64,000 nt of DNA. Source: Pseudanabaena sp. Chao 1811 (GTDB taxonomy: Bacteria > Cyanobacteriota > Cyanobacteriia > Pseudanabaenales > Pseudanabaenaceae). Location of the stretch: the NCBI RefSeq assembly GCF_027942295.1, contig NZ_CP101416.1, forward strand, positions 1,054,001 to 1,118,000, given 5' to 3'. This document shows positions 1 through 64,000 of this stretch, in pieces. Below the pieces are notes generated by a model. It saw only the letters and a program-made list of their open reading frames with translations, had not been told where the DNA came from and ran no database searches. A program made the translations under genes and the position numbers. How positions within the stretch are numbered: the first letter of the stretch is position 1; each line of letters opens with the position of its first letter.

Positions 1-663
1 AATAAGGCGCATTCGGTGGTCAATCTCACGGGCAAGAAAAATGTAATTTTTGCGATCGCCAATATTTGCTTACTTGCGGGAATTAGTGGTGTATTGGCGA
101 TTTCATGGCTACAGCAGGATTTATTTGTGGTCTGCGCGATCGCCATCTGTTGTTTTCTGGGCTATATTTACCAAGGTCCTCCCTTTCGATTGGGCTACCA
201 AGGCTTAGGTGAAATTTTATGCTTTTTCGCTTTTGGTCCATTGGGAGTTTCCGCAGCCTATTACAGTCAAGCCAAGTCTTGGTCAGTTGGCTCCCTTGCT
301 GCCGCGATCATTGTCGGGATTATCACCAGTTTGATTTTGTTCTGCTCCCATTTCAATCAAGTTGCCGATGATCTCGCCGCAGGCAAAAAATCGCCTGTAG
401 TCCGATTAGGAACGAAGCGTTCAGCTCAACTTTTGCCTTGGCTTTGTGGAGTAATTTATACAATTACGATCGCGGCGATCGCTCTTAACTTTTTCCCCAT
501 CTGGACAGCGATCGTTTTGGTCAGCTTACCGATCGCTTGGAATTTATGTACCTTCATTGGCGAGAATCATGATCAAGCCGATCGATTACTAAATTGTCGA
601 TTTATTGCAGTGGCTTTACATTTTGTTGTTGGGTCAGGGCTGAGTATTAGCTTGATTTTTTAG
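1..663 (+). CDS. menA: MenA, 2-carboxy-1,4-naphthoquinone phytyltransferase, C-terminal part
   Basis: Membrane prenyltransferase that adds the phytyl chain in phylloquinone synthesis, which supplies the photosystem I quinone. The frame is open from base 1, and the first residues (NKAHSVVNLTGKK) continue a UbiA/MenA cytoplasmic loop, so the gene starts upstream of the window. The GTG at base 16 is an internal valine and not a start. Visible are about 220 residues, several hydrophobic helices and the second aspartate-containing loop NQVADDLAAGKKSPVVRLGT, typical of cyanobacterial and plant MenA. Full-length proteins have about 300 residues, so roughly the first quarter is missing. It converges on the P-type ATPase, with a bidirectional hairpin between them. 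Function is assigned by family resemblance; the product is not tested by anything in the sequence. Confidence 0.9.
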   Translation, partial: NKAHSVVNLTGKKNVIFAIANICLLAGISGVLAISWLQQDLFVVCAIAICCFLGYIYQGPPFRLGYQGLGEILCFFAFGPLGVSAAYYSQAKSWSVGSLAAAIIVGIITSLILFCSHFNQVADDLAAGKKSPVVRLGTKRSAQLLPWLCGVIYTITIAAIALNFFPIWTAIVLVSLPIAWNLCTFIGENHDQADRLLNCRFIAVALHFVVGSGLSISLIF

Positions 664-697
664 CAAAAAGCAGTACGTTGTACCGCACTAGAAAATT

Positions 698-730
698 AAA
701 GATAGGCGGCGCAAAGCGCCGCCTATCTTT
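698..730. terminator. Bidirectional hairpin terminator between menA and the P-type ATPase
   Basis: A perfect 15-bp stem (arm starting AAAGATAGGCGGCGC) closes on the loop AAA and lies between the two convergent stop codons. The A-rich and T-rich flanks allow termination in both directions. Confidence 0.8.
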
Positions 731-732
731 GT

Positions 733-3351
733 TTATGAGTTTTTCCATTTGAGGAACTCAAACCAAATGACGCTGGCAATACCTGATAGTAACGCGATCG
801 CTAAATCTTCAAATTGCAGATAGGAAAACTGGAAGAGTTGCCTTAAAAAAGGAACGTATAGGATTAATCCCAGAAATACGATCGCGCCACTAATAATCCA
901 CCAGATTGAAGCATTGGGCACTTTCATGGTGCTGAGGATCGTTCTTGTCCATGAGCGATTAGTGAGAATCATTGCAAGGTTAGACACAATCAAGGTGGTA
1001 AAGACTAAGCCCCTTGCACCACAGGCTCCTGCACTACATAAGACCATATCAGGGGCAAATTTGCCGTGATAATTGGCGATCGCATAGACAATTACCAAAA
1101 CTACTAAGACGCTCAAGCCCTGAAAAAGCGATAACCATAATGTGCGCCGATCAAAAAGTGGTTCCTTCGGATTACGGGGTGGACGCTGCATCACATTGGC
1201 TTCGGCTGCTTCGGCTTCAAAGGCGATCGTGCAAGCAGGATCGATAATTAGATGCAGGAAGGCAATATGAATCGGCAAAAGGACTAACGACCATTGCATA
1301 AAAATAGGAACTAAGGATATCCCTGCGATCGGCACATGAACGGCAAGGGTATATGCCATACCTTTTTTGAGATTATCGAAAATGCGGCGACCCAGTTTCA
1401 CTGATTCCACAATCGAGGTGAAATCATCGTTCAGTAAAACTAAATCTGCGGATTCTCTCGCCACATCTGTACCTCTACCGCCCATCGCAATCCCAATGTG
1501 AGCCGCCTTCAGAGCAGGAGCATCATTGACCCCATCGCCTGTCATCGCCACGATTTCTCCGCTTTGTTTCAGGGCCTTCACAATTAAGAGCTTTTGCTCA
1601 GGCACAACACGAGCAAAAATATTCGTACTCCGAATCCGCGATCGCAGTTGTTCTGCGGTCATTTGTTCGAGTTCTGCACCTGTGATCACTTCCCCACTGG
1701 CTAGCCCAATTTGTTTAGCAATATTTTGTGCCGTTGAGGGATAGTCACCCGTAATCATCACGACGCGAATTCCTGCTTGATAACATTCAGCGATCGCAGG
1801 GGCAACCGTAGGACGCACGGGATCGGTTAAGCCAACTAAACCAATAAATTCAAAATCAAAATCATGTTGGCGCAAAGGGAGAGAACCATCCGTAGGTGCT
1901 CGATGCCTTGGACTATCGGGAGAAAGGTAGCCCTTAGCAACACCAAGTACCCGTAACCCAGAAGCCGCCATGATATTTGCCTGTAGCTCCAAATCCGTGA
2001 GCATCTCAGGTCTAAAATGACAAAGATCGGCGATCGCTTCGGGCGCACCTTTCGCAGCGATTTCCTTCGCACCACCTGCGATGGGTTCCCAAACACAGGA
2101 CATCGCGCGTAACTCTCCTGATAGTGGATACTCACGTAAAGTATTCCAATCATCATGGAGATGTTCTGTCCCTGCAAGTAGCTGGGAACCGACTAATTTC
2201 AAAGCCTTTTCCATCGGGTCAAAGGGATCTTTACGGCTGGCGAGAATGCCATATTCAATTAAGCGATGGAAATCCTCTGGTAGGGCTTCCCGCTCATGTA
2301 AAGTGAGATCATAAAAAGCAGGATTTTGCGAACCTTCTTGATAAACAAATAATTGCTGCACCGTCATTTGATTGAGAGTAAGCGTCCCTGTTTTGTCCAC
2401 ACAAAGCACCGTAGCCGAGCCAAGGGTTTCGACAACAGGAATCCGTCGCGTGAGGACATTTTGCAGGGAAAATCGCCATGCACCCAATGCTAAAAAGATG
2501 GCGAGAACTACAGGAATTTCATTGGGTAAAATCGCCATCCCCAACGCTAAACCAGCCAATACCCCATGTAACCAGTCGCCGCGAGTAATTCCATAAATCA
2601 CTACGGCAATGATACAAATAGCGATCGCAATAATCGTCAGTTGTTTAACAATCCGCCGCGTTTCCTGTTGCAGCTTAGAATCTTCCTGTCCAATCGTTTG
2701 GAGAGCCTTACCGATTTTGCCCATTTCCGTTTTTGAGCCAGTGGCTTGGACTTCAACGATCGCCTGTCCCTGCACAGCCAAAGTTCCTGAATAGACATAG
2801 GGCAAATCGTCACCACCAGCCCGATTGACTGGTAGCGGCAAACTATCATCCATCGCAACTTTTCGCACAGGTAGAGATTCCCCTGTTAAGAGCGATTCAT
2901 CGACGGTGAGGTGCGTTGACCATAGCAATACACCATCCGCAGGAATGCGATCGCCTTCCGCAATTACAATCAAATCACCACGCACCACTTCTCGACCTGC
3001 GATCCGCTTGCGCTCGCCATCGCGAATGACAAGGGCGCGAGGACTAGATAGATCTCGTAAAGCTTCGAGGGATTTCTCTGTTTTTTGTTCTTGATAGAGA
3101 TTAATTCCCACAATAAAGAAGACAAAACCTAGTAATATCAATGCTTCTTGAGCATCACCGAGAAATAGATAAATCCCGCCACAACCAAGTAATAGTAAGA
3201 AAATGGGTTCGCTAGCAATTTCCCAAATAATCCCCCAAATATTGCGGCGATCGCTAGCTGGCAATTCGTTATATCCCTCAGCTTGAAGGCGTTGGCTAAC
3301 TTCCTGTTCTGAGAGTCCTGTTAACTCTTGAGGATTAATTACAGTTCTCAT
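733..3351 (-). CDS. Cation-translocating P-type ATPase (P2/SERCA-like superfamily), substrate unknown
   Basis: 872-residue membrane pump coupling ATP hydrolysis to cation export or import. Domains in order: cation-ATPase N domain (residues about 5-75), first membrane pair, actuator domain with TGES at 156-159, membrane helix M4 with PNEIP at 276-280, phosphorylation site DKTGTLT with Asp319, nucleotide-binding domain with KGAPEA, the hinge motif TGDGVNDAP, and a C-terminal bundle of membrane helices including LIIDPACTIAFEAE. All catalytic motifs are intact. The M4 motif PNEIP differs from the PEGLP of calcium pumps and the PEMLP of magnesium pumps, so the ion cannot be assigned. It is divergent from the YidD gene across a 437-bp spacer. 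Ca2+ is the default guess by family only. Confidence 0.88.
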   Translation of the reverse strand: MRTVINPQELTGLSEQEVSQRLQAEGYNELPASDRRNIWGIIWEIASEPIFLLLLGCGGIYLFLGDAQEALILLGFVFFIVGINLYQEQKTEKSLEALRDLSSPRALVIRDGERKRIAGREVVRGDLIVIAEGDRIPADGVLLWSTHLTVDESLLTGESLPVRKVAMDDSLPLPVNRAGGDDLPYVYSGTLAVQGQAIVEVQATGSKTEMGKIGKALQTIGQEDSKLQQETRRIVKQLTIIAIAICIIAVVIYGITRGDWLHGVLAGLALGMAILPNEIPVVLAIFLALGAWRFSLQNVLTRRIPVVETLGSATVLCVDKTGTLTLNQMTVQQLFVYQEGSQNPAFYDLTLHEREALPEDFHRLIEYGILASRKDPFDPMEKALKLVGSQLLAGTEHLHDDWNTLREYPLSGELRAMSCVWEPIAGGAKEIAAKGAPEAIADLCHFRPEMLTDLELQANIMAASGLRVLGVAKGYLSPDSPRHRAPTDGSLPLRQHDFDFEFIGLVGLTDPVRPTVAPAIAECYQAGIRVVMITGDYPSTAQNIAKQIGLASGEVITGAELEQMTAEQLRSRIRSTNIFARVVPEQKLLIVKALKQSGEIVAMTGDGVNDAPALKAAHIGIAMGGRGTDVARESADLVLLNDDFTSIVESVKLGRRIFDNLKKGMAYTLAVHVPIAGISLVPIFMQWSLVLLPIHIAFLHLIIDPACTIAFEAEAAEANVMQRPPRNPKEPLFDRRTLWLSLFQGLSVLVVLVIVYAIANYHGKFAPDMVLCSAGACGARGLVFTTLIVSNLAMILTNRSWTRTILSTMKVPNASIWWIISGAIVFLGLILYVPFLRQLFQFSYLQFEDLAIALLSGIASVIWFEFLKWKNS

Positions 3352-3381
3352 AGTTCTATCACCAACATTTTGTAATTTTGA

Positions 3382-3423
3382 GAATAATCAAATACTTCGT
3401 GATCGCGAAGTATTTGATTATTC
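3382..3423. repeat. Perfect 18-bp inverted repeat in a divergent promoter region
   Basis: GAATAATCAAATACTTCG is followed by the six bases TGATCG and then its exact complement. It lies 30 bp upstream of the ATPase start and between divergent genes, so it is not an ordinary terminator. It could be an operator, a leader hairpin or a repeat remnant. Confidence 0.6.
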
Positions 3424-3490
3424 ACTTGCGCCGATCTTATGCCAGTTTTATAACGATTGGATCTTGTCTAGGCAATCATCAGCCACTTAA

Positions 3491-3694
3491 TGAGAAGTAG
3501 TTGCAATCCATGATGAGAAGTAATCGCAATCAATTTGATGGAACCTTGTTCAGTAGGGTATTAATTCGATAAATCGTATTAATTAAGTAGATGGTCATAA
3601 TTAAAAAACAGCGCAAAAAACTATGGCACATGCGCCATAGTTTTTCTAATTATGCTCAGCTACTTCCAATCAGTAATGAGAAGTAATTGCAATC
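3491..3694. promoter_or_regulatory. Three direct copies of an 18-base motif upstream of yidD
   Basis: TGAGAAGTAGTTGCAATC at 3491-3508, TGAGAAGTAATCGCAATC at 3514-3531 and TGAGAAGTAATTGCAATC at 3677-3694 are near-identical and in the same orientation. The first two start 23 bp apart. A loose likeness to Fur/Zur 7-1-7 boxes exists (about 9 of 14 positions for the third copy), which would fit the cysteine-rich product downstream, but this is only a suggestion. The rest of the 437-bp spacer holds two hairpins and no gene that I can see. Confidence 0.4.
3616..3645. repeat. 12-bp hairpin between motif copies 2 and 3
   Basis: AAAAACTATGGC pairs with its complement across the six-base loop ACATGC; an outer CATAATTA/TAATTATG pair encloses it. 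It is on the plus strand 140 bp upstream of yidD and could be an upstream transcript end or a leader structure. Confidence 0.45.
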
Positions 3695-3788
3695 AATTTT
3701 TGGGAAGAATTATTAAGATTTGTGGAGACTAATATCATCGCGCTTGTATCATAGCCAAGTTGTTTGCATTGACTAGTAGCGGAGAGAA

Positions 3789-4487
3789 ATGCAAAAAAGA
3801 ATTCCCATCAAGCTCCCCATCCCTAATCTTCTCAATAGCGCAACAAGAAGCCTAGCTGTCACTGCTATTACTGGCTACCAAAGATTTATCTCACCCTATA
3901 AAGGCTTTTCCTGCGCCCATCGTGTTCTTTATGGTTGTGAGTCCTGTTCACAATATTTTAAGCGAGTCATCTTAGAAGAGGGAATTTTCACCGCGATCGC
4001 CAATGCTAAGGGTAGATTTCAGGAATGTCGAGAGGCTAATGAAATCTTAAAAGTACGAAAAGCGAAATGCCGAGCTAGTCGTAAGTATTACACTAGTCGA
4101 TTAACCTCAAATTTTGTAGCGATTGAATCTGGAGAGTCTGACGATTCTGAACAGGAACCTGAAAATACTGATGGCACTCAAGACGGGCAAAATCCTGAAA
4201 ATACTAACGCGAAAAAACTAGGTGGCTCAAGATGGGAGAGGAAAGCGCGATCGCAAGTTAATAGTAATGGCAACAATAATAGTTGTGACTATGGTGGGCT
4301 TGATAATTGCTCTGATTGCGCTAACTGTACAGATGTGATTACGGACATTCCTAGTGACTGCATCAACAATCTCAATTGCGATAATGCCAACTGTCTATCA
4401 GGAATGGATTGCAGTGGACTAGATTGCGGTGCTTTAGATTGTAGTGGCTTAGACTGTGGTGCTTTAGATTGCGGTAGTTGTAGCTAA
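3789..4487 (+). CDS. yidD: YidD-like membrane protein insertion factor with cysteine-rich C-terminal tail
   Basis: Residues about 20-95 match the YidD (DUF37) family that assists YidC/Sec membrane insertion: ITGYQRFISPYKGFSC, a CESCSQY segment and FQECREAN correspond to the family's conserved RFISP, CSxY and CxP-like positions. Ordinary YidD proteins have 70-100 residues; this one has 232. A charged linker (105-160) leads to a tail with 13 cysteines in residues 166-231, ending in tandem SGLDCGALDC units. The tail could bind metal or form disulfides; neither is shown. An SD-like GGAGAG stands just before the ATG. The upstream region holds a triplicated motif. No signal peptide is obvious. The N-terminal assignment is good and the tail's role is unknown. 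Confidence 0.78.
   Translation: MQKRIPIKLPIPNLLNSATRSLAVTAITGYQRFISPYKGFSCAHRVLYGCESCSQYFKRVILEEGIFTAIANAKGRFQECREANEILKVRKAKCRASRKYYTSRLTSNFVAIESGESDDSEQEPENTDGTQDGQNPENTNAKKLGGSRWERKARSQVNSNGNNNSCDYGGLDNCSDCANCTDVITDIPSDCINNLNCDNANCLSGMDCSGLDCGALDCSGLDCGALDCGSCS
4410..4469 (+). repeat. Two tandem 30-bp units inside the yidD cysteine tail
   Basis: Two 30-base units (4410-4439 and 4440-4469), differing at a few third positions, encode the repeated SGLDCGALD-C segment. They show that the tail grew by in-frame duplication. Confidence 0.8.
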
Positions 4488-4538
4488 GACAGCACAGGAA
4501 TGCAAAATATTACACGATATCACTAGTTTTTTACTAAG

Positions 4539-4655
4539 TTAACGTCATCTCGACGAAGGCGGAGAATGGTAAAAATCGCTAAGCGATTTTTACCATTCTC
4601 CGCCATTTGCGCGGCGCTTCGCGCCGCGCAAATGGCGTTATCGAACTCACGTTAA
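4539..4655. repeat. Composite two-hairpin intergenic repeat, copy R1 (complete)
   Basis: Between TTAACGT and ACGTTAA ends lie two hairpins: a perfect 22-bp stem at 4558-4604 with loop TAA, and a perfect 17-bp stem at 4601-4637 with loop TTC. They share CGCC at 4601-4604, so the full stems cannot both form. The tail TATCGAACTCACGTTAA recurs in other copies (R2 at 42400, R3 at 37859, R4 at 25753). It follows yidD and may also act as its terminator. Confidence 0.8.
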
Positions 4656-4802
4656 GTTAATGATAGTAACAATTCAATGATTTGCATCACTTGGATGACA
4701 ATTTATAGATAAATCTTTATTCAAATCCTAAGAAATAAGTCTGGGTATAGCTTTGAGTCTATTTTAATGATTTGAGAATTTGTTAACTTTTATATCAAAA
4801 GA

Positions 4803-4834
4803 CTTAACACAAGTTTACAAAACCTTCATACAAT
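4803..4834 (+). promoter_or_regulatory. Candidate ndhD promoter with an HLR1-like element
   Basis: TACAAT at 4829-4834 fits a -10 box. Just upstream, CTTAACAC and GTTTACAAAA resemble the two halves of the HLR1 site bound by the cyanobacterial regulator RpaB; the second half fits well and the first poorly. The 32 bp to the ATG would be the leader. The remaining AT-rich bases from 4656 to 4803 show nothing else. Confidence 0.35.
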
Positions 4835-4865
4835 AGATTATGAAGAGTAAGTATTTATCCTCATC

Positions 4866-6476
4866 ATGTCTGTTGCAGAATTTCCTTGGCTTACAACAAT
4901 TCTTTTGTTTCCTCTAGTCGCTGCCTTTGCGATTCCTTTCATTCCAGACAAATACGGCAAGACCGTGCGATCGTACGCTGTGGGGGTAGGTTTTGTCGAA
5001 CTATCTTTAATCATTTACGCATTCTGGAGTCAATATAACCTGCATGAAGCAGCGTTCCAGATGTCTGAGACCTATGCTTGGATTCCTCAAATTGGTTTGA
5101 ATTTTTCCTTAGCGGTTGATGGTTTATCCATGCCGCTAATTTTGCTAACAGGTTTGATTACTACCCTTGCAATTTTTGCAAGTTGGAACGTTACTCAAAA
5201 GCCTCGCCTGTTCTACTTCTTGATGCTTTGCCTGTACAGCGCTCAGATTGGCGTATTTGCAGCTCAGGATCTGTTGCTATTCTTCTTCATGTGGGAATTA
5301 GAACTGATTCCTGTGTATTTGCTGATTTCGATTTGGGGAGGAGCTAAACGTCTTTACGCTGCAACCAAGTTTATTCTCTACACAGCATTAGGTTCGATTT
5401 TCATTCTTGTTGCTGGTTTAGCGATGGCATTCTATGGCGATGTCACCACCTTTAATCTATCGGAACTAGCCTTAAAGCAATATCCGATCGCGTTTGAGTT
5501 ACTCGCCTATGCAGGTTTCTTAATTGCCTTTGGTGTGAAGTTACCAATTTTTCCATTACATACATGGTTACCTGACGCTCACGGGGAAGCTTCTGCACCT
5601 GTGTCGATGGTCTTAGCAGGTGTTTTGCTAAAAATGGGGGGATATGCCTTAATCCGTTTCAATATTGAAATGTTACCCAATGCCCATGTTTACTTTGCGC
5701 CTTTGCTTGCTGTTTTAGGCGTAGTAGGTATTGTTTATGGAGCATTAGCCGCCTTCGCACAACAAAATCTCAAGCGTCGCCTAGCCTATTCCTCGATTTC
5801 TCACATGGGCTTTATCCTAGTGGGACTTGCATCCTTTAACGATCTTGGTGTTAGTGGTGCAGTATTGCAAATGCTTTCCCACGGTTTGATTGCAGGCGCA
5901 TTATTCTTCCTAGCAGGTGTCACCTACGATCGCACCCATACTTTAATGATGGACGAAATGGGTGGGATTGCCAAAATCATGCCTAAGGCTTTTGCCTTAA
6001 TGACCGCTTCGGCAATGGCTTCTCTCGCACTTCCAGGGATGAGTGGATTTGTAAGCGAATTGAAGATTTTCCTTGGTATTACCACCAGCGATGTTTATGC
6101 TTCTAACTTCAAGATTGTCATGATCTTCTTAGCGGCAGTTGGTGTGATTATTACCCCCATCTACTTACTCTCAACTTTGCGCCAAGTCTTTTACGGCAAT
6201 CCTAATCCAGCTTTGCACTTCGACAAATATGTTAGTGACGCTAAGCCTCGCGAGGTATTTGTTGCAGCTTGCTTGCTTGTACCAATTGTGGCGATCGGTT
6301 TGTATCCAAAGTTAGCAACCCAAACCTACGATGCCAAAACTGTAGCAGTTACAGAGCAAGCTCGTGATGCTTTTAGTTTAGTGGCTCAGACCAATCCACA
6401 TCTTTATTCATCAGGTTTCATCGCGCCCCAACTTCCACACACAACGACTCAATCTCTTTTAGGAATTGTCGAATAA
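4866..6476 (+). CDS. ndhD: NAD(P)H-quinone oxidoreductase chain 4 (NdhD)
   Basis: 536-residue proton-pumping subunit of thylakoid NDH-1, used in respiration and cyclic electron flow. It is hydrophobic throughout, with about 14 membrane helices. Family marks seen are [18 protein letters not shown] (the conserved Glu of helix 5), [20 protein letters not shown] with its pumping-channel lysine and histidine, and [18 protein letters not shown]. Length and motifs match the NdhD1/D2 type of the NDH-1L complex better than the CO2-uptake NdhD3/D4 type, though that split is inferred. The start ATG gives the usual [11 protein letters not shown]-like N-terminus. It stands alone, with its own promoter region and terminator, and is not joined to ndhF or other ndh genes here. 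Confidence 0.95.
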
Positions 6477-6499
6477 CTCATAAATTCTGCACAGATTAC

Positions 6500-6524
6500 A
6501 AAAGGAGCGCTAAGCGCTCCTTTT
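6500..6524 (+). terminator. Terminator after ndhD
   Basis: AAAAGGAGCGC, loop TAA and the complementary arm ending in TTTTT stand 23 bp after the ndhD stop. Confidence 0.85.
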
Positions 6525-6599
6525 TACTTTTGAAAACCCTTACTGGTTTTATTTTTTAATTCACAAACAAAAGTGTTGTCGCTCTTTCGTAAATTGGTA

Positions 6600-8483
6600 T
6601 TAGGCTGTTTCAATTCTTAAAGAGCGTGGCTGTCCCCAAATAATCTTTTCATGGGTATAGACCACCATCCCCGGTTTTGAACCTTTGGGCTTGAACACAT
6701 ATTTGGGATTAGTACAGACCACAGGCACTTGATCACTTTGACGCGCTCGACTGTAATAGGCAGCATAGTCGGCAGCAACTTGGAGATCTTGGTCATCGGC
6801 GATCGCACCTGCGGGTAAACGTAGCAACACATGGCTACCAGAGATTTCTTGAGCATGGAGCCAGAGGTCATATTCTCCTGCAATGCGGAAGGAAATTAAA
6901 TCATTTTGATAGTTATTGCGACCTACCCACACTTCAAAGCCATTGGGAGTTGTAAAGCGGTGACAATCGGGAATTTCGTCCTGCTTACCTTTATTACTTT
7001 TATTCTTGCTACCCTTATTATTTTTAGAATTTCCTTTTGCACGAGCCACATATTCGGCAGTCACCTTCAGATAGCCTTGTTGAGCTAGTTCCGCACGAAT
7101 TTCCTGTAAAGCCGAGAGTTCATTCTGTTCTAATAAACTAACAGCCGTGGCAACCTGCTCTAGATAGGCGATTTCCTGCTGCACAGATTCTAGTAAAGGT
7201 GCGATCGCAAGGGCAGCTCGTTTTTGCTTTTGATGTTTTTTGTAAAAGGACTGAGCATTTTGTGCCGCATTCTGAGTGGGATCGAGGGGAATCGTGATTA
7301 ATTCACTTGAATGGAAATCAGGAAGGGAAATCTCCTTCATCCCAATTTCCCAGAGGTGCAAATGCGCCATTAACAAATCAGCTTTGTCTTTAAAATCATC
7401 GGCTTGAGTCGAGAGTTGCAGCCGTTCGAGGAATTCCGCTTCCTTAAGACTTAACTTCCCTAACTGATTCTGAATTGCTTGACTAATCTGTTGGTGCAAC
7501 TGCTGAAAAGCAACCTGTTCCGTTTGTTGAGAATAATAGCGATCGCAAAAATCATTCACTGATAAAGCATTACCCTCATCCCCCAACCCCTTCTCCCCCC
7601 TTGGGAGAAGGGGAGTCAAAATATTATTCCCCTCTCCTGCGGGAGAGGGGCTAGGGGTGAGGGTCTTGTCCCCCTCTCCCCCTTTGGGAGAGGGGCTAGG
7701 GGTGAGGGCATATCCTTTCCCTTCTAAACGTGGATAGAACTGTTTTTTATCAATGCAGGTCAGCCAAATTTGCCAAGCCCGATAGAGAGATTCCCATTCA
7801 GCGAGAGTTAAATCTACAACGTTCTTGTCGCCATGAATATCCGCGATCGCCAACAGCGATCGCACTAGCGACGAACTCACACCTCGATAATTGCTCAGTA
7901 AATTGCGCTTAATTTCCTTGGGAATCAAAATGAGGCGATCGCGCCATGCGTCAAAGGATTCATTTAAGCTAGGGATTGCTTCGAGGAGGGCAGGTGGTAA
8001 CTCATAGCGATCGCCTGTTTGGATCGGACGGACTCGCGACTGTTTACTATTTACTTGGTGGGCAGCCGTAACAATTTCGCGATCGGCATTCACCAAAATC
8101 GCGTTGCTATATTTGCCCATCACTTCTAGATAGAGATGCCACTGCACCACATCATCGGGACGTTTAGCAAATTGCAGATCAACTACCCGCTCCCAAGGGC
8201 TAGTTAGATGCACAGAGACAAGGGCAAATCCTGCAACTTGATGCAAAATCTGTTGGCTAAAGGTGAAAGTATCAGGCTGTCTTGGTGGTGGCGCACTAAG
8301 GTGAAGTCTCGCTGCCTGTGGATGCCATGACAGCAATAGCCACTGTTTCTTTTCTAAAGTTCGTAATTGTAAATGGATCGTATGGCGATCGCTTTGATGC
8401 ACCTGCTCTAACCTCGCAGGCACACAAGCTGTATTTAGCTCATGGGTCAAAGCCACAAGTGTTGTCAGGTCAGCAGGTTGCAT
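6600..8483 (-). CDS. NFACT-family protein (RqcH/Rqc2-like ribosome quality-control factor)
   Basis: 627-residue protein of the NFACT (FbpA) family. Homologues bind stalled 50S-peptidyl-tRNA complexes and direct C-terminal Ala tailing. The N-terminal NFACT-N domain spans about 1-230, with WERVVDLQF and MGKYSNAILVN in the place of the family's ER and GRHSN motifs. A helical coiled-coil part (about 325-470) follows, then a lysine/asparagine-rich linker and the NFACT-R domain (about 515-625) with DLWLHAQEISGSHVLLR and FKPKGSKPGMVVYTHEK. Between residues about 255 and 303 sits a 48-residue proline/glycine-rich insert encoded by a palindromic DNA repeat (own entry). The frame stays open through it, so the gene is probably functional. 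The downstream neighbour is ndhD, convergent. Confidence 0.88.
   Translation of the reverse strand: MQPADLTTLVALTHELNTACVPARLEQVHQSDRHTIHLQLRTLEKKQWLLLSWHPQAARLHLSAPPPRQPDTFTFSQQILHQVAGFALVSVHLTSPWERVVDLQFAKRPDDVVQWHLYLEVMGKYSNAILVNADREIVTAAHQVNSKQSRVRPIQTGDRYELPPALLEAIPSLNESFDAWRDRLILIPKEIKRNLLSNYRGVSSSLVRSLLAIADIHGDKNVVDLTLAEWESLYRAWQIWLTCIDKKQFYPRLEGKGYALTPSPSPKGGEGDKTLTPSPSPAGEGNNILTPLLPRGEKGLGDEGNALSVNDFCDRYYSQQTEQVAFQQLHQQISQAIQNQLGKLSLKEAEFLERLQLSTQADDFKDKADLLMAHLHLWEIGMKEISLPDFHSSELITIPLDPTQNAAQNAQSFYKKHQKQKRAALAIAPLLESVQQEIAYLEQVATAVSLLEQNELSALQEIRAELAQQGYLKVTAEYVARAKGNSKNNKGSKNKSNKGKQDEIPDCHRFTTPNGFEVWVGRNNYQNDLISFRIAGEYDLWLHAQEISGSHVLLRLPAGAIADDQDLQVAADYAAYYSRARQSDQVPVVCTNPKYVFKPKGSKPGMVVYTHEKIIWGQPRSLRIETA
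7572..7710. repeat. In-frame palindromic repeat array inside the NFACT gene
   Basis: Three related units of the type CCCTCACCCCTAGCCCC with a CTCTCCC..GGGAGAG hairpin are inserted in tandem without breaking the frame. They encode the residues LTPSPSPKGGEG, LTPSPSPAGEG and LTPLLPRGEKG. This kind of repeat is widely scattered in cyanobacterial genomes, mostly between genes. Confidence 0.85.
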
Positions 8484-8576
8484 GGTTCTAGAATCTCATC
8501 TCATAAAATAGAGTGGGCGCAATGCACCCACTCTAGGCTGATAATAAAAGGAGGCAGCATTTCCCCCAGTTGGCAA

Positions 8577-8891
8577 TTATTTGTCAGGATCGAGGCGGGG
8601 TCGGATTTGTTCAGCTTCAGGACAATCATCGGACACCAATAAATCGCTGGATGACATCCCTGTTTTTGTGACCGACGATAGTCTTTGCGTTACCGCACCA
8701 ATACTCTCTAATCTGACCATTTCTTCCCAAGAGCAAACTTCATCTTCGTCTTCAGTCTCGTAACGAATTGTTACTACGTCTCCTTCAATATCTAGTATTC
8801 TGGCTCTTTCTAGCCAACGTCCCTGATCCCTCAGGTAAATCCAAACATCGCTCTTGGCTTCACAAAGTTGATATATTTTGCGATGTAGCAT
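8577..8891 (-). CDS. Small conserved cyanobacterial protein of unknown function
   Basis: 104 residues, acidic, no signal peptide or membrane segment. The first 70 residues (MLHRKIYQLCEAKSDVWIYL, then WLERARILDIEGDVVTIRYETEDEDEVCSWEEMVRLESIGAVTQ split by an arginine) look like a small beta-rich fold resembling a KOW/SH3-like barrel, and I recall similar proteins across cyanobacteria (possibly DUF6679). The last 30 residues look disordered. Upstream of its start lies a terminator that separates it from the vWA-OmpA gene, so it is transcribed alone. Downstream, 93 bp separate it from the NFACT gene on the same strand and a short operon with that gene is possible. No function can be given. Confidence 0.7.
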   Translation of the reverse strand: MLHRKIYQLCEAKSDVWIYLRDQGRWLERARILDIEGDVVTIRYETEDEDEVCSWEEMVRLESIGAVTQRLSSVTKTGMSSSDLLVSDDCPEAEQIRPRLDPDK

Positions 8892-9000
8892 TCGCTTATG
8901 TCCTCAGGGTTACATAATTTTTAAGGTTAGAGCATACCTCAAAAGGTAAAAAAACTAACCATTACTATTGTAAACGACTACACAAGCATTTAAGACATAA

Positions 9001-9040
9001 AACCCAAAAGAGGGTTGTGCTGTGCCTATCTTTTGGGCTT
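9001..9040 (-). terminator. Terminator after the vWA-OmpA gene
   Basis: On the minus strand the arm GCCCAAAAGA pairs with TCTTTTGGG and is followed by TTTTAT. It lies about 110 bp past the stop at 9148. The rest of 8892-9147 shows no gene. Confidence 0.6.
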
Positions 9041-9147
9041 ACAGCATTTTTAAAATAATGATGTAAGCATTTACAAAATCCTATAAACAATCACAGTAAG
9101 GGTTTGGCGTTTTAATTTTACTTCGGACAAAATTAAAACTGCTACAT

Positions 9148-11589
9148 TTAGCGTTGCTCTTTAAACTGGATAACCACTCGACGATTAAAGGCATTATCGA
9201 TCGCCGTATTATTTTTTCTTGAAGGTTGCAGCCACGATAAAGCCTCAAAAGTGATTTTGTAATTATTATCAAGCCCACGATCGCGTAATAATCTCACCAC
9301 TTCATTTGCCCTTGCTTGGGAAAGATCGAGATTATAGGCATAGTCACCCGTTTTATCGGTATGACCACTCACTTGAATAATGCCGCGTCGCCCCTGAATT
9401 TTTGACCAGAAATTATCGATTTTGGTTTCTTCAGGTGGCATCAGTTGCGCTTCATCGGAGGGGAAAAATATAGTTAACTCTAGGTCAGGATTGGTAATCG
9501 GCAAGAGCGAAGGACTAATATTTCGCTCACTATTACTGCGATCGCTATTACGAGTATTGCTGTTAGCCGAATTAGTATTATTTCCATTACTAGAACTATT
9601 AGTAGAAATAGAATTCTTGCTAGAATCATTTATCGATTTGCTAGCGGCATTGCTTTCAGCATTATTGCTAGGATTATCACTTGGTTGCTTCCCCAAATTA
9701 TTATTAAGATTGCTAGGACTATTATTTAATTCTTTTAGAGAATTATTAATGGAATTAGTACTGCTTAATTTTAGGAAATTGTTAAGAGAATTCTTTTCAG
9801 ATAACTCGCCTGCCATTTTTACAAAATTGCTGACTGGGCTACTTGCTGATTTATTACTACTATCTAACTTATCTAACTGTAACTCATTAGGAGAGGGAGC
9901 TACCGAACTAGTAACTTTTGTAGTCTGAACATCATTGAACGTCTTCGCTAATTGTTGATTGTTACTACTGACGCTAGTCTGCGACTTATTACTAGAAGTA
10001 GTGCTACTATCAGCAACTGACTTTTGCTGATCACTTTTACTGGCAAGAGTCTGGAACTTATTATTTGAGTTGTTAGAGCTATCATCGGTAGGATTAGAAC
10101 TATTCAGATTCGATTTAGAAACATTATTCTTAGCAACATTATTAGAGGGTTGAGAATTTACTCTATTCGTAGCTGAGGGATTAGTCTCAGCTTCTTTATT
10201 GACAGTCGATGTAGAGAGATTTTGAAGTTTGGTATCGTCCGATCGCTTGATTAAAATACCAAAGGCGATCACTGTTCCGATAAAGGCAGCACCAATGAAT
10301 ACTGCTGCCAACCATTTCCACCAAGGATGCGAAGTCGATGTCTGATCGTCTTCTGACTCTTCATCATTTCCATCTTCAAATAAAGCTGCATTCCGACTTT
10401 CACTTGCTTTAATCTCAAAGTCGAATAGTTGTTTCTTTACTAAAGGCGCGATCGCCACTGCACCTAAAACCACTGATTGACGAATTCGCTGATTGCCGAC
10501 CTCTAGCTCAAACCATTGCGAATCATCACGCATCACGAAGTCAACTTTAGCGGGTAAACCTTTGGTATAGGCTTTGACACAATTGCCCGCATCGTCATAA
10601 ATGGAGGCACTTTCGGCAATGATCTGATTTTCATTAACTACTTCTGCAAAAATCTGAGTGAGATTATGCATTTCACTCGCAATTTTGTAATCCCAGAGAT
10701 CGATGTCTAAGCCCGTATCAAAATCATCTAATTCTTGCAATTGATAGCGATCGACATCATTACCAATTCCAATCAAAATCAATTTCAAATAATTGCGCTT
10801 TCCAACGGCGATCTCTAAAGCTAATTCCTTCGTATAAAGTTTGACCTTTTCTAAATCATCAATCCTGCCATCGGTGAGAAAGATATACATCCCCCTCTGT
10901 GCTTCACGATATTGATCGACAAAATAAGCGATCGCGGGCAATAGCTTAGTGGTCTTGCCAAGTTTAAAACTAGCAGGTCCTGTAATTGCTAACTCCTGAC
11001 AACTATCCGCATCAAATTCACCCAAAACTTGGATTTCATCACCCTTGCCACAGCCCCAATAAATCAGCGAAGTCTTACCAGTCCCATCCAAACTTCCTGC
11101 TAAATAGGCTGTAAAATCCTGTACCAAGGGCTGCAAAATATTTTCTGTATAGTTAATCTCATAGCCACGTTCTTGGATTTCGGCAAAGGCTTCACGCTGA
11201 ATCTTCCGCGTCGGTTCTCCGTCCTCTATATAAGAACGTAAGCGCCCCTGTTTAATATAGTCAGTCAATAGTTCAGGATCAACCCGTGCCTCTACTTTGC
11301 GTCCATAGGCGCGTTTCATCGACGCACTCGCATCTAAAGCCAAGCCCGTCCGCCACCCTTCCGCAAATCTTCCCTGAGGCTCCATCGCGATCGTCAATGC
11401 TACCTGACATTCCAACAATTCTGAATTAGATGCCGATTCTTCTCTCAAAACATTCACTTCGCCGAATTCTGCTGCCACTAGATGTGCAGGCATTTGAAAA
11501 CTCTTTGCTCTATGACTGAGTTGAGTGATTACTTCGCCATTAACTTCACGTTCTAATTCATTAGTCGTAGAATTATTTTCCTGTAGCAT
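9148..11589 (-). CDS. vWA-domain protein with membrane anchor, Asn/Ser-rich linker and OmpA C-terminal domain
   Basis: 813 residues. A cytoplasmic von Willebrand A domain (about 60-330) has the metal site ALDASASM (86-90) and FLTDGRIDDL (239-241), and a small beta domain follows to about residue 390. One membrane helix spans 423-448 (WWKWLAAVFIGAAFIGTVIA). A low-complexity linker of about 240 residues is very rich in Asn, Ser and Lys. The C-terminal 110 residues form an OmpA/MotB domain with SGHTDKTGDYAYNLDLSQAR, the peptidoglycan-binding signature. The topology suggests a cytoplasmic vWA tied through the membrane to the cell wall. The vWA half is homologous to the next gene upstream. It may belong to the TerF-like vWA group. 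The function is unknown; a structural or envelope-stress role is an inference from the domains. Confidence 0.82.
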   Translation of the reverse strand: MLQENNSTTNELEREVNGEVITQLSHRAKSFQMPAHLVAAEFGEVNVLREESASNSELLECQVALTIAMEPQGRFAEGWRTGLALDASASMKRAYGRKVEARVDPELLTDYIKQGRLRSYIEDGEPTRKIQREAFAEIQERGYEINYTENILQPLVQDFTAYLAGSLDGTGKTSLIYWGCGKGDEIQVLGEFDADSCQELAITGPASFKLGKTTKLLPAIAYFVDQYREAQRGMYIFLTDGRIDDLEKVKLYTKELALEIAVGKRNYLKLILIGIGNDVDRYQLQELDDFDTGLDIDLWDYKIASEMHNLTQIFAEVVNENQIIAESASIYDDAGNCVKAYTKGLPAKVDFVMRDDSQWFELEVGNQRIRQSVVLGAVAIAPLVKKQLFDFEIKASESRNAALFEDGNDEESEDDQTSTSHPWWKWLAAVFIGAAFIGTVIAFGILIKRSDDTKLQNLSTSTVNKEAETNPSATNRVNSQPSNNVAKNNVSKSNLNSSNPTDDSSNNSNNKFQTLASKSDQQKSVADSSTTSSNKSQTSVSSNNQQLAKTFNDVQTTKVTSSVAPSPNELQLDKLDSSNKSASSPVSNFVKMAGELSEKNSLNNFLKLSSTNSINNSLKELNNSPSNLNNNLGKQPSDNPSNNAESNAASKSINDSSKNSISTNSSSNGNNTNSANSNTRNSDRSNSERNISPSLLPITNPDLELTIFFPSDEAQLMPPEETKIDNFWSKIQGRRGIIQVSGHTDKTGDYAYNLDLSQARANEVVRLLRDRGLDNNYKITFEALSWLQPSRKNNTAIDNAFNRRVVIQFKEQR

Positions 11590-11658
11590 GGCAATCTATT
11601 TCTCTTGCTTCTTTAGATGACTAATTTATAATGCTTGATGCTATATCCAAGTTGGGAG

Positions 11659-11689
11659 ATATAAAACCTTGCAATGCAAGGTTTTATAT
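11659..11689. terminator. Hairpin between the two vWA genes
   Basis: ATATAAAACCTTGC, loop AAT and its exact complement form a 14-bp stem, 16 bp past the stop of the upstream vWA gene (minus strand). A U-run is short, so it may attenuate rather than stop transcription. Confidence 0.55.
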
Positions 11690-11704
11690 TCTCGTTCTAC
11701 TTAT

Positions 11705-12712
11705 TTATCCGAAATCTACAACATCGTGCCATTGTTCAGTTTGAGGAATGAGAGGAGATCCTAGATCTTTCGGTAAAGCTTCAGTAATATCTTGGGTGAC
11801 ATTACCTCCAGAAAACTCTAGAGTAAAGGAAGTGGAACCCGCAGGTAACTTGAAACGCATTAGAGCAGGAACACCGAGGCTATACTCTTCACAAACTGTA
11901 CCTGCTTGATTGAGAATCCGACCATAGTGAGTGACAATCGTTTCCGCGGACACAAATTCTTTAAAAATCTGTTCCAAAATCTGAATATCATCGGCAACTT
12001 GATAATCCCACAGATCAATGTCACGACCTGCGGCATCTTTGATAAAGCTTCCTTCAAACATATTATCGAGATCTTCTAATTGCTTCTCATCAATCTCTTT
12101 GCCTACACCAATCAGTAATAGCTTAATAAATGGCTTTGTTTGATCCGCAATTTCGAGAGCATATTTAAAGCAGTACTCTTTGACCTCTTCAAGATCTTCA
12201 ATAATGCCATCGGTGATAATCAGGCAGATTGCCGCAGGTTGCTTGACCCCGATCGCAGGAGCATCTTTATATTTGTTAATAAAATATCGTAAAGGTGGTA
12301 ATAGTTTTGTACCTGTACCCCAAGGGATTTTCGGCCCCTTGATAGGAAACTGTTCAATCTCTTCGCCCCCAAAGCTGCCTAAATCTTCGATAAGTTCACC
12401 AGCAGCACCACAAGCCCAGTTAATCAGGTCAACCCTACCCGTTGCGGCAAAATTAGCAAGGTACTTGACCATCACCCTTGTCACTGGCTCAACGACATTT
12501 TGCGTAATGGCAGCACTGGCAAAAAAGCTGCTGACAACACCACTGATGCCATACATTTTTTTCATGGATGCAGAACCATCCAGAGCTAAGCCAACTCTTG
12601 CACCTTCAATGTCTGGAACCATCAGAATAGTTGCAACAATGTCAATTTCTCCATTGTTTTGTGGGTAGACATTGACTTCACCAAAGGGCTGAACGACACT
12701 TTTTAACTGCAT
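11705..12712 (-). CDS. Soluble vWA-domain protein, paralogue of the vWA-OmpA protein
   Basis: 335 residues with no signal peptide or membrane helix. The vWA domain (about 20-260) has the metal-site motifs LALDGSASM and LIITDGIIEDL, and a beta-rich region follows (270-320: CEEYSLGVPALMRFKLPAG). The segments DIDLWDYQVADDI and GVGKEIDEKQLEDLD match the neighbouring vWA-OmpA protein closely, so one arose from the other. MIDAS-type metal binding and protein-protein interaction are expected from the family; TerF-like proteins are the nearest group I can name. It lies between dnaK and the vWA-OmpA gene on one strand, but hairpins separate all three, so a single long transcript is uncertain. Confidence 0.8.
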   Translation of the reverse strand: MQLKSVVQPFGEVNVYPQNNGEIDIVATILMVPDIEGARVGLALDGSASMKKMYGISGVVSSFFASAAITQNVVEPVTRVMVKYLANFAATGRVDLINWACGAAGELIEDLGSFGGEEIEQFPIKGPKIPWGTGTKLLPPLRYFINKYKDAPAIGVKQPAAICLIITDGIIEDLEEVKEYCFKYALEIADQTKPFIKLLLIGVGKEIDEKQLEDLDNMFEGSFIKDAAGRDIDLWDYQVADDIQILEQIFKEFVSAETIVTHYGRILNQAGTVCEEYSLGVPALMRFKLPAGSTSFTLEFSGGNVTQDITEALPKDLGSPLIPQTEQWHDVVDFG

Positions 12713-12798
12713 ACTCGGACTCTCTGAGATTTCACAACCAAATAGTAGCTTATATGGCTTTAACTAGTATTGGATGCAAGCAAATTTATCACCAAAAT

Positions 12799-12827
12799 AA
12801 AAAGGCGGCGCAATGCGCCGCCTTTTT
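12799..12827 (-). terminator. Terminator after dnaK
   Basis: AAAAAGGCGGCGC, loop AAT and GCGCCGCCTTTTT form a perfect stem about 40 bp past the dnaK stop. Confidence 0.85.
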
Positions 12828-12866
12828 ATAAAAAACAGGATCAGAAATTACCTGTTTGAATAGTGA

Positions 12867-14768
12867 CTACTTAGATTCAGTAAAGTCAGCATCGATTACA
12901 TTGTCATCGCCACTTGCCGCATCACGGGTTCCATCTTCAGGAGCCGCACCAGTTGGAGCTTCCGCGCCACCTTGTTGATAGACAGAGGAGCTAAGAGCAT
13001 AGAGCGCTTGCTTCAACTCTTCAGCTTGAGCAGTGATTGCCTCGTGGTCATCCTTAGCAATGGATTCACGGAGAGTCTTGACCAAACCTTCGATCTTAGT
13101 CTTGTCAGCTTCAGGAACCTTGTCGCCGAGATCCTTGATTTGCTTCTCAGCTTGGTAGGCAAGGGAGTCAGCTTGGTTCTTCGCTTCAATGCGATCGCGC
13201 TTCTCTTTATCAGCAGCAGAGTTACGTTCTGCTTCGTTAACCATGCGTTCCACTTCATCCTTAGGCAAGGTGGAAGCACCAGAGATGGAGATGGTTTGGA
13301 CTTTTCCAGTTCCCTTGTCCTTCGCAGTTACAGAGAGCAAACCGTTAGCATCGATGTCGAAGGTAACTTCGATTTGAGGTACGCCACGAGGAGCAGGAGG
13401 AATACCATCAAGACGGAAGGTTCCGAGACTCTTGTTGTCGTTAGCCATTTCACGCTCACCTTGGAGAACGTGAATTTCCACATTGCTTTGTCCATCAACC
13501 GCAGTGGAGAAGACTTCAGACTTCTTAGTAGGAACAGTGGTGTTTCTAGGAATAATCTTGGTCATTACGCCGCCCAAGGTTTCAACACCGAGGGAGAGAG
13601 GAGTAACGTCGAGCAAGAGAATGTCCTTAACTTCACCAGCAAGTACACCTGCTTGAACTGCTGCACCGATCGCCACAACTTCATCGGGGTTAACGCTTTG
13701 GTTGGGGTCTTTGCCAAGAATCTTCTTAACAACTTCTTGAACCGCAGGAATACGGGTTGAACCACCAACGAGAACCACTTCATCGATCTTCGACTTGTCG
13801 ATCTTGGCATCACGGATCGCTTGTTCAACGGGAATGCGGCAGCGATCGATTAGATCAGAGCAAAGCTCTTCAAACTTAGCACGGGTCAAGGTGGTATCTA
13901 AGTGCTTAGGACCATCTTGAGTTGCGGTGATGAAAGGCAAGTTGATTTCAGTTTGAGTAACGCTAGATAGCTCAATCTTTGCCTTTTCCGCAGCTTCGGT
14001 CAAACGTTGTAAAGCTTGCTTGTCCTTGCGGAGGTCGATGCCTTCGGCAGACTGGAACTGATTGGCGAGGAAGTCTACGATCTTCTTATCGAAGTCGTCA
14101 CCACCGAGGTGAGTGTCGCCACTGGTAGACATTACTTCAAATACACCGTCGCCCACTTCGAGGATCGATACGTCGAAAGTACCGCCACCAAGGTCAAATA
14201 CGAGGATGGTTTCGTTAGTTTTGCTATCTAGACCGTAAGCCAATGCTGCGGCGGTTGGCTCGTTAATAATACGGAGAACTTCAACACCTGCGATCTTGCC
14301 AGCATCCTTAGTGGCTTGACGCTGAGAGTCGTTGAAATATGCAGGAACGGTGATAACTGCTTGGGTGACGGTTTCGCCTAAATATTTGCTAGCATCGTCA
14401 ACTAGTTTGCGGAGTACTTGAGCAGAAATTTCTTCTGGTGCAAATTGTTTGCTAGCAGCAGGTGCGTCAATTTTGACGTTTTCGCCCACCTTCATTACTT
14501 TGTAAGCGACTTGCTTGGATTCGCCGCTAACTTCGTCATAACGTCTGCCGATAAAGCGCTTTACTGAATAAAATGTGTTTTCAGTGTTCATGACGGCTTG
14601 ACGCTTAGCAATTTGTCCAACCAAGCGATCGCCATTCTTTGCGTAAGCAACTACCGATGGTGTGGTACGGAAGCCTTCGGCGTTTGCAATCACCGTTGGC
14701 TTGCCCCCTTCCATGACGGCGACGACTGAGTTTGTCGTACCTAAGTCGATTCCAACTACTTTAGCCAT
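12867..14768 (-). CDS. dnaK: Chaperone DnaK (Hsp70), DnaK2 type
   Basis: 633-residue Hsp70. It has the nucleotide-binding domain (1-385) with GIDLGTTNS at the start, [16 protein letters not shown] and the [10 protein letters not shown] phosphate loop; the conserved linker [13 protein letters not shown]; the beta substrate-binding domain; an alpha lid; and the tail [12 protein letters not shown], typical of the main cyanobacterial DnaK2. All ATPase motifs are intact. It folds nascent and heat-damaged proteins with DnaJ and GrpE. A J-domain gene lies upstream on the same strand, but a strong terminator separates them, so dnaK has its own promoter in 14769-14890. I see no CIRCE operator there. 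grpE is not in the window. Confidence 0.96.
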
Positions 14769-14890
14769 AAGGCTTCCAACTCCTAAACTTTAACTTTTGT
14801 GTTAATCCTTTAATCTCATACCAGATTAACTACTTTTCCCGATTAGCACATCAGGGGGACTCTACCTAATTCTGTAGGGTTTACCGTACT

Positions 14891-14931
14891 CTAACTAAAA
14901 AGACCACGCTTTGCGTGGTCTTTTTAGTTAG
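14891..14931 (-). terminator. Terminator overlapping the stop codon of the J-domain gene
   Basis: CTAACTAAAAAGACCACGC, loop TTT and the exact complement make a 19-bp stem. The stop codon TAA (14928-14930) lies inside the stem. Confidence 0.85.
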
Positions 14932-15644
14932 TTAGTTTGCAAATTTTGCATTGCCCTTTGGGCGTAGTAGCGCATCTCTTCAGCCCTGCGCCATAGCTCC
15001 TGACCTGTATGCAAATGGTGATCGTCAAAATTTAAGGTGAAATAATTTAACTCTTCAATGCCATCACTAATGGCATTAAGGCAGTGATAAAGATAGCTAG
15101 CGATGCCTGCGGCGGAGGCAGGATTGGGAACTGCCCTAAAGAAAATCTGTGCCTTAGCATAGGAACCACGACATTCATCGATGTAGTCCTCAAAGTCTTC
15201 CATCAGTCCATCATCATAGGGATCATCGGCAAGCGCATCAATCTGTTCATCAAGACTATCGAGAATCCCTTCTAGAAGATCAAGAATTGGTTCATAGACC
15301 TGTTTACACCAGCGATCAATTTTTTGATCTTCGTTGAGATGGGTTTCGCGCTTGGTAGGCGATCGCTTAACTCCTTGAGAACTACTACTCGGACTATGCT
15401 TAATCCCTAAACTACGATCGTAATGAGCACGGGCTTGAGGGTTGCTGAGGACTTCGTAGGCGAGATTGATCGAGGCAATATCATCATGATTGTCCAGATG
15501 GTGATTGCAATCGGGGTGAAATTCTTTGACTAGTCCACGATAAGCACTCTTGACCTCAGCAGGATTCGCGTTATAGCTAATTCGCAGAGTTTTGTAGTGA
15601 TTTACCTGTTGGGTATTTGTGGTGCGATCGCTTGTCCTAGCCAT
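14928..15644 (-). CDS. DnaJ-like J-domain protein
   Basis: 238 residues. The J domain covers about 15-80 with YKTLRISYNANPAEVKSAYR, the essential HPD in KEFHPDCNHH, and YEVLSNPQARAHYDRSLG. There is no Gly/Phe region or zinc-finger domain, so it is a type III J protein. The remaining 150 residues are helical and acidic (IDALADDPYDDGLMEDFEDY) and contain conserved-looking Cys and Trp, with no family that I can name. J proteins stimulate the ATPase of an Hsp70 partner, and the adjacent DnaK is the natural candidate. Its 5' side faces tRNA-Thr across a 348-bp divergent spacer holding two long hairpins. Confidence 0.85.
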   Translation of the reverse strand: MARTSDRTTNTQQVNHYKTLRISYNANPAEVKSAYRGLVKEFHPDCNHHLDNHDDIASINLAYEVLSNPQARAHYDRSLGIKHSPSSSSQGVKRSPTKRETHLNEDQKIDRWCKQVYEPILDLLEGILDSLDEQIDALADDPYDDGLMEDFEDYIDECRGSYAKAQIFFRAVPNPASAAGIASYLYHCLNAISDGIEELNYFTLNFDDHHLHTGQELWRRAEEMRYYAQRAMQNLQTN

Positions 15645-15724
15645 ATCCGTATGATCAAATCTATATTTAAGCTAACTATTTATGTTTTCATGCCAAATTT
15701 TTAGAATTTCGATTTTACCAGTCT

Positions 15725-15781
15725 AGCGAAGTACAGGTTTGTTTCCCCGCCGAAGGCGGGGAAACAAACCTGTACTTCGCT
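15725..15781. repeat. Perfect 27-bp hairpin in a divergent spacer
   Basis: The arm from 15725 to 15751 (starting AGCGAAGTACAGG, ending CCCCGCC), loop GAA and an exact complementary arm to 15781. It lies 80 bp upstream of the J-domain start, with no gene ending here. Confidence 0.8.
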
Positions 15782-15893
15782 TTTCTAAGTAACCAAAAAC
15801 TTGTCTATTAAGCATTTTGTAGGGATATTTCATTAGCGTCAACCACTTGACAAGCAAAAACAAGGCTAATTTTAGTCTAGGCTATCACTTCCA

Positions 15894-15934
15894 AATAATT
15901 GAGCCGCCTGCTACGCAGGCGGCTCAATTATTTG
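15894..15934. repeat. Perfect 19-bp hairpin upstream of tRNA-Thr
   Basis: AAATAATTGAGCCGCCTGC, loop TAC and the exact complement. It lies 58 bp upstream of the tRNA in a divergent spacer. The rest of 15645-15992 holds no gene that I can see. Confidence 0.8.
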
Positions 15935-15992
15935 ATTTCTAAATATTGCTAAAGCGATCGCACTTCTGTTATTATGCTTTAGCGCTAAATTT

Positions 15993-16065
15993 GCTGGTGT
16001 AGCTCAGTTGGTAGAGCAACTGATTTGTAATCAGTAGGTCACGAGTTCGAGTCTCGTCCCCAGCT
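15993..16065 (+). tRNA. trnT-TGT: tRNA-Thr (anticodon TGT)
   Basis: A 73-base cloverleaf: D arm GCTC/GAGC, anticodon stem ACTGA/TCAGT with loop TTTGTAA (anticodon TGT), T arm ACGAG TTCGAGT CTCGT and discriminator T. CCA is not encoded. The acceptor stem GCTGGTG/CCCCAGC has one mismatch, U6 against C67. Confidence 0.93.
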
Positions 16066-16075
16066 TAGGTTTCAT

Positions 16076-16104
16076 AAAAAAGCACTGCATCGCAGTGCTT
16101 TTTT
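16076..16104. terminator. Bidirectional terminator between tRNA-Thr and the chitinase-like gene
   Basis: GCACTGC, loop ATC and GCAGTGC are flanked by AAAAAA and TTTTTT. It is placed between the convergent tRNA and GH19 genes. Confidence 0.85.
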
Positions 16105-16114
16105 ATGTGTCAAT

Positions 16115-16855
16115 TTAGGCAAAAATGCCACAAGCTTTTTGGTAGTAATGTTGACGATCTTCTAAACCGTTATAGCCACCATTCACTCTCAACGTTACCT
16201 GCTCTACAGTTGCGCCACTATCACATAGCGCATTCATCTGATTGTTGTCCCACCAAAAACCTGCACTCGTAAATGGATATTTAGCAGCAACATAATTAAC
16301 CCCATCCATAACTTTGGGATCAGCGATCGCATTGCTAAAAGCCTGATAATTAGCGCGTCCCGTTAGCTGAATTACACCAGCCCCTTTATACTTTGGTCCA
16401 TCGCCAGCATTGACATTGCCCAAATCATCACGACCTTCATAATCAGAACCATCGGCAAGTTCTTCTGTATATTGCAACCCTCCCGACTCATGGGCAATTT
16501 GACTAAGGAAATGCCGCAGTCTTGGAGCTGTAGTAATCTTGTAGCGAACTAAACAGGAATTCAGGTCTTGCAATTGGGGATCAGTGATTGTATTCCCAAA
16601 AAGAGCTTCCGCTTGCTGCTTACTGACAATTTGAGCAGGAGTTAATCCATCCCAATGGGGAGGATATACATAATAAACTCCACTATTAGCCGCCAATGTC
16701 ACTTTTAGATGTCCATTATCCGCAGACTCAAATTTATCAAATCCATAGGTTTTACCTACGGGAACATCAATAGTTTCGTTAGGTTTTGTGAGTTCTGAGG
16801 AATTTACTGGACGTATTTTTAATTTGGTTGCAACCTTAGCCTTCATGGTTCCCAT
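16115..16855 (-). CDS. GH19 chitinase/lysozyme-like hydrolase
   Basis: 246 residues. The first 65 look like a small beta (SH3-like) domain. The rest is a glycoside hydrolase family 19 catalytic domain: [13 protein letters not shown] carries the catalytic Glu, and [18 protein letters not shown] is the family's second signature, followed by [15 protein letters not shown] and a terminal [11 protein letters not shown]. Such bacterial enzymes cleave chitin or peptidoglycan; cyanobacteria lack chitin, so wall turnover or attack on other cells is more likely. No signal peptide is seen, which argues for lysis-dependent release or a non-classical route. ATG at 16853-16855 was kept because GAGG lies about 10 bases upstream; the next in-frame ATG is three codons in. 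Confidence 0.8.
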
Positions 16856-16960
16856 TGCATTTTCGCCTCAATGACTAGATGCAATAATTATCAACTTTTA
16901 GCCATATTTTTGTAAATCAAGCCGCCTTATTCGTGATTTTTGGAAATATTTTGCAACTTT

Positions 16961-17031
16961 GACAAAACCAAAAAACAGAAGAGAGTTGCGGCGCTTCGCG
17001 CCGCAACTCTCTTCTGTTTTTTGGTTTTGTC
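16961..17031. repeat. Perfect 34-bp hairpin, GAGAGTTGCGGCGC family copy G1
   Basis: Two exactly complementary 34-base arms around the loop TTC, with inner core GAGAGTTGCGGCGC. It sits between divergent genes (GH19 and purK), where no transcript should end. Copies with the same core are at 18388 and 39644. Confidence 0.85.
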
Positions 17032-17050
17032 CTAACATAACTGGCTACTG

Positions 17051-17147
17051 ATATATAGCAGTCCTAAATCATTTGTAGATTTTTAGGTTTGTGGAAGCGC
17101 ACCCCAAAGGGGTGCGCTTCCACAAACCTTTTAGGATTGCTATATAT
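17051..17147. mobile_element. MITE-like element, copy M1 (97 bp)
   Basis: 18-bp terminal inverted repeats (ATATATAGCAGTCCTAAA with one mismatch) enclose a 21-bp perfect stem with loop AAA (17085-17129). A 16-base unpaired arm TCATTTGTAGATTTTT lies on one side. A second copy with the same arm is at 51485-51579, in the same orientation. No coding capacity. TA-rich ends suggest an IS630/Tc1-type parent, not seen here. Confidence 0.75.
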
Positions 17148-17206
17148 GAATGCCTTATAATAAGAGGCTATTTGGCAATTTTATAGATTGATTCAGGAAT
17201 TTTGTA

Positions 17207-18388
17207 GTGGTTACTCGACAAAAAATCGGGGTGATTGGTGGTGGTCAACTGGCTTGGATGATGGCGATCGCTGCCAAAGGTCTAGGGCTACATCTCGCAG
17301 TGCAGGCATCCAGCCCCGACGAATCGGCAGTACCTATAGCCGATCGCGTGATTTATGGCAAAGTTGCCGATGCGATCGCTACTGCTCAGCTTGCGGAACA
17401 TTGTCAGGTAATCACCTTTGAGAATGAATTTGTTGATCTCGTAGCTTTACAGGAATTGCTAGATTATCAAGGCGATCGCCAATTATTGTTCTTACCAAAA
17501 TTAGAAACCTTAGCGATTTCCGTTGATAAGCTGAACCAACGCCAACATTTTCGCGATCACCATATTCCCACACCTGAATTTTATAGTGTAGAAACAGAAA
17601 CAGAACTTTTAGCCGCAGCGACAAAACTAAATTATCCCTTAGTACTCAAAGCGAGAAGACATGGTTATGACGGCAAAGGTACTTGGGTAATTGCCAATGA
17701 AATAGAACTACAATCTGCTTGGGAAAGTATGCACAAAGCCCCTGCGATCACCGAAAAATTCATTCCCTTTGAAAGTGAACTGGCGGTTATAGCTACTCGT
17801 TCGGAATCTGGTGCAATTTCTATTTATCCTGTAGTCGAGACTCTGCAAACCAATCAAGTTTGTCGCCGTACAGTTGCGCCTGCTCGGATTGCACCAAGCA
17901 TTCGCCAACAGGTAGAAACTATTGCTACCCAAATTGTCACGACTCTGGATGCGATCGGCGTATTTGGGATTGAGTTCTTTTTAACCGCAACAGGCGAAAT
18001 CAGTGTGAATGAAATTGCTCCCCGCACGCACAATTCAGGACATTACACGATTGAAGGCTGTCACACTTCCCAATTTGAGCAGTTACTCCGTGTAGTTAGT
18101 GGAATGGATTTAGGCGATGTCGCAATGGTTGCGAATGTTGCGGTGATGGTCAATCTCTTAGGATATGAAAAGGCAACTTGGACAAGTTCTGAGAAATCTA
18201 TTGAGAATTCTCGCTATGCCGAGAAGCTCAAAGCAATCGCCAATTTCCCAAATACTCACATTCATTGGTACAACAAAACTAGTTCTTCGGTTGGGCGCAA
18301 ACTCGGTCATGTCACAATTTTGGCAGAGAGTCATGAACTTGCCATTGATCTTAGCGATCGCATTGAAAGCATCTGGTACGGTAATTAA
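17207..18388 (+). CDS. purK: N5-carboxyaminoimidazole ribonucleotide synthase (PurK)
   Basis: 393-residue ATP-grasp enzyme of purine synthesis: it joins bicarbonate to AIR to make N5-CAIR, which PurE then rearranges. The N-terminal domain begins IGVIGGGQLAWMMA; ATP-grasp motifs are LVLKARRHGYDGKG, ITEKFIPFESELAV, and VFGIEFFLTATGEISVNEIAPRTHNSGH split around the metal-binding Glu and Asn. Length is usual for the family. The start is GTG with AGGA nine bases upstream. The first gene-proximal sequence upstream is a divergent spacer packed with two long hairpins. The stop codon overlaps the terminator stem by one base. No purE is adjacent. Confidence 0.94.
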   Translation: MVTRQKIGVIGGGQLAWMMAIAAKGLGLHLAVQASSPDESAVPIADRVIYGKVADAIATAQLAEHCQVITFENEFVDLVALQELLDYQGDRQLLFLPKLETLAISVDKLNQRQHFRDHHIPTPEFYSVETETELLAAATKLNYPLVLKARRHGYDGKGTWVIANEIELQSAWESMHKAPAITEKFIPFESELAVIATRSESGAISIYPVVETLQTNQVCRRTVAPARIAPSIRQQVETIATQIVTTLDAIGVFGIEFFLTATGEISVNEIAPRTHNSGHYTIEGCHTSQFEQLLRVVSGMDLGDVAMVANVAVMVNLLGYEKATWTSSEKSIENSRYAEKLKAIANFPNTHIHWYNKTSSSVGRKLGHVTILAESHELAIDLSDRIESIWYGN

Positions 18389-18420
18389 GAGAGTTGCGGC
18401 GCGTAGCGCCGTAACTCTCT
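18388..18420 (+). terminator. Terminator-like hairpin at the purK stop, family copy G2
   Basis: AGAGAGTTGCGGCGC, loop GTA and GCGCCGTAACTCTCT pair with one G-T wobble, then TTTGGGGTTT follows. It starts on the last base of the purK stop codon and shares its core with the 16961 and 39644 hairpins. The 198 bp to the next terminator hold no gene. Confidence 0.75.
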
Positions 18421-18618
18421 TTGGGGTTTGGGTAGCGATATTTCTAATTTGAGGGATCAAGCCAAAATGCTGATATAGAAAGCATTTCAAATAAGCGCTT
18501 TAGCTGATGAAAACCCTTTTCGCTTCGTGGGAACTTATAGATGCGTCTCAATTGTTTCATTGAACAAGAGTTAGCGGGAAATGGATTTACTGACGTTGCC
18601 ATTACCCGCTATTTTTTT

Positions 18619-18649
18619 GTAAAACTGCTCCCTACGGGAGCAGTTTTAC
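18619..18649 (-). terminator. Terminator overlapping the lipA stop codon
   Basis: GTAAAACTGCTCCC, loop TAC and the exact complement form a 14-bp stem. The lipA stop TAA (18646-18648) lies in one arm. On the minus strand a run of A/T follows (ACAAAAAAATAGC). Confidence 0.65.
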
Positions 18650-19506
18650 GAAGTTTGGCTAGCATGATAGGAACTCCGCACCAAGGCTCCCGATCGCACA
18701 TGGGTAAATCCAATTTGCCGAGCGATCATCCCTAATTGGTCAAACTCCTCAGGAGTCCAATATTTCTGGACAGGCAAATGCTCAAGGGATGGGCGCAAGT
18801 ATTGCCCAATGGTGAGGGAACTGCAACCCACTGCATATAAATCCTGCATCGTCTCGGTTAGCTCCTCCACCGTTTCCCCATGCCCCACCATCAAGCCCGA
18901 TTTGGTAATAATGCAGGGATCAAGATCTTTGACTATTTGTAAAACTGAGAGCGATCGCTCATATTTTGCACCCCGTCGCACTTTACCCTGCAAACGTCGC
19001 ACTGTCTCGATATTGTGGTTATAGCAAACAGGCTCAGCCGCAACCACCGTTTCAATGCAATCGCGATCGCCCCGAAAGTCGGGCGTTAATACTTCGATCT
19101 TCACATTTGGGCGCGATCGGCGAATTGCTTGCATGGCTTCTACAAAGCAACTAGCTCCCTGATCCGCTAAATCATCCCGTGCCACTGAAGTCAGTACCAC
19201 ATAATCTAGACCTAATAATTCCACCGCTTCGGCAACCTTATTAGCTTCCTCAGGATCAAGGGGCATAGGCTGATGTCCCTTATCAACTTGGCAAAAACCA
19301 CAGGCACGGGTACAGGTCGGCCCCATTAACAAAAAAGTCGCCGTCTTCTGGGAATAGCACTCCGCCCGATTAGGACAACGCCCCTCCTCACAAATGGTAT
19401 GAATCCCACGTTGTTTAATAATTTTCTGAACTTCGGAGATTTCGCTAGCATTACCAATTTTTGGACGCAACCAACTGGGTAAACGTAACTCTTCTTTCGC
19501 GGGCAT
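18646..19506 (-). CDS. lipA: Lipoyl synthase (LipA)
   Basis: 286-residue radical SAM enzyme that inserts two sulfurs into octanoyl chains to make lipoate on 2-oxoacid dehydrogenases and the glycine cleavage H protein. The auxiliary cluster ligands C39, C44 and C50 are in [12 protein letters not shown], the radical-SAM cluster ligands C65, C69 and C72 in CTRACGFC, and the C-terminal RSSYHA carries the serine ligand of the auxiliary cluster. All are present, and length is normal. Cyanobacteria often have two LipA proteins; whether this is the main copy cannot be told. lipB is not beside it. The gene faces the YdcF-like gene across a divergent 283-bp spacer. Confidence 0.95.
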
Positions 19507-19572
19507 AGGGTTTGAGTTTTACAAAACAGAATAAATTACTGGTTAGGGTTCAGCGATTTAATAAAGAACCAA

Positions 19573-19609
19573 ATTTTTTGTGGCGCGGCTTTGCCGCACC
19601 ACAAAAAAT
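19573..19609. repeat. 17-bp hairpin with one mismatch in a divergent spacer
   Basis: ATTTTTTGTGGCGCGGC, loop TTT and a complementary arm with one C-A mismatch. It lies between lipA and the YdcF-like gene, which point away from each other. Confidence 0.75.
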
Positions 19610-19789
19610 CGTTTCCGTATTTTCTTTCCCGTCCCTTTCTCTTGAGTAGGTAGCCATAAATTTGGCAGAAAAAGTCAGATAAAACCTGATAAAGCCCTTT
19701 ACAGATGTGACTCTATTGACTAGCATATTGCACTGATACATTTTACCGTCAGTCCAGCACGAGGACTACTAGAGAATTTTGGAGGGATC

Positions 19790-21121
19790 GTGTTCGATCT
19801 ATTAACCAATATTCTAATTTGGATTATTGCAATCCCAGTTTTTCTAATTCTATTTAGAGCCATCCCCAAAGATTGGTTTCGCATCTTTGGACTGGTTGTA
19901 TTTACAGCATTAGTTGTTATTATTTTTGCTAGTTTTCGATTTGTTGAAGATCCAGTCCCCAAGATTATTGTTGAGTTTCTTTCCTTCCCTTTTACATTAA
20001 CTGGAATTATCCTATTACTACTATTTTTTAATTTCTGGTTAAGGTTAAAAGATTTAAAAATTAAAAGTGGCGATAAGGTTGATAACAAAGGCGCTGCGGA
20101 TAAAGTCGCTATTGTCACTAAGGAAATATTAATCGTTCTAATTCTATTTGCGGTATCCACAAATAACGCTACTTCAGAACTATTTACTTGTTACTTAGAG
20201 CAGCAAGGTGCTAATGCGATCGAACAGTCTTATCGTCGTCCAGTACGCAATTTATCAGAACAGGAACTAGCGGATTTTAGGCGGGGCGTTTACGATCTCA
20301 TTGTTGTGCTTGCCGAAAATCCTCCCTATGAACCTCGCCTACAGGAAGCAATCAGATTATGGAATGCGGCTAATCCACAGCAAAAACCTTATATTCTGCT
20401 GAGTGGTGGTAGACATACAACTCGTCCTCCGACTAAAGGGTATCCATGCTTGACTGCACCAGAAGCTCTGCCCACCCGCACTAAAGAAAATGTCAGAAAT
20501 GAGATTGCTAGTCGCGCAGGTACACCTAATATTGGGTTGCGCTATGACCCTCGCTACGAAGGTTATTTCACTAATACCGCTAACCCTAGTGATGGTATTC
20601 CTCAAGTTGATTTAACTGAAGCCGATCAAATGTGTGATCTCCTGACAAATTTACCTAACTTCTCAGGAATTCGTCCTTTTGTAATCATTGAGCCTTCGGG
20701 TGTGACTGTGCGTAGTAGTGGGGATGAAATCTCGAAACTTATCAAATCATTAGAGAAAAATAAATTATTACGAGAAGATGCCCGCAATAGTAGAAGAATC
20801 TTACTAATTACTTCTCCAATTGAGGCGACTCGGGCGTTTTTATCTTTTAGGAACCAAGATCTTAATGCTTCTCTAACCACTGCTGGTTATCCTTCGGACA
20901 GTCACACCGATTTGGCTAAGCAATGTCCTTGGCCAATTGGCAAACAGTTTCAACTCCAGCATCGGTATTTTCTATTTAATGCCACATCTTTTGTGCGATC
21001 GGAACGTGCATGGACAGAAATTAAAGAGTTAATTTTTTACACCCTACGATTCTGGTTGCGTCCTCCTTTAACAGATGAGGCTCCCTACTATCCTAAGCCA
21101 GCCGAAACTGCCCCTAAATAA
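19790..21121 (+). CDS. Membrane protein with a YdcF/DUF218-like domain
   Basis: 443 residues. The first 160 contain about four hydrophobic helices (2-24, 30-50, 60-85, 108-128). The soluble part resembles DUF218/YdcF: DLIVVLAENPPYEPRLQEAIRLW, YILLSGGRHT, a T-E-A-D segment (VDLTEADQMCDLL) and RRILLITSPIEATRAFLSFRN. DUF218 proteins are membrane-linked and involved in envelope carbohydrate or vancomycin-barrier functions in other bacteria (SanA, ElyC), but the substrate is unknown. The glycine-rich and acidic positions fit the family only loosely, so a divergent member is likely. GTG start with GGAGG four bases upstream. It ends in a terminator that includes the stop. Confidence 0.65.
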   Translation: MFDLLTNILIWIIAIPVFLILFRAIPKDWFRIFGLVVFTALVVIIFASFRFVEDPVPKIIVEFLSFPFTLTGIILLLLFFNFWLRLKDLKIKSGDKVDNKGAADKVAIVTKEILIVLILFAVSTNNATSELFTCYLEQQGANAIEQSYRRPVRNLSEQELADFRRGVYDLIVVLAENPPYEPRLQEAIRLWNAANPQQKPYILLSGGRHTTRPPTKGYPCLTAPEALPTRTKENVRNEIASRAGTPNIGLRYDPRYEGYFTNTANPSDGIPQVDLTEADQMCDLLTNLPNFSGIRPFVIIEPSGVTVRSSGDEISKLIKSLEKNKLLREDARNSRRILLITSPIEATRAFLSFRNQDLNASLTTAGYPSDSHTDLAKQCPWPIGKQFQLQHRYFLFNATSFVRSERAWTEIKELIFYTLRFWLRPPLTDEAPYYPKPAETAPK

Positions 21122-21155
21122 AAAAGCCCTTGCTAACGCAAGGGCTTTTTTATTT
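21116..21155. terminator. Bidirectional terminator containing the stop codon of the YdcF-like gene
   Basis: An 18-bp perfect stem (AAATAAAAAAGCCCTTGC) with loop TAAC, located between convergent genes. The stop TAA at 21119-21121 is inside the stem. Confidence 0.88.
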
Positions 21156-21163
21156 ATTTAACT

Positions 21164-21679
21164 TTATTTAGCTGCACCTTGAGCTTCTAGAAGCTGTTGC
21201 TTGAGACGCTCAAGATCTGAAGCCCAGCGTGGGTCAGGCTGATGTGCTTCTGAAGAACTACTAGAGGAGCTAGAAGATGAACTTCCAGTAGTTTTTTTGT
21301 TGTTACTACGTTTTTTGCGTTTAGCGGCAGGCTTAACTGGTGCAGCAACATTACTGGCTGAAGACTCACCCTCTGATTTTACAGATTCATCAGAACCTTC
21401 TTCATCAGAACCTTCTTCTCCTTTACCCTTAGTACGAGGCAAGGCTTTTTCCAGTTTTAATACAGCACCATTAAAGTCATAACCATTAAATTTTTCAATG
21501 ACTGTATCGGCAACTTCATCAGATCCGACGGTCACAAATCCAAAACCACGGCATTTGCCAGTTTTGCGATCAGTTATAACTTTCAAAGATACTGAATCAC
21601 CTGATTCATTGAAAATTTTTTCTAGAGCTTGGCGATCTAATTCTGCTGGCAGGTTGCCAACATAAAGGCGGATGGACAT
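21164..21679 (-). CDS. RNA-binding protein with one RRM (cyanobacterial Rbp type)
   Basis: 171 residues. A single RRM covers 3-80: RNP2 RLYVGNL (4-10) and RNP1 KCRGFGFV (42-49) are intact. After an acidic stretch and a basic KRKKRSNNKK stretch comes a run of serines, then a conserved-looking end DPRWASDLERLKQQL. Long Rbp proteins with such a C-terminal motif resemble the Rbp2/Rbp3 group, reported to bind photosynthesis mRNAs near thylakoids; the shorter cold-inducible Rbp proteins have a glycine-rich tail instead. The 373-bp upstream region suggests a long leader, as is common for this family. Role in mRNA binding is secure; targets are not. Confidence 0.85.
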   Translation of the reverse strand: MSIRLYVGNLPAELDRQALEKIFNESGDSVSLKVITDRKTGKCRGFGFVTVGSDEVADTVIEKFNGYDFNGAVLKLEKALPRTKGKGEEGSDEEGSDESVKSEGESSASNVAAPVKPAAKRKKRSNNKKTTGSSSSSSSSSSSEAHQPDPRWASDLERLKQQLLEAQGAAK

Positions 21680-22052
21680 GATAATAGAAAACCTCTACGC
21701 TATGAAATCTTCAGCAGGTGACTAGAGCAGCCGCTACAAAAAACTTGTTTAAAAAACTTGTTTGCTACTTGCTAGCTTAAATTGGAGCTATTGATTACGT
21801 GCTACCTGCGATCAATTTAATTTAATGTTGAACATGGCACTCTTGCGCCATGTAACAACATAACATACAAAATGCTCATCTTTCAAACGAAATGTAATGA
21901 AAGTATCAAAACTTGATCAATTTAAACAATCGTTTTGCCTATGTTCGGTACACCTTTTTTCTAGATATAAGCCATTTCATAGACTCTAGAATTGAAAGCA
22001 GATAAGGTGCTGTATTGCTTGGCTGACAATTAATTGAGGCTAGTGGAAAGAA
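21680..22052. other. Upstream region of the RRM gene, no gene seen
   Basis: 373 bp, AT-rich. A small hairpin ACATGGC/GCCATGT lies near 21832-21853. Long 5' leaders are usual for cyanobacterial rbp genes, so a leader is likely. No ORF or RNA gene is recognisable. Confidence 0.4.
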
Positions 22053-22679
22053 TTAAAGGCGTAACTCTTTGCGTCCGTTTTGGACAATTTTGATCATGTC
22101 AATTAGTTGTGATTCAAGATTGCCTAAGACACGATCACTATATTCATCTGCCCCACGCTGCATGTCTTGAACTTCACTAGTTACACGCTGATGCAGACTA
22201 TCGAGATCCTTTTGCGCTTGGCGACGCATTTGGTTGACCTCATTGAGGGTTTGCGATCGCATTTGATCACATTCTTCTTGAATCTCGCGGCGGATTTGAT
22301 TTGCCTCTTGCTCAGCTTGGCGGATAATCAGTGATTCTTCGAGGAGTTGACTAGCACGTAACTCGGCAGACTTGATTAAATCTTCGGCATATTGTTGTGC
22401 TTCAGCGATTAAATCTTGCTTGTAAAGGAGGATCTCTTCTGCCTTAGCGATCGATTCGGGCACTGATAACCTGACGCGATCAATTTGCTGACACAATTTT
22501 TCTTCGTCAATAACCGTATGACCCATCACACGGGGACCGCTTTCTAGCACCATTTCTTCAAGATGGTCTAACTCTTTGTGCAAACTCATATAGTAATCAG
22601 CTCTCTGTACAGGTGCGATCGAGCCGTTGTAATTACCATTATTAGATTTGGTACTAGCAGTTGAATTTTCTGTCAGCAT
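22053..22679 (-). CDS. Coiled-coil protein of unknown function, DivIVA-like
   Basis: 208 residues. After a disordered Asn-rich start (1-25), residues 27-70 hold a conserved-looking segment (YYMSLHKELDHLEEMVLESG, then DEEKLCQQIDRVRLSVPESI). Residues 75-195 are a long charged coiled coil with Glu/Gln/Arg repeats (AEEILLYKQDLIAEAQQYAE). Similar proteins occur widely in cyanobacteria, where the N-terminal box resembles DivIVA/Cdv3-type or ATP synthase b-like helices; I cannot decide between them. A structural role at the membrane or division site would be a guess. hemL lies upstream... its own start faces the RRM gene's long leader; hemL follows on the same strand at higher coordinates. Confidence 0.65.
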   Translation of the reverse strand: MLTENSTASTKSNNGNYNGSIAPVQRADYYMSLHKELDHLEEMVLESGPRVMGHTVIDEEKLCQQIDRVRLSVPESIAKAEEILLYKQDLIAEAQQYAEDLIKSAELRASQLLEESLIIRQAEQEANQIRREIQEECDQMRSQTLNEVNQMRRQAQKDLDSLHQRVTSEVQDMQRGADEYSDRVLGNLESQLIDMIKIVQNGRKELRL

Positions 22680-22823
22680 CGGATTTAGTTAAGGGAAAGT
22701 TCAATGCTTCGATATTCTAAGGATATAAGTCAAACTAGCGTGGTTCGCTAGTAGACAAACCTAGAAAGTTTAATGAACATTGTAAATGAATTTTTGAGAA
22801 AGCCGCCACTGAATGCAGTTTTT

Positions 22824-22856
22824 TTTGATGAGATGAGCCTTGCCCATCTCATCAAA
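22824..22856. repeat. Hairpin past the hemL stop
   Basis: TTTGATGAGATG pairs with CATCTCATCAAA across a nine-base loop. It is six bases beyond the hemL stop but lacks a U-run on the minus strand, so it may stabilise the transcript end rather than terminate it. Confidence 0.5.
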
Positions 22857-22862
22857 CCCAGT

Positions 22863-24173
22863 CTAGGCAGGGATTTGTGACAATACAGTGCGAGCTGCGG
22901 TGAGAGTTGCCTCAATATCAGCATCAGTATGGGCAAGGGAGGTAAAACCAGCCTCAAACTGTGATGGAGCGAGGTAAACACCATGCTCTAGCATGGCACG
23001 ATGGAATTTGGCAAACTTAGCAGTATCGCTAGTTTTGGCATCTTCGTAGCTATATACCTTTTGATTGGTAAAGAACATACAGAACATCGCACCAACAATA
23101 TTACCCGTAGCAGCATGTCCAGTTTCATGGGCGATCGCTAACATGCCATCGGCTAACTTTTTAGTGATCTGCTCTAGATATTCATAGGAACCAGCACGCT
23201 TGAGGATTTCCATCGTCTTGATGCCTGCGGTCATCGCCAAAGGATTTCCTGACAATGTACCTGCCTGATACATGGGGCCCGCAGGCGCAACTAGGGACAT
23301 AATTTCTTTACGTCCGCCATATGCACCTACAGGTAGACCGCCGCCAATGACTTTGCCCATTGTGGTCAAGTCAGGTGTAATGCCAAAACGAGCCTGTGCG
23401 CCGCCATAGGAAAGACGGAAGCCTGTCATTACTTCATCAAATACTAATAATGCGCCATTGGCATGACAGAGATCCTTTAAGCCTTGCAAGAATCCATCCT
23501 TAGGTACGATACAGCCAGCATTTCCAACTACTGGCTCGATGATCACGCCAGAAATTTGATCGGGATTTTCGGCAAATAACTGTTTAACCGCTTCAAGATC
23601 ATTGTAGGGAGCTGTGAGGGTATTGGCGGTTGTGGATTTAGGAACCCCAGGGGAATCAGGTAAACCGAGGGTAGCTACACCTGAACCTGCCTTGACAAGG
23701 AACATATCAGCGTGACCGTGATAGCAGCCTTCAAACTTGATGATTTTGTCGCGACCTGTAAAGGCTCTCATCAAGCGCAATACGGACATACAGGCTTCAG
23801 TACCAGAGTTAACAAAGCGTACCATTTCTACACTAGGTACAGCTTCGATCACCATTTCAGCGAGTTGGTTTTCGAGAACGCAGGGCGCACCAAAGCTTGT
23901 GCCTTTTTCTAATGCTTTATGTAGTGCTTCGATGACTTCGGGGTGTGAATGTCCAACGATCGCAGGTCCCCATGAACCAACATAGTCAATATACTTATTG
24001 CCGTCGATGTCCCATGCGTATGCACCATTGACGCGATCGAAGACGATGGGTTCTCCACCAACGGATTTAAAGGCTCGGACAGGGGAACTCACACCACCAG
24101 GCATTAGCTCTTTAGCTTTGGCAAAAATTTCTTGAGATGCCGTTGTTTTAAAAGTAGATAAATTCGCAGTCAT
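22863..24173 (-). CDS. hemL: Glutamate-1-semialdehyde 2,1-aminomutase (HemL)
   Basis: 436-residue PLP enzyme converting glutamate-1-semialdehyde to 5-aminolevulinate, the precursor of heme, chlorophyll and bilins. Family marks: [12 protein letters not shown] near the N-terminus, [56 protein letters not shown] with the PLP-binding Asp, and [15 protein letters not shown] with the PLP lysine K274. Length and all catalytic residues are normal. It has a 370-bp upstream spacer, divergent from the OmpR-type regulator, so the two could share control. The bilin route it feeds is relevant to the cyanobacteriochrome-like kinase later in the window, but there is no physical linkage. Confidence 0.96.
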
Positions 24174-24546
24174 TTTTTAACGAAGATTTTTTTTAGATTT
24201 TTTGACTCTTTCCAACCTCAATTTAACTTAGCAACGATGCAAGCGTCACGCAAATAGCACATAAAGTTGCAACTGTTTTTTGAGTAGGGAGAAATCATCT
24301 TAAATGATATTTAGATAAAAAAATAGTGATTTATGGGCGACTTCAAATGTATAACTCGCAACAATACTTAAAATTTTTGCATTTCTGAAAAAGCATTCGA
24401 CGTTTCGTATATGATACGAATAGATAGGGGTGAATCGTGTTAACGAGATTTATAAAGTTCATATTCTTCATAAACCTGCAAAGGTATCCGTTAACATACA
24501 AATAAGCACCTATCGAAGCTTAAATTACTAAGAATTGTTCGATCCA
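24174..24546. promoter_or_regulatory. Divergent promoter region of hemL and the OmpR-type regulator
   Basis: 373 AT-rich bases with no ORF. The inverted repeat TTCGTAT-ATG-ATACGAA at 24404-24420 is the only clear structure and could be an operator. GTTAAC occurs twice between it and the regulator start, near 24438 and 24490. Confidence 0.4.
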
Positions 24547-25224
24547 ATGAGAATTCTCCTTGTAGAAGATGATGCTAATTTAGCTGACACTTTAGCCGAA
24601 GTGTTAACAGGTCAGCATTGTGTTGTGGATATTGCTAGAGATGGGGAAGAAGGCTGGGAGAAATCTCAAGCTGATGATTATAACCTCATCTTGCTGGATG
24701 TCATGTTGCCAAAACTAGATGGCATTAACCTATGTCGTCGTTTACGTGCTCATGGCAATAATGTGCCGATTTTGATGGTCACAGCTCTTGATATGAGTTC
24801 TGACAAAGTTCAGGGTCTGGATGCTGGTGCTGACGATTACCTCGTTAAGCCTATTGATCCACCTGAGTTGATGGCTCGTATCCGTGCCTTGTCGCGCCGC
24901 GCTCAGATTGCAGAACCCACTGTTTTGCGTTGGGGGGAACTACAACTCGATCCTGGTATGCACGAGGTTTCCTACACAGGACAATCTGTGCATTTAACTC
25001 CCAAGGAGTACAACATCCTTGAGTTGTTGCTCCACCACGGTCGTCAGGTATTGAAGCGGATCACCATTGTTGAGCATGTTTGGTCACTAACTGATCCACC
25101 TAGAGAAGATACGATCAACGCTACGATTAAGAGTCTGCGGAATAAGTTGAAGGGTGCAGGTGCGCCTCACAACTTGATCGAGACAATTCATGGTGTTGGC
25201 TATCGCTTAAGTCAACTTTCATAA
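24547..25224 (+). CDS. OmpR/PhoB-family response regulator
   Basis: 225 residues from ATG at 24547; a TTG four codons earlier is possible but MRILLVEDD is the usual family start. The receiver domain (1-115) has the acidic pair ED, phosphorylation Asp51 in LLDVMLPKLDG, Thr in LMVTA and Lys in YLVKPID. The winged-helix domain (about 125-222) has HLTPKEYNILELLLHHGRQV and TIHGVGYRLSQ split around the recognition helix (INATIKSLRNKL). The sequence resembles the RppA/ManR-like group more than RpaA or RpaB, but I cannot name it. No kinase is adjacent, so it is an orphan. It has its own terminator and a palindrome 127 bp upstream. Confidence 0.9.
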   Translation: MRILLVEDDANLADTLAEVLTGQHCVVDIARDGEEGWEKSQADDYNLILLDVMLPKLDGINLCRRLRAHGNNVPILMVTALDMSSDKVQGLDAGADDYLVKPIDPPELMARIRALSRRAQIAEPTVLRWGELQLDPGMHEVSYTGQSVHLTPKEYNILELLLHHGRQVLKRITIVEHVWSLTDPPREDTINATIKSLRNKLKGAGAPHNLIETIHGVGYRLSQLS

Positions 25225-25260
25225 AAAAAGGGAGTGCAATGCACTCCCTTTTTTATGAAA
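25218..25260. terminator. Bidirectional terminator containing the regulator's stop codon
   Basis: A stem of about 17-20 bp (AAAAAAAGGGAGTGC, loop AAT, complement) between the regulator and narM, which converge. The stop TAA (25222-25224) is in the stem. Confidence 0.85.
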
Positions 25261-25288
25261 GTTTGATACGAGAAGCAATCTTCTCGTA

Positions 25289-25741
25289 TCAAACTAAATC
25301 AAACTCTTGTAAGGCAGGTAAAAAATTACTGTTTTCGTGATCGGAGGTGCTGAGCTTAATCAGGGCAAATCTTTGCAAGGGGGTGAGATTTTGCCATTGC
25401 GATAGGGCGATCGCTATTTTTAGTTCCTCTATATGTTGCAAAACACTAATCGGAATAAATTCGCTTTGCAACCATGCAGGATTTTCTTCAATGGGCAAAT
25501 CACTAGGATATATTTGGAAATGTTGACAAACTAGCGATCGCAAATTGTCGCGATAGCTTTGAATTTCTGCGGTAGTAGTACAGGGTAGTTCAATTAATTT
25601 TTGGCGATCGCCTGTTGAAAAACTCAACCAATGTTGCAGTTTTAGTTTGATGCCACAGGTATCCAGCTTGTAGCGCACCTGCATGGGAATACAGCGCAGT
25701 GAGGAAACAAAATCGGCTTCAAACTGGAAAAATTGCATCAT
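25289..25741 (-). CDS. narM: Nitrate reductase-associated protein NarM
   Basis: 150 residues. The start MMQFFQFEADFVSSLRCIPMQVRYKLD (split here as QFFQFEADFVSSLRC and IPMQVRYKLDTCGIKLKL) is the hallmark of cyanobacterial NarM, a protein required to make active ferredoxin-nitrate reductase NarB. Two cysteines (CIP, CGIK) and LPCTTTAEIQSYR are further conserved positions. NarM has no known catalytic motif and is thought to help in cofactor or cluster maturation. narB and the nitrate transporter genes are not in the window, so narM is separated from its usual partners. A composite hairpin repeat lies just upstream, between it and mutS2. Confidence 0.88.
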   Translation of the reverse strand: MMQFFQFEADFVSSLRCIPMQVRYKLDTCGIKLKLQHWLSFSTGDRQKLIELPCTTTAEIQSYRDNLRSLVCQHFQIYPSDLPIEENPAWLQSEFIPISVLQHIEELKIAIALSQWQNLTPLQRFALIKLSTSDHENSNFLPALQEFDLV

Positions 25742-25752
25742 AAAAATACATC

Positions 25753-25847
25753 AATTAGACGAAAGCGGAAAATGGTAAGAGTCGCTAAGCGACTCTTACC
25801 ATTTTCCGTCATTTGAGCCTTACAGAGCAAGGCTCGAATAGATGAAC
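25753..25847. repeat. Composite two-hairpin intergenic repeat, copy R4 (diverged)
   Basis: GACGAAAGCGGAAAATGG leads into a 20-bp perfect stem with loop TAA (about 25766-25808). Behind it is a decayed second hairpin GAGCCTT/AAGGCTC and a TCGAATAGATGAACG tail. The layout matches R1 at 4539. It fills almost all the space between narM and the mutS2 stop. Confidence 0.7.
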
Positions 25848-25855
25848 GCAAATGA

Positions 25856-27904
25856 TTAAATTGGTTCGATGTCCGTAAGATTAATTGATAGTTTCATCGT
25901 TCCTAGACGAACAGCAAATTCGCCAGAGCTATTGGGGGCAGTGAGTACTTGAGCGATCTTGCTAAATTTAGGTATACGGACGCGATCGCCCACTTTCACC
26001 TTGACCTCAATTTTCTCTTCATGGATCACGGGCATATGACGCTTCGTTAGTTCCTCAATTCTTTGTTCAGTGCGTTGGACATCGGCAGCTACTTGTTCAC
26101 CCAGTTGTTCCCCTTTTTGTAATTTACGGATCACTCGCCCCACTTCTTTTTGAGCTTGCGCGATCGCCGCTTGGACTTCCTTTTCTTGACGCTCACGCAA
26201 TTCCTTTTCCTGCGATCGCATTTTTTCCGCACGATCCAAAATCTCCCGATGCAAGCGTTCGGTTTCCGCGAGTAACTGGGCGGCTGACTGCGTTTTTTGA
26301 GTTTGTTCGCGCCGTTGAGCTTCGAGTTCGGCGATCACCTCATTCATTTCTGCTGAACCAATACCCACCCGCACTTGAGCCGCTTCGAGAATATCCTGTG
26401 GTAAACCTAAGCGCCCTGCGATCGCCAGAGCATTCGAGCGTCCGGGAATCCCCCATAACAAATGATAGGTCGGCGCAAGGGAGGCATCATCAAACTCGAC
26501 AGAAGCATTTTCAAATTTGGGATTTTGATATTTCAGGGCTTTGAGTTCGCCAAAGTGGGTGGTGGCAATACTGAGGCGCGTATGTTCACCGAGATATTCC
26601 AATAGGGCTGTGGCGATCGCACTGCCTTCGGAGGGGTCAGTGCCTGCACCAACTTCATCGAGTAGTACTAGCGATTGCGGGGAAATTGCATCAAGAATGC
26701 GACCGATGCGGCGAATATGTCCTGAAAAGGTCGATAAATTTTGTTGTAACGACTGTTCATCGCCAATATCGGCAAGAACGAGATCAAACCAAGGCAATTC
26801 CACAGGTTCTCGCGCAGGAATATACATTCCTGCCTTTGCCATTAATGCTGCTAGCCCAAAGGTTTTTAATGTGGCAGTTTTACCACCTGTATTCGGACCT
26901 GTAATTACAACCACGGAAATTTGTGGGGATACCAACACATCCACAGGTACAACTTCACGCCCCTCTTCATTTTGCTGTTGCCATACCAGCAAGGGATGGC
27001 GGAGTTGCCGCAAAACGATCGCTTCATCACCCACAAAATGTGGTGGATTTGCCTTTAACCAATAGGCATACCTTGCCCTTGCTACTGCCAGATCAATTTT
27101 GGTGACAATAATTAGTAACTTTTGCAAGTCTTCAACGATCGCCGTCACCTTGGCACTCAGATTCTCCAAAATAATTTCGATTTGGGCTTGCTCCATTTTC
27201 AGGAGTTGCCGCAAGCGATTATTAGACTGCACGACGGAATTAGGCTCAACAAACAGCGTCATGCCTGTACTAGAAGTATCGTGAATTACGCCTGGAATGC
27301 GATCACGCTGGGGCGACTTGACGGATAAAACATAGCGATCGTTGCGTTGGGTAATGATCTGCTCCTGCAAAGAACTAGCATTACGCTGCATGATGTTTTG
27401 CAACTTGGTCAAAATTTGATCGCGCACCGAGGTTAACTCATCACGGATTTCCCCCAAACGTACCGAAGCCCGATCTAAAACATTGCCCCCTTCATCAATA
27501 CATCGATAAATTTCCTGCTCCACATCAGGATAAGTCCGCAACTCACTGGCTAAAATCTGCAAATTTGGACAGTAATCCGCATTATCCAACTGGCGGCGTA
27601 AATTTCTTGCTCCTGCCAAAGTTGTGGCGATCGCCCATAGTTCCCCTGCGGACAAAATCCCCTGTTTCTCCGCCCGAAATACAGCCTCAGTAATATTCTG
27701 AATCCCATCTAAAGACACCCCTGCATTTCTTTCTTCAAGGGAATATGCCTCTTTAGTTTGGGTTAATAGCTCTAATGTCTCATCATAGCGATCGGGTATC
27801 GGCAAATGTACTGCCGCGATCGCCCCCAGCTTCGTCGTTGTAAATGTGGATAAATGCTGACATAGGCGATTCCATTCCAACAGTTCTAACGTCTCAGCCT
27901 GCAT
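25856..27904 (-). CDS. mutS2: MutS2 family ATPase lacking the C-terminal Smr domain
   Basis: 682 residues. The MutS-type core is complete: helical lever region (about 1-300), Walker A GPNTGGKT at 336-343, Walker B LVLLDEVGAGTDPSEG, and ATTHFGELKALKYQN; a long coiled coil (about 520-630) and a KOW-like end (KVKVGDRVRIPKFSKIAQ) follow. Typical MutS2 has about 780-800 residues and ends in an Smr nuclease domain; here the protein stops at INLTDIEPI, directly before a hairpin repeat, and the 114 bp to narM cannot encode it. MutS2 proteins act in recombination control or ribosome-collision rescue. Without Smr, the ATPase-driven binding or ribosome splitting may remain while cleavage is lost. Confidence 0.88.
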   Translation of the reverse strand: MQAETLELLEWNRLCQHLSTFTTTKLGAIAAVHLPIPDRYDETLELLTQTKEAYSLEERNAGVSLDGIQNITEAVFRAEKQGILSAGELWAIATTLAGARNLRRQLDNADYCPNLQILASELRTYPDVEQEIYRCIDEGGNVLDRASVRLGEIRDELTSVRDQILTKLQNIMQRNASSLQEQIITQRNDRYVLSVKSPQRDRIPGVIHDTSSTGMTLFVEPNSVVQSNNRLRQLLKMEQAQIEIILENLSAKVTAIVEDLQKLLIIVTKIDLAVARARYAYWLKANPPHFVGDEAIVLRQLRHPLLVWQQQNEEGREVVPVDVLVSPQISVVVITGPNTGGKTATLKTFGLAALMAKAGMYIPAREPVELPWFDLVLADIGDEQSLQQNLSTFSGHIRRIGRILDAISPQSLVLLDEVGAGTDPSEGSAIATALLEYLGEHTRLSIATTHFGELKALKYQNPKFENASVEFDDASLAPTYHLLWGIPGRSNALAIAGRLGLPQDILEAAQVRVGIGSAEMNEVIAELEAQRREQTQKTQSAAQLLAETERLHREILDRAEKMRSQEKELRERQEKEVQAAIAQAQKEVGRVIRKLQKGEQLGEQVAADVQRTEQRIEELTKRHMPVIHEEKIEVKVKVGDRVRIPKFSKIAQVLTAPNSSGEFAVRLGTMKLSINLTDIEPI

Positions 27905-27929
27905 GACACCTCAAAATAGTCTTTTCTTC

Positions 27930-27964
27930 ATCAAAGGGAGTCAGCAAAGCTGACTCCCTTTGAT
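27930..27964. repeat. 16-bp perfect hairpin just upstream of mutS2
   Basis: ATCAAAGGGAGTCAGC, loop AAA and the exact complement, 26 bp before the mutS2 start codon. It is placed where a leader or promoter should be, not at a gene end. Confidence 0.7.
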
Positions 27965-27995
27965 CTTACTTTTCTATTGTGCCAAAAATTTTAAA

Positions 27996-28050
27996 ACAAG
28001 GGGCTTAAGCCCCTTGTCTACAAAAAAAGAGGTGCTTTGCACCTCTTTTT
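27996..28050. terminator. Palindrome plus terminator after the small gene
   Basis: AAAAAGAGGTGC, loop TTT and its complement at 28024-28050, followed on the minus strand by a T-run, terminates the small gene. A 22-bp palindrome made of ACAAGGGGCTT and its complement at 27996-28017 stands right behind it. Confidence 0.75.
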
Positions 28051-28054
28051 GCAA

Positions 28055-28246
28055 CTATAGGCGAGAAGCCAATCTCTCGAAATCCGCTTGAGTACTCGAT
28101 AGCATTCTGCTACGGCTATCTTGAGTGCGATCGCTACTCAAATTCGGGACGAGGTTACGGGCTTGCAAAGCCATATGTAATTGCAAATGTGCGACGTATT
28201 CGCTGAGATCACCTTGTTGCAGTTCTACAGATTTGTTGCTAGTCAC
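28055..28246 (-). CDS. Small protein of unknown function
   Basis: 63 residues from the second of two adjacent GTG codons (28244-28246), chosen because GAGAGG lies seven bases upstream; the first GTG (28249) or an ATG at 28261 would add 1 or 5 residues, but the ATG start would put the SD inside the gene. The product is polar (SVELQQGDLSEYVAHLQLH, then ALQARNLVPNL) with no membrane helix or known motif. A good SD and its own terminator support a real gene. It is divergent from psbP over about 400 bp. I do not recognise the family. Confidence 0.6.
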   Translation of the reverse strand: MTSNKSVELQQGDLSEYVAHLQLHMALQARNLVPNLSSDRTQDSRSRMLSSTQADFERLASRL

Positions 28247-28261
28247 CACGTTACCTCTCAT

Positions 28262-28665
28262 AAATTATGTGAATGTAAACTAAATTTAAACTTTTAAGAC
28301 GGTTTTAAGTTTTGCTTAAGTTAAATCAAGTCTTTTCTATGACTTTCGATATAGAACTTATCATACTAGCGTTATTGACTTGGATGGTTGGATATGAAGC
28401 GTAATCTTTTGATGTAATACTTTACAATGATTAAAAATACCTAGTTTTTTACGATAAAATCAGTAAACCTCAAGATGGGTTGGGAAGACTTGCTGAGATT
28501 ATGCCTCTTTACTTTAGAAGGCTATGCGTTACTGTATTCTAGATATGGACTTGACATATCATACAGAGTAGTTGCCAACGGGTTGATCCAACTATTTTTT
28601 TGATCAGAGTTTCAAATATTTTTTCATCAAATTTTTGCTATTTATTTCATTAATCCTCTAAGATT
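28262..28665. other. 404-bp divergent spacer before psbP, no gene seen
   Basis: AT-rich, with no ORF, hairpin or RNA gene that I recognise. It must hold the psbP promoter and that of the small gene. The segment TTTAAGTTTTGCTTAAG (28305-28320) is a weak inverted repeat. Confidence 0.4.
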
Positions 28666-29214
28666 ATGCTCAAACGTGCTGTCTCTACTTTGCTTGTGGT
28701 GTTTACCCTGTTGCTGACCAGTTGTGCTAGTACGCCTACAAGTGGCTTAGTCCCATTTGCAGACAGTAAAGACGGCTACCGCTTTTTATATCCCAACGGT
28801 TGGACAGAAACTAAAGGCAATTCAACGATCGATATTTTGTTCCATGACATTATCGAGCCTTCAGAAAATGTATCCGTAGCAATTAGTAAACTAGAAACAG
28901 TGAAATCTCTAGAAGATATTGGAGATACTGAAGCGATTGGTTTGCGTTTACAGCAGAGGGTCGTTGCCCCAGAGGGGTCAGGTCGTCAAGCTCAGCTAAT
29001 TAATGCCGAACAAAGAGCATCAGGCGATCGCAACTACTACACTTTTGAGTATGCAGTTAAGCGTTTGCAAGGCGAACCACGCCATGACCTAGTTACGGTA
29101 TCAACTAATCGCGGCAATCTTTATACCTTAAGTATTTCTAGCTCGGAAAGACGCTGGGAAAAGGTCAAAGAGCTATTCTCCAGAGTTGCCAAGTCCTTTG
29201 CTATTGATGAATAG
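28666..29214 (+). CDS. psbP: PsbP-like lipoprotein (CyanoP)
   Basis: 182 residues. The start is a lipoprotein signal peptide with lipobox LLTSCAS (Cys20), so the mature protein is anchored on the lumen side of the thylakoid membrane. The rest is a PsbP fold: DGYRFLYPNGWTETKG, VSVAISKLETVKSLEDIG, and YYTFEYAVK with NLYTLSISSSERRW. CyanoP associates with photosystem II and is thought to act in assembly; it is dispensable for oxygen evolution in model strains. Length is usual. A REC-phosphatase gene follows after 81 bp on the same strand, possibly co-transcribed. Confidence 0.93.
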   Translation: MLKRAVSTLLVVFTLLLTSCASTPTSGLVPFADSKDGYRFLYPNGWTETKGNSTIDILFHDIIEPSENVSVAISKLETVKSLEDIGDTEAIGLRLQQRVVAPEGSGRQAQLINAEQRASGDRNYYTFEYAVKRLQGEPRHDLVTVSTNRGNLYTLSISSSERRWEKVKELFSRVAKSFAIDE

Positions 29215-29295
29215 CAGTAATCATTAAACTTTTATGCGATTAAATTATTGAGATGACTCAATGGTTTAATCGCTTTGTAAACCAGACACATCAAT

Positions 29296-30450
29296 ATGCC
29301 TCAAATTCTCATCATTGATGACGATCCCACGATTAGACTGACTCTACAGAAATTTCTCAAGAGTCAGGGCTATGAAGTAGCTTTGGCAAAGAATGGTGAG
29401 GAGGGTTTGGCTAAGGCAAAAGAACTCCATCCTTCTTTAATTATTTGTGACTGGATGATGCCAATTATGGATGGCTTAGAGGTATGCCATCGGATCAAAA
29501 GCAATGTCGAACTCGCTAGTATTTATCTGATTTTGTTAACGGCTCGTGATCAAGAGGGGGACTTGGTTCGAGGCTTGGAAATGGGGGCAGATGACTTTTT
29601 AAGTAAGCCGCCACGGATTAATGAGTTACGGGCAAGGGTAAGAGCAGGTTTACGTCTGTACCAAGCAACTCAAGAACTGCAAAGACAAAAACAAGTTATC
29701 GAACAAGAATTATTTCAAGCTTCGCAATATGTGCGATCGCTTTTACCTGAACCAATTGAAGGTGACATCTCAATTCAATCTAGCTTTTTACCGTCAACGC
29801 AGCTTGGAGGTGACAGCTTTGATTATTTCTGGTTAGATAGCGATCACCTCGCATTTTACTTACTAGATGTTTCAGGACATGGCGTTGGCTCAGCTTTGTT
29901 ATCGGTTTCTGTCTTAAACCTAATGCGTACCCGTAGTTTAAGACATAGCCGCACATCTCAAAACACTACGAATTTTTATAGTCCTAGCGAAGTATTATGT
30001 GACCTAAATAATACTTTCCAGATGTCTGTGCATAACGATATGTATTTCACCATTTGGTATGGTGTATACGATAAACAAACCCATCAATTGGTGTATTCCA
30101 GTGCTGGACATCCACCATCGGTACTAATTTCTAACGAAGAAATACCAAAAATCAAACTTTTAAAAACCTCTGGCTTACCGATTGGGATGATGCCTGATAT
30201 CAGTTATCAAGAACAGGCTTGTGAGATTGATACTAACAGCAGATTATATTTATTTAGTGATGGTGTTTATGAAGTTCCACAGGAAGATGAAACCATCTGG
30301 GGCTTTAATGCCTTAATTGACACTTTTATTAGAATTCCTAGCGATCGCCTATCTAGAATTGAATACATATTGTCCTGCGTTAAAGAAGCCGCTAATAATC
30401 GTCCCTTTGAAGATGATTTATCTCTATTAGAAGTCGAGTTTCATATCTAG
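29296..30450 (+). CDS. Response regulator with PP2C/SpoIIE-type phosphatase output
   Basis: 384 residues. The receiver (1-120) has DDD at 8-10, Asp52 in IICDWMMPIMDG, and LSKPP for the conserved Lys. After a coiled linker (125-150) comes a SpoIIE/RsbU-like PP2C domain (about 150-382) with LGGDSFDYFW, FYLLDVSGHGVGSAL, VYSSAGHPPSVLI, YLFSDGVYEV and PFEDDLSLL. These carry the aspartates for the two metals. Such proteins dephosphorylate anti-sigma-antagonist or STAS proteins on signal. No STAS or anti-sigma gene is in the window. Its kinase is unknown; the hybrid kinases later in the window are possible partners only by inference. Confidence 0.9.
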   Translation: MPQILIIDDDPTIRLTLQKFLKSQGYEVALAKNGEEGLAKAKELHPSLIICDWMMPIMDGLEVCHRIKSNVELASIYLILLTARDQEGDLVRGLEMGADDFLSKPPRINELRARVRAGLRLYQATQELQRQKQVIEQELFQASQYVRSLLPEPIEGDISIQSSFLPSTQLGGDSFDYFWLDSDHLAFYLLDVSGHGVGSALLSVSVLNLMRTRSLRHSRTSQNTTNFYSPSEVLCDLNNTFQMSVHNDMYFTIWYGVYDKQTHQLVYSSAGHPPSVLISNEEIPKIKLLKTSGLPIGMMPDISYQEQACEIDTNSRLYLFSDGVYEVPQEDETIWGFNALIDTFIRIPSDRLSRIEYILSCVKEAANNRPFEDDLSLLEVEFHI

Positions 30451-30460
30451 ATCGATCCCA

Positions 30461-30505
30461 TTAAAAACCTATAGCGCACGCTGAGCGTGCGCTATAGGTT
30501 TTTAA
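30461..30505. terminator. 21-bp bidirectional terminator
   Basis: An exact 21-bp stem (TTAAAAACCTATAGCGCACGC, given here as TTAAAAACCTATAGCG then CACGC) with loop TGA, between the phosphatase and the convergent pentapeptide gene. Confidence 0.85.
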
Positions 30506-30517
30506 TTTATTATTAGG

Positions 30518-31012
30518 CTAGTCACATTCTAGAGATTCTCTAGTACTAACCCCTGTTTTAGAATTAATTCCCTTTGCTTTAGTGCATAACCACTTACGCT
30601 GTCCACCATCCATAATTGCGTCTGTGAAATCGGCACCATCAATATTGACAAAATCAAAAGTACTGCGTAAGAGAATCGTCTCAACTAACACAGCATTACT
30701 CAGATCCGCCTTAGCAAAATCCGTCTGATCTAGCAGTCCTCCCGAAAAATCTGCCCCGCGCAAATTAGCATTTCGCAAAATCGCTGCACTAAATACAGAT
30801 CCACGTACATCCGCATTTTCAAAATTTGCCCCCTCCATATTGGCATTGGCAAAGCCCGAACCCGCTAGTACTCTGTCTGAGAAATCACGTCCTTTTAACT
30901 GAGCATGGCTAAAGGAAAGGGTTTCAGCTTGAGCATCTTTAACATTAAGAGGGGATAGGAATAAACAAGCGATCGCCAATAAGGTCGTGATAGCTAGGTG
31001 TAGATATGACAT
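30518..31012 (-). CDS. Thylakoid-lumen-type pentapeptide-repeat protein
   Basis: 164 residues with a cleavable signal peptide (LHLAITTLLAIACLFLSPLN, cut near AQA-ET). The mature part has about 15 tandem A(D/N)LxX-type pentapeptides (ANMEGANFENADVRG, LRNANLRGADFSGG), which fold as a right-handed beta helix. The end CTKAKGINSKTGVSTRESLEC has two cysteines that probably form a disulfide, as in the TL15/TL17 lumen proteins of plants. Sec export to the lumen or periplasm is expected. The function of these proteins is not established. The 3' end faces the phosphatase gene across a terminator, and psaI-psaL lies upstream. Confidence 0.85.
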   Translation of the reverse strand: MSYLHLAITTLLAIACLFLSPLNVKDAQAETLSFSHAQLKGRDFSDRVLAGSGFANANMEGANFENADVRGSVFSAAILRNANLRGADFSGGLLDQTDFAKADLSNAVLVETILLRSTFDFVNIDGADFTDAIMDGGQRKWLCTKAKGINSKTGVSTRESLECD

Positions 31013-31070
31013 AGATGTAAAAAAAAATAATGTCCCTATCTTAACTCTTCACAAAATTGACCTTGCAGCA

Positions 31071-31107
31071 AAAAGGAGAGTTGGCACAAAGTACCAACTC
31101 TCCTTTT
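31071..31107 (-). terminator. Terminator after psaI
   Basis: AAAAGGAGAGTTGG pairs with its exact complement across the nine-base loop CACAAAGTA; a poly-T side faces the minus direction. It is 82 bp past the psaI stop. Confidence 0.7.
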
Positions 31108-31189
31108 CACCGTCAGGCGATCGCCTTAGGAAAATTTAATGAAAAATAAATTACAGAGGACAGGTTAAAAAGCTGGCATCAAGGATGCT

Positions 31190-31300
31190 TTAGTTTTCAA
31201 CATAGTTAAATAGCAAGCCCATCGCAGCGATAGGGAGGATTACTCCAAATAGGGGTACGAAAATGTAAGAAACGTAGAAGTGAGCGTAGTATCCAGTCAT
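31190..31300 (-). CDS. psaI: Photosystem I reaction centre subunit VIII (PsaI)
   Basis: 36 residues, below usual ORF cut-offs. The translation starts MTGYYAHFYVSYIFVPLF and ends MGLLFNYVEN, with one membrane helix and the conserved PxxxMGLLFxYxE end of PsaI. PsaI helps to hold PsaL and stabilises PSI trimers. It lies 95 bp after psaL on the same strand, the usual pairing, and a terminator follows. At 36 residues it is slightly shorter than the 38-40 of model strains. Confidence 0.9.
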   Translation of the reverse strand: MTGYYAHFYVSYIFVPLFGVILPIAAMGLLFNYVEN

Positions 31301-31395
31301 GGTTATGAGGTTCCTTGAATAAGTATGAATTATTTCAGAATTTAACTTGGGATGAAATTAATCTCAGTGCTGAAGTTAACAACACTTCAGATGTC

Positions 31396-31869
31396 TTAGG
31401 ACCAAATTAAAGGAATAAACTTTTGGAATGGCTCTAGGTTGCTTAGGAAGTAAGCAAAAGCCACACCACCAGCACCACCAACCAAGAAGCTGCTAGCAAA
31501 TTCGCTCCAACCAGCGGTTGTACCCAAGTCAGCAGGTGCTTCAACCGCAGAGCTAGACTGGAGAGTAGTTACGCTTTGACCATGCAAGGACAAGCCAAGG
31601 GTCAATAGCACAACTAGAGCTGCGGCTGCAAACAAACCAGCAAGACCACCAAGCTCAGTATCTCTAAGAGGACCAAAATAGGCAAAAGGTCCATAGATAA
31701 AGTAACCATGAGCCATGCCAACTTCTAGACCACGACGGCTAGCAGACAAGCCCGCACGGTAAGCAGGAAGGCTACCGATAAAAGCTCTCACAATCGCTGA
31801 GTCGCTGATAGGAGTAGACAAATTCCCTAGTTGGGGATCATTTTTGAATGGTTTTACAAAATCTGTCAT
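31396..31869 (-). CDS. psaL: Photosystem I reaction centre subunit XI (PsaL)
   Basis: 157-residue membrane subunit at the centre of the PSI trimer. The start MTDFVKPFKNDPQLGNLSTPI, the segment LPAYRAGLSASRRGLEVGMAHGYF (split: LPAYRAGLSASRRG, LEVGMAHGYF) and GPFAYFGPLRDTELGGLAGL are characteristic. Three membrane helices are seen (about 45-70, 75-97, 125-145). The gene is normal in length and heads a psaL-psaI unit. The 184-bp upstream region must hold a strong promoter, but I could not pick out a convincing HLR1 site. Confidence 0.95.
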   Translation of the reverse strand: MTDFVKPFKNDPQLGNLSTPISDSAIVRAFIGSLPAYRAGLSASRRGLEVGMAHGYFIYGPFAYFGPLRDTELGGLAGLFAAAALVVLLTLGLSLHGQSVTTLQSSSAVEAPADLGTTAGWSEFASSFLVGGAGGVAFAYFLSNLEPFQKFIPLIWS

Positions 31870-32053
31870 AAGTCTTTATTAAGTAAAGATTGCAGGGAGA
31901 ATTTTGTCTTCATTTTAGGGAATAAGCGCAGATGTCACTGCATAAAGGGTGAGTATCTTTAGAAAACTTCACAACCATCGCCCCAAGAACTGGTAATGTG
32001 AGCTTTTTCGCAAATCTATAAAAAGTCGGTAAAGCTCCCTTCTTATAGGGATT

Positions 32054-32707
32054 TTACAGTGATGCTGATGGGCATAAATCAGCGAGTTCACAGCGATCAC
32101 ACATAGGTTTACGGGCATTACAAACCGCCCGTCCGTGATAAATAATCCTGATTGACCAATTTTCCCAATCCCGTTGGGGCAGTAGTGACATGAGATCGCG
32201 TTCGACCTTGATCGGTTCATCAAATTTGGTTAGTCCCAATTTCTTGGTAAGGCGCTTTACATGGGTGTCAACGGTCACGCCTGCATTAATCCCATAGGCA
32301 TGGGCTAAGACCACATTGGCAGTTTTACGAGCTACCCCCGGTAGTTTGAGTAGCTTTTCCATCGTATTGGGGACTCGCCCATCAAAGTCTCTGATGATCA
32401 TTTCGCAAGCGCCACGAATATTTTTAGCTTTGTTGCGATAAAAGCCTGTGGAATGGACTAATTCCATGAGCTCATCAAGATCAGCATTGGCTAGGGCGAT
32501 CGCATCGGGAAAACGCGCAAATAATTTGGGTGTCACCATATTCACACGCTCATCGGTGCATTGAGCCGAGAGAATTACCGCTACTAAAAGCTGTACAGGG
32601 GTTTCATAATCTAGGGAACAGGTTGCGTCGGGATATAAGCGTTTCAGGCGAATGAGGATCTCATTAGCTCGAACTTTTTTAGATGAACGTTTGGTAATAA
32701 TTCCCAT
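32054..32707 (-). CDS. nth: Endonuclease III (Nth)
   Basis: 217 residues from the ATG at 32705-32707; a GTG four codons upstream (32719) is possible. It is a bifunctional DNA glycosylase/AP lyase for oxidised pyrimidines. The helix-hairpin-helix KLPGVARKTANVVLAHAYG holds the catalytic Lys, and VDTHVKR the catalytic Asp. The [4Fe-4S] cluster ligands lie in CNARKPMCDRCELADLC with the C-X6-C-X2-C-X5-C spacing. Domain length is standard. It follows lpxA by 56 bp on the same strand and could share its transcript. No unusual residues seen. Confidence 0.94.
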   Translation of the reverse strand: MGIITKRSSKKVRANEILIRLKRLYPDATCSLDYETPVQLLVAVILSAQCTDERVNMVTPKLFARFPDAIALANADLDELMELVHSTGFYRNKAKNIRGACEMIIRDFDGRVPNTMEKLLKLPGVARKTANVVLAHAYGINAGVTVDTHVKRLTKKLGLTKFDEPIKVERDLMSLLPQRDWENWSIRIIYHGRAVCNARKPMCDRCELADLCPSASL

Positions 32708-32775
32708 GATTAGCAGCACATTTTGGCAATTCTGAAATTGTGAAAGTCATACCGATGGTATGGATTTCATCGGTC

Positions 32776-33600
32776 TTAATCTTCTTCGACGCGACTTGCA
32801 CCTCGCTCGTAATGTTTGCAAATACCACGACGACTAGATTTAATAAAATCGCAAAATAATTGAATATCAGGATTATCGGCAAATTCGAGATCTGACTCGA
32901 GGAATTCGATCGCTTGAGTACGATTGCGATCGGATTTATAAATCACATCATAGGCTGCGAGGATCGCTCGGCGGCGTTCGTGACTAAAACCATTGCGGCG
33001 CAGACCAAGGCGATTGAGTCCCAACACCATATTTGTATCAACTGCCATGCAGTAGGGAGGCACATCCATCCCAAGGCGAGTTTGTCCACGAATCATCGCA
33101 TAGGAGCCAATGCGCGTAAACTGATGCACTACGGAATCCCCACCCATAAAAGCATTGTTATGCACCTCTACATAACCCGCTAGCAAAACGTTATTTACTA
33201 AAATTACGCGATCGCTGATTGTACAGTTGTGGGCAACATGTGCGCCTGTAAATAGCAAATTATCATTACCGATTTTGGTAGCCGAGCCTTCCTTCGTGCC
33301 ACGGTTGACGGTGACATATTCGCGCAATACATTGCGATCGCCAATTTCCACAAAACTAATTGCGCCTTTGTAGGAGGTATCCTGAGGCTCTGAGCCAACA
33401 ATTGCCCCATAACCAATCTGATTATCATTGCCGATCTTCGTATGCCCCGTCACGATTGCCCTTGCTCTAATCTCACAGCGATCGCCGATCTGCACAAACT
33501 CGTCAACAATGGCATCAGCTCCGATGGATGTCCCTTCACCAATTTTGGCATTAGGGTGGACGATGGCGCGGGGATGAATCGTAATATTAGTATTTGGCAT
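32776..33600 (-). CDS. lpxA: UDP-N-acetylglucosamine acyltransferase (LpxA)
   Basis: 274-residue left-handed beta-helix acyltransferase of lipid A synthesis. Hexapeptide repeats fill residues 1-190 (IHPRAIVHPNAKIGEGTSIG, IGNDNQIGYGAIVGSEPQD). The catalytic His is in LFTGAHVAHNC. A helical C-terminal domain follows (GLRRNGFSHERRRAI). It transfers a 3-hydroxyacyl chain from acyl carrier protein to UDP-GlcNAc. In many cyanobacteria lpxA lies with lpxC, fabZ and lpxB; here none is adjacent, so it is either moved or a second copy. The start gives the usual MPNTNITIHPRAIV. nth follows on the same strand. Confidence 0.92.
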   Translation of the reverse strand: MPNTNITIHPRAIVHPNAKIGEGTSIGADAIVDEFVQIGDRCEIRARAIVTGHTKIGNDNQIGYGAIVGSEPQDTSYKGAISFVEIGDRNVLREYVTVNRGTKEGSATKIGNDNLLFTGAHVAHNCTISDRVILVNNVLLAGYVEVHNNAFMGGDSVVHQFTRIGSYAMIRGQTRLGMDVPPYCMAVDTNMVLGLNRLGLRRNGFSHERRRAILAAYDVIYKSDRNRTQAIEFLESDLEFADNPDIQLFCDFIKSSRRGICKHYERGASRVEED

Positions 33601-33713
33601 TGAAATGGCGGTCTAGAGTCTGGAGCGCAAGAAAATAAGCAATAGTTTATTGCAATAGTGTAGCAATCATTCATTTAGTGTGAGTGACGCTTTCACCTGA
33701 TAAATTTTTTAGG

Positions 33714-33750
33714 GTGATGATGTCCCACTCTCTGAGAGGGACATCATCAC
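33714..33750. terminator. Hairpin past the hybrid kinase stop
   Basis: GTGATGATGTCCC pairs with its exact complement around an 11-base loop that can fold further (CTC/GAG). It lies 36 bp beyond the kinase stop and 114 bp before lpxA. No clear U-run. Confidence 0.55.
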
Positions 33751-33785
33751 GTATTGACGGAGCAGCAACGAACAATCTCAAAAAT

Positions 33786-36701
33786 CTAATTTTTAGTCAA
33801 GATGCCAAATTTATACAGGCGTTGCACAATTTCTTCTAGTAACTGCACATAGCTGAAGTTTGTCTTTTGGAGAATTTTCTGGACAGAGCCACTCAACCGC
33901 ACATAATCTTCGTTAGTCAAATCCTTAGCGGTAATGATGATAATGGGAATGGAAGGAAGATCTTGCCGCAATCTGAGTAAATGAATAAACTCAAACCCGT
34001 CGATATTTGGCATCATCAGATCTAGCAAAATCAATTGGGGAGTCTGTTTAACCAGTACAGCTAAAGCCTCATGTCCATCCTGTGCCTCTATAACAAGGCA
34101 GTTCTCCTTTTCTAACATGCGCCTCAGCATTGAGCGGATATTAATATCATCTTCGATAATCAAGATTGATAACTGAGCCTTAGGCGTAGGGCGATGTTTA
34201 TCAATTGAGAGAATCAAGCGATCGCGATCGATGGGCTTAAATAAGTAATCCTGTGCGCCAATCTCATAACTCTCATGGTAGTCATTATTAATTGTCAGCA
34301 AGATAATCGGAATTCCTGAAGTCAATGGTTGTGACTTTAAATCCTTCAGAACTTCCCATCCACTCATTGATGGCATTTGCACATCCAAAATAATGGCATT
34401 AGGCAAAATTTTATGGGCTAAATCCAGACCATCCTCACCATTGAAGGCGGAATAAATAAATACGCCGAGGTGACTCAAATAGGATTTTGTATATTGATGA
34501 ACATTAGGATCGTCATCAATCACTAAAATCGATGGATAAACTGGTTTTTCTAATTTGTCATCTAAATTGGACTGATTGGCAATTAATTGCTGCTTTGATA
34601 ATACCGATAGTTTAGGCTTGTTATTCTGTTTCGCAATTTCACTATTAACTGGTAAATAGATCGTGAAGATTGATCCTTTGCCCAATACACTCTGTACTGT
34701 AATTTCGCCGCCCATCATCTGACAAAGACGATGGCTAATAGCAAGTCCCAAACCTGTACCTCCATACTGGCGAGTCGTAGAACTATCGGCTTGATTAAAA
34801 GGTTGAAACAGCTTTTGAATATTTTCAGGACTAATGCCAATTCCCGTATCGCTAATCGTAAAGCAAAAATATTCTCCTTGTTCAAAATGCTGCCGACTGA
34901 CCTTGACTTGAATTTCCCCTGATTTGGTGAACTTACAAGCGTTGCTTAACACATTTAATAGAACTTGCCGCAGGCGAGTCATATCTGCATGAATGCCCCC
35001 AAGCTGAGGATCGCAATCGACAATTAAGTGATTATTATTTTTGAGAAGTAATGGTTGAATTGATGTAGTGGTATTTCTAATCAGAATAGGAACATCAAAA
35101 TCATCGTAATGGATTTCTAATTTACCTGCTTCGATTTTGGTCATGTCCAAAATATCGTTAATCAAATCCAGTAAATGCTTTCCCGATTGATAAATTTTTT
35201 GGAGATCTTGAACAAAATCCTGTAAGCCAAGTTCATCCGCGTCCTCTTGCAACATTTCGCTATAACCGATGATGGCATTGAGGGGGGTGCGTAACTCATG
35301 GCTCATATTTGCCACAAAGGTACTTTTTGTACGATTAGCTTCTAAGGCGCGATCGCGGGCTAGGGCAAGTTCTTCATTCATCAATCGCAGTGCTTCCTCA
35401 TCCCGTTTACGCAACATCAAGGCTCCTAACTGCATAGCGATCGCCCCGATTAAACCCACCAATTGCTGATCGCCATCATTTGGGGATCTAGTAAAAAAAA
35501 CCATGATCGCTACAACCTGACTATTGGCGCTCACAGGAATCGCCAAGCCTGATCGCAAACCACATTCCATCGCAGGATATTTGCGGAGAAAGCTGGTTTC
35601 AGGTTCAAGGGCAATATCCCAAATCCATTCTGGGCGCTGATGTCCCCAGACTCTGCCCGGAAAGCCAAGTCCTGAGGAGAAGGAAATCTTTTCACTATAG
35701 TGGCGAAATTCTTGCAATCCTTCAATGCTGCTATACCATGCAGGACTACATACCAAAACTTGGCTATCAGGGGATGGTATCCATGCTTCGCCATAGTCCC
35801 ATCCCGTAAATTGACAAATTTTGCTGAGAGTAATTTCTAATGCAGATTGGAAGTCGTTGGCAGCACTAATTTCTAGGGTTAGGCGTTGCAATAACTGGGA
35901 TTCTTCTTCGGCTCTCTTGCGTTGAGTAATATCTTGAACCGTACCTTCAAAACCGATTAGAGTTCCCTCTTCATCTCGAACTGCCCGCACATTTTCTGAA
36001 ATCCAGATTTTTGTGCCATCCCGTCGATAGACCTGTGACTCAAAATTAGTAACCGTTTCATGGGATAGCAAAATATCAATAAATTCTTGGCGACGTGATG
36101 GATTTACATAAAGCTGATTCGCAATATTGGTGACACTATTAATCAGTGATGACGAAGAAGGATATCCATAAATTTTTGCCAACATTGGGTTGGCAATTAA
36201 ATAACGCCCATCGATCGTTGTCCGAAAAATCCCCTCGATCGCATTCTCAAAAATACTTTTATATTTAGCTTCGGCGCTTTCTAGTTCATTACGCAGTTTA
36301 GAAGTTCTGGACTTTAGCAACTTATGGATTTCAGTTGCCTGTTGAATCACCTGAACCAATTCTTCGACATGATAGGGCTTGGTGATATATTTAAAAACCT
36401 TTGATTGATTAATCGCTTCAACCAAATCATGAACATCTGTATGAGCCGTTAAGATAATGCGTAAGGTGTCAGGATAAATCTCAGCAACTTGACTCAATAG
36501 CTCTGTACCCGACATCATGGGCATTCTTTGATCGGAAATGATGACACCGATATCTGGCTCACCTTCTAAAATCGCTAAAGCTTCAAATCCATTTTTAGCT
36601 CGTAGAATCTGATAACTATGATGAAAAATGCGATATAGCAGATCTAAGTTATCCACTTCATCGTCAACTATTAACAACTTGGTTTTTGATGAGCTATCCA
36701 T
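33786..36701 (-). CDS. Hybrid sensor kinase: REC-PAS-GAF-HisKA-HATPase-REC-REC
   Basis: 971 residues, no membrane helix. An N-terminal receiver (5-125) has IISDQRMPMMSG. A PAS/PAC follows (145-262, ending DITQRKRAEEE), then a GAF domain (285-425) with SSGLGFPGRVWG and GLRSGLAIPV, of the ordinary non-bilin kind. HisKA has FVANMSHELRTPLN. The ATPase domain follows (about 575-690: NVLSNACKF, DTGIGISPENIQ, GTGLGLAI). Two C-terminal receivers have AIILDVQMPSMSG and LILLDLMMPNIDG. All phospho-acceptors are present. Three receivers and no output domain suggest a relay hub whose HPt partner is elsewhere. It is separated from the other kinases in the window by about 6 kb. Confidence 0.9.
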   Translation of the reverse strand: MDSSSKTKLLIVDDEVDNLDLLYRIFHHSYQILRAKNGFEALAILEGEPDIGVIISDQRMPMMSGTELLSQVAEIYPDTLRIILTAHTDVHDLVEAINQSKVFKYITKPYHVEELVQVIQQATEIHKLLKSRTSKLRNELESAEAKYKSIFENAIEGIFRTTIDGRYLIANPMLAKIYGYPSSSSLINSVTNIANQLYVNPSRRQEFIDILLSHETVTNFESQVYRRDGTKIWISENVRAVRDEEGTLIGFEGTVQDITQRKRAEEESQLLQRLTLEISAANDFQSALEITLSKICQFTGWDYGEAWIPSPDSQVLVCSPAWYSSIEGLQEFRHYSEKISFSSGLGFPGRVWGHQRPEWIWDIALEPETSFLRKYPAMECGLRSGLAIPVSANSQVVAIMVFFTRSPNDGDQQLVGLIGAIAMQLGALMLRKRDEEALRLMNEELALARDRALEANRTKSTFVANMSHELRTPLNAIIGYSEMLQEDADELGLQDFVQDLQKIYQSGKHLLDLINDILDMTKIEAGKLEIHYDDFDVPILIRNTTTSIQPLLLKNNNHLIVDCDPQLGGIHADMTRLRQVLLNVLSNACKFTKSGEIQVKVSRQHFEQGEYFCFTISDTGIGISPENIQKLFQPFNQADSSTTRQYGGTGLGLAISHRLCQMMGGEITVQSVLGKGSIFTIYLPVNSEIAKQNNKPKLSVLSKQQLIANQSNLDDKLEKPVYPSILVIDDDPNVHQYTKSYLSHLGVFIYSAFNGEDGLDLAHKILPNAIILDVQMPSMSGWEVLKDLKSQPLTSGIPIILLTINNDYHESYEIGAQDYLFKPIDRDRLILSIDKHRPTPKAQLSILIIEDDINIRSMLRRMLEKENCLVIEAQDGHEALAVLVKQTPQLILLDLMMPNIDGFEFIHLLRLRQDLPSIPIIIITAKDLTNEDYVRLSGSVQKILQKTNFSYVQLLEEIVQRLYKFGILTKN

Positions 36702-36921
36702 GAGTATTTGTACGAATGATTTTTCGCCTTGAGAAAATTAACTGGTTGGAGACGGATACCCCTAAGATTTAGATCAAACATTCCTACTACAACGTTGGAT
36801 GCGGAGTAAGACATAATATTCTGGCTGTAAATGGTGCAAATCAACACTGTTACCCCCAATATTGTGATTTGTTTAATCGCAGAGTGATGTAGTTCAAAAA
36901 CAATTTAAGCAGAAATATATT

Positions 36922-37842
36922 ATGAAAATTGTAGTGACAGGTGCTACGGGATTTGTCGGAACCAAATTAGTTGAGCAATTACATGCTTTGGGCGATCGCA
37001 TTGTGGTCTTAGCTCGTAATTCCCAAAAAGCCAGTAGTCTATTTCCCCAGTCATCTTTTCCCAATGTGGAAGTGGTTGGCTACAACCCATTGAAGTTGGG
37101 AGATTGGGCAGGGGTGATTTCTGGTAGTGATGCCGTCATTAACCTTGCGGGTGAACCCCTTGCAGGTGTGCGCTGGACTGATAAACGTAAGCAGGAGATC
37201 CGCGATAGTCGTATTTTAACTACTAAAGTATTGGTTGAAGCGATCGCCCAAGCCGAAGTGAAGCCTCAAGTTTTAATCAGTGGCTCAGCGATCGGCTATT
37301 ACGGAACCAGCCTCGATAAGACCTTTGATGAATATAGCGTCGCAGGCGATGACTTTTTGGCAAATGTTTGTAAATACTGGGAAGATGCGGCTGAGGCTGT
37401 TACTGGCTTGGGGGTACGCCTAGTAAAGCTCAGAACAGGTATTGTTTTGGGTATGGGTGGTGCGATCGCCAAGATGCTACCAATTTTCCAAGTTGGTGGT
37501 GGCGGTAAACTGGGAACAGGTAAGCAATGGTTTTCATGGATTCATCGCGATGATCTCATCGAGCTAATCATCTATGCGCTGAAAAATTCGGAAGTGACGG
37601 GCGCAATCAATGCCACAGCTCCTCAACCTGTGACCAATGAAGATTTTACGATTGCCCTATCCAAAGCAATCAAACGTCCTGCTTTTTTGCCAGCACCTGC
37701 GGCGGCTTTAATCTTGGTATTTGGTGAGGGAGCAACCGTATTGTTAGATGGTCAGCGTGTGATTCCCCACAAAGCCGAAATCTATAAATTTGCTTTTAAA
37801 TATCCCGATATTGATTCAGCATTAACCCAAATTTTGGCTTAA
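36922..37842 (+). CDS. TIGR01777 family NAD-dependent epimerase-like protein
   Basis: 306 residues. Extended short-chain dehydrogenase fold: MKIVVTGATGFVGTKLVEQL is the nucleotide site, VINLAGEPLAGVRWTDKRKQ and SGSAIGYYG are family marks (the latter with the active YxxxG-type Tyr), and a DUF1731 C-terminal end follows (FLPAPAAALILVFGEGATVLLDGQRV). Cyanobacterial members were annotated as SulA-like cell-division inhibitor homologues; disruption affects division in Synechocystis, and a plant homologue acts in chloroplast division. Reaction and substrate are unknown. It is a single gene, followed by a composite repeat and a terminator. Confidence 0.88.
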   Translation: MKIVVTGATGFVGTKLVEQLHALGDRIVVLARNSQKASSLFPQSSFPNVEVVGYNPLKLGDWAGVISGSDAVINLAGEPLAGVRWTDKRKQEIRDSRILTTKVLVEAIAQAEVKPQVLISGSAIGYYGTSLDKTFDEYSVAGDDFLANVCKYWEDAAEAVTGLGVRLVKLRTGIVLGMGGAIAKMLPIFQVGGGGKLGTGKQWFSWIHRDDLIELIIYALKNSEVTGAINATAPQPVTNEDFTIALSKAIKRPAFLPAPAAALILVFGEGATVLLDGQRVIPHKAEIYKFAFKYPDIDSALTQILA

Positions 37843-37858
37843 TCCCCACTTTATGTTT

Positions 37859-37946
37859 AAAAGAAGAATCGCTTGGCGATTCTTTCCATTTTCGCTATTT
37901 GTGCCGTGCAAAGCACGGCGTAAATGGCTATATCGAACTCACGTTT
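37859..37946. repeat. Composite two-hairpin intergenic repeat, copy R3 (diverged)
   Basis: The first hairpin AAGAATCGC-TTG-GCGATTCTT, then CCATTTTCGC, a second hairpin around GCCGTGC-AAA-GCACGGC, and the tail TATCGAACTCACGTT, identical to that of R1. It differs from R1 at many stem positions but in pairs, so the stems are kept. Confidence 0.7.
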
Positions 37947-37960
37947 GTAATTACTTTGCT

Positions 37961-37995
37961 AATAAAAAAGCCTCGCTAAGCGAGGCTTTTTTATT
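37961..37995. terminator. Bidirectional terminator before tRNA-Tyr
   Basis: AATAAAAAAGCCTCGC, loop TAA and the exact complement form a 16-bp stem between the epimerase gene and the convergent tRNA-Tyr. Confidence 0.88.
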
Positions 37996-38004
37996 TTATT
38001 TAGA

Positions 38005-38086
38005 TGGGCCGAGCTGGATTTGAACCAGCGTAGGCGTAGCCAGCGGATTTACAGTCCGCCCCCATTAACCACTCGGGCATCGACCC
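38005..38086 (-). tRNA. trnY-GTA: tRNA-Tyr (anticodon GTA)
   Basis: 82 bases on the minus strand: acceptor GGGTCGA/TCGGCCC (with a G-U), anticodon loop CTGTAAA with anticodon GTA, a long variable arm as expected for class II tRNA-Tyr, T loop TTCAAAT and discriminator A. CCA is not encoded. Confidence 0.93.
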
Positions 38087-38168
38087 TTTGCTCAGATGTC
38101 TTCCAAGCGAATCTAATCATATACACTTATTGCACCACTGGCAAGAGGTATTTCAAAAAAAATAAACC

Positions 38169-39056
38169 TCAACTTGGTCTGGCTTTATTTTTGGGAAATT
38201 TATGAAACCCGATCGCGATCGCACTTAAAAAGATGATCCCCATCAAACCTGCTAGGGGATTACCATTCAGCCCCGTCACCCACTCAGGTACAGCCCCTGT
38301 GGGTTTGAGCAAATGGGTTGTATTGACGATGTAATAACACCACACTAGTCCCCCATGCAAACCGATCGCCACACCTAAACGACCATCACAACGCCACCTT
38401 GCCAGTACTAGCGCCATACTGAGAATGACCAAACCGACAAATTGACTCCATGTCGCCAGAATGACATTTAGGGGTTTAATAAAATGCAAAACTGCAAAAA
38501 AGAGACTGGCGGAAATCAGCGCCGTCTTTTTAGAGTAGTCCCGCTCAAGTTCTGACAAAATCCAGCCACGAAACAGCATTTCCTCCGCAAAGCCTACACC
38601 GATCGAAGTCAATAGCCCTGGGGCGATCGCGCCTTGCCAATCCACAAAATAGACTCCGATCGCTGGTAATAATCTTGTTGGTAGGGGATCATGCCAATGC
38701 ACCGTTTGCAAGGCTAGCCAACCTAAGCTCGCTTGTAAACCCATAAAAATAAAGAGGGTGGCACTCCCTAAGCTCAAACCAAATAAAAAATCACGCCCAT
38801 TTTTACCAGTAAAAGATAGCCCGTAATAGCGAAAGGGATGGGCATATTGAGAAATTTTGCGCCCCCAAAACCAAATTAAGCCCAAAAATTCACAATACAA
38901 CAAAATTGTGAGCGCAATCCCCACTGGTTCGCCAAAAATCAAATACATCGGTGCTGCGATCGGTAGCCAGATGGCTAGTAATGTCAGCAAAAATAGGATG
39001 ATGCGGATTGGAGCCTGATAGGAGTTTAATCGAGAAATTAAGCGATCGAAGTTCAC
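38169..39056 (-). CDS. CPBP (Abi) family intramembrane metalloprotease
   Basis: 295 residues from a GTG start, with about seven membrane helices. The CPBP motifs are GFAEEMLFRGW (catalytic EExxxR), FFAVLHF and GLHGGLVW with the metal-binding histidines. Members are related to Rce1 and cleave or bind membrane proteins; in cyanobacteria their substrates are mostly unknown. A hairpin is placed immediately before the start codon and another between this gene and clpS, so it is transcribed separately. Its 3' end faces tRNA-Tyr on the same strand. There is no toxin or bacteriocin gene nearby to support an immunity role. Confidence 0.88.
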   Translation of the reverse strand: MNFDRLISRLNSYQAPIRIILFLLTLLAIWLPIAAPMYLIFGEPVGIALTILLYCEFLGLIWFWGRKISQYAHPFRYYGLSFTGKNGRDFLFGLSLGSATLFIFMGLQASLGWLALQTVHWHDPLPTRLLPAIGVYFVDWQGAIAPGLLTSIGVGFAEEMLFRGWILSELERDYSKKTALISASLFFAVLHFIKPLNVILATWSQFVGLVILSMALVLARWRCDGRLGVAIGLHGGLVWCYYIVNTTHLLKPTGAVPEWVTGLNGNPLAGLMGIIFLSAIAIGFHKFPKNKARPS

Positions 39057-39060
39057 AACA

Positions 39061-39098
39061 AAAAGGTAGGACTATTACTAAGAACCATCCTACCTTTT
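39061..39098. repeat. 11-bp hairpin immediately upstream of the CPBP start
   Basis: AAAAGGTAGGA pairs with TCCTACCTTTT across 16 bases. The AAAAGGTAGGA arm read on the plus strand ends four bases from the start codon, so on the transcript the stem would cover the ribosome-binding region. Confidence 0.55.
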
Positions 39099-39109
39099 CT
39101 CTATTGTCT

Positions 39110-39136
39110 AAAAAGCATCACTTCGCGATGCTTTTT
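39110..39136 (-). terminator. Terminator after clpS
   Basis: AAAAAGCATC and GATGCTTTTTT pair around ACTTCGC, three bases past the clpS stop (39140). Confidence 0.75.
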
Positions 39137-39139
39137 TAC

Positions 39140-39421
39140 CTATTCTTCTGGTTCGATGGTGCTAGTTAAACCTTTACTTTGTAGTCCTTCACAATAAAAC
39201 TCAGCATGTTCCTGTACACAGGTAATCACTAGAGCGCAGCCACTAGCATGGGCAGCCATCATAATATCCACAGCTTGAGGCTGGGTTAGCCCATTAACAA
39301 CCTGCATTAAGGTTTGGACTACATATTCCATCGAGTTGTAGTCGTCGTTATGCAATAAAACTCGATATCTTGGGGCAATTTTGCGTATGGTTGTAGGACG
39401 AGTGATAGTTTCGGTAGACAT
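39140..39421 (-). CDS. clpS: ATP-dependent Clp protease adaptor ClpS
   Basis: 93 residues. ClpS delivers N-degron substrates to ClpC/ClpP. The N-terminal arm (1-18) is short and disordered, followed by YRVLLHNDDYNSMEYVV, the hallmark that contains the residues binding the N-terminal amino group (Asn-Asp), then MAAHASGCALVITC and EHAEFYCEGLQSKGLTSTIEPE. Cyanobacteria carry ClpS1 and ClpS2; MAAHASGCALVITC is close to the ClpS1 form, but I do not separate them with certainty. Its 271-bp upstream side toward ecfT holds a long hairpin. Confidence 0.93.
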   Translation of the reverse strand: MSTETITRPTTIRKIAPRYRVLLHNDDYNSMEYVVQTLMQVVNGLTQPQAVDIMMAAHASGCALVITCVQEHAEFYCEGLQSKGLTSTIEPEE

Positions 39422-39643
39422 ATATTTCTGTTGCCTCCAGTAAGGATGAATTTATGGGGATAGTTGTAGGATTAAAGTTTGGTGCATTAAGAGGGATTAG
39501 AGTGTTTGCATAAATGCGATGTGGATAACACAATTCAATCTCATGTTTGCATAGTAGCCCTGAAAGCTGAGACGGTAATAATACTTAATACATACCCATA
39601 CATTATAAGTACGAATCCCAAAAATGTGAAGCATGGATCAAGA

Positions 39644-39694
39644 AAAGACAAAAGAGAGTGGCGGCGCTTCGCGCCGCCACTCTCTTTTGTCTTT
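39644..39694. terminator. 24-bp hairpin overlapping the ecfT stop, family copy G3
   Basis: Two exact 24-base arms around the loop TTC, core GAGAGTGGCGGCGC. The ecfT stop (39693-39695) overlaps the outer end of the stem. It serves as the ecfT terminator but is longer than is needed. From 39422 to 39643 I see no gene. Confidence 0.85.
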
Positions 39695-40541
39695 AGGGAT
39701 AAATTAACCAACTAAACTTACCGATTCCGAAACCAAAATATAAGGCGATCGCGACAATAAACAGCACAACTGAACCAATCATTAATACATAATCAGGAAT
39801 AGTGAGTGCCGACTCATGGAGATAGGTACGATTGGAACTGCCAGAAAAAGCTTTTGACTGTAAAACAATCTCTAATTTTTGGGATTTGGAAAGGGAATTT
39901 AAAATTAAAGGCACGGCAACCTTGGCATAAACCTGTGCTTTCTTGACAACACTCATCTTCTCAAAATTCAGCCCTCGTAAGCGCTGAGACTCAATAATTG
40001 ATTGCACTTCCTCTAATAGCAATGGTACAAATCGTAAGGTAGATGAAAAGATAAATACCACTTTATAGGGAATCTTAGCCCTGACCATGCCTACAGTCAT
40101 CTGATTCACATCAGTTGTAAAAATTGCTAAGGGAATTACTAAAATCATCGTTAGGGTCTTAAAGACTATATTCAATCCATACAATGTTCCTTCCCAACTC
40201 ATTTTTGCACCACCAATCAGCCACCATGTCTGCGGAAAGCTAAATATAGTCGTCAACTCTGATTTGTGAGCGAGAAGTTTTACTTGCTCCACATTAAAGA
40301 ATCCCATACTCACTATCAAAAAAAGATAAAAAGGAATCATCACCTTTAAAATTGTTCCTAAGTAGTTCAGTCGCACTCCTGCGAGAACACAAGCTAAAAT
40401 TACACTCAGCATCAAGATACCGCCAGCAATCGGACTTTCCCAAACAAAGGCAAGTATCGTAATGGACAGTATAGTTACTAACTTAGACCGAAAATCTAAG
40501 CGCGTGAACAGAGAATCGTATTTAACGGTTTGGATTTTCAT
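39693..40541 (-). CDS. ecfT: ECF transporter transmembrane subunit (EcfT/CbiQ family)
   Basis: 282 residues from the ATG at 40539-40541. The longer reading to 40613 would translate a 27-bp hairpin and is rejected. Six or so membrane helices; CbiQ family cytoplasmic coupling motifs SQRLRGL (the family's A-R-G motif 1) and LQSKAF (motif 2) are visible, as is LDFRSKLVTIL at the start. It couples the ATPase pair to a substrate-binding S protein in energy-coupling factor transporters, usually for vitamins or metals. No S component is seen in the window. ecfA lies upstream on the same strand, with a long hairpin between them. Confidence 0.85.
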   Translation of the reverse strand: MKIQTVKYDSLFTRLDFRSKLVTILSITILAFVWESPIAGGILMLSVILACVLAGVRLNYLGTILKVMIPFYLFLIVSMGFFNVEQVKLLAHKSELTTIFSFPQTWWLIGGAKMSWEGTLYGLNIVFKTLTMILVIPLAIFTTDVNQMTVGMVRAKIPYKVVFIFSSTLRFVPLLLEEVQSIIESQRLRGLNFEKMSVVKKAQVYAKVAVPLILNSLSKSQKLEIVLQSKAFSGSSNRTYLHESALTIPDYVLMIGSVVLFIVAIALYFGFGIGKFSWLIYP

Positions 40542-40563
40542 ATAGTTTATGGAAGAATAACTA

Positions 40564-40620
40564 TGATCTAGTGGATAGGACGGGAGGTGCTTTGCACCTC
40601 CCGTCCTATCCACTAGATCA
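40564..40620. repeat. Perfect 27-bp hairpin between ecfA and ecfT
   Basis: Two exact 27-base arms around loop TTT. It stands 6 bp past the ecfA stop (40627) and 23 bp before the ecfT start, so it splits an apparent operon and would reduce ecfT expression unless it is read through. Confidence 0.8.
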
Positions 40621-40626
40621 CTGTGA

Positions 40627-42348
40627 CTAATTTACGGCAAAACAATTGGCAAATTCTTGGGGAGTAACAAGTGGATAGTCCCGATCGCAGATTTTACTGA
40701 GGTGCTGTGATAGCACTACAGACTGTGGTGGGGTGAGATAGGTGGACTCTAGTAAATCAGTCTGATGATAGGCTTGGCGCAAGGGGGCATCTAGTAAAAC
40801 TGTGCCTTTGCCCATGACGATCGCGCGATCGGCGTAATCGGGCATTAAATATAAATGGTGCGTAATCACAATTACAGTCTTGCCCATTTGATGCAGTTGC
40901 CGACTCACTTCTAGAATAGAATCTGCACCTTGATAGTCCTGTCCTGTGGTTGGTTCATCAAAAATGATAATATCGGGATTCATTGCCAATAGAGCAGCAA
41001 TCACGATCCTACCGCGTTCGCCTTTCGGTAAAGATAAGGGATGAGCGTTACGATGTTCCCATAGCTGCATGGCTTTGAGACTGCGGGTTGTTTCTTGTTT
41101 GACTGCTTCAGGTTTATAGCCGAGGAATGGCAATGCGAAGGAGACTTCTTTCTCAACACTAGTATTGAAGATTTGATTGTCGGGGTTTTGGGCGAGATAC
41201 CCGATAGATTGAGCAAGTTCGCTGACGGATAGTTGACTCGTATCGCGATCGCGTACTAATACTTTGCCACTAGTGGGTTTGAGGAGATTCAGGAAATGCT
41301 TAACCAAAGTACTTTTCCCTGCTCCATTCTGTCCAACGACGAGGACATATTCGCCTTCATAGATATCAATGGAGATATCTTTTAATGCTTCAGTACCATC
41401 ATCATAGATATGTTGGAGATTTTGGACTGATAGAACAGGGGATTTGTTGAGGTTGATAGAATTTAGTGTTGAGAAATCTGGGGGAGCAATGATTTGACTT
41501 TGCGATCGCAAAATCTCTAAAGCTTGCATTCCAGATTCTAAGGTAACGGGAATCCGATCAAGATGAATGCCTTTTTGCTGAATTTTATGAAATGCTTGGG
41601 CAACTTCGGGAGGACGTAATTTATTTTTTTGCAATAAATCTACCTGTCCGTAAATTTCCGCAGGCGTGCCAAGGGCTTGCAATTTGCCCTCTGATAGCAA
41701 GGCAATGCGATCGCAAAACTCTGCCATTTCTTCGGCAGCATGGGACACCATCACAATTGCGACCCCCAGTTTCTCTTTGAGTTCTCTAACGGTGGCAAAT
41801 ACTTCTTGGGAACCAATGGGATCAAGTTGTGAGGTTGGCTCATCGAGGATCAGTAAATCAGGCTGAAGGGCAAGGGCGGCGGAGATCGCTAATCTTTGTT
41901 TTTGACCACCTGATAATTCTTGAGGATTCTTCTGCTCGAAACCTTCAAGGCGCACAGATTTTAAAACGATGGGAATGCGGCGTAGAATTTCTTCGCGAGG
42001 AACACAGAGATTTTCTAAGGCAAAGGCAATTTCATTTTCGACAGATGTTGCGGTGATCTGGACTTCAGGATCTTCAAAGACGATACCCACGTGTCGCGCT
42101 AGCTCACTTACGGGATGTTCGAGGCTATCTAAACCTGCGATCGCAATTTTGCCAAAAAACCTACCGCCATAAAACTGGGGGACGATACCTGTGAGGGCTA
42201 GGCATAGTGTGGTTTTACCTGCCCCCGTCGCGCCAATAACACCTAAAAATTCTCCTTTATTAATCGTTAAGGAAATATCCTTTAATACTGTCTCCTTGGA
42301 GTTGGGATAGATATAAGAAACTTTGTCTAAGACGGCGATCGCTTCCAT
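40627..42348 (-). CDS. ECF transporter double ATPase (fused EcfA1-EcfA2 type)
   Basis: 573 residues from the ATG at 42346-42348; a TTG 14 codons upstream (42390) is less likely. Two ABC ATPase halves are fused. The first (about 5-240) has Walker A GATGAGKTT, the signature ELSGGQKQRL and Walker B LLILDEPTS. The second (about 300-530) has GQNGAGKST, a changed signature LSLPKGERGRI and IIIFDEPTTGQD. A changed second signature is known in such fused ECF ATPases. With ecfT downstream it forms the energy-coupling module of a vitamin- or metal-type importer. No S subunit is linked, so the substrate is open. Confidence 0.9.
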   Translation of the reverse strand: MEAIAVLDKVSYIYPNSKETVLKDISLTINKGEFLGVIGATGAGKTTLCLALTGIVPQFYGGRFFGKIAIAGLDSLEHPVSELARHVGIVFEDPEVQITATSVENEIAFALENLCVPREEILRRIPIVLKSVRLEGFEQKNPQELSGGQKQRLAISAALALQPDLLILDEPTSQLDPIGSQEVFATVRELKEKLGVAIVMVSHAAEEMAEFCDRIALLSEGKLQALGTPAEIYGQVDLLQKNKLRPPEVAQAFHKIQQKGIHLDRIPVTLESGMQALEILRSQSQIIAPPDFSTLNSINLNKSPVLSVQNLQHIYDDGTEALKDISIDIYEGEYVLVVGQNGAGKSTLVKHFLNLLKPTSGKVLVRDRDTSQLSVSELAQSIGYLAQNPDNQIFNTSVEKEVSFALPFLGYKPEAVKQETTRSLKAMQLWEHRNAHPLSLPKGERGRIVIAALLAMNPDIIIFDEPTTGQDYQGADSILEVSRQLHQMGKTVIVITHHLYLMPDYADRAIVMGKGTVLLDAPLRQAYHQTDLLESTYLTPPQSVVLSQHLSKICDRDYPLVTPQEFANCFAVN

Positions 42349-42399
42349 AGATGTGTAAGTACCAGCATGATGATTATCGCAGTTTTCCAAGTCTCTATC

Positions 42400-42467
42400 T
42401 TAACGTGAGTTCGATAACATCATTTGCGCGGCGCTTCGCGCCGCGCAAATGGCGGAAAATGGTAAAA
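42400..42467. repeat. Composite two-hairpin intergenic repeat, copy R2 (inverted, truncated)
   Basis: Reverse orientation: TTAACGTGAGTTCGATAAC (the tail of R1 reversed), then CATTTGCGCGGCGC-TTC-GCGCCGCGCAAATG and GGCGGAAAATGGTAAAAA, where the second hairpin breaks off. The core stem is identical to that in R1. Confidence 0.8.
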
Positions 42468-42484
42468 AGGAGGGAGAATTCAAG

Positions 42485-42520
42485 TTTCCCCCCTTTGAAA
42501 GGGGGGATTAAGGGGGGTAA
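42485..42520. repeat. Short G/C-block repeat
   Basis: TTTCCCCCCTTTGAAAGGGGGG is a palindrome followed by ATTAAGGGGGG. Similar CCCCCC/GGGGGG repeats occur widely in cyanobacterial spacers. It abuts the truncated end of repeat R2. Confidence 0.6.
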
Positions 42521-42606
42521 AAGCAGAAATTTATGCTAGATAGGAGACTTCTCAAACACATTCTTAAATAATTTCTTAGGATAGGCAAGGCTTTATGTCG
42601 GCTATC

Positions 42607-45600
42607 CTAATTCTTTAAAAGCAGTTGCATAGTACTGGCTAATTGCTTCAGTTTAACTGGTTTCGCAATGTATTCATTGGCTCCTACAGCTAGACACCTT
42701 TCGCGATCGCCTATCATTGCTAAAGCAGTCAGGGCAATAATCGGAACATCTACTAAATGAGGATCAAGCCGAATTTGTTTAATTGCTTCCAGTCCATCAA
42801 TAACTGGCATTTGGATATCCATTAAAATTAAGTCGGGATGATTGGCTTTAGTGATCGCAATCGCCTCTTGACCATTTTGCGCGAGAAGCAACCGATATCC
42901 CTTTGCCTCTAGGTAACAAGCGATCGTACTAGTATTTGCTTCATTGTCATCGGCTAGTAAAATCAGAGGTGATGTGGTTGATTCTGAATGAATTGCGGAA
43001 GAAATCACATCTGCATTAGTTGTCAATTCGGAAGAAGATGGCAGAGAATGTATTGAGGAATTCTTGGACGGTAGATCGATCATAAAGTGACTCCCGACTC
43101 CCACTTCACTAGTGAGTCCGACCTTACCACCATGTAGCTCGACGATACGTTTTACTAAGGCAAGTCCCAAACCTGTACCCACATATTGCCTATTCAAAGC
43201 ACTATCGATTTGGATAAATGGTTGAAATAGTTTCTGTATATTCTTTGCGGAGATACCGATACCCGTATCAATCACCGCAATTCTCAGATAACTAACATCC
43301 TCAGCATTGTTTTTCTCTGAATTAGCTATGCCTGAATTGGCTATGTAGGAGGAAACTTCGAGGGTGATCGTCCCTCCCTCAGGGGTAAATTTCACGGCAT
43401 TGTTTAGCAGATTAATTAATACTTGACGGATACGGCGTTCATCGAGCATTAATTCGGGCAAATATGGGGGGATCTTGTCGATGACTTGGATCTTTTTGGC
43501 TGAGGCTTGTTGTTTAATGAAAGCGATGCTCGATTGACATAAATTGGTGATGGACACATTGGTTAACTCTAGAGTCACTTGCCCAGACTCAATTTTGGCA
43601 ACATCGAGAATGTCATTAATCAGTTCCAATAGATGCAGACCACTACTATAAACGGTTTGCAGAGCTTTAATCTGGCGATCGCCCACTGTACCAAAGACCC
43701 CTTCCTTGAGTCCTTCAGTCATTCCTAAAATGGCATTAAGAGGGGTACGGAGTTCATGGCTCATATTGGCAAGAAACTCATCTTTCATTCTGGTTGCTCG
43801 AATGAGTTCCTCATTAGAAATGGCAAGTTGTTGATTGCTCTCCGTTAGTTGTGCCTCGGCTTGTTGGCGGACAGAGAGTTCCTGTTGAAGCTGCTCAAAT
43901 AAACTCGCCTGCTGAACCGCGATCGCTAGTTGAATAGCTACCTGCTTAAGTAGATCAATTTCCCAATCTTGCCAATGACGGGGGCGATCGCATTGGTGAG
44001 CAATCAGCAAGCCCCACAATTTTTGTTGCTGAATAATAGGGACTACGAGTTTGGCTCTAACATGAATTTCAGCAAGAAACTCGACTAAACAGGGTAAAAC
44101 AAACTGTTGAGGATCTTCGCGATCTCTAAGTGTATATATTCTTCCCTGCACATAGCGCTCATAGTTTTGTTCTGGGAATACTTCTTCAGGAAAGACAATA
44201 TCTAAAATTTTGGGCCAGTTTGGTGATACTGATTCAGCTATAGCGGCTCCTGTTCCTCCCTCAAAGACCCGATAAACTAACACCCGATCCAACTCTAATA
44301 CTTGATGGATTTCCTCAACAGCTGCATTCAGAATCTCATCTAGATCCAGAGATAAACGCATTCTTTTGGTGATAGAACTGAGCAAATGTTCTTGGGTTGC
44401 CTGTTGTTTTAACTTCAGTTCTGCCTGTTTGCGATCGGTAATATCTTGGAGCAGTGCCAGCAGATAGGATTTACCATCATCACTAGATAAAAACGATCGC
44501 GACATCGCAATAGTCAGCTTTCGCCCATCTTTATGCTGAATCTCCCATTCCTCATGGATAGGATGCTCGACGGGTGATGCCATGTCTAGATAATTGCTTT
44601 CCTGCGCTTGTCTCTGGGATACAGGTCTCAAACTTTGCTCCCATCCCAATTGATTAATTTCGGCTAAGGAATAACCTGTGATCAACTGCATTTGTCGGTT
44701 CCAGACCGTAAAATGGAGAAAAGGGAATTCCTCAATTTCGTAACAAACACATAGCCCTTCTGCCATATTTTCCATAATTTGTTGACGGAAAATATTTTCC
44801 TGTTGCAAATTGGCTTGAGCTAGTTTACGAGCAGTGATATCGTAGCGAATCGCCAGATATTTAAATGGTCGTCCTTGAGGATCAACAAAGGGAACAATCG
44901 TACTCTCTACCCAATAGAGACTACCATTCTTGTGTCGATTGCATATTTCACCTCGCCAAATCGCCCCCCTAGAAAGCGTGAGCCACATATCTTGAAAAAA
45001 GCTATGGGGATGATAGCCAGATTTGACAACACGATGGGTTTGACCGACTAGTTCCTCACGGGAATAGCCAGAAATACGACAGAAGTATTCATTCACATCA
45101 ATAATTACCCCTTTGGCATCGGTGGTAGCAATGATTGCAGTCTGATCTAAAGCAAGTTTAAAGGCAGATAATTCTTGCAATAGCTGTCGCCTCTGGATCT
45201 CAGCTTGTTTGCGATCGCTAATATCCATCGCAATGCCAAATACGCGAATTACGTGATCTGATTCATCCTTAATAACTTCAAGCTTCACGAAAATATAACC
45301 AGAGGAGCCATCATCACGAATAATCTGGAGATCGGTTTCATCATTTGTCCCCTCGGTAATGGCTCGATCTATAAGTTGGACAAAGCGATCGCGATCACCC
45401 TTTACCAAATAATTGAGCATTTGCCCATAGGTTAGCTCTGGCAGATCGGAATCTAAGCCAAAAATCCTAAATACTTCCGCAGACCAACTAAATTTTCTAG
45501 TCTGAACATCTAACTCCCAACTACCAAGATGGGCAATCTGTTGTGCTTCCCTTAAGCTAGCCTCACTCTGTCTTAACTGAATAGTACGACTCCTGACACG

Positions 45601-46431
45601 ATCTTCGAGAGTCTCATTGAGTTTTAGCAGCATTTCCACATTCTGCTTGCGCCCTGTAATATCCATATGCGTACCAATCATTCGCACTGGATTGCCAGAG
45701 TTATCCCATTCCATTACCTTGCCCTTGCATAGCACCCAAACCCAAGCCCCTAACTTGTGGCGCATTCGCAGTTCACATTCATAGGTCTCGGTCTCCCGCC
45801 GAAAGTGCTTCTCTAGCCCTAGATTTGCCCTTGGTAAATCTTCGGGATGGAGGTTATTTAACCAAGTTGCAATAGAGATTGGTTGCAATTCGTCAGGGGT
45901 ATAGCCTAAAATCTCTGCCCAGCGATCGTCCAAGGTTACGGCTCCCGTTTGTACCCACCAATCCCATAGTCCAATACCTGAGTTCTCAAGGGCAAGTTGG
46001 AGACGTTCTTGGGTTTGCTCCAATTCAAGTCTTGACCGCAGGCGTTCTCTACGAATCTCTGACTCCCTTATTTCACGGCGTATCGCCTCTGCTAAGCGGG
46101 CTAAGTGTCCCTTCATTAAGTAGTCATTAGCGCCTTGACGCATCATTTCCACTGCCGCAATTTCGCCAATGGTTCCTGATACCACGATAAATGGGAGATC
46201 GAGTTGGCATTGTTTGACAATTTCTAGCGCTGTGGGCGCATCCAATGTGGGCAAGTGATAATCAGAAATAATCACATCCCAAGCTTGATGCTGTAAGGCA
46301 TGACGTAGTGCTTCAGAGGTTTCTACCCGTTCCCAAACCAACTGAAATCCACTATGACGAAGCTCTCGGAGCAATAAGAGAGCGTCATCTTCGGAGTCTT
46401 CAATGATCAGGATTTTCAGTGGTTCAGCCAT
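42607..46431 (-). CDS. Hybrid kinase: REC-4xPAS-GAF-HisKA-HATPase-REC
   Basis: 1274 residues, soluble. REC (5-122, Asp57 in IISDYHLP); PAS/PAC at about 137-262, 295-408, 420-538 and 545-670; a phytochrome-like GAF (685-845); HisKA with His892 in MSHELRTPLN; HATPase (about 990-1120, DTGIGIS and GTGLGLAL); REC (about 1150-1272, LILMDIQMP). The GAF has the cyanobacteriochrome-like body (LWGLLIAHQC and VRAKLVVPI) and keeps a Cys781 at the bilin position, but Leu782 replaces the usual His and no DXCF is present (EEVF). It starts 11 bp after the stop of the next kinase, so the two are co-transcribed. The N-terminal receiver is a natural acceptor for that kinase, which has none of its own. Confidence 0.9.
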   Translation of the reverse strand: MAEPLKILIIEDSEDDALLLLRELRHSGFQLVWERVETSEALRHALQHQAWDVIISDYHLPTLDAPTALEIVKQCQLDLPFIVVSGTIGEIAAVEMMRQGANDYLMKGHLARLAEAIRREIRESEIRRERLRSRLELEQTQERLQLALENSGIGLWDWWVQTGAVTLDDRWAEILGYTPDELQPISIATWLNNLHPEDLPRANLGLEKHFRRETETYECELRMRHKLGAWVWVLCKGKVMEWDNSGNPVRMIGTHMDITGRKQNVEMLLKLNETLEDRVRSRTIQLRQSEASLREAQQIAHLGSWELDVQTRKFSWSAEVFRIFGLDSDLPELTYGQMLNYLVKGDRDRFVQLIDRAITEGTNDETDLQIIRDDGSSGYIFVKLEVIKDESDHVIRVFGIAMDISDRKQAEIQRRQLLQELSAFKLALDQTAIIATTDAKGVIIDVNEYFCRISGYSREELVGQTHRVVKSGYHPHSFFQDMWLTLSRGAIWRGEICNRHKNGSLYWVESTIVPFVDPQGRPFKYLAIRYDITARKLAQANLQQENIFRQQIMENMAEGLCVCYEIEEFPFLHFTVWNRQMQLITGYSLAEINQLGWEQSLRPVSQRQAQESNYLDMASPVEHPIHEEWEIQHKDGRKLTIAMSRSFLSSDDGKSYLLALLQDITDRKQAELKLKQQATQEHLLSSITKRMRLSLDLDEILNAAVEEIHQVLELDRVLVYRVFEGGTGAAIAESVSPNWPKILDIVFPEEVFPEQNYERYVQGRIYTLRDREDPQQFVLPCLVEFLAEIHVRAKLVVPIIQQQKLWGLLIAHQCDRPRHWQDWEIDLLKQVAIQLAIAVQQASLFEQLQQELSVRQQAEAQLTESNQQLAISNEELIRATRMKDEFLANMSHELRTPLNAILGMTEGLKEGVFGTVGDRQIKALQTVYSSGLHLLELINDILDVAKIESGQVTLELTNVSITNLCQSSIAFIKQQASAKKIQVIDKIPPYLPELMLDERRIRQVLINLLNNAVKFTPEGGTITLEVSSYIANSGIANSEKNNAEDVSYLRIAVIDTGIGISAKNIQKLFQPFIQIDSALNRQYVGTGLGLALVKRIVELHGGKVGLTSEVGVGSHFMIDLPSKNSSIHSLPSSSELTTNADVISSAIHSESTTSPLILLADDNEANTSTIACYLEAKGYRLLLAQNGQEAIAITKANHPDLILMDIQMPVIDGLEAIKQIRLDPHLVDVPIIALTALAMIGDRERCLAVGANEYIAKPVKLKQLASTMQLLLKN

Positions 46432-46442
46432 ACAAAAAATGG

Positions 46443-49400
46443 TTATATCTTGACGGGGATATTTGGCACTGTAAAGTAAATTGTCGCACCTTTTTCGACT
46501 TCGCCTTCAGCCCACACTCTACCACCATGACGATGAACTACCCTTTGCACTGTGGCTAAACCAATACCAGTACCAGGAAATTCGTTGGTATTATGTAGCC
46601 GTTGGAAAACGCCAAAGAGCATTTTAGTGTAATTCATATCAAAGCCTGCACCATCATCGCGGACAAAATAAACAAGCTCTCCTTCTTGGTGGATTACTCC
46701 AAATTCAATGCGAGCCGTGGCATGATGACTGGTAAATTTCCAAGCATTTTGGATTAAGTTGCTGATGATCACTCTCATCAGGGTGACATCGGCAGTAACA
46801 CATAGATCTGGGGCAATCACCACTTCAACTTGTCTTTGCGGATCTGACTCTTGCAAGTCATGAATTTGTTCTTGGACTAAGGTGCTAAGGTTAACATTGC
46901 TATACTGCATTTCCGATCGCGATACGCGCGAGAGTCTGAGCAGATCGTCAATGAGCATTCCCATACGTTGGATATTGCGACGAATGCGCTCGAAGTAGTC
47001 TCGACCATCTTCGTCAAATTTATCAGCATAGTCCTCCATTAAGGCATTGCTAAAGCCATCGATCGCCCTTAATGGCGCACGTAAATCGTGAGATACCGAG
47101 TAGGCAAAGGCTTCTAGCTCGCGGTTAGATGCTTCTAACTGCGCGGTAGTTTGCTGGATCGTGATTTCTGCTCGTTTGCGATCGCTAATGTCAAGGTTAA
47201 TGCCTACCATCCTTAGTGGTTCTCCTTGTTCATTGCGCTGTACTAAAGAATATGCCTTAATGAAGCGACTAGTTCCATCGGGAAGCAGCACTCGGAATTC
47301 AGGATCATATTCTTTTTCGCCGCGCAGAGCCTGTTGAATCGCATTTTCAGTATTTAAGCGATCCTCTGGATGTAGGGTACTTGCCCAAGCATCATAGGCA
47401 TTGGCAAACTGTTCTGGCTTAAGTCCATATAGCTCATACATGCGATCATCCCAACGGAGGATGTTGTGCGGAATATCCCAGTCCCAGATGCCAAGTGCCC
47501 CAGATTTAACGGCTAGGGTCAAGCGATCAGAGAGATTGCGGAGAGCTGCGTCGGCTTGTTTGCGATCGCTAATATCCTGTGCTGTCCCAATTGTCTGCTT
47601 GGGATGCCCCTGCTCATCTCGGCTAAATATAGAGTCACGGCTATAGAGCCAGCGATATTCGCCATCAACATGACGCATCCGATATTCAATCTCAAGGATA
47701 TCTCCATCCTGAGCAGCTTCAATTTGTTGATAATAGTTAGGCATTTTGGCGAGATCATCGGGGTGCATCAAATTACTAAACAAATCTGCGCCCATCGCCT
47801 GAATCTCTGCGGAAGTATAGCCCAGCACAGAGGCAACTTCACGATTACAGTAAACATTACGATGCTCTTGAATATCGTAGAGATAGAGAATATTAGGAGA
47901 GGCATCGGCAATTTTTTGAATAAATCGCTGCTTTTCTAAAATCTCCTCTTCGGCATATTTGCGATTAGTAATATCACGGGCAGCAGCATAGACAGAATTA
48001 CCATAGGGGCGGGAATACCACTCAATATAGCGATAGGTTCCATCCTTGCAGCGATAGCGATTGACAAAGGCGATGACTGCATCCTGTGCACTTAGAGCTT
48101 CCATACTTTCTAAAGTCGCCGCCACATCATCGGGATGCACAAAGTCTAAATATTTTTGTCCTTCGAGTTCAGCAATGGTATATCCCAAGGTCGTTTCCCA
48201 AGCTCGGTTGAGGCGACAGAAATATCCTTCCATATCAGCAATACATAATAAGTCTAGAGCCACACTAAAGAAACGCTCTAATTCGGCTTTGGACTCCTGT
48301 AGTTGGTCTTCTACCTGTTTGCGATCGCTAATATCAATACAAGAGCCGATATATCCTAAAAATTCACCATCAGCATCAAATCGAGGAATACCCGTAGACA
48401 GCAACCAGCGATATTCGCCATCAAATCTTCTATAACGATATTCTACGGAGAAACTTTGATGGGTATCAAAGATATTCTCATAGCTATCTATGTAAAATTG
48501 ACGATCTTCAGGATGAATCAACTCTTCCCAGCCATATTCTACTTCTTCCTCCATAGTTCTTCCTGTAAACTCTAGCCAAGGTCTATTGAAGTGGAAGTAA
48601 AGTTTATCTAAACCTGACATCCAAATCATTACAGGCGCATAGTCGGCAAGATAACGGAATCTGGATTCACTTTCTTGAATTGCGACTTCAGCTTGTTTGA
48701 GGTTGGTAATATCTCTAAAACTAACGATTATGCCCGCAATATTCTTGTTGAGATCTAAATAGGGAGTATAAGTCACACTCAAAAACTGGGGAACTGCATT
48801 AGGTTGGTCAAACCATTTTTCATATTGCACAGTCTGTCCCCCTAGGCATTGATCGAGTCGTTGTTTGATATAATCGTCAAACAAATCCGCTCCCAAAATA
48901 TCTCTTACAGATGATCCAATGACTTGATCAAAGGATTTATTACACCAATTCAGATAGGCTTGATTAACTATTTGATAGGTATAGTTAGGATCTAGTAGCG
49001 CAATCCCATCTTTTGTGGAAGATACAATATTCTCATACCGTTGCAGACTGATTTCCGCCCGTTTGCGCTCACTAATATCTTTGGCAATACCTAAGAAACC
49101 CGTAATTCTCTGTTTGAAATCCCTTAAAGCAGTAACAGACAGTAACACAGGCAATCGCGATCCATCCTTGCGAATATAAGTCCATTCTTCTTCACTGACT
49201 AGTCCGAGACGTGCTTTGGCAACAAAAACCTCAAAACCCACAGGGATATGACGATTTAATTCCACCGAGAGTGATGCAGCCCGATTAACTACCTCTTGAG
49301 GATCATGCAAAATAGCAGGTGTCACTTTACCAATTACTTCGTAGGCGCTATAACCCAACATCCTCTCTGCCGCCGCATTAAAGGTCTGGATAGTACCATC

Positions 49401-51428
49401 GGGATCAGTAGAAATAAATGAGTAATCAGCACTATCAAGGATCGCCTTTTGCATACTGTTGACCCGCCAAAGTTCTTGAGTGCGCTCGATCACCTTGGCT
49501 TCTAGATCTTGATTCAGTTGGTGTAAAGCTTCTTCAGCTTGTTTGCGATCGCTAATATCCCTAGCAATTGTCGAAAACTGCTCAACATTGTTGTCAGATC
49601 CTCGATGACAGACGATCATCTGCAAAACAGGAAAAGTACTACCATCACGGCGGCGGAGTAAGGTCTCCCCTGACCAAAAGCCCTTTTGAACGCATTGGGG
49701 CAGAGCTTCCTGCAAAATTATCGCGGCAATCTCTGGTGGATGGTAGTCAGGAATCTGTGTATGGGCGAGATCCTCGTCAGGGGGAATACCTAAGAGCGAT
49801 CGCCCTGATTGATTGAGGTAGAGGACATAGCCATTAACATCCACAGAAGCAATAATATCGCGAGCCGCTTCAAGGATCACTAACCGACGTTGAGCCTGTT
49901 CCTCTGCTTGTTTACGATCATGAATATCCGTATGGGTTCCGAGCATTCTTAAGGGATTACCTGCTTCATCCCATTCCACAATTTTCCCCAAAGAGAGAAT
50001 CCATTTCCATTCACCACTATGGGTAAGTTGCCGAAATTCCACTTTGTATTCAGGCAAATTACCAGCTATATATTCCTGATATACCTTGGCTACTGCTTCG
50101 CGATCATCAGGATGGAGTCGCTCAATCCATTTAGCGTTACTTTCCTCAAAGGTGGCATGGTCATAGCCCAGCATAGTTGCATATTCAGGACTGACTAATG
50201 CATATCCTGTTTGCAGATTTAGGTCATATAAGCCTTGGTTAGCAGCGTTTAGCGCTAGTCGTAGCCGCTCTTCGCTCTCATAGATTTTATTCTCATCTTG
50301 AGAACGCGCTTGGGCATTGATAATAGTCTGTCCTAACACTTGCAATAGTCGCACGGTCTTGTCGTCCAATGCTAGAGACTGACTAAAGGAGGAAAATCCA
50401 ATTGATCCTGTAGTAACGGATTTTTGTACTAAGGGAATCATCAAAATCGAAGTTAAGTTTAACTGTTGCCAATTAGCTTGATCGATCGCTGCTTCAGTAG
50501 GTAAATCGTTAACATCACGGATATAAACAATATCGCGCTGCATCAAAATTTGGCTACTCCAAGGAAACAAAGTCCAGCAAGGAATATTCTGAGCTAGCGC
50601 TATTTGACTAGGGATGCCCTTGTTAGACCATTCATAGGTCATGCTCGTAGTCAAATTGACATCGTCATATTGAAAGATATAACTAGTATCAACCTGTGTA
50701 ATTTCCCCAATCAGTTGCAGACTATGGTTGATCTCTGCATCAAGCTCATTAGGATGAACATCGACAAACCGACTCGTAATCTCAGCAATCAATTGATTAA
50801 AGTCAATTTGGACTTTCAACGCTGCTTCAGTACGTTGTCGCTCGAACAGCGCAGTACGAGCTTGTCGGTAAAAGGAGGCAGCGATTTTTGCAGAAACTTG
50901 GGCGTTGATCTGTTCATTCTCAACTTTGGTATGGAGTTCGCTAGTCTGTTTGACTGATGACGGATAAACAGGTTGCATTAATTTCCATAGGCTCTCATGG
51001 GTGACTATTCCTAACAGCCGATCGCCTTGATCTAAGATTGGGATATGGCGAATATGGTATTGCTGAAATAAATTCACTGCCGCGAACAAATCTGTAAAAT
51101 CGGCTTCTCTCAAGGTGACTACTGGCGCTACCATCACCTCACGCACGGTCAAATTATCTAGCGATCGCTGTTGAGCGCTCAGTAGAACCACATCCCGCTC
51201 AGTGATGATGCCAACTACGCACTCTGCCTCCATGACTAAGACACAACTAGATTTCGCCTCAAGATACAGGGAATCCTGCTGTTCTTCAGCATTTGAGGCA
51301 CAGAGCATTGTATTGCTCATTTCGGCGATCGCCTCCATCATGAGCGTATCGGCTGTTACGACTAGAGGATTACGGATAATCGCCGCCTGTAAATCAGTTA
51401 TAGATAGAGAGCTTTCGAGGTTAGACAT
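46443..51428 (-). CDS. Giant sensor kinase: 2xCBS-GAF-8xPAS-HisKA-HATPase, no receiver
   Basis: 1661 residues, soluble. Two CBS motifs (about 10-160; GIITERDVVLLSA, FQQYHIRHIPILDQGDRLLG split by the tyrosine) sense adenylates in other proteins. A GAF follows (about 210-375), then eight PAS/PAC modules ending in DIxxRK-type linkers. HisKA is of the phytochrome kind: SVSHDLRAPLRAIDGF with His1447. HATPase (about 1550-1658) has DDGAGFDMNY and GTGIGLATV. The related phytochrome kinases pass phosphate to a separate small receiver; here the next gene starts with one. HIP1 octamers occur at several module borders. No membrane helix. Ligands are unknown. Confidence 0.88.
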   Translation of the reverse strand: MSNLESSLSITDLQAAIIRNPLVVTADTLMMEAIAEMSNTMLCASNAEEQQDSLYLEAKSSCVLVMEAECVVGIITERDVVLLSAQQRSLDNLTVREVMVAPVVTLREADFTDLFAAVNLFQQYHIRHIPILDQGDRLLGIVTHESLWKLMQPVYPSSVKQTSELHTKVENEQINAQVSAKIAASFYRQARTALFERQRTEAALKVQIDFNQLIAEITSRFVDVHPNELDAEINHSLQLIGEITQVDTSYIFQYDDVNLTTSMTYEWSNKGIPSQIALAQNIPCWTLFPWSSQILMQRDIVYIRDVNDLPTEAAIDQANWQQLNLTSILMIPLVQKSVTTGSIGFSSFSQSLALDDKTVRLLQVLGQTIINAQARSQDENKIYESEERLRLALNAANQGLYDLNLQTGYALVSPEYATMLGYDHATFEESNAKWIERLHPDDREAVAKVYQEYIAGNLPEYKVEFRQLTHSGEWKWILSLGKIVEWDEAGNPLRMLGTHTDIHDRKQAEEQAQRRLVILEAARDIIASVDVNGYVLYLNQSGRSLLGIPPDEDLAHTQIPDYHPPEIAAIILQEALPQCVQKGFWSGETLLRRRDGSTFPVLQMIVCHRGSDNNVEQFSTIARDISDRKQAEEALHQLNQDLEAKVIERTQELWRVNSMQKAILDSADYSFISTDPDGTIQTFNAAAERMLGYSAYEVIGKVTPAILHDPQEVVNRAASLSVELNRHIPVGFEVFVAKARLGLVSEEEWTYIRKDGSRLPVLLSVTALRDFKQRITGFLGIAKDISERKRAEISLQRYENIVSSTKDGIALLDPNYTYQIVNQAYLNWCNKSFDQVIGSSVRDILGADLFDDYIKQRLDQCLGGQTVQYEKWFDQPNAVPQFLSVTYTPYLDLNKNIAGIIVSFRDITNLKQAEVAIQESESRFRYLADYAPVMIWMSGLDKLYFHFNRPWLEFTGRTMEEEVEYGWEELIHPEDRQFYIDSYENIFDTHQSFSVEYRYRRFDGEYRWLLSTGIPRFDADGEFLGYIGSCIDISDRKQVEDQLQESKAELERFFSVALDLLCIADMEGYFCRLNRAWETTLGYTIAELEGQKYLDFVHPDDVAATLESMEALSAQDAVIAFVNRYRCKDGTYRYIEWYSRPYGNSVYAAARDITNRKYAEEEILEKQRFIQKIADASPNILYLYDIQEHRNVYCNREVASVLGYTSAEIQAMGADLFSNLMHPDDLAKMPNYYQQIEAAQDGDILEIEYRMRHVDGEYRWLYSRDSIFSRDEQGHPKQTIGTAQDISDRKQADAALRNLSDRLTLAVKSGALGIWDWDIPHNILRWDDRMYELYGLKPEQFANAYDAWASTLHPEDRLNTENAIQQALRGEKEYDPEFRVLLPDGTSRFIKAYSLVQRNEQGEPLRMVGINLDISDRKRAEITIQQTTAQLEASNRELEAFAYSVSHDLRAPLRAIDGFSNALMEDYADKFDEDGRDYFERIRRNIQRMGMLIDDLLRLSRVSRSEMQYSNVNLSTLVQEQIHDLQESDPQRQVEVVIAPDLCVTADVTLMRVIISNLIQNAWKFTSHHATARIEFGVIHQEGELVYFVRDDGAGFDMNYTKMLFGVFQRLHNTNEFPGTGIGLATVQRVVHRHGGRVWAEGEVEKGATIYFTVPNIPVKI

Positions 51429-51484
51429 ACGAGGTAGGTACTACATGATGGAACTAAGGAACTCGATTTGGGAAACAATCTAAG

Positions 51485-51579
51485 ATATATAGCAATCCTA
51501 AATCATTTGTAGATTTTTGGGTTTGTGGAAGCGCCCCCCTTCGGGATGCGCTTCCACAAACCATTTGGGATTGCTATAT
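51485..51579. mobile_element. MITE-like element, copy M2 (95 bp)
   Basis: Starts ATATATAGCAATCCTAAATC, has the same 16-base asymmetric arm as M1 (TCATTTGTAGATTTTT), a stem around GGTTTGTGGAAGCGC, a loop region differing from M1 (CCCCCTTCGGGATG), and ends GGATTGCTATAT. It is inserted between two kinases and is in the same orientation as M1. Confidence 0.75.
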
Positions 51580-51593
51580 GATGGGGCAAGATT

Positions 51594-54500
51594 CTAATTG
51601 TTTGGCTCAATTCTAGAATTTAAAAGCTTTTGAATAGTTTGCGCGAGTTGTTTCAGTTTAACGGGCTTAGTCAGATATTCATTAGCGCCTGCCTCTAGAC
51701 ATTTTTCGCGATCGCCTGTCATCGCAAGAGCTGTCAAAGCAATGATCGGAATATTAGTCAATTCGGGATCGAGACGAATTTGCTTAGCGGCTTCGAGTCC
51801 GTCTATTACTGGCATTTGAATATCCATCAAAATTACATCAGGTTTCTTAGCTTTAGCAAGATCAACCAACTCTTTACCGTTTTTAGCAAGGATAATCCGA
51901 TAACCTTTGACTTCGAGGTAGCTAGAGAATGTACCAATATTAGCTTCATTATCTTCTGCAAGCAAAACTACTGGTGATACGGCTGACTCTGATTGATTTG
52001 GATTTACTATTGATTCTGTGGGTTCGAGTTTTAGAGACCCTAGCTCATGCTCAGACTTGTTGAAGGGAATTTCAACGCTAAAGCAACTACCTACACCAAC
52101 TTCACTAGTTAGCCCAACCTTGCCACCATGCAGCTCGACAATCCGTTTTACTAGGGCAAGTCCTAACCCTGTCCCTACATATTGCCGATTCAAGGCACTA
52201 TCGATTTGGATAAAGGGTTGAAATAGTTTTTGAATATTCTCCGCAGAGATCCCGATCCCTGTATCAATCACGGCAAATCGAAGGTAACTAATTTCGGCAG
52301 TAGTTGCGACATGAGATACATCTAGGGTAATCGTGCCACCCTCAGGAGTGAATTTAACGGCATTATTGAGTAGATTGATTAATACTTGACGGATTCGGCG
52401 CTCATCTAGCATCAGTTCTGGCAAATAGTTGGGGATCTGATTAATCACTTGAATTCGCTTGGTTAGAGCCTGTTGTTTGATAAATGCCAAACTTGATTTA
52501 CATAGGTTTTCGATCGATGTTGCGGTTAAATCTAGGGTGACTTGTCCAGACTCAATTTTAGAAACATCAAGAATGTCATTGATCAATGCCAATAAATGGG
52601 TAGCGCTGTTCTCAACAGTTTGCAATGCCTTGATTTGACGCTCATTGATCGCTCCAAAAATTTGTTCCTGTAGGGCTTCATTCATGCCTAAAATCGAATT
52701 AAGCGGTGTCCGCAGCTCATGACTCATATTGGCAAGAAATTCATCCTTCATTCTTGTGGCGCGGAGGAGTTCATCATTAGAAATCTCCAGTTTTTGATTA
52801 GTTTCAGTTAGCTTGTTTTCTGTTTGTTGGCGTTCAGCTAATTCTTGTTGTAAAAGCTCAAATAGACTTGCCTGCTGGACAGCGATCGCTAATTGGTTGG
52901 CAATTTGCTTGACCAGATTAATCTCCACTTCTCGCCAAACACGATGATTCGCGCATTGATGAATACATAGTAAACCCCATAATTTATCGGACTTGAGCAG
53001 AGGTACAACTAAATTCGCCTGCACTTGAAATTGCGATAGAATCTGAATATGGCAATCGGTAAGCCCAGCGCTATGAATATCGTTGACTACCTGAATTCGT
53101 CCTGCATGATAGGCATCAGCATATTGTTCACCGAAGCAATGATCATGGACTTTCATCTCGATCGCTGAGGTGAAATCGGGTAAGACCGACTCGGCAACAA
53201 ACTCACCATCATTAAATTGGGAATCAGTATAGAACTTAAAAATACCGACGCGATCCGCATTCAAACAATTTCTAATCTCCTTAACCGCAGTCTCAAAAAC
53301 AGTTTGAAGATCAAGGGTTTGCCTAATTTTTTGTGTAATTTCGCGCAGAATAAATTCACGTTCTGTTTGCTGATGAATGACAATTTCTGCTTGTTTGCGA
53401 TCAGCAATATCTGTAATTGTGCCGATCGCCCGTAAGACTCTACCACTATCGTCTTGAACTGCTTGCCCCCGTGATAAAAACCAATGGGGCATACCATGCC
53501 CATCAAGCAGTCGATGTTCACAAGAAAATTCAGTAGTTTTACCTTCTAAATGACTCTCTAACAATGATTGAAACAAATCGCGATCGCTACTATAAATGTA
53601 GTCTAGCCAGAGTTTAAAGCGACAATAACTAGGAAGATCATGATTGCTATAGCCTAACCAATCCTGAATCCCCGCCTCGACCACAAATGTATCGGTTTGG
53701 ATATCCCAATCCCATACCCACACTTTGGCAGCACGAGTGGCTAATTCATAGCGTTGAGCAACTTCGGCATATTTACGTTCCGCAATCGCCAATTCCATTT
53801 GCTTATAGTCTTTCAGCTGATCAAATACTGAGGAAAAGGTGGAGCCTAAAAATCCAATTTCATTAGTGGGTAAATCGGGTAAGCAAAATTTTTCCTGTTG
53901 TTCACTATCGGTGATCGATAGCTGCATTTTTTGCAAAGGCAGGAGAACTAATGTACGGATCAACCAGCCCATAAATGCCAATATCAGACCAGTACTAACT
54001 GTGATCACCAAAATCGATGACAGGGTATTTTGGAGTAGATCCTGCTCCATTTTTTGGAGATCCATAACAGCGATCGCCACACCGCGATATTGATTATTTT
54101 CTGACGAGCTATTACCTACCTGCTTAAACAAAGTACTGCTAAAAGGCAAAAACTGAACGATGACAGGTTTACCATTCAACACTGTCCGAATATTTACTTT
54201 CTTTCCAATCTGAGATGCTTGTTTGAGATATGGGACAAGGGTAGGACGAATATTGGCATAGGTATTAACCTTATCACTATCTAAGACATGGCTATGGGCA
54301 AGCAAAATCCCATCAGGATCAACGATTGATAGTTCTAGTACCGTGGGCAGGGTCGCATAGTTTTGGACAATCCGATCTAAGAGAAACTTTTCCTTATCCT
54401 CAATCAATCCCTCAGAGGCAAATTCTAAACCTTGTGTAATTGCTGTTGCCCTTTGATGTACTTGATCCTCCAAATTAGATCGTAAAGAAGTATAGATAAT

Positions 54501-54599
54501 CGATAGCGCCGTAACGCCTATTACGACAAGGGAGGTTCCAAATCCAATTAACAACTGGTTAGAAAGTTTATGTTTAGGAAATTGCATGAGCTTTTTCAT
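51594..54599 (-). CDS. Membrane hybrid kinase with cyanobacteriochrome-type GAF: sensor-HAMP-PAS-GAF-HisKA-HATPase-REC
   Basis: 1001 residues. TM1 (about 15-37), an extracytoplasmic sensor (38-190), TM2 (about 195-217), a HAMP-like linker (218-270), one PAS (285-403), GAF (about 418-580), HisKA (His627 in MSHELRTPLN), HATPase (about 725-850) and REC (about 870-995, VILMDIQMP). The GAF carries DHCF at 486-489, the DXCF signature of dual-cysteine cyanobacteriochromes, and Cys516-His517 in LTDCHIQIL, the bilin attachment site; VQANLVVPLL and LWGLLCIHQC are further family marks. A blue/green or similar bilin photoreceptor is therefore likely. Chromophore binding is inferred, and the periplasmic sensor would give a second input. 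A binding lipoprotein gene lies just upstream. Confidence 0.88.
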   Translation of the reverse strand: MKKLMQFPKHKLSNQLLIGFGTSLVVIGVTALSIIYTSLRSNLEDQVHQRATAITQGLEFASEGLIEDKEKFLLDRIVQNYATLPTVLELSIVDPDGILLAHSHVLDSDKVNTYANIRPTLVPYLKQASQIGKKVNIRTVLNGKPVIVQFLPFSSTLFKQVGNSSSENNQYRGVAIAVMDLQKMEQDLLQNTLSSILVITVSTGLILAFMGWLIRTLVLLPLQKMQLSITDSEQQEKFCLPDLPTNEIGFLGSTFSSVFDQLKDYKQMELAIAERKYAEVAQRYELATRAAKVWVWDWDIQTDTFVVEAGIQDWLGYSNHDLPSYCRFKLWLDYIYSSDRDLFQSLLESHLEGKTTEFSCEHRLLDGHGMPHWFLSRGQAVQDDSGRVLRAIGTITDIADRKQAEIVIHQQTEREFILREITQKIRQTLDLQTVFETAVKEIRNCLNADRVGIFKFYTDSQFNDGEFVAESVLPDFTSAIEMKVHDHCFGEQYADAYHAGRIQVVNDIHSAGLTDCHIQILSQFQVQANLVVPLLKSDKLWGLLCIHQCANHRVWREVEINLVKQIANQLAIAVQQASLFELLQQELAERQQTENKLTETNQKLEISNDELLRATRMKDEFLANMSHELRTPLNSILGMNEALQEQIFGAINERQIKALQTVENSATHLLALINDILDVSKIESGQVTLDLTATSIENLCKSSLAFIKQQALTKRIQVINQIPNYLPELMLDERRIRQVLINLLNNAVKFTPEGGTITLDVSHVATTAEISYLRFAVIDTGIGISAENIQKLFQPFIQIDSALNRQYVGTGLGLALVKRIVELHGGKVGLTSEVGVGSCFSVEIPFNKSEHELGSLKLEPTESIVNPNQSESAVSPVVLLAEDNEANIGTFSSYLEVKGYRIILAKNGKELVDLAKAKKPDVILMDIQMPVIDGLEAAKQIRLDPELTNIPIIALTALAMTGDREKCLEAGANEYLTKPVKLKQLAQTIQKLLNSRIEPNN

Positions 54600-54672
54600 A
54601 CTTACTCATAATTACAAAGGAGGGATTGCAGAGTAACACCACCCCAACTTGAAGAGAATTGATTGTGGGTTT

Positions 54673-54713
54673 GTTTACCCATTAGGTGCAGTTGATTTAG
54701 CTAATGGGTAAAC
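54673..54713 (-). terminator. Hairpin after the binding-lipoprotein gene
   Basis: GTTTACCCATTAG pairs exactly with CTAATGGGTAAAC across 15 bases, between the lipoprotein stop (54724) and the kinase start (54599). Confidence 0.6.
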
Positions 54714-54723
54714 TTTTACGTTG

Positions 54724-55722
54724 TTATTGCCAATTTTTGCTTGCTTTCGTAACTGCGATGCCATTAATTTCGACATCTTCTCGAATATTGCGCCCATGAC
54801 GGGGATCAGCTAGCAGTAATTGCCGAGTTTGTTGGTATGCCTCTTTCAACCGCCCACCCTCAAACATGCGGCGATTCATCGCAAGGTCGCCTTTTTTAAG
54901 TCCTTTGTAATCTATGGCAAAGGCTTCGGTGGTCATTCCAAGTTGTTTAGCAACAGAGGCAAAAACCTCTTGGGGTTTGGTTTCGACAGCTTTCATCACT
55001 TCAAACCAAGTCTCGATAAAGCTAACTAGCTCATCTTGTTTGGTAGTGACAATGCTAGAACGAGTAGCGACTCCATCAATGACCACACTATCTACATCCG
55101 CCGTCGTATGAATCACCTTACCGCCGACCGCCTTAGCCGTATCTGTCATTAGAGGTTCCCATAGAGTGGATGCGCTAATATCGCCTTTTTTAAGCATATT
55201 TGCGCCACGCTCATTGATGACATCTACAATTTCGATATCCTCTGGCTTCAATTGATTTGCCTTGAGCGCTTCGAGGAGTACCAAGTGCGAAACTGTACTG
55301 AGTTTTGCACTGACTTTCTTACCTTTTAAATCCTTAACAGATTTAATTTTAGGAGCGGCGGCAATGCCATCGGAACCAGCAGAGATATCGACAACCATCA
55401 CAAATACAGGTTTTTCTTCAGCAGAATCCACCTGCATCACTTCTGGTAGGGGAACAAAGCTCACATCCTGTGCCCCCCGCATTGTGGCGCGAATATTGTC
55501 TTGTTGATTGATAAAACGGATAAATTCGACATCTAAGCCCCGCTTACGAAACAATCCTGCTTCTTTGGCATACAGGGCAATTTGATAACCTGGCCAGCTA
55601 TTGAGACCGACCTTAAATGGTTTTAGTGTACTTTCATTATTGAAGCTACAAGCTTTAATGGCGATCGCAGTTAAGCAAGTACATAAAATTAGCGCAAAAA
55701 CCTTTAAAAATTTAGACTTCAT
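54724..55722 (-). CDS. SsuA/NMT1-type substrate-binding lipoprotein, orphan
   Basis: 332 residues from the ATG at 55720-55722; an upstream in-frame ATG at 55764 would add 14 residues ahead of the signal. The signal peptide ends in a lipobox IKAC. The mature part is a type-2 periplasmic binding fold of the NMT1/THI5, SsuA-TauA kind: KVGLNSWPGYQIALYAKEAGLFRKRGL, VMQVDSAEE, ISASTLWEPLMTDTAKAVGG are typical of nitrate, sulfonate and pyrimidine-precursor binders. No permease or ATPase gene is nearby. The next gene on the same strand is the membrane hybrid kinase, so a sensory partnership is more likely than transport. The ligand is unknown. Confidence 0.82.
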   Translation of the reverse strand: MKSKFLKVFALILCTCLTAIAIKACSFNNESTLKPFKVGLNSWPGYQIALYAKEAGLFRKRGLDVEFIRFINQQDNIRATMRGAQDVSFVPLPEVMQVDSAEEKPVFVMVVDISAGSDGIAAAPKIKSVKDLKGKKVSAKLSTVSHLVLLEALKANQLKPEDIEIVDVINERGANMLKKGDISASTLWEPLMTDTAKAVGGKVIHTTADVDSVVIDGVATRSSIVTTKQDELVSFIETWFEVMKAVETKPQEVFASVAKQLGMTTEAFAIDYKGLKKGDLAMNRRMFEGGRLKEAYQQTRQLLLADPRHGRNIREDVEINGIAVTKASKNWQ

Positions 55723-56084
55723 AGGACTGTAATCATAGTGAATGAAATAACAAATATCGATCAAATATCAATTTAAAAATAGCGCTACTATTCATAAATT
55801 GGTCTTTTTTTAGCAAGATATAATTAATTTTGAAAACGTGCCCCGTCACATTTTCAAGATTTCCGTCATCGTCAGTGAGAGATGGACAGACCTAAACATT
55901 ACCTTCTTTGCAATGAAAGATCCATTTTTAGTTTTTCCTAAAATGCAGTAACTCTGCCCCCTAGTTAGAAGAACTTAAATATATCTTTAGCATTAGTTAT
56001 TTCTATTGTATATCTATAGCCACCCAAACCTCAAAGAGAGCTACGTCATTACGCCAATTTGTGCTGTAACTCTTGTAACTCTAT
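55723..56084. other. 362-bp spacer, no gene seen
   Basis: AT-rich. An imperfect hairpin GAAAACGTG/CACATTTTC lies near 55832-55855. Near 56034-56080, AAAGAGAGCTACG and TGTAACTCTT look like a decayed GAGAGTTGCGG-type hairpin. A promoter for the lipoprotein gene is expected here. Confidence 0.35.
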
Positions 56085-59000
56085 TTATACATCTAACAAG
56101 GCTTGAATTTTTTGGGATAAAACTTTTAGGCGTACAGGCTTAGCTAGATATTCATTAGCACCTGCCTCTAGACATTTCTCGCGATCGCCTGTCATCGCTA
56201 AAGCCGTCATCGCGATGATCGGAATATTCTCTAAATTTGGATTGCTGCGGATTTGCTTGGTTGCCTCGAGTCCATCTAGTTCAGGCATTTGAATATCCAT
56301 CAAAATTAAGTCAGGCTGATGGGTTTGCGATAGGGCGATCGCCTCCAATCCATTTTTGGCAATGAGTACCCGATAGCCATCGGCTTCTAAGTAGTTAGAT
56401 ACACTATAAATATTAGCTTCATTGTCCTCCGCCAATAAAACAAGAGGAACTTGATTGATACCCTGTGGGTTAGTGGTAGGAACTAAGGCGGTTTCAGAGA
56501 TGGATGACTCCCTTACTATTGGAGGGGATCGAAAATAAGTCACACAGGGTAACTCAATAGTGACACAACTACCTATACCCAGTTCGCTAGTGATCTCGAC
56601 CTTGCCTCCATGAAGTTCGACAATCCGCTTGACTAAAACCAGTCCCAATCCTGTGCCTTCATAGCGACGATTTAGGGCGCTATCAATTTGCACAAAGGGT
56701 TGAAATAGCCTGTTAATATTCTCTGACGAAATGCCAATACCTGTATCCATTACAGCAATTTGGATGAATGTTTGGGGGATGCGGTCACTCGAATCTGGAA
56801 CGAGATCGATAGGTTGCGCTTTGAGGGTAATGGAACCTCCCTCTGGTGTAAATTTGACCGCATTGTTAAGTAAGTTAATTAAAACCTGTCGAACGCGCCG
56901 TTCATCAACAAAGAGTTCGGGTAAGTGTAGCGGTAGTTGGATCTCTAACTGGATATTCTTTTTTGCAGCCTGTTGTTTGATAAACAGCAAACTGGATTGG
57001 ACAAGATTTTTGATTATGACTGGAGCGCAATTCAGTTCGATCTGCCCTGCTTCAATTTTGGCTAAATCCAGAACTTCATTGATTAACTCGAGCAAATGCA
57101 GTCCACTCCGCTCAATAGTCTGTAAAGCCTTGATCTGTCGCTCATTCACTGCGCCATAGGTATGCTCCTGTAGCCCTTCCGCCATGCCGAGAATAGCATT
57201 GAGGGGAGTACGCAGTTCATGGCTCATATTGGCGAGAAATTCATCCTTAAGGCGAGTGGCGCGAATGAGTTCTTCATTGGTTTGTTGTAATGCGGCTGTG
57301 CGCTCCTCTACTTTGGCTTCTAGCTCTTGGTTGAGCTGTTGGAGTTGTTGCTCAGCGCGTTTACGATCAGTGATATCCCGAATAATAATTAGGACTTCCT
57401 GTTGATTGAGAGGAGCGATGCGCACTTCTTCATGGAGCAGTTGCCCATCAAAATCAAAGACCTGCTCATAGATCTGTAAACTATTGCTAGCGATCGCTTT
57501 TCTTGCATAATCAAGACGCTGTTCCGCCATCTCAGGCGACAAAATACTGTAGACTTCCGATTGCTCAGATGTGCGGCATGGCTCTTTAACCTGCACATTT
57601 CTGCCTCCTGACATCTGAAGATAATTCCCTTGCAAGTCCATTTTGATCAATAGATCAGGCATTGTTTCTACAATGACTCGATTCGTTAATTCACTTTGCT
57701 GAAGAGCGATTTCTGCCTGTTTGCGATCGCTAATGTCACGCACCATAAATAGGACTTCATCTTCACCACTTTTGACGACTCTAACCTCCTCATATTGCAG
57801 GCGATCGCCAATTCTTAATTGTTGTTCGTAGATTTGTAAGTTACCTGTGTCTAGGGCTTGGTGCAAATAGTAAAGCTGGCGATCGGCAAGCTCGGCAGGT
57901 AAAACGCTAGCCATCGACAAACCTGTAATGTCGATATCATGCGCAAGCATCGCAAAATCACGGGATGGCGCAAAAAACTCCCGATAAATTCCATCAGCTC
58001 CCACACGAAACATCAGATCAGGAATAGCCGATAATACAGCTCGACTTTGGGATTCGCTCTCAGCTAATGCGAGTTCTGCTTTTTGGCGTTCATAGAGAGC
58101 AGCTTTCTGGTCACTAATATTGCGCACCAGTGCCACAACCTCATTCTTTCCATAGGGGACAATGCGAACCTCCTCAATCTGAGCCTTGCCATCAATCGAT
58201 AAATCCTGCTCATAAATCTGGATAGAATTTGTTTCTAGCGCTAGCTGGATAAATTCCATCCGTTTTTGGGCTGCGCTAGCTGGCAGAGTCTCAGAAATAA
58301 AAGTTCCTACGATTTTATCTAAATTCCCGATCACAGGGAAATTGGGACTGGCAACAAATTCGAGGTAAACACCATCCCGATTAATCCGCATGATTAAGTC
58401 AGGAATGGCATCAATTAAAGCGCGATAATGGGCTTCACTTTTTTGTAAGGCTGCCTCTGATTTCTCTAACTGCAATAATTGATCTTGCAATTTCTGATAA
58501 TTAATTGCTTGCTCAAGGGCGATCATATGACTGATATATCTGGTAAATAATGCTGCGATCATGACGGACAAGAGCAAACTCACGATTACTATCTGAATAC
58601 GCAGTACTTTCGCTTGGTTTAGCGCAATGTCAACATCTATTTCCTGCTGCTCTAATACTTCTATATAGGGAACTAGACGCTCAGAGAAATTAAGAAATTG
58701 GGCAAAATCTTCAGCCTCAAATATTTGTTCTAAACGCGATTCCGCTACTCCTAAAGTTTTGGGTGATTTAGCAAGCGATTCTAGTTGTCCAATGCGCTTT
58801 GTTGTATCTTGTTGAAACTTTCTAACTAATCCCTCATACTCATTTAGGAGAGAATTTAGTCCTACTATTCTTGAACTTTTTCCTGAAGAGTGATGGCTTT
58901 CCAAAAGCGTAAGCACTTTTTGAACATTCCCCAATAATTTGCTACTTTCTTGATGGAATTCCTCTAGACTATTGATTTTTGGTGATGCTTTTTGTGTAGG

Positions 59001-59183
59001 GCGATTATTTAAAATACTGATTTTGAGTGCATCAATAAACCGCCGTTCTTGCACCGTGGCTTGGTTTTTTTGTAGTGCTTCTTGATGATAATAATTTCCC
59101 AGCAAAAAACCACTCGTCGAACCTAAGAAAGTCATACTTAGGGCGATCGCATATCCATAAACTATTTTTTTGCTTATATACAT
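56085..59183 (-). CDS. Membrane hybrid kinase: sensor-3xPAS-HisKA-HATPase-REC
   Basis: 1032 residues from the ATG at 59181-59183 (a TTG three codons earlier is less likely). TM1 (about 6-30), an extracytoplasmic helical segment of about 160 residues (four-helix-bundle-like, rich in Leu and charged residues), TM2 (about 195-218), then three PAS/PAC modules of the same subtype (each starts IPDLxxRxxxDGxYxEF-like, e.g. AIPDLIMRINRDGVYLEF). HisKA has LANMSHELRTPLNAIL, HATPase DTGIGISSENINR, REC LILMDIQMPELDGLEA. It begins 26 bp after the stop of the next kinase upstream, so both are in one operon. All phosphorelay residues are present. No output domain. Confidence 0.9.
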   Translation of the reverse strand: MYISKKIVYGYAIALSMTFLGSTSGFLLGNYYHQEALQKNQATVQERRFIDALKISILNNRPTQKASPKINSLEEFHQESSKLLGNVQKVLTLLESHHSSGKSSRIVGLNSLLNEYEGLVRKFQQDTTKRIGQLESLAKSPKTLGVAESRLEQIFEAEDFAQFLNFSERLVPYIEVLEQQEIDVDIALNQAKVLRIQIVIVSLLLSVMIAALFTRYISHMIALEQAINYQKLQDQLLQLEKSEAALQKSEAHYRALIDAIPDLIMRINRDGVYLEFVASPNFPVIGNLDKIVGTFISETLPASAAQKRMEFIQLALETNSIQIYEQDLSIDGKAQIEEVRIVPYGKNEVVALVRNISDQKAALYERQKAELALAESESQSRAVLSAIPDLMFRVGADGIYREFFAPSRDFAMLAHDIDITGLSMASVLPAELADRQLYYLHQALDTGNLQIYEQQLRIGDRLQYEEVRVVKSGEDEVLFMVRDISDRKQAEIALQQSELTNRVIVETMPDLLIKMDLQGNYLQMSGGRNVQVKEPCRTSEQSEVYSILSPEMAEQRLDYARKAIASNSLQIYEQVFDFDGQLLHEEVRIAPLNQQEVLIIIRDITDRKRAEQQLQQLNQELEAKVEERTAALQQTNEELIRATRLKDEFLANMSHELRTPLNAILGMAEGLQEHTYGAVNERQIKALQTIERSGLHLLELINEVLDLAKIEAGQIELNCAPVIIKNLVQSSLLFIKQQAAKKNIQLEIQLPLHLPELFVDERRVRQVLINLLNNAVKFTPEGGSITLKAQPIDLVPDSSDRIPQTFIQIAVMDTGIGISSENINRLFQPFVQIDSALNRRYEGTGLGLVLVKRIVELHGGKVEITSELGIGSCVTIELPCVTYFRSPPIVRESSISETALVPTTNPQGINQVPLVLLAEDNEANIYSVSNYLEADGYRVLIAKNGLEAIALSQTHQPDLILMDIQMPELDGLEATKQIRSNPNLENIPIIAMTALAMTGDREKCLEAGANEYLAKPVRLKVLSQKIQALLDV

Positions 59184-59209
59184 GATGAGCAAAGCCTATT
59201 AATCCAAGC

Positions 59210-62200
59210 TTACGCTAATAGTTGCTGAATTAATGTGTGCAATTGTTTTAATTTTACTGGTTTTGTAATGTAATCATTGGCTCCTGCTTCTAGACATTTT
59301 TCGCGATCGCCCGACATAGCTAGAGCTGTCAGCGCAATAATCGGAATATTTGCTAGATTAGGATCTCGACGAATTTGCTTAGTTGCTTCTAGCCCATCCA
59401 TCACTGGCATTTGAATATCCATTAAAATTAAGTTGGGATGATGTTTTGTGACCATAGCGATCGCTTCTAGCCCATCTCTAGCTAACAGTAAATGATAACC
59501 CTTAGCTTCAAGATAATTAGAAATAGTATTGATATTAGCCTCATTATCCTCTACCACTAAAATTACTGGTGCTAATTTTGGTATTATTTCCACAATATCT
59601 AAATCAGTTTGAGGATATACTTCGGTTGTAGATTTTAATTGGGCTTTATTATAGGGAATAACAAATTCAAAGCAACTACCCCGATCCACTTCACTAGTTA
59701 CCTGTATGCTACCTCCATGAAGTTCTACAATTCGTTTAGCTAGGGCAAGTCCTAATCCTGTTCCTGTATATTTACGGTTGAGAGCACTGTCAATTTGGAC
59801 AAATGGTTGAAACAGTTTAGAAATTTTTTCAGGGGAAATACCAATGCCTGTATCAGTTATAGAAAATTGAAGCCAAGCATCTGACTCAGCATTTACTTGA
59901 TCTTCCTGTGTATTTACTGCTAAGGTAACCTGCCCACCTTGAGGAGTAAATTTCACAGCATTATTAAGTAAGTTGATTAACACTTGGCGAATTCGTCTTT
60001 CATCAACTAAGATTTCAGAGGATAGGGGAGGAATTTCAACTTCTATCTGAATCCGTTTTTGGATAGCTTTCTGCCTAATAAAAGCCAAACTAGACTGACA
60101 AAGATCGCTAATGACAACTGGGGTATATTTTAGCTCGATCTGTCCTGCTTCAATTTTAGCGACATCGAGAATATCATTAATTAATTCCAGCAGATGATTA
60201 CCGCTACTTTCAACAGTCTGTAATGCTTGGATTTGCTGTTTATTCATTGAGCCAAATACTTGTTCTTGTAAACTTTCCGTCATTCCCAAAATTGCATTTA
60301 GGGGAGTGCGGAGTTCATGGCTCATAGTGGCTAAAAATTCATCTTTAAGCTGAGTGGCACGGAGTAGTTCGGCATTAGTTTTCTCTAGTTTCTGCTCATA
60401 TTCTTTTTGCACACGCATATCACGCATAATCGTAGAGAAAAACTCCACCTCACCTTGAGGCGATTTATGAGCAATTAGTAACTGAGATACAGGAATTTCT
60501 CGATCCTCAGTATCCAGTAATGCTGTTTCTCCTATCCAGCTACCTTTGGCGATCGCTGTAGGTACGGCTTGCTGCTCTAGCAAATCAACTACCCATTGAG
60601 GATGATAATCTATTGGCATTTGTTGCGGTACTTGCTCATCGCTAAGTTCTCGAAGTTTTTTGAGTGCAGTGTTAATCCAAATGGTTCTCCCTGTCAAGTC
60701 AGCAATGAGAATGTAATCTGTTGCGGCTTCTAGCATGGCACGCAAGCGATTTTGTGACTGTTCTAGTTGTTTGCGGTCTGTAATATCCTGAGCTGTACCA
60801 ATAGTTTGTTTGACTTTACCCTCAGCATCACGACTAAAGACTGAATCACGGCTATAAAGCCAAAGCCACTCCCCATTGGCATGTTTCATCCGATATTCTG
60901 TATCAATAATTTCGCCATCCTTAGCTGCTCTGATTCTTTCGTAGTAATTAGGTAGAGCAACTTGCAAATCGTCAGGATGAAGTAATTCTAGGGTAAAATT
61001 TACTCCCATCGCTTGCACTTCTTCGGGAGAGTAGCCTAGGATCGAAACAATTTCGCGATTCGTATAAACATTGCGCTGGTCTTGAATATCATATAGATAA
61101 AGAATATTCGGTGAGGCATCGGCAATTTGTTGAATAAAGCGCTGACTTTCCTTGAGAGCTAATTCTGCCTGTTTGCGATCGCGGATATCCACTATCGTTG
61201 CCCGATTATATAAGTAGTTACCATGCTCGTCTTTAACGGCAGTTGCACTAATCATGACGGGCAGAATCGACCCATTCTTGCAAATCATGTCATATTCGGC
61301 GTTTTTGATCGCTCCCTGTTCTAGAAAAACCTGATAATTCCTAAAGAAATCTTGACAACTATCTTCTGTAAAGAATTTAATCAGAGGCTGCCCAATCATT
61401 TCTTCTCGTTGATATCCTAACCACTGTAACTCTGTCTCATTGACACGGATATATCTACCATTGGGATCGAGTGAATGGTAGCCACAGGGAGCATTATTGT
61501 AGAGATCTTCTACTTCAGCGGTATATTGCGCTAAGATTTTTTCCGCCTGTTTGCGATCGCTAATATCCATAACGATACAAATAGTTTGGTCTTTTGTATC
61601 AGGAAGGAGAGCCGCACCTATCAGCACCGCAACGCGGCTACCATCCTTACGATAATATTCCTTTTCCCAAGGATTGATCACACCATGTTTTTTGAGATGC
61701 TCCATTGCTAATAAATCATTAGAAGCATGTTCAACAGGAGTGAGATCGTCCCAATGAATTAGATCTGAGAGTAATTCCTCCCTTGTATAACCGATCATTT
61801 CTAAGAAGCGATCATTTGCTTCGATAATATGCCCCTGAAAATCAGCAAATAACATCCCCACTACACTAGATTCAAATACGCGACGGAAGCGGAGTTCACT
61901 TTCTCGCAACTTCATCTCTGATTGTTTTCGTTTGGTAATATCGTAATTGACCCCAATCATGCGTAGAGGCTCATTTTGCTCATTACGCTGAATAATCGCA
62001 TGGGCTTTGAGAAAGCGAAGGCTGCCATCGGGTAAGACAACTCGAAATTCAGAGTTATATTCTTTTTCACCCGCTAAGGCTTGCCGCGAATCCTCTAAGG
62101 CGATTGGGATATCTTCAGGATACATACCATTGAGCCATGCGTCTGCACCTGAAAAGTCCTTAGGATCAATCCCATATAGTTCGCACATGCGAGCATCCCA

Positions 62201-64000
62201 AACGAGATTATTATGGATGACATCCCATTCCCAAATCCCCATTTGGGCTGATTGAATTGCCAACTCCAAGCGAGCAGATAAATTTTGAAGTTGAATTTCT
62301 GTTTGCTTGCGATCGCTAATATCTTGAATCTGCGCTACTAGGTAGAGTAGGCGTGCATGGGCATCCCTTACTATTGAGATACTGACAAATCCCCAAACGA
62401 CCCGTCCTTGCTTAGTGTAATATCGCTTTTCAAAGGAAGCATTCTCAATTTCACCTGCAATTAATTTTCTTGCCAGTTCTACACTTTTGGGTAAGTCGTC
62501 AGGATGGGTTACATTCTGAAATGACAATTGCAGCAGTTCAGTTTCGCTGTACCCCAAAAAATTACAAATTGCGGCATTGACTTTGAGAAATTTCCCTTCA
62601 GCAGATGCTAAGGACATCCCAATAGCTGTACTGTCAAAGGCACTACGGAACATCTCTTCACTTAATCGAAGGGCTTCCTCAGAATTTTTGCGATCGCTAA
62701 TATCTGTCAAAACACCTTGATAACCAATCACGATCCCTTCAGAATCAAAAATGGATGTAGTATTGACTTTTACCCATATATAGGAACCATTTTGATGAAG
62801 ATGACGAAACTCAGCTTTATTTGATTTCTGGCCAGTTCTAGCATTTTGGATATACTCATCTAGCGATGGAAGATCCTCTGAATGTACAAGCCCAACCATT
62901 GACTTCCCAATCCATTCACTAGGATCCAAACCAAAGATTTCTTTGAATTGTGGCGATAGATAAGTAAATACGCCATCTTGATCCGCAGACCAAATTAAGT
63001 CATTTGCCCCCTCCACCAAGCGCCGAAATTTTGCTTCACTCTTAGCTAGCTCGGACTCCATCTGTTTGCGATCGCTAATATCCCTAAAAATTGCTTGCAC
63101 TACTCGCTCATCTTCTAGATCAATGGTTCTAGCTGTGATATCGACAGGAATTAGACTGCCATCTTTCCGAACTACTAGAGTTTCGAGACTAGTTGCTAGG
63201 TCATTTTGGGCAATTTGCGTAAAATGTTCTCTTACAGATTCGATAAATTCAGGTGGATGAATCAGGGACATATGCAGATTTTTGATTTCCTCACGGCTGT
63301 AGCCTAAGAGAATCTCTGCCTGTTGATTTGCGGTAATGCCATAACCTTGAATATCCGATAAAAAAATTGCATCACTAGCACCATCCATCAGAGCACGGTA
63401 GCGTTGTTCACTTTTTTGGAGAGCAATCTCAGCCTGTTTGCGCGATGTGATATCTGTTAATGTGCCAACATAGCCAACTACAGTATTATCAGTATCAATT
63501 TCCTGCACAACTTGCACATAAAACCAGTTAGAACTGCCGTCTGGTCGTAGATGTCTCCCCTCACTATGCACAATTACGCGATCATTGAGATTAGATCGAG
63601 CATAGTCTTGACTCCATTGAGCAAGTAAAGCATCACGATCATCAGGATGCAAAGAGTCCATCCATCCATGCCCTAAAGCGGATTCTTTGGGGCGACCAGT
63701 CATTTCACTCCAACGATCATTGACATAGGTACAGTGAAACATTTCATCAAATTTAAAAATAGCAATTGGAGCAGCAGCAGCTAAGGTTGAGGACTGGAGA
63801 TCACTTGCCTGTCTAGATAATGCTATCTTGCTAATCTCCCTACAATCAAAAAAGCTCTGGGCTAGGACATCGGTGAGTCGATTTTTGTCTAACATTCCCA
63901 CCACGCGATCGCCATCTAGTACAGGTAAATGCTGAATGTGATGCTGCTGAAATAACAGGATTACAGATTGCAAATCATCTAATTTCTCTTCTGAGATGGT
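59210..64000 (-). CDS. Giant hybrid kinase, 5'-truncated: CBS-9xPAS-HisKA-HATPase-REC
   Basis: At least 1596 residues are read; the frame is open to base 64000 (TISEEKLDDLQSVILLFQQHH), so the start lies outside the window and the TTG at 63971-63973 is not it. The visible CBS end matches that of the 46443-51428 kinase, so a CBS pair is expected. Nine PAS/PAC modules follow, each closed by a DIxxRK-like linker. The HisKA has ATMSHELRTPLNAIL, HATPase has DTGIGISPEKIS and GTGLGLAL, and REC has LILMDIQMPVMDG. Several PAS modules are homologous to modules of the other giant kinase, but in a different order. It precedes the membrane hybrid kinase in the same operon. No GAF is seen. Confidence 0.88.
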   Translation of the reverse strand, partial: TISEEKLDDLQSVILLFQQHHIQHLPVLDGDRVVGMLDKNRLTDVLAQSFFDCREISKIALSRQASDLQSSTLAAAAPIAIFKFDEMFHCTYVNDRWSEMTGRPKESALGHGWMDSLHPDDRDALLAQWSQDYARSNLNDRVIVHSEGRHLRPDGSSNWFYVQVVQEIDTDNTVVGYVGTLTDITSRKQAEIALQKSEQRYRALMDGASDAIFLSDIQGYGITANQQAEILLGYSREEIKNLHMSLIHPPEFIESVREHFTQIAQNDLATSLETLVVRKDGSLIPVDITARTIDLEDERVVQAIFRDISDRKQMESELAKSEAKFRRLVEGANDLIWSADQDGVFTYLSPQFKEIFGLDPSEWIGKSMVGLVHSEDLPSLDEYIQNARTGQKSNKAEFRHLHQNGSYIWVKVNTTSIFDSEGIVIGYQGVLTDISDRKNSEEALRLSEEMFRSAFDSTAIGMSLASAEGKFLKVNAAICNFLGYSETELLQLSFQNVTHPDDLPKSVELARKLIAGEIENASFEKRYYTKQGRVVWGFVSISIVRDAHARLLYLVAQIQDISDRKQTEIQLQNLSARLELAIQSAQMGIWEWDVIHNNLVWDARMCELYGIDPKDFSGADAWLNGMYPEDIPIALEDSRQALAGEKEYNSEFRVVLPDGSLRFLKAHAIIQRNEQNEPLRMIGVNYDITKRKQSEMKLRESELRFRRVFESSVVGMLFADFQGHIIEANDRFLEMIGYTREELLSDLIHWDDLTPVEHASNDLLAMEHLKKHGVINPWEKEYYRKDGSRVAVLIGAALLPDTKDQTICIVMDISDRKQAEKILAQYTAEVEDLYNNAPCGYHSLDPNGRYIRVNETELQWLGYQREEMIGQPLIKFFTEDSCQDFFRNYQVFLEQGAIKNAEYDMICKNGSILPVMISATAVKDEHGNYLYNRATIVDIRDRKQAELALKESQRFIQQIADASPNILYLYDIQDQRNVYTNREIVSILGYSPEEVQAMGVNFTLELLHPDDLQVALPNYYERIRAAKDGEIIDTEYRMKHANGEWLWLYSRDSVFSRDAEGKVKQTIGTAQDITDRKQLEQSQNRLRAMLEAATDYILIADLTGRTIWINTALKKLRELSDEQVPQQMPIDYHPQWVVDLLEQQAVPTAIAKGSWIGETALLDTEDREIPVSQLLIAHKSPQGEVEFFSTIMRDMRVQKEYEQKLEKTNAELLRATQLKDEFLATMSHELRTPLNAILGMTESLQEQVFGSMNKQQIQALQTVESSGNHLLELINDILDVAKIEAGQIELKYTPVVISDLCQSSLAFIRQKAIQKRIQIEVEIPPLSSEILVDERRIRQVLINLLNNAVKFTPQGGQVTLAVNTQEDQVNAESDAWLQFSITDTGIGISPEKISKLFQPFVQIDSALNRKYTGTGLGLALAKRIVELHGGSIQVTSEVDRGSCFEFVIPYNKAQLKSTTEVYPQTDLDIVEIIPKLAPVILVVEDNEANINTISNYLEAKGYHLLLARDGLEAIAMVTKHHPNLILMDIQMPVMDGLEATKQIRRDPNLANIPIIALTALAMSGDREKCLEAGANDYITKPVKLKQLHTLIQQLLA

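Follow-up and report, generated by a model that had tools for sequence, protein, structure and literature searches.

A second YidD-like gene in Pseudanabaena encodes a conserved cysteine-rich tail

Members of the YidD domain family carry three conserved cysteines according to Pfam. For Escherichia coli, passages in PMC3573977 and PMC8082313 describe YidD as an insertion factor supporting YidC and list it as a partner of SecYEG, and a passage in PMC10502375 gives the gene order of the E. coli cluster as rpmH-rnpA-yidD-yidC. Here, we analyzed a YidD-like gene from the cyanobacterium Pseudanabaena sp. Chao 1811, which lies within a 64,000-nucleotide stretch of DNA that we refer to as the window. 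The gene stands outside an rpmH-rnpA-yidD-yidC cluster and is instead flanked by a P-type-ATPase-like and an NdhD-like open reading frame, both named from a reading of the sequence. We call its product YidD2, a name coined in this analysis. The gene and its parts, all on the forward (+) strand, are as follows.

3789..4487 (+): second YidD-like gene, encoding YidD2, 232 amino acids; an open frame with an orthologue in 26/26 genomes of the genus
3849..4052 (+): YidD domain, residues 21-88; matches to TIGR00278 and PF01809, predicted helices
4119..4283 (+): acidic linker without cysteine, residues 111-165; net charge -5, pN/pS of 0.61 (residues 105-164), low pLDDT
4284..4484 (+): cysteine-rich tail by composition, residues 166-232, 13 cysteines; pN/pS of 0.28, pLDDT below 50 at residues 176-232
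4407..4472 (+): 30-bp tandem repeat with 15-bp half units, coding for SGLDC/GALDC repeats; found by repeat search

Relationship of YidD2 to the ordinary YidD

The N-terminal part of YidD2 resembles E. coli YidD and the YidD family in several respects. In profile searches it exceeded the cut-offs of both TIGR00278 (residues 21-88, 74.1 bits, cut-off 40) and PF01809 (residues 22-83, 29.6 bits, cut-off 27), and the shared cysteines C42, C53, and C80 were invariant in 70 sequences, 7 of which were canonical domains. Residues 1 to 110 are basic (net charge +14), and no stretch was hydrophobic enough for a transmembrane helix (highest 19-residue mean, 0.30). AlphaFold2 run on 70 sequences predicted a helical domain, with block means of pLDDT between 83 and 95 for most blocks from residue 11 to 100 (block 31-40, 69), followed by a tail that is predicted to be disordered, with pLDDT below 50 from residue 176 on. 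The same program given 17 close sequences returned a poor model (mean pLDDT, 46.1). Searching by sequence for relatives of solved structure gave nothing meaningful for either the profile of the YidD2 branch (best E, 0.54) or the ordinary YidD of the window genome (best E, 0.43). Foldseek with the YidD2 model gave no match at E up to 0.001 in the PDB or in a viral library, and the best VIA-align row had a Z of 5.4, in the range which that tool calls common.

The window genome contains two places that match PF01809: an ordinary YidD of 93 amino acids (105.5 bits; G000:C1:2887651-2887851) and YidD2 (31.4 bits). Since the genome thus has its ordinary YidD elsewhere, YidD2 is a paralogue. Several features separate it from the ordinary family members. 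Canonical domains carry CRFxPTCSxY, or a motif close to it, and then a GGYDPVP-like end, whereas proteins of the YidD2 type have SCS or GCSG in place of PTCS. The end RCHPxxxGGYDPVP, or a near form, was found in 31 canonical proteins, the window genome's own included, and is absent from YidD2; its loss means that the activity of YidD2 may have changed. The tails of those 31 ordinary proteins hold a median of 0 and a maximum of 3 cysteines, in contrast to the long cysteine-rich tail of the 232-residue YidD2, which is extra to the ordinary copy.

A tree of 99 domain sequences over 74 columns divided 21 canonical rows from 78 rows of the second type, with support of 100/100 for the split. The root lay 2.89 changes per column from each side, a distance for which the tool warned of few columns and of long branches meeting. 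As judged from these sequence comparisons, YidD2 is a second, deeply diverged paralogue rather than an unusually extended version of the genome's YidD. The initial annotation had described the gene as a YidD fused to a cysteine-rich tail. The tail of that description is real, conserved, and selected (see below), while the description itself proved incomplete, since there is a separate YidD-like branch in which cysteine-rich C termini are common. That YidD2 belongs to a separate branch with a functional tail is, in our judgment, very probable.

Composition and conservation of the tail

The tail comprises 67 residues with 13 cysteines and a net charge of -12. If cysteine is assumed to have a frequency of 1%, the probability of at least 13 cysteines in 67 residues is about 1.5e-13. 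A direct count of composition over residues 166-232 thus agreed with the initial annotation, as did the 30-bp DNA repeat that it had reported, which we recovered at 4407-4472 with a period of 30, 2.2 copies, and 83% matches (a period of 15 was listed too). A Pfam search with residues 162-232 gave no match at E up to 1.

Two kinds of described protein invite comparison with this stretch. Metallothioneins are small cysteine-rich metal proteins, and the YidD2 tail resembles them in being acidic, rich in glycine and serine, disordered by prediction, and equipped with closely set cysteines; it differs in that the cysteine stretch is attached to a YidD domain, has no Pfam match, and binds metal only putatively. 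Pentapeptide repeat proteins (PF00805) share with the tail a five-residue period, often with leucine two positions before the cysteine, although the tail gave no match to that profile, has few repeats, and is predicted to be disordered.

We found exactly one copy of YidD2 in each of the 26 Pseudanabaena genomes, and all 26 copies lacked internal stops and stayed open into a tail with 10-18 cysteines (counted after residue 100). A frameshift, or an assembly or stop error at the tail, is therefore unlikely, and no correction that would end the gene earlier, as the initial annotation had considered, is indicated. Among 17 aligned orthologues, the domain had 4 invariant cysteine columns and the tail had 6, and both TGC and TGT were used at all 10. 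Within the tail, cysteine was the best-kept residue, with a mean identity of 0.92 over 12 columns. In the same 17 orthologues pN/pS was 0.12 for the domain, 0.61 for the linker, and 0.28 for the tail, values that are rough since pS (0.60-0.71) was near saturation. From these sequence comparisons, we conclude that the tail is under purifying selection.

This pattern bears on two alternative explanations. The tail could be a neutral repeat expansion without function, and the presence of the 30-bp repeat, together with a number of repeat units that varies, is what such an expansion would predict. However, the 26 of 26 open frames with 10-18 cysteines, the exchange of synonymous cysteine codons at all 10 invariant columns, and the lower pN/pS of the tail relative to the linker largely contradict it, and we consider it very improbable. 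Alternatively, the YidD fold might have left its role in insertion and become a mere membrane anchor, with the tail serving as a membrane-tethered metal buffer or metallochaperone. The very long branch that separates YidD2 from ordinary YidD, the loss of the conserved end, the retention of an ordinary YidD in the same genome, and the strong conservation of the tail cysteines are all consistent with this explanation. Yet the domain is the most constrained part of the protein, beyond what a mere anchor would need, and we recognized no metal-resistance gene among those neighbors of the gene that could be identified (some of them). We regard this explanation as unlikely.

Distribution and neighborhood of the branch

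Of 292 genomes sampled across the phylum, a profile built for the branch detected YidD2 in 30, all of them in the class of the window genome. In family f7, which is probably Nostocaceae, the profile detected it in 127 of 217 genomes. This patchy presence indicates that YidD2 is dispensable in many genomes. Outside Pseudanabaena, 115 cyanobacterial loci yielded 119 domain rows; after duplicates were merged and L020 and L021 (same genus) were set apart, 113 loci remained. These were sorted into 80 of type A, 21 of type B, 6 of type C, and 6 others, and moving L029 from the others to type A gave 81 and 5. Type A is defined by at least 7 tail cysteines and is hence cysteine rich by definition, and the B and C loci are a chosen part of the f7 matches listed, further matches existing. 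L029, which lies beside chlP, has a frameshift before the tail and a cysteine-rich tail in another frame, owing either to a sequencing error or to its being a young pseudogene.

The three types have distinct C termini. In 80 type A proteins, 394 of the 769 cysteine spacings of 12 or less were equal to five, and 500 of 864 cysteines directly followed an aspartate. The 21 type B loci (L037, L038, L045, L046, L149-L157, L159-L165, and L168) encode proteins of about 100 residues whose end is strikingly uniform (CIVIPCCLPL or a close form), and the 6 type C loci encode a longer tail with 4 cysteines and a hydrophobic stretch. Some cyanobacterial members of the branch have just 2-4 cysteines after the domain. 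In the tree, for which 171 sequences had been thinned to 99 (Pseudanabaena from 17 to 9, type A from 79 to 34, type B from 21 to 12, and canonical from 31 to 21), the Pseudanabaena rows clustered with most type A rows at 97/76, and type A as a whole needed 4 changes. The initial annotation had proposed looking for the tail on YidD in other cyanobacteria, and we found it to be conserved, in all 26 Pseudanabaena genomes and in the type A loci beyond the genus.

The branch also extends to plasmids. A tblastn search of a plasmid collection with residues 1-104 returned 14 records (Deinococcus, 5; Vibrio, 4; Pseudomonas, 3; Calothrix, 1; Loktanella, 1), and a second search added one further Pseudomonas record, for a total of 15. 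Among the 12 records whose proteins were read, all 11 from outside the cyanobacteria had cysteine-rich ends, with 4-10 cysteines after the domain, and the Calothrix protein (plasmid AP018296) had 4 cysteines in a different kind of tail. Five Deinococcus plasmid proteins (L050, L054, L055, L056, and L060) had the almost identical end GVCCCGPLPIPFRCG. We also considered a phage origin of the domain and rejected it, as residues 1-104 had no match in a phage collection.

A further possibility is that the tail acts as a redox switch, in which reversible disulfides formed under light or oxidative stress would alter the activity or the partners of the domain. The many closely set thiols, in oxygenic phototrophs, make this conceivable. 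However, relatives with cysteine-rich ends occur in non-phototrophs (Deinococcus, Vibrio, and Pseudomonas), and the number and spacing of the tail cysteines vary (10-18 within the genus), which suits defined disulfides less well than it does metal binding or bulk thiols. We therefore think a redox switch improbable, to about the same degree as the metal buffer or metallochaperone.

The neighborhoods of the type A genes raised the question of a link to photosynthesis. The gene chlP was divergent and upstream in 64 of the 81 type A loci, in 63 of them at most 600 bp from the YidD2 domain, and an ATPase gene lay on the same strand no more than 500 bp downstream in 58 of the 81. Neither gene was found in the 27 type B and C loci, and chlP was absent from the 5 other loci; some loci stop at contig ends, with flanks of none to 6 kb, so that counts of missing neighbors are lower bounds. 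The loci linked to chlP fall under four family codes, f7, f11 (L030 and L032), f8 (L034), and f4 (L036). Profile matches confirmed four proteins as ChlP (TIGR02028, 717-746 bits, cut-off 505) and two ATPases as being of the sulfate-ABC type (TIGR00968, 435-436 bits, cut-off 343); all other calls were made by tblastn. In Pseudanabaena, an SdhA-like gene was downstream in 20 of 26 loci, with a fragment in one more, GUN4 was upstream in 5 of 26, and NdhD was downstream in 2 of 26, the window included; the SdhA-type and GUN4 identities are family (profile) matches.

These arrangements could mean that YidD2 is a photosynthesis-specific factor, acting with YidC in the cyanobacterial insertion of chlorophyll-binding proteins and tied to chlorophyll synthesis. 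The occurrence of chlP in 64 of 81 long-tailed loci, across four family codes, versus none of the 27 short-tailed or hydrophobic-type loci favors this explanation, as do the five GUN4 neighbors. Passages in PMC6175206 and PMC9066304 moreover describe an association of YidC with the chlorophyll synthase ChlG. However, as a control we examined 26 f7 genomes without YidD2, and chlP and the ATPase gene were still side by side in 9 of their 25 chlP loci. This adjacency shows that the neighbors need not act with YidD2, makes the neighborhood weak evidence, and lowers the probability of a role with chlorophyll proteins. YidD2 seems to sit in an old chlP-ATPase block from which it has been repeatedly lost. 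In the window genome, chlP is elsewhere than YidD2, the 12 kb surrounding chlP contain no relative of the ATPase gene, and GUN4 does not adjoin YidD2; GUN4 was found in 0 of the 81 long-tailed loci outside Pseudanabaena, and the branch is present in non-phototrophs. On balance we consider a photosynthesis-specific role improbable, slightly more so than a redox switch.

Several features of individual loci stood out in this survey. Among the control loci without YidD2, L250 retains a clear remnant of the YidD2 N terminus, and L227 gave a weak match. In one f7 genome (G064, 99% complete), a search at E 1e-100 gave no ChlP match, whereas the other 25 genomes searched did give one; its chlP may be disrupted or absent from the assembled sequence. 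Beside two cysteine-tailed members that lack chlP (L072 and L074) we noted a large TPR-like protein, at 6445-8916 on the reverse (-) strand in L072, where it matched HaaT, a TPR model from a RiPP system, weakly (30.6 bits, cut-off 1125). In the window, two adjoining perfect or near-perfect palindromes, at 4558-4604 and 4605-4633, lie between the YidD2 gene and the NdhD-like open reading frame. The first has a single exact occurrence in the genome, and the core of the second, GCGGCGCTTCGCGCCGC, occurs at four sites in the window (4611, 16988, 39661, and 42428).

The position of the ATPase gene suggested one more alternative, in which the tail would work at the level of RNA: a shortage of Cys-tRNA would stall ribosomes on the tail codons and thereby regulate the downstream gene of the sulfate-ABC type. 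Cysteine-responsive attenuators exist in mycobacteria and offer a precedent, and the ATPase gene is suitably placed, on the same strand and within 500 bp, in those 58 long-tailed loci. Nevertheless, the window genome and its genus keep the tail with other downstream genes, and 23 of 57 gaps between YidD2 and the ATPase gene (e.g., in L083 and L061) contain a TATA-like stretch and, after it, a conserved ACRGTAANCC. The ATPase gene may accordingly have its own promoter and leader, as this motif suggests. A run of five T was present in just 15 of the 57 gaps. RNA folds were examined for 12 gaps, and Rfam at the gathering threshold reported tRNAs only, in the window and in L061, L083, and L036. 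The attenuator model is weak on this gap evidence, and we rate a role in attenuation as very unlikely.

A possible role at the membrane insertion site

Having weighed these alternatives, we favor an explanation in which YidD2 is an accessory YidD-type protein, specialized and dispensable, that would act beside the ordinary YidD. Its basic helical domain (residues 1-110) would sit on the cytoplasmic side of the membrane, close to the site of Sec/YidC insertion, as reported for E. coli YidD, and its predicted disordered arm would act through thiols in the reducing cytoplasm. Given many closely set thiols in such a compartment, a thiophilic metal would be expected first and a redox switch next, so the arm would most likely bind a metal such as Zn or Cu(I), and it may thereby serve a subset of client membrane proteins or protect the insertion site. 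By analogy with the E. coli protein, we put the chance that YidD2 still acts at membrane-protein insertion at about even, and that of metal binding by the tail in the cell at slightly below that. The mechanism as a whole, a membrane-peripheral YidD-type accessory factor with a disordered, metal-binding thiol arm, is tentative. The missing RCHPxxxGGYDPVP end, the patchy distribution, the existence of short-tailed and tail-poor relatives, and the absence of a Pfam family for the tail count against it, and nothing in the YidD2 sequence favors metal over redox.

Titles and the openings of abstracts, which cover the literature incompletely, revealed no study of a cysteine-tailed YidD. The tail is a genuine trait of this YidD branch, conserved and under selection, and YidD2 looks like a true but uncharacterized protein type and not like an error. 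TIGR00278, an NCBI equivalog model, scores both branches above its cut-off, and the plasmid members carry YidD annotation; a distinct branch has thus been filed as the housekeeping factor. It is conceivable, although we would not expect it, that this second branch, which crosses phyla, places a thiol arm on a membrane-proximal domain and that in cyanobacteria it ties the insertion of certain membrane proteins, chlorophyll proteins perhaps among them, to metal or thiol status. The association of YidC with ChlG and the chlP and GUN4 neighbors make a role in chlorophyll-protein assembly worth testing, although the control genomes described above keep its probability low. If, next to the insertase, the arm does sense metal or thiol state, this would represent a new tie between the biogenesis of membrane proteins and metal or redox state, and the chlP-linked members would provide a handle on how cyanobacteria tune the assembly of chlorophyll proteins.
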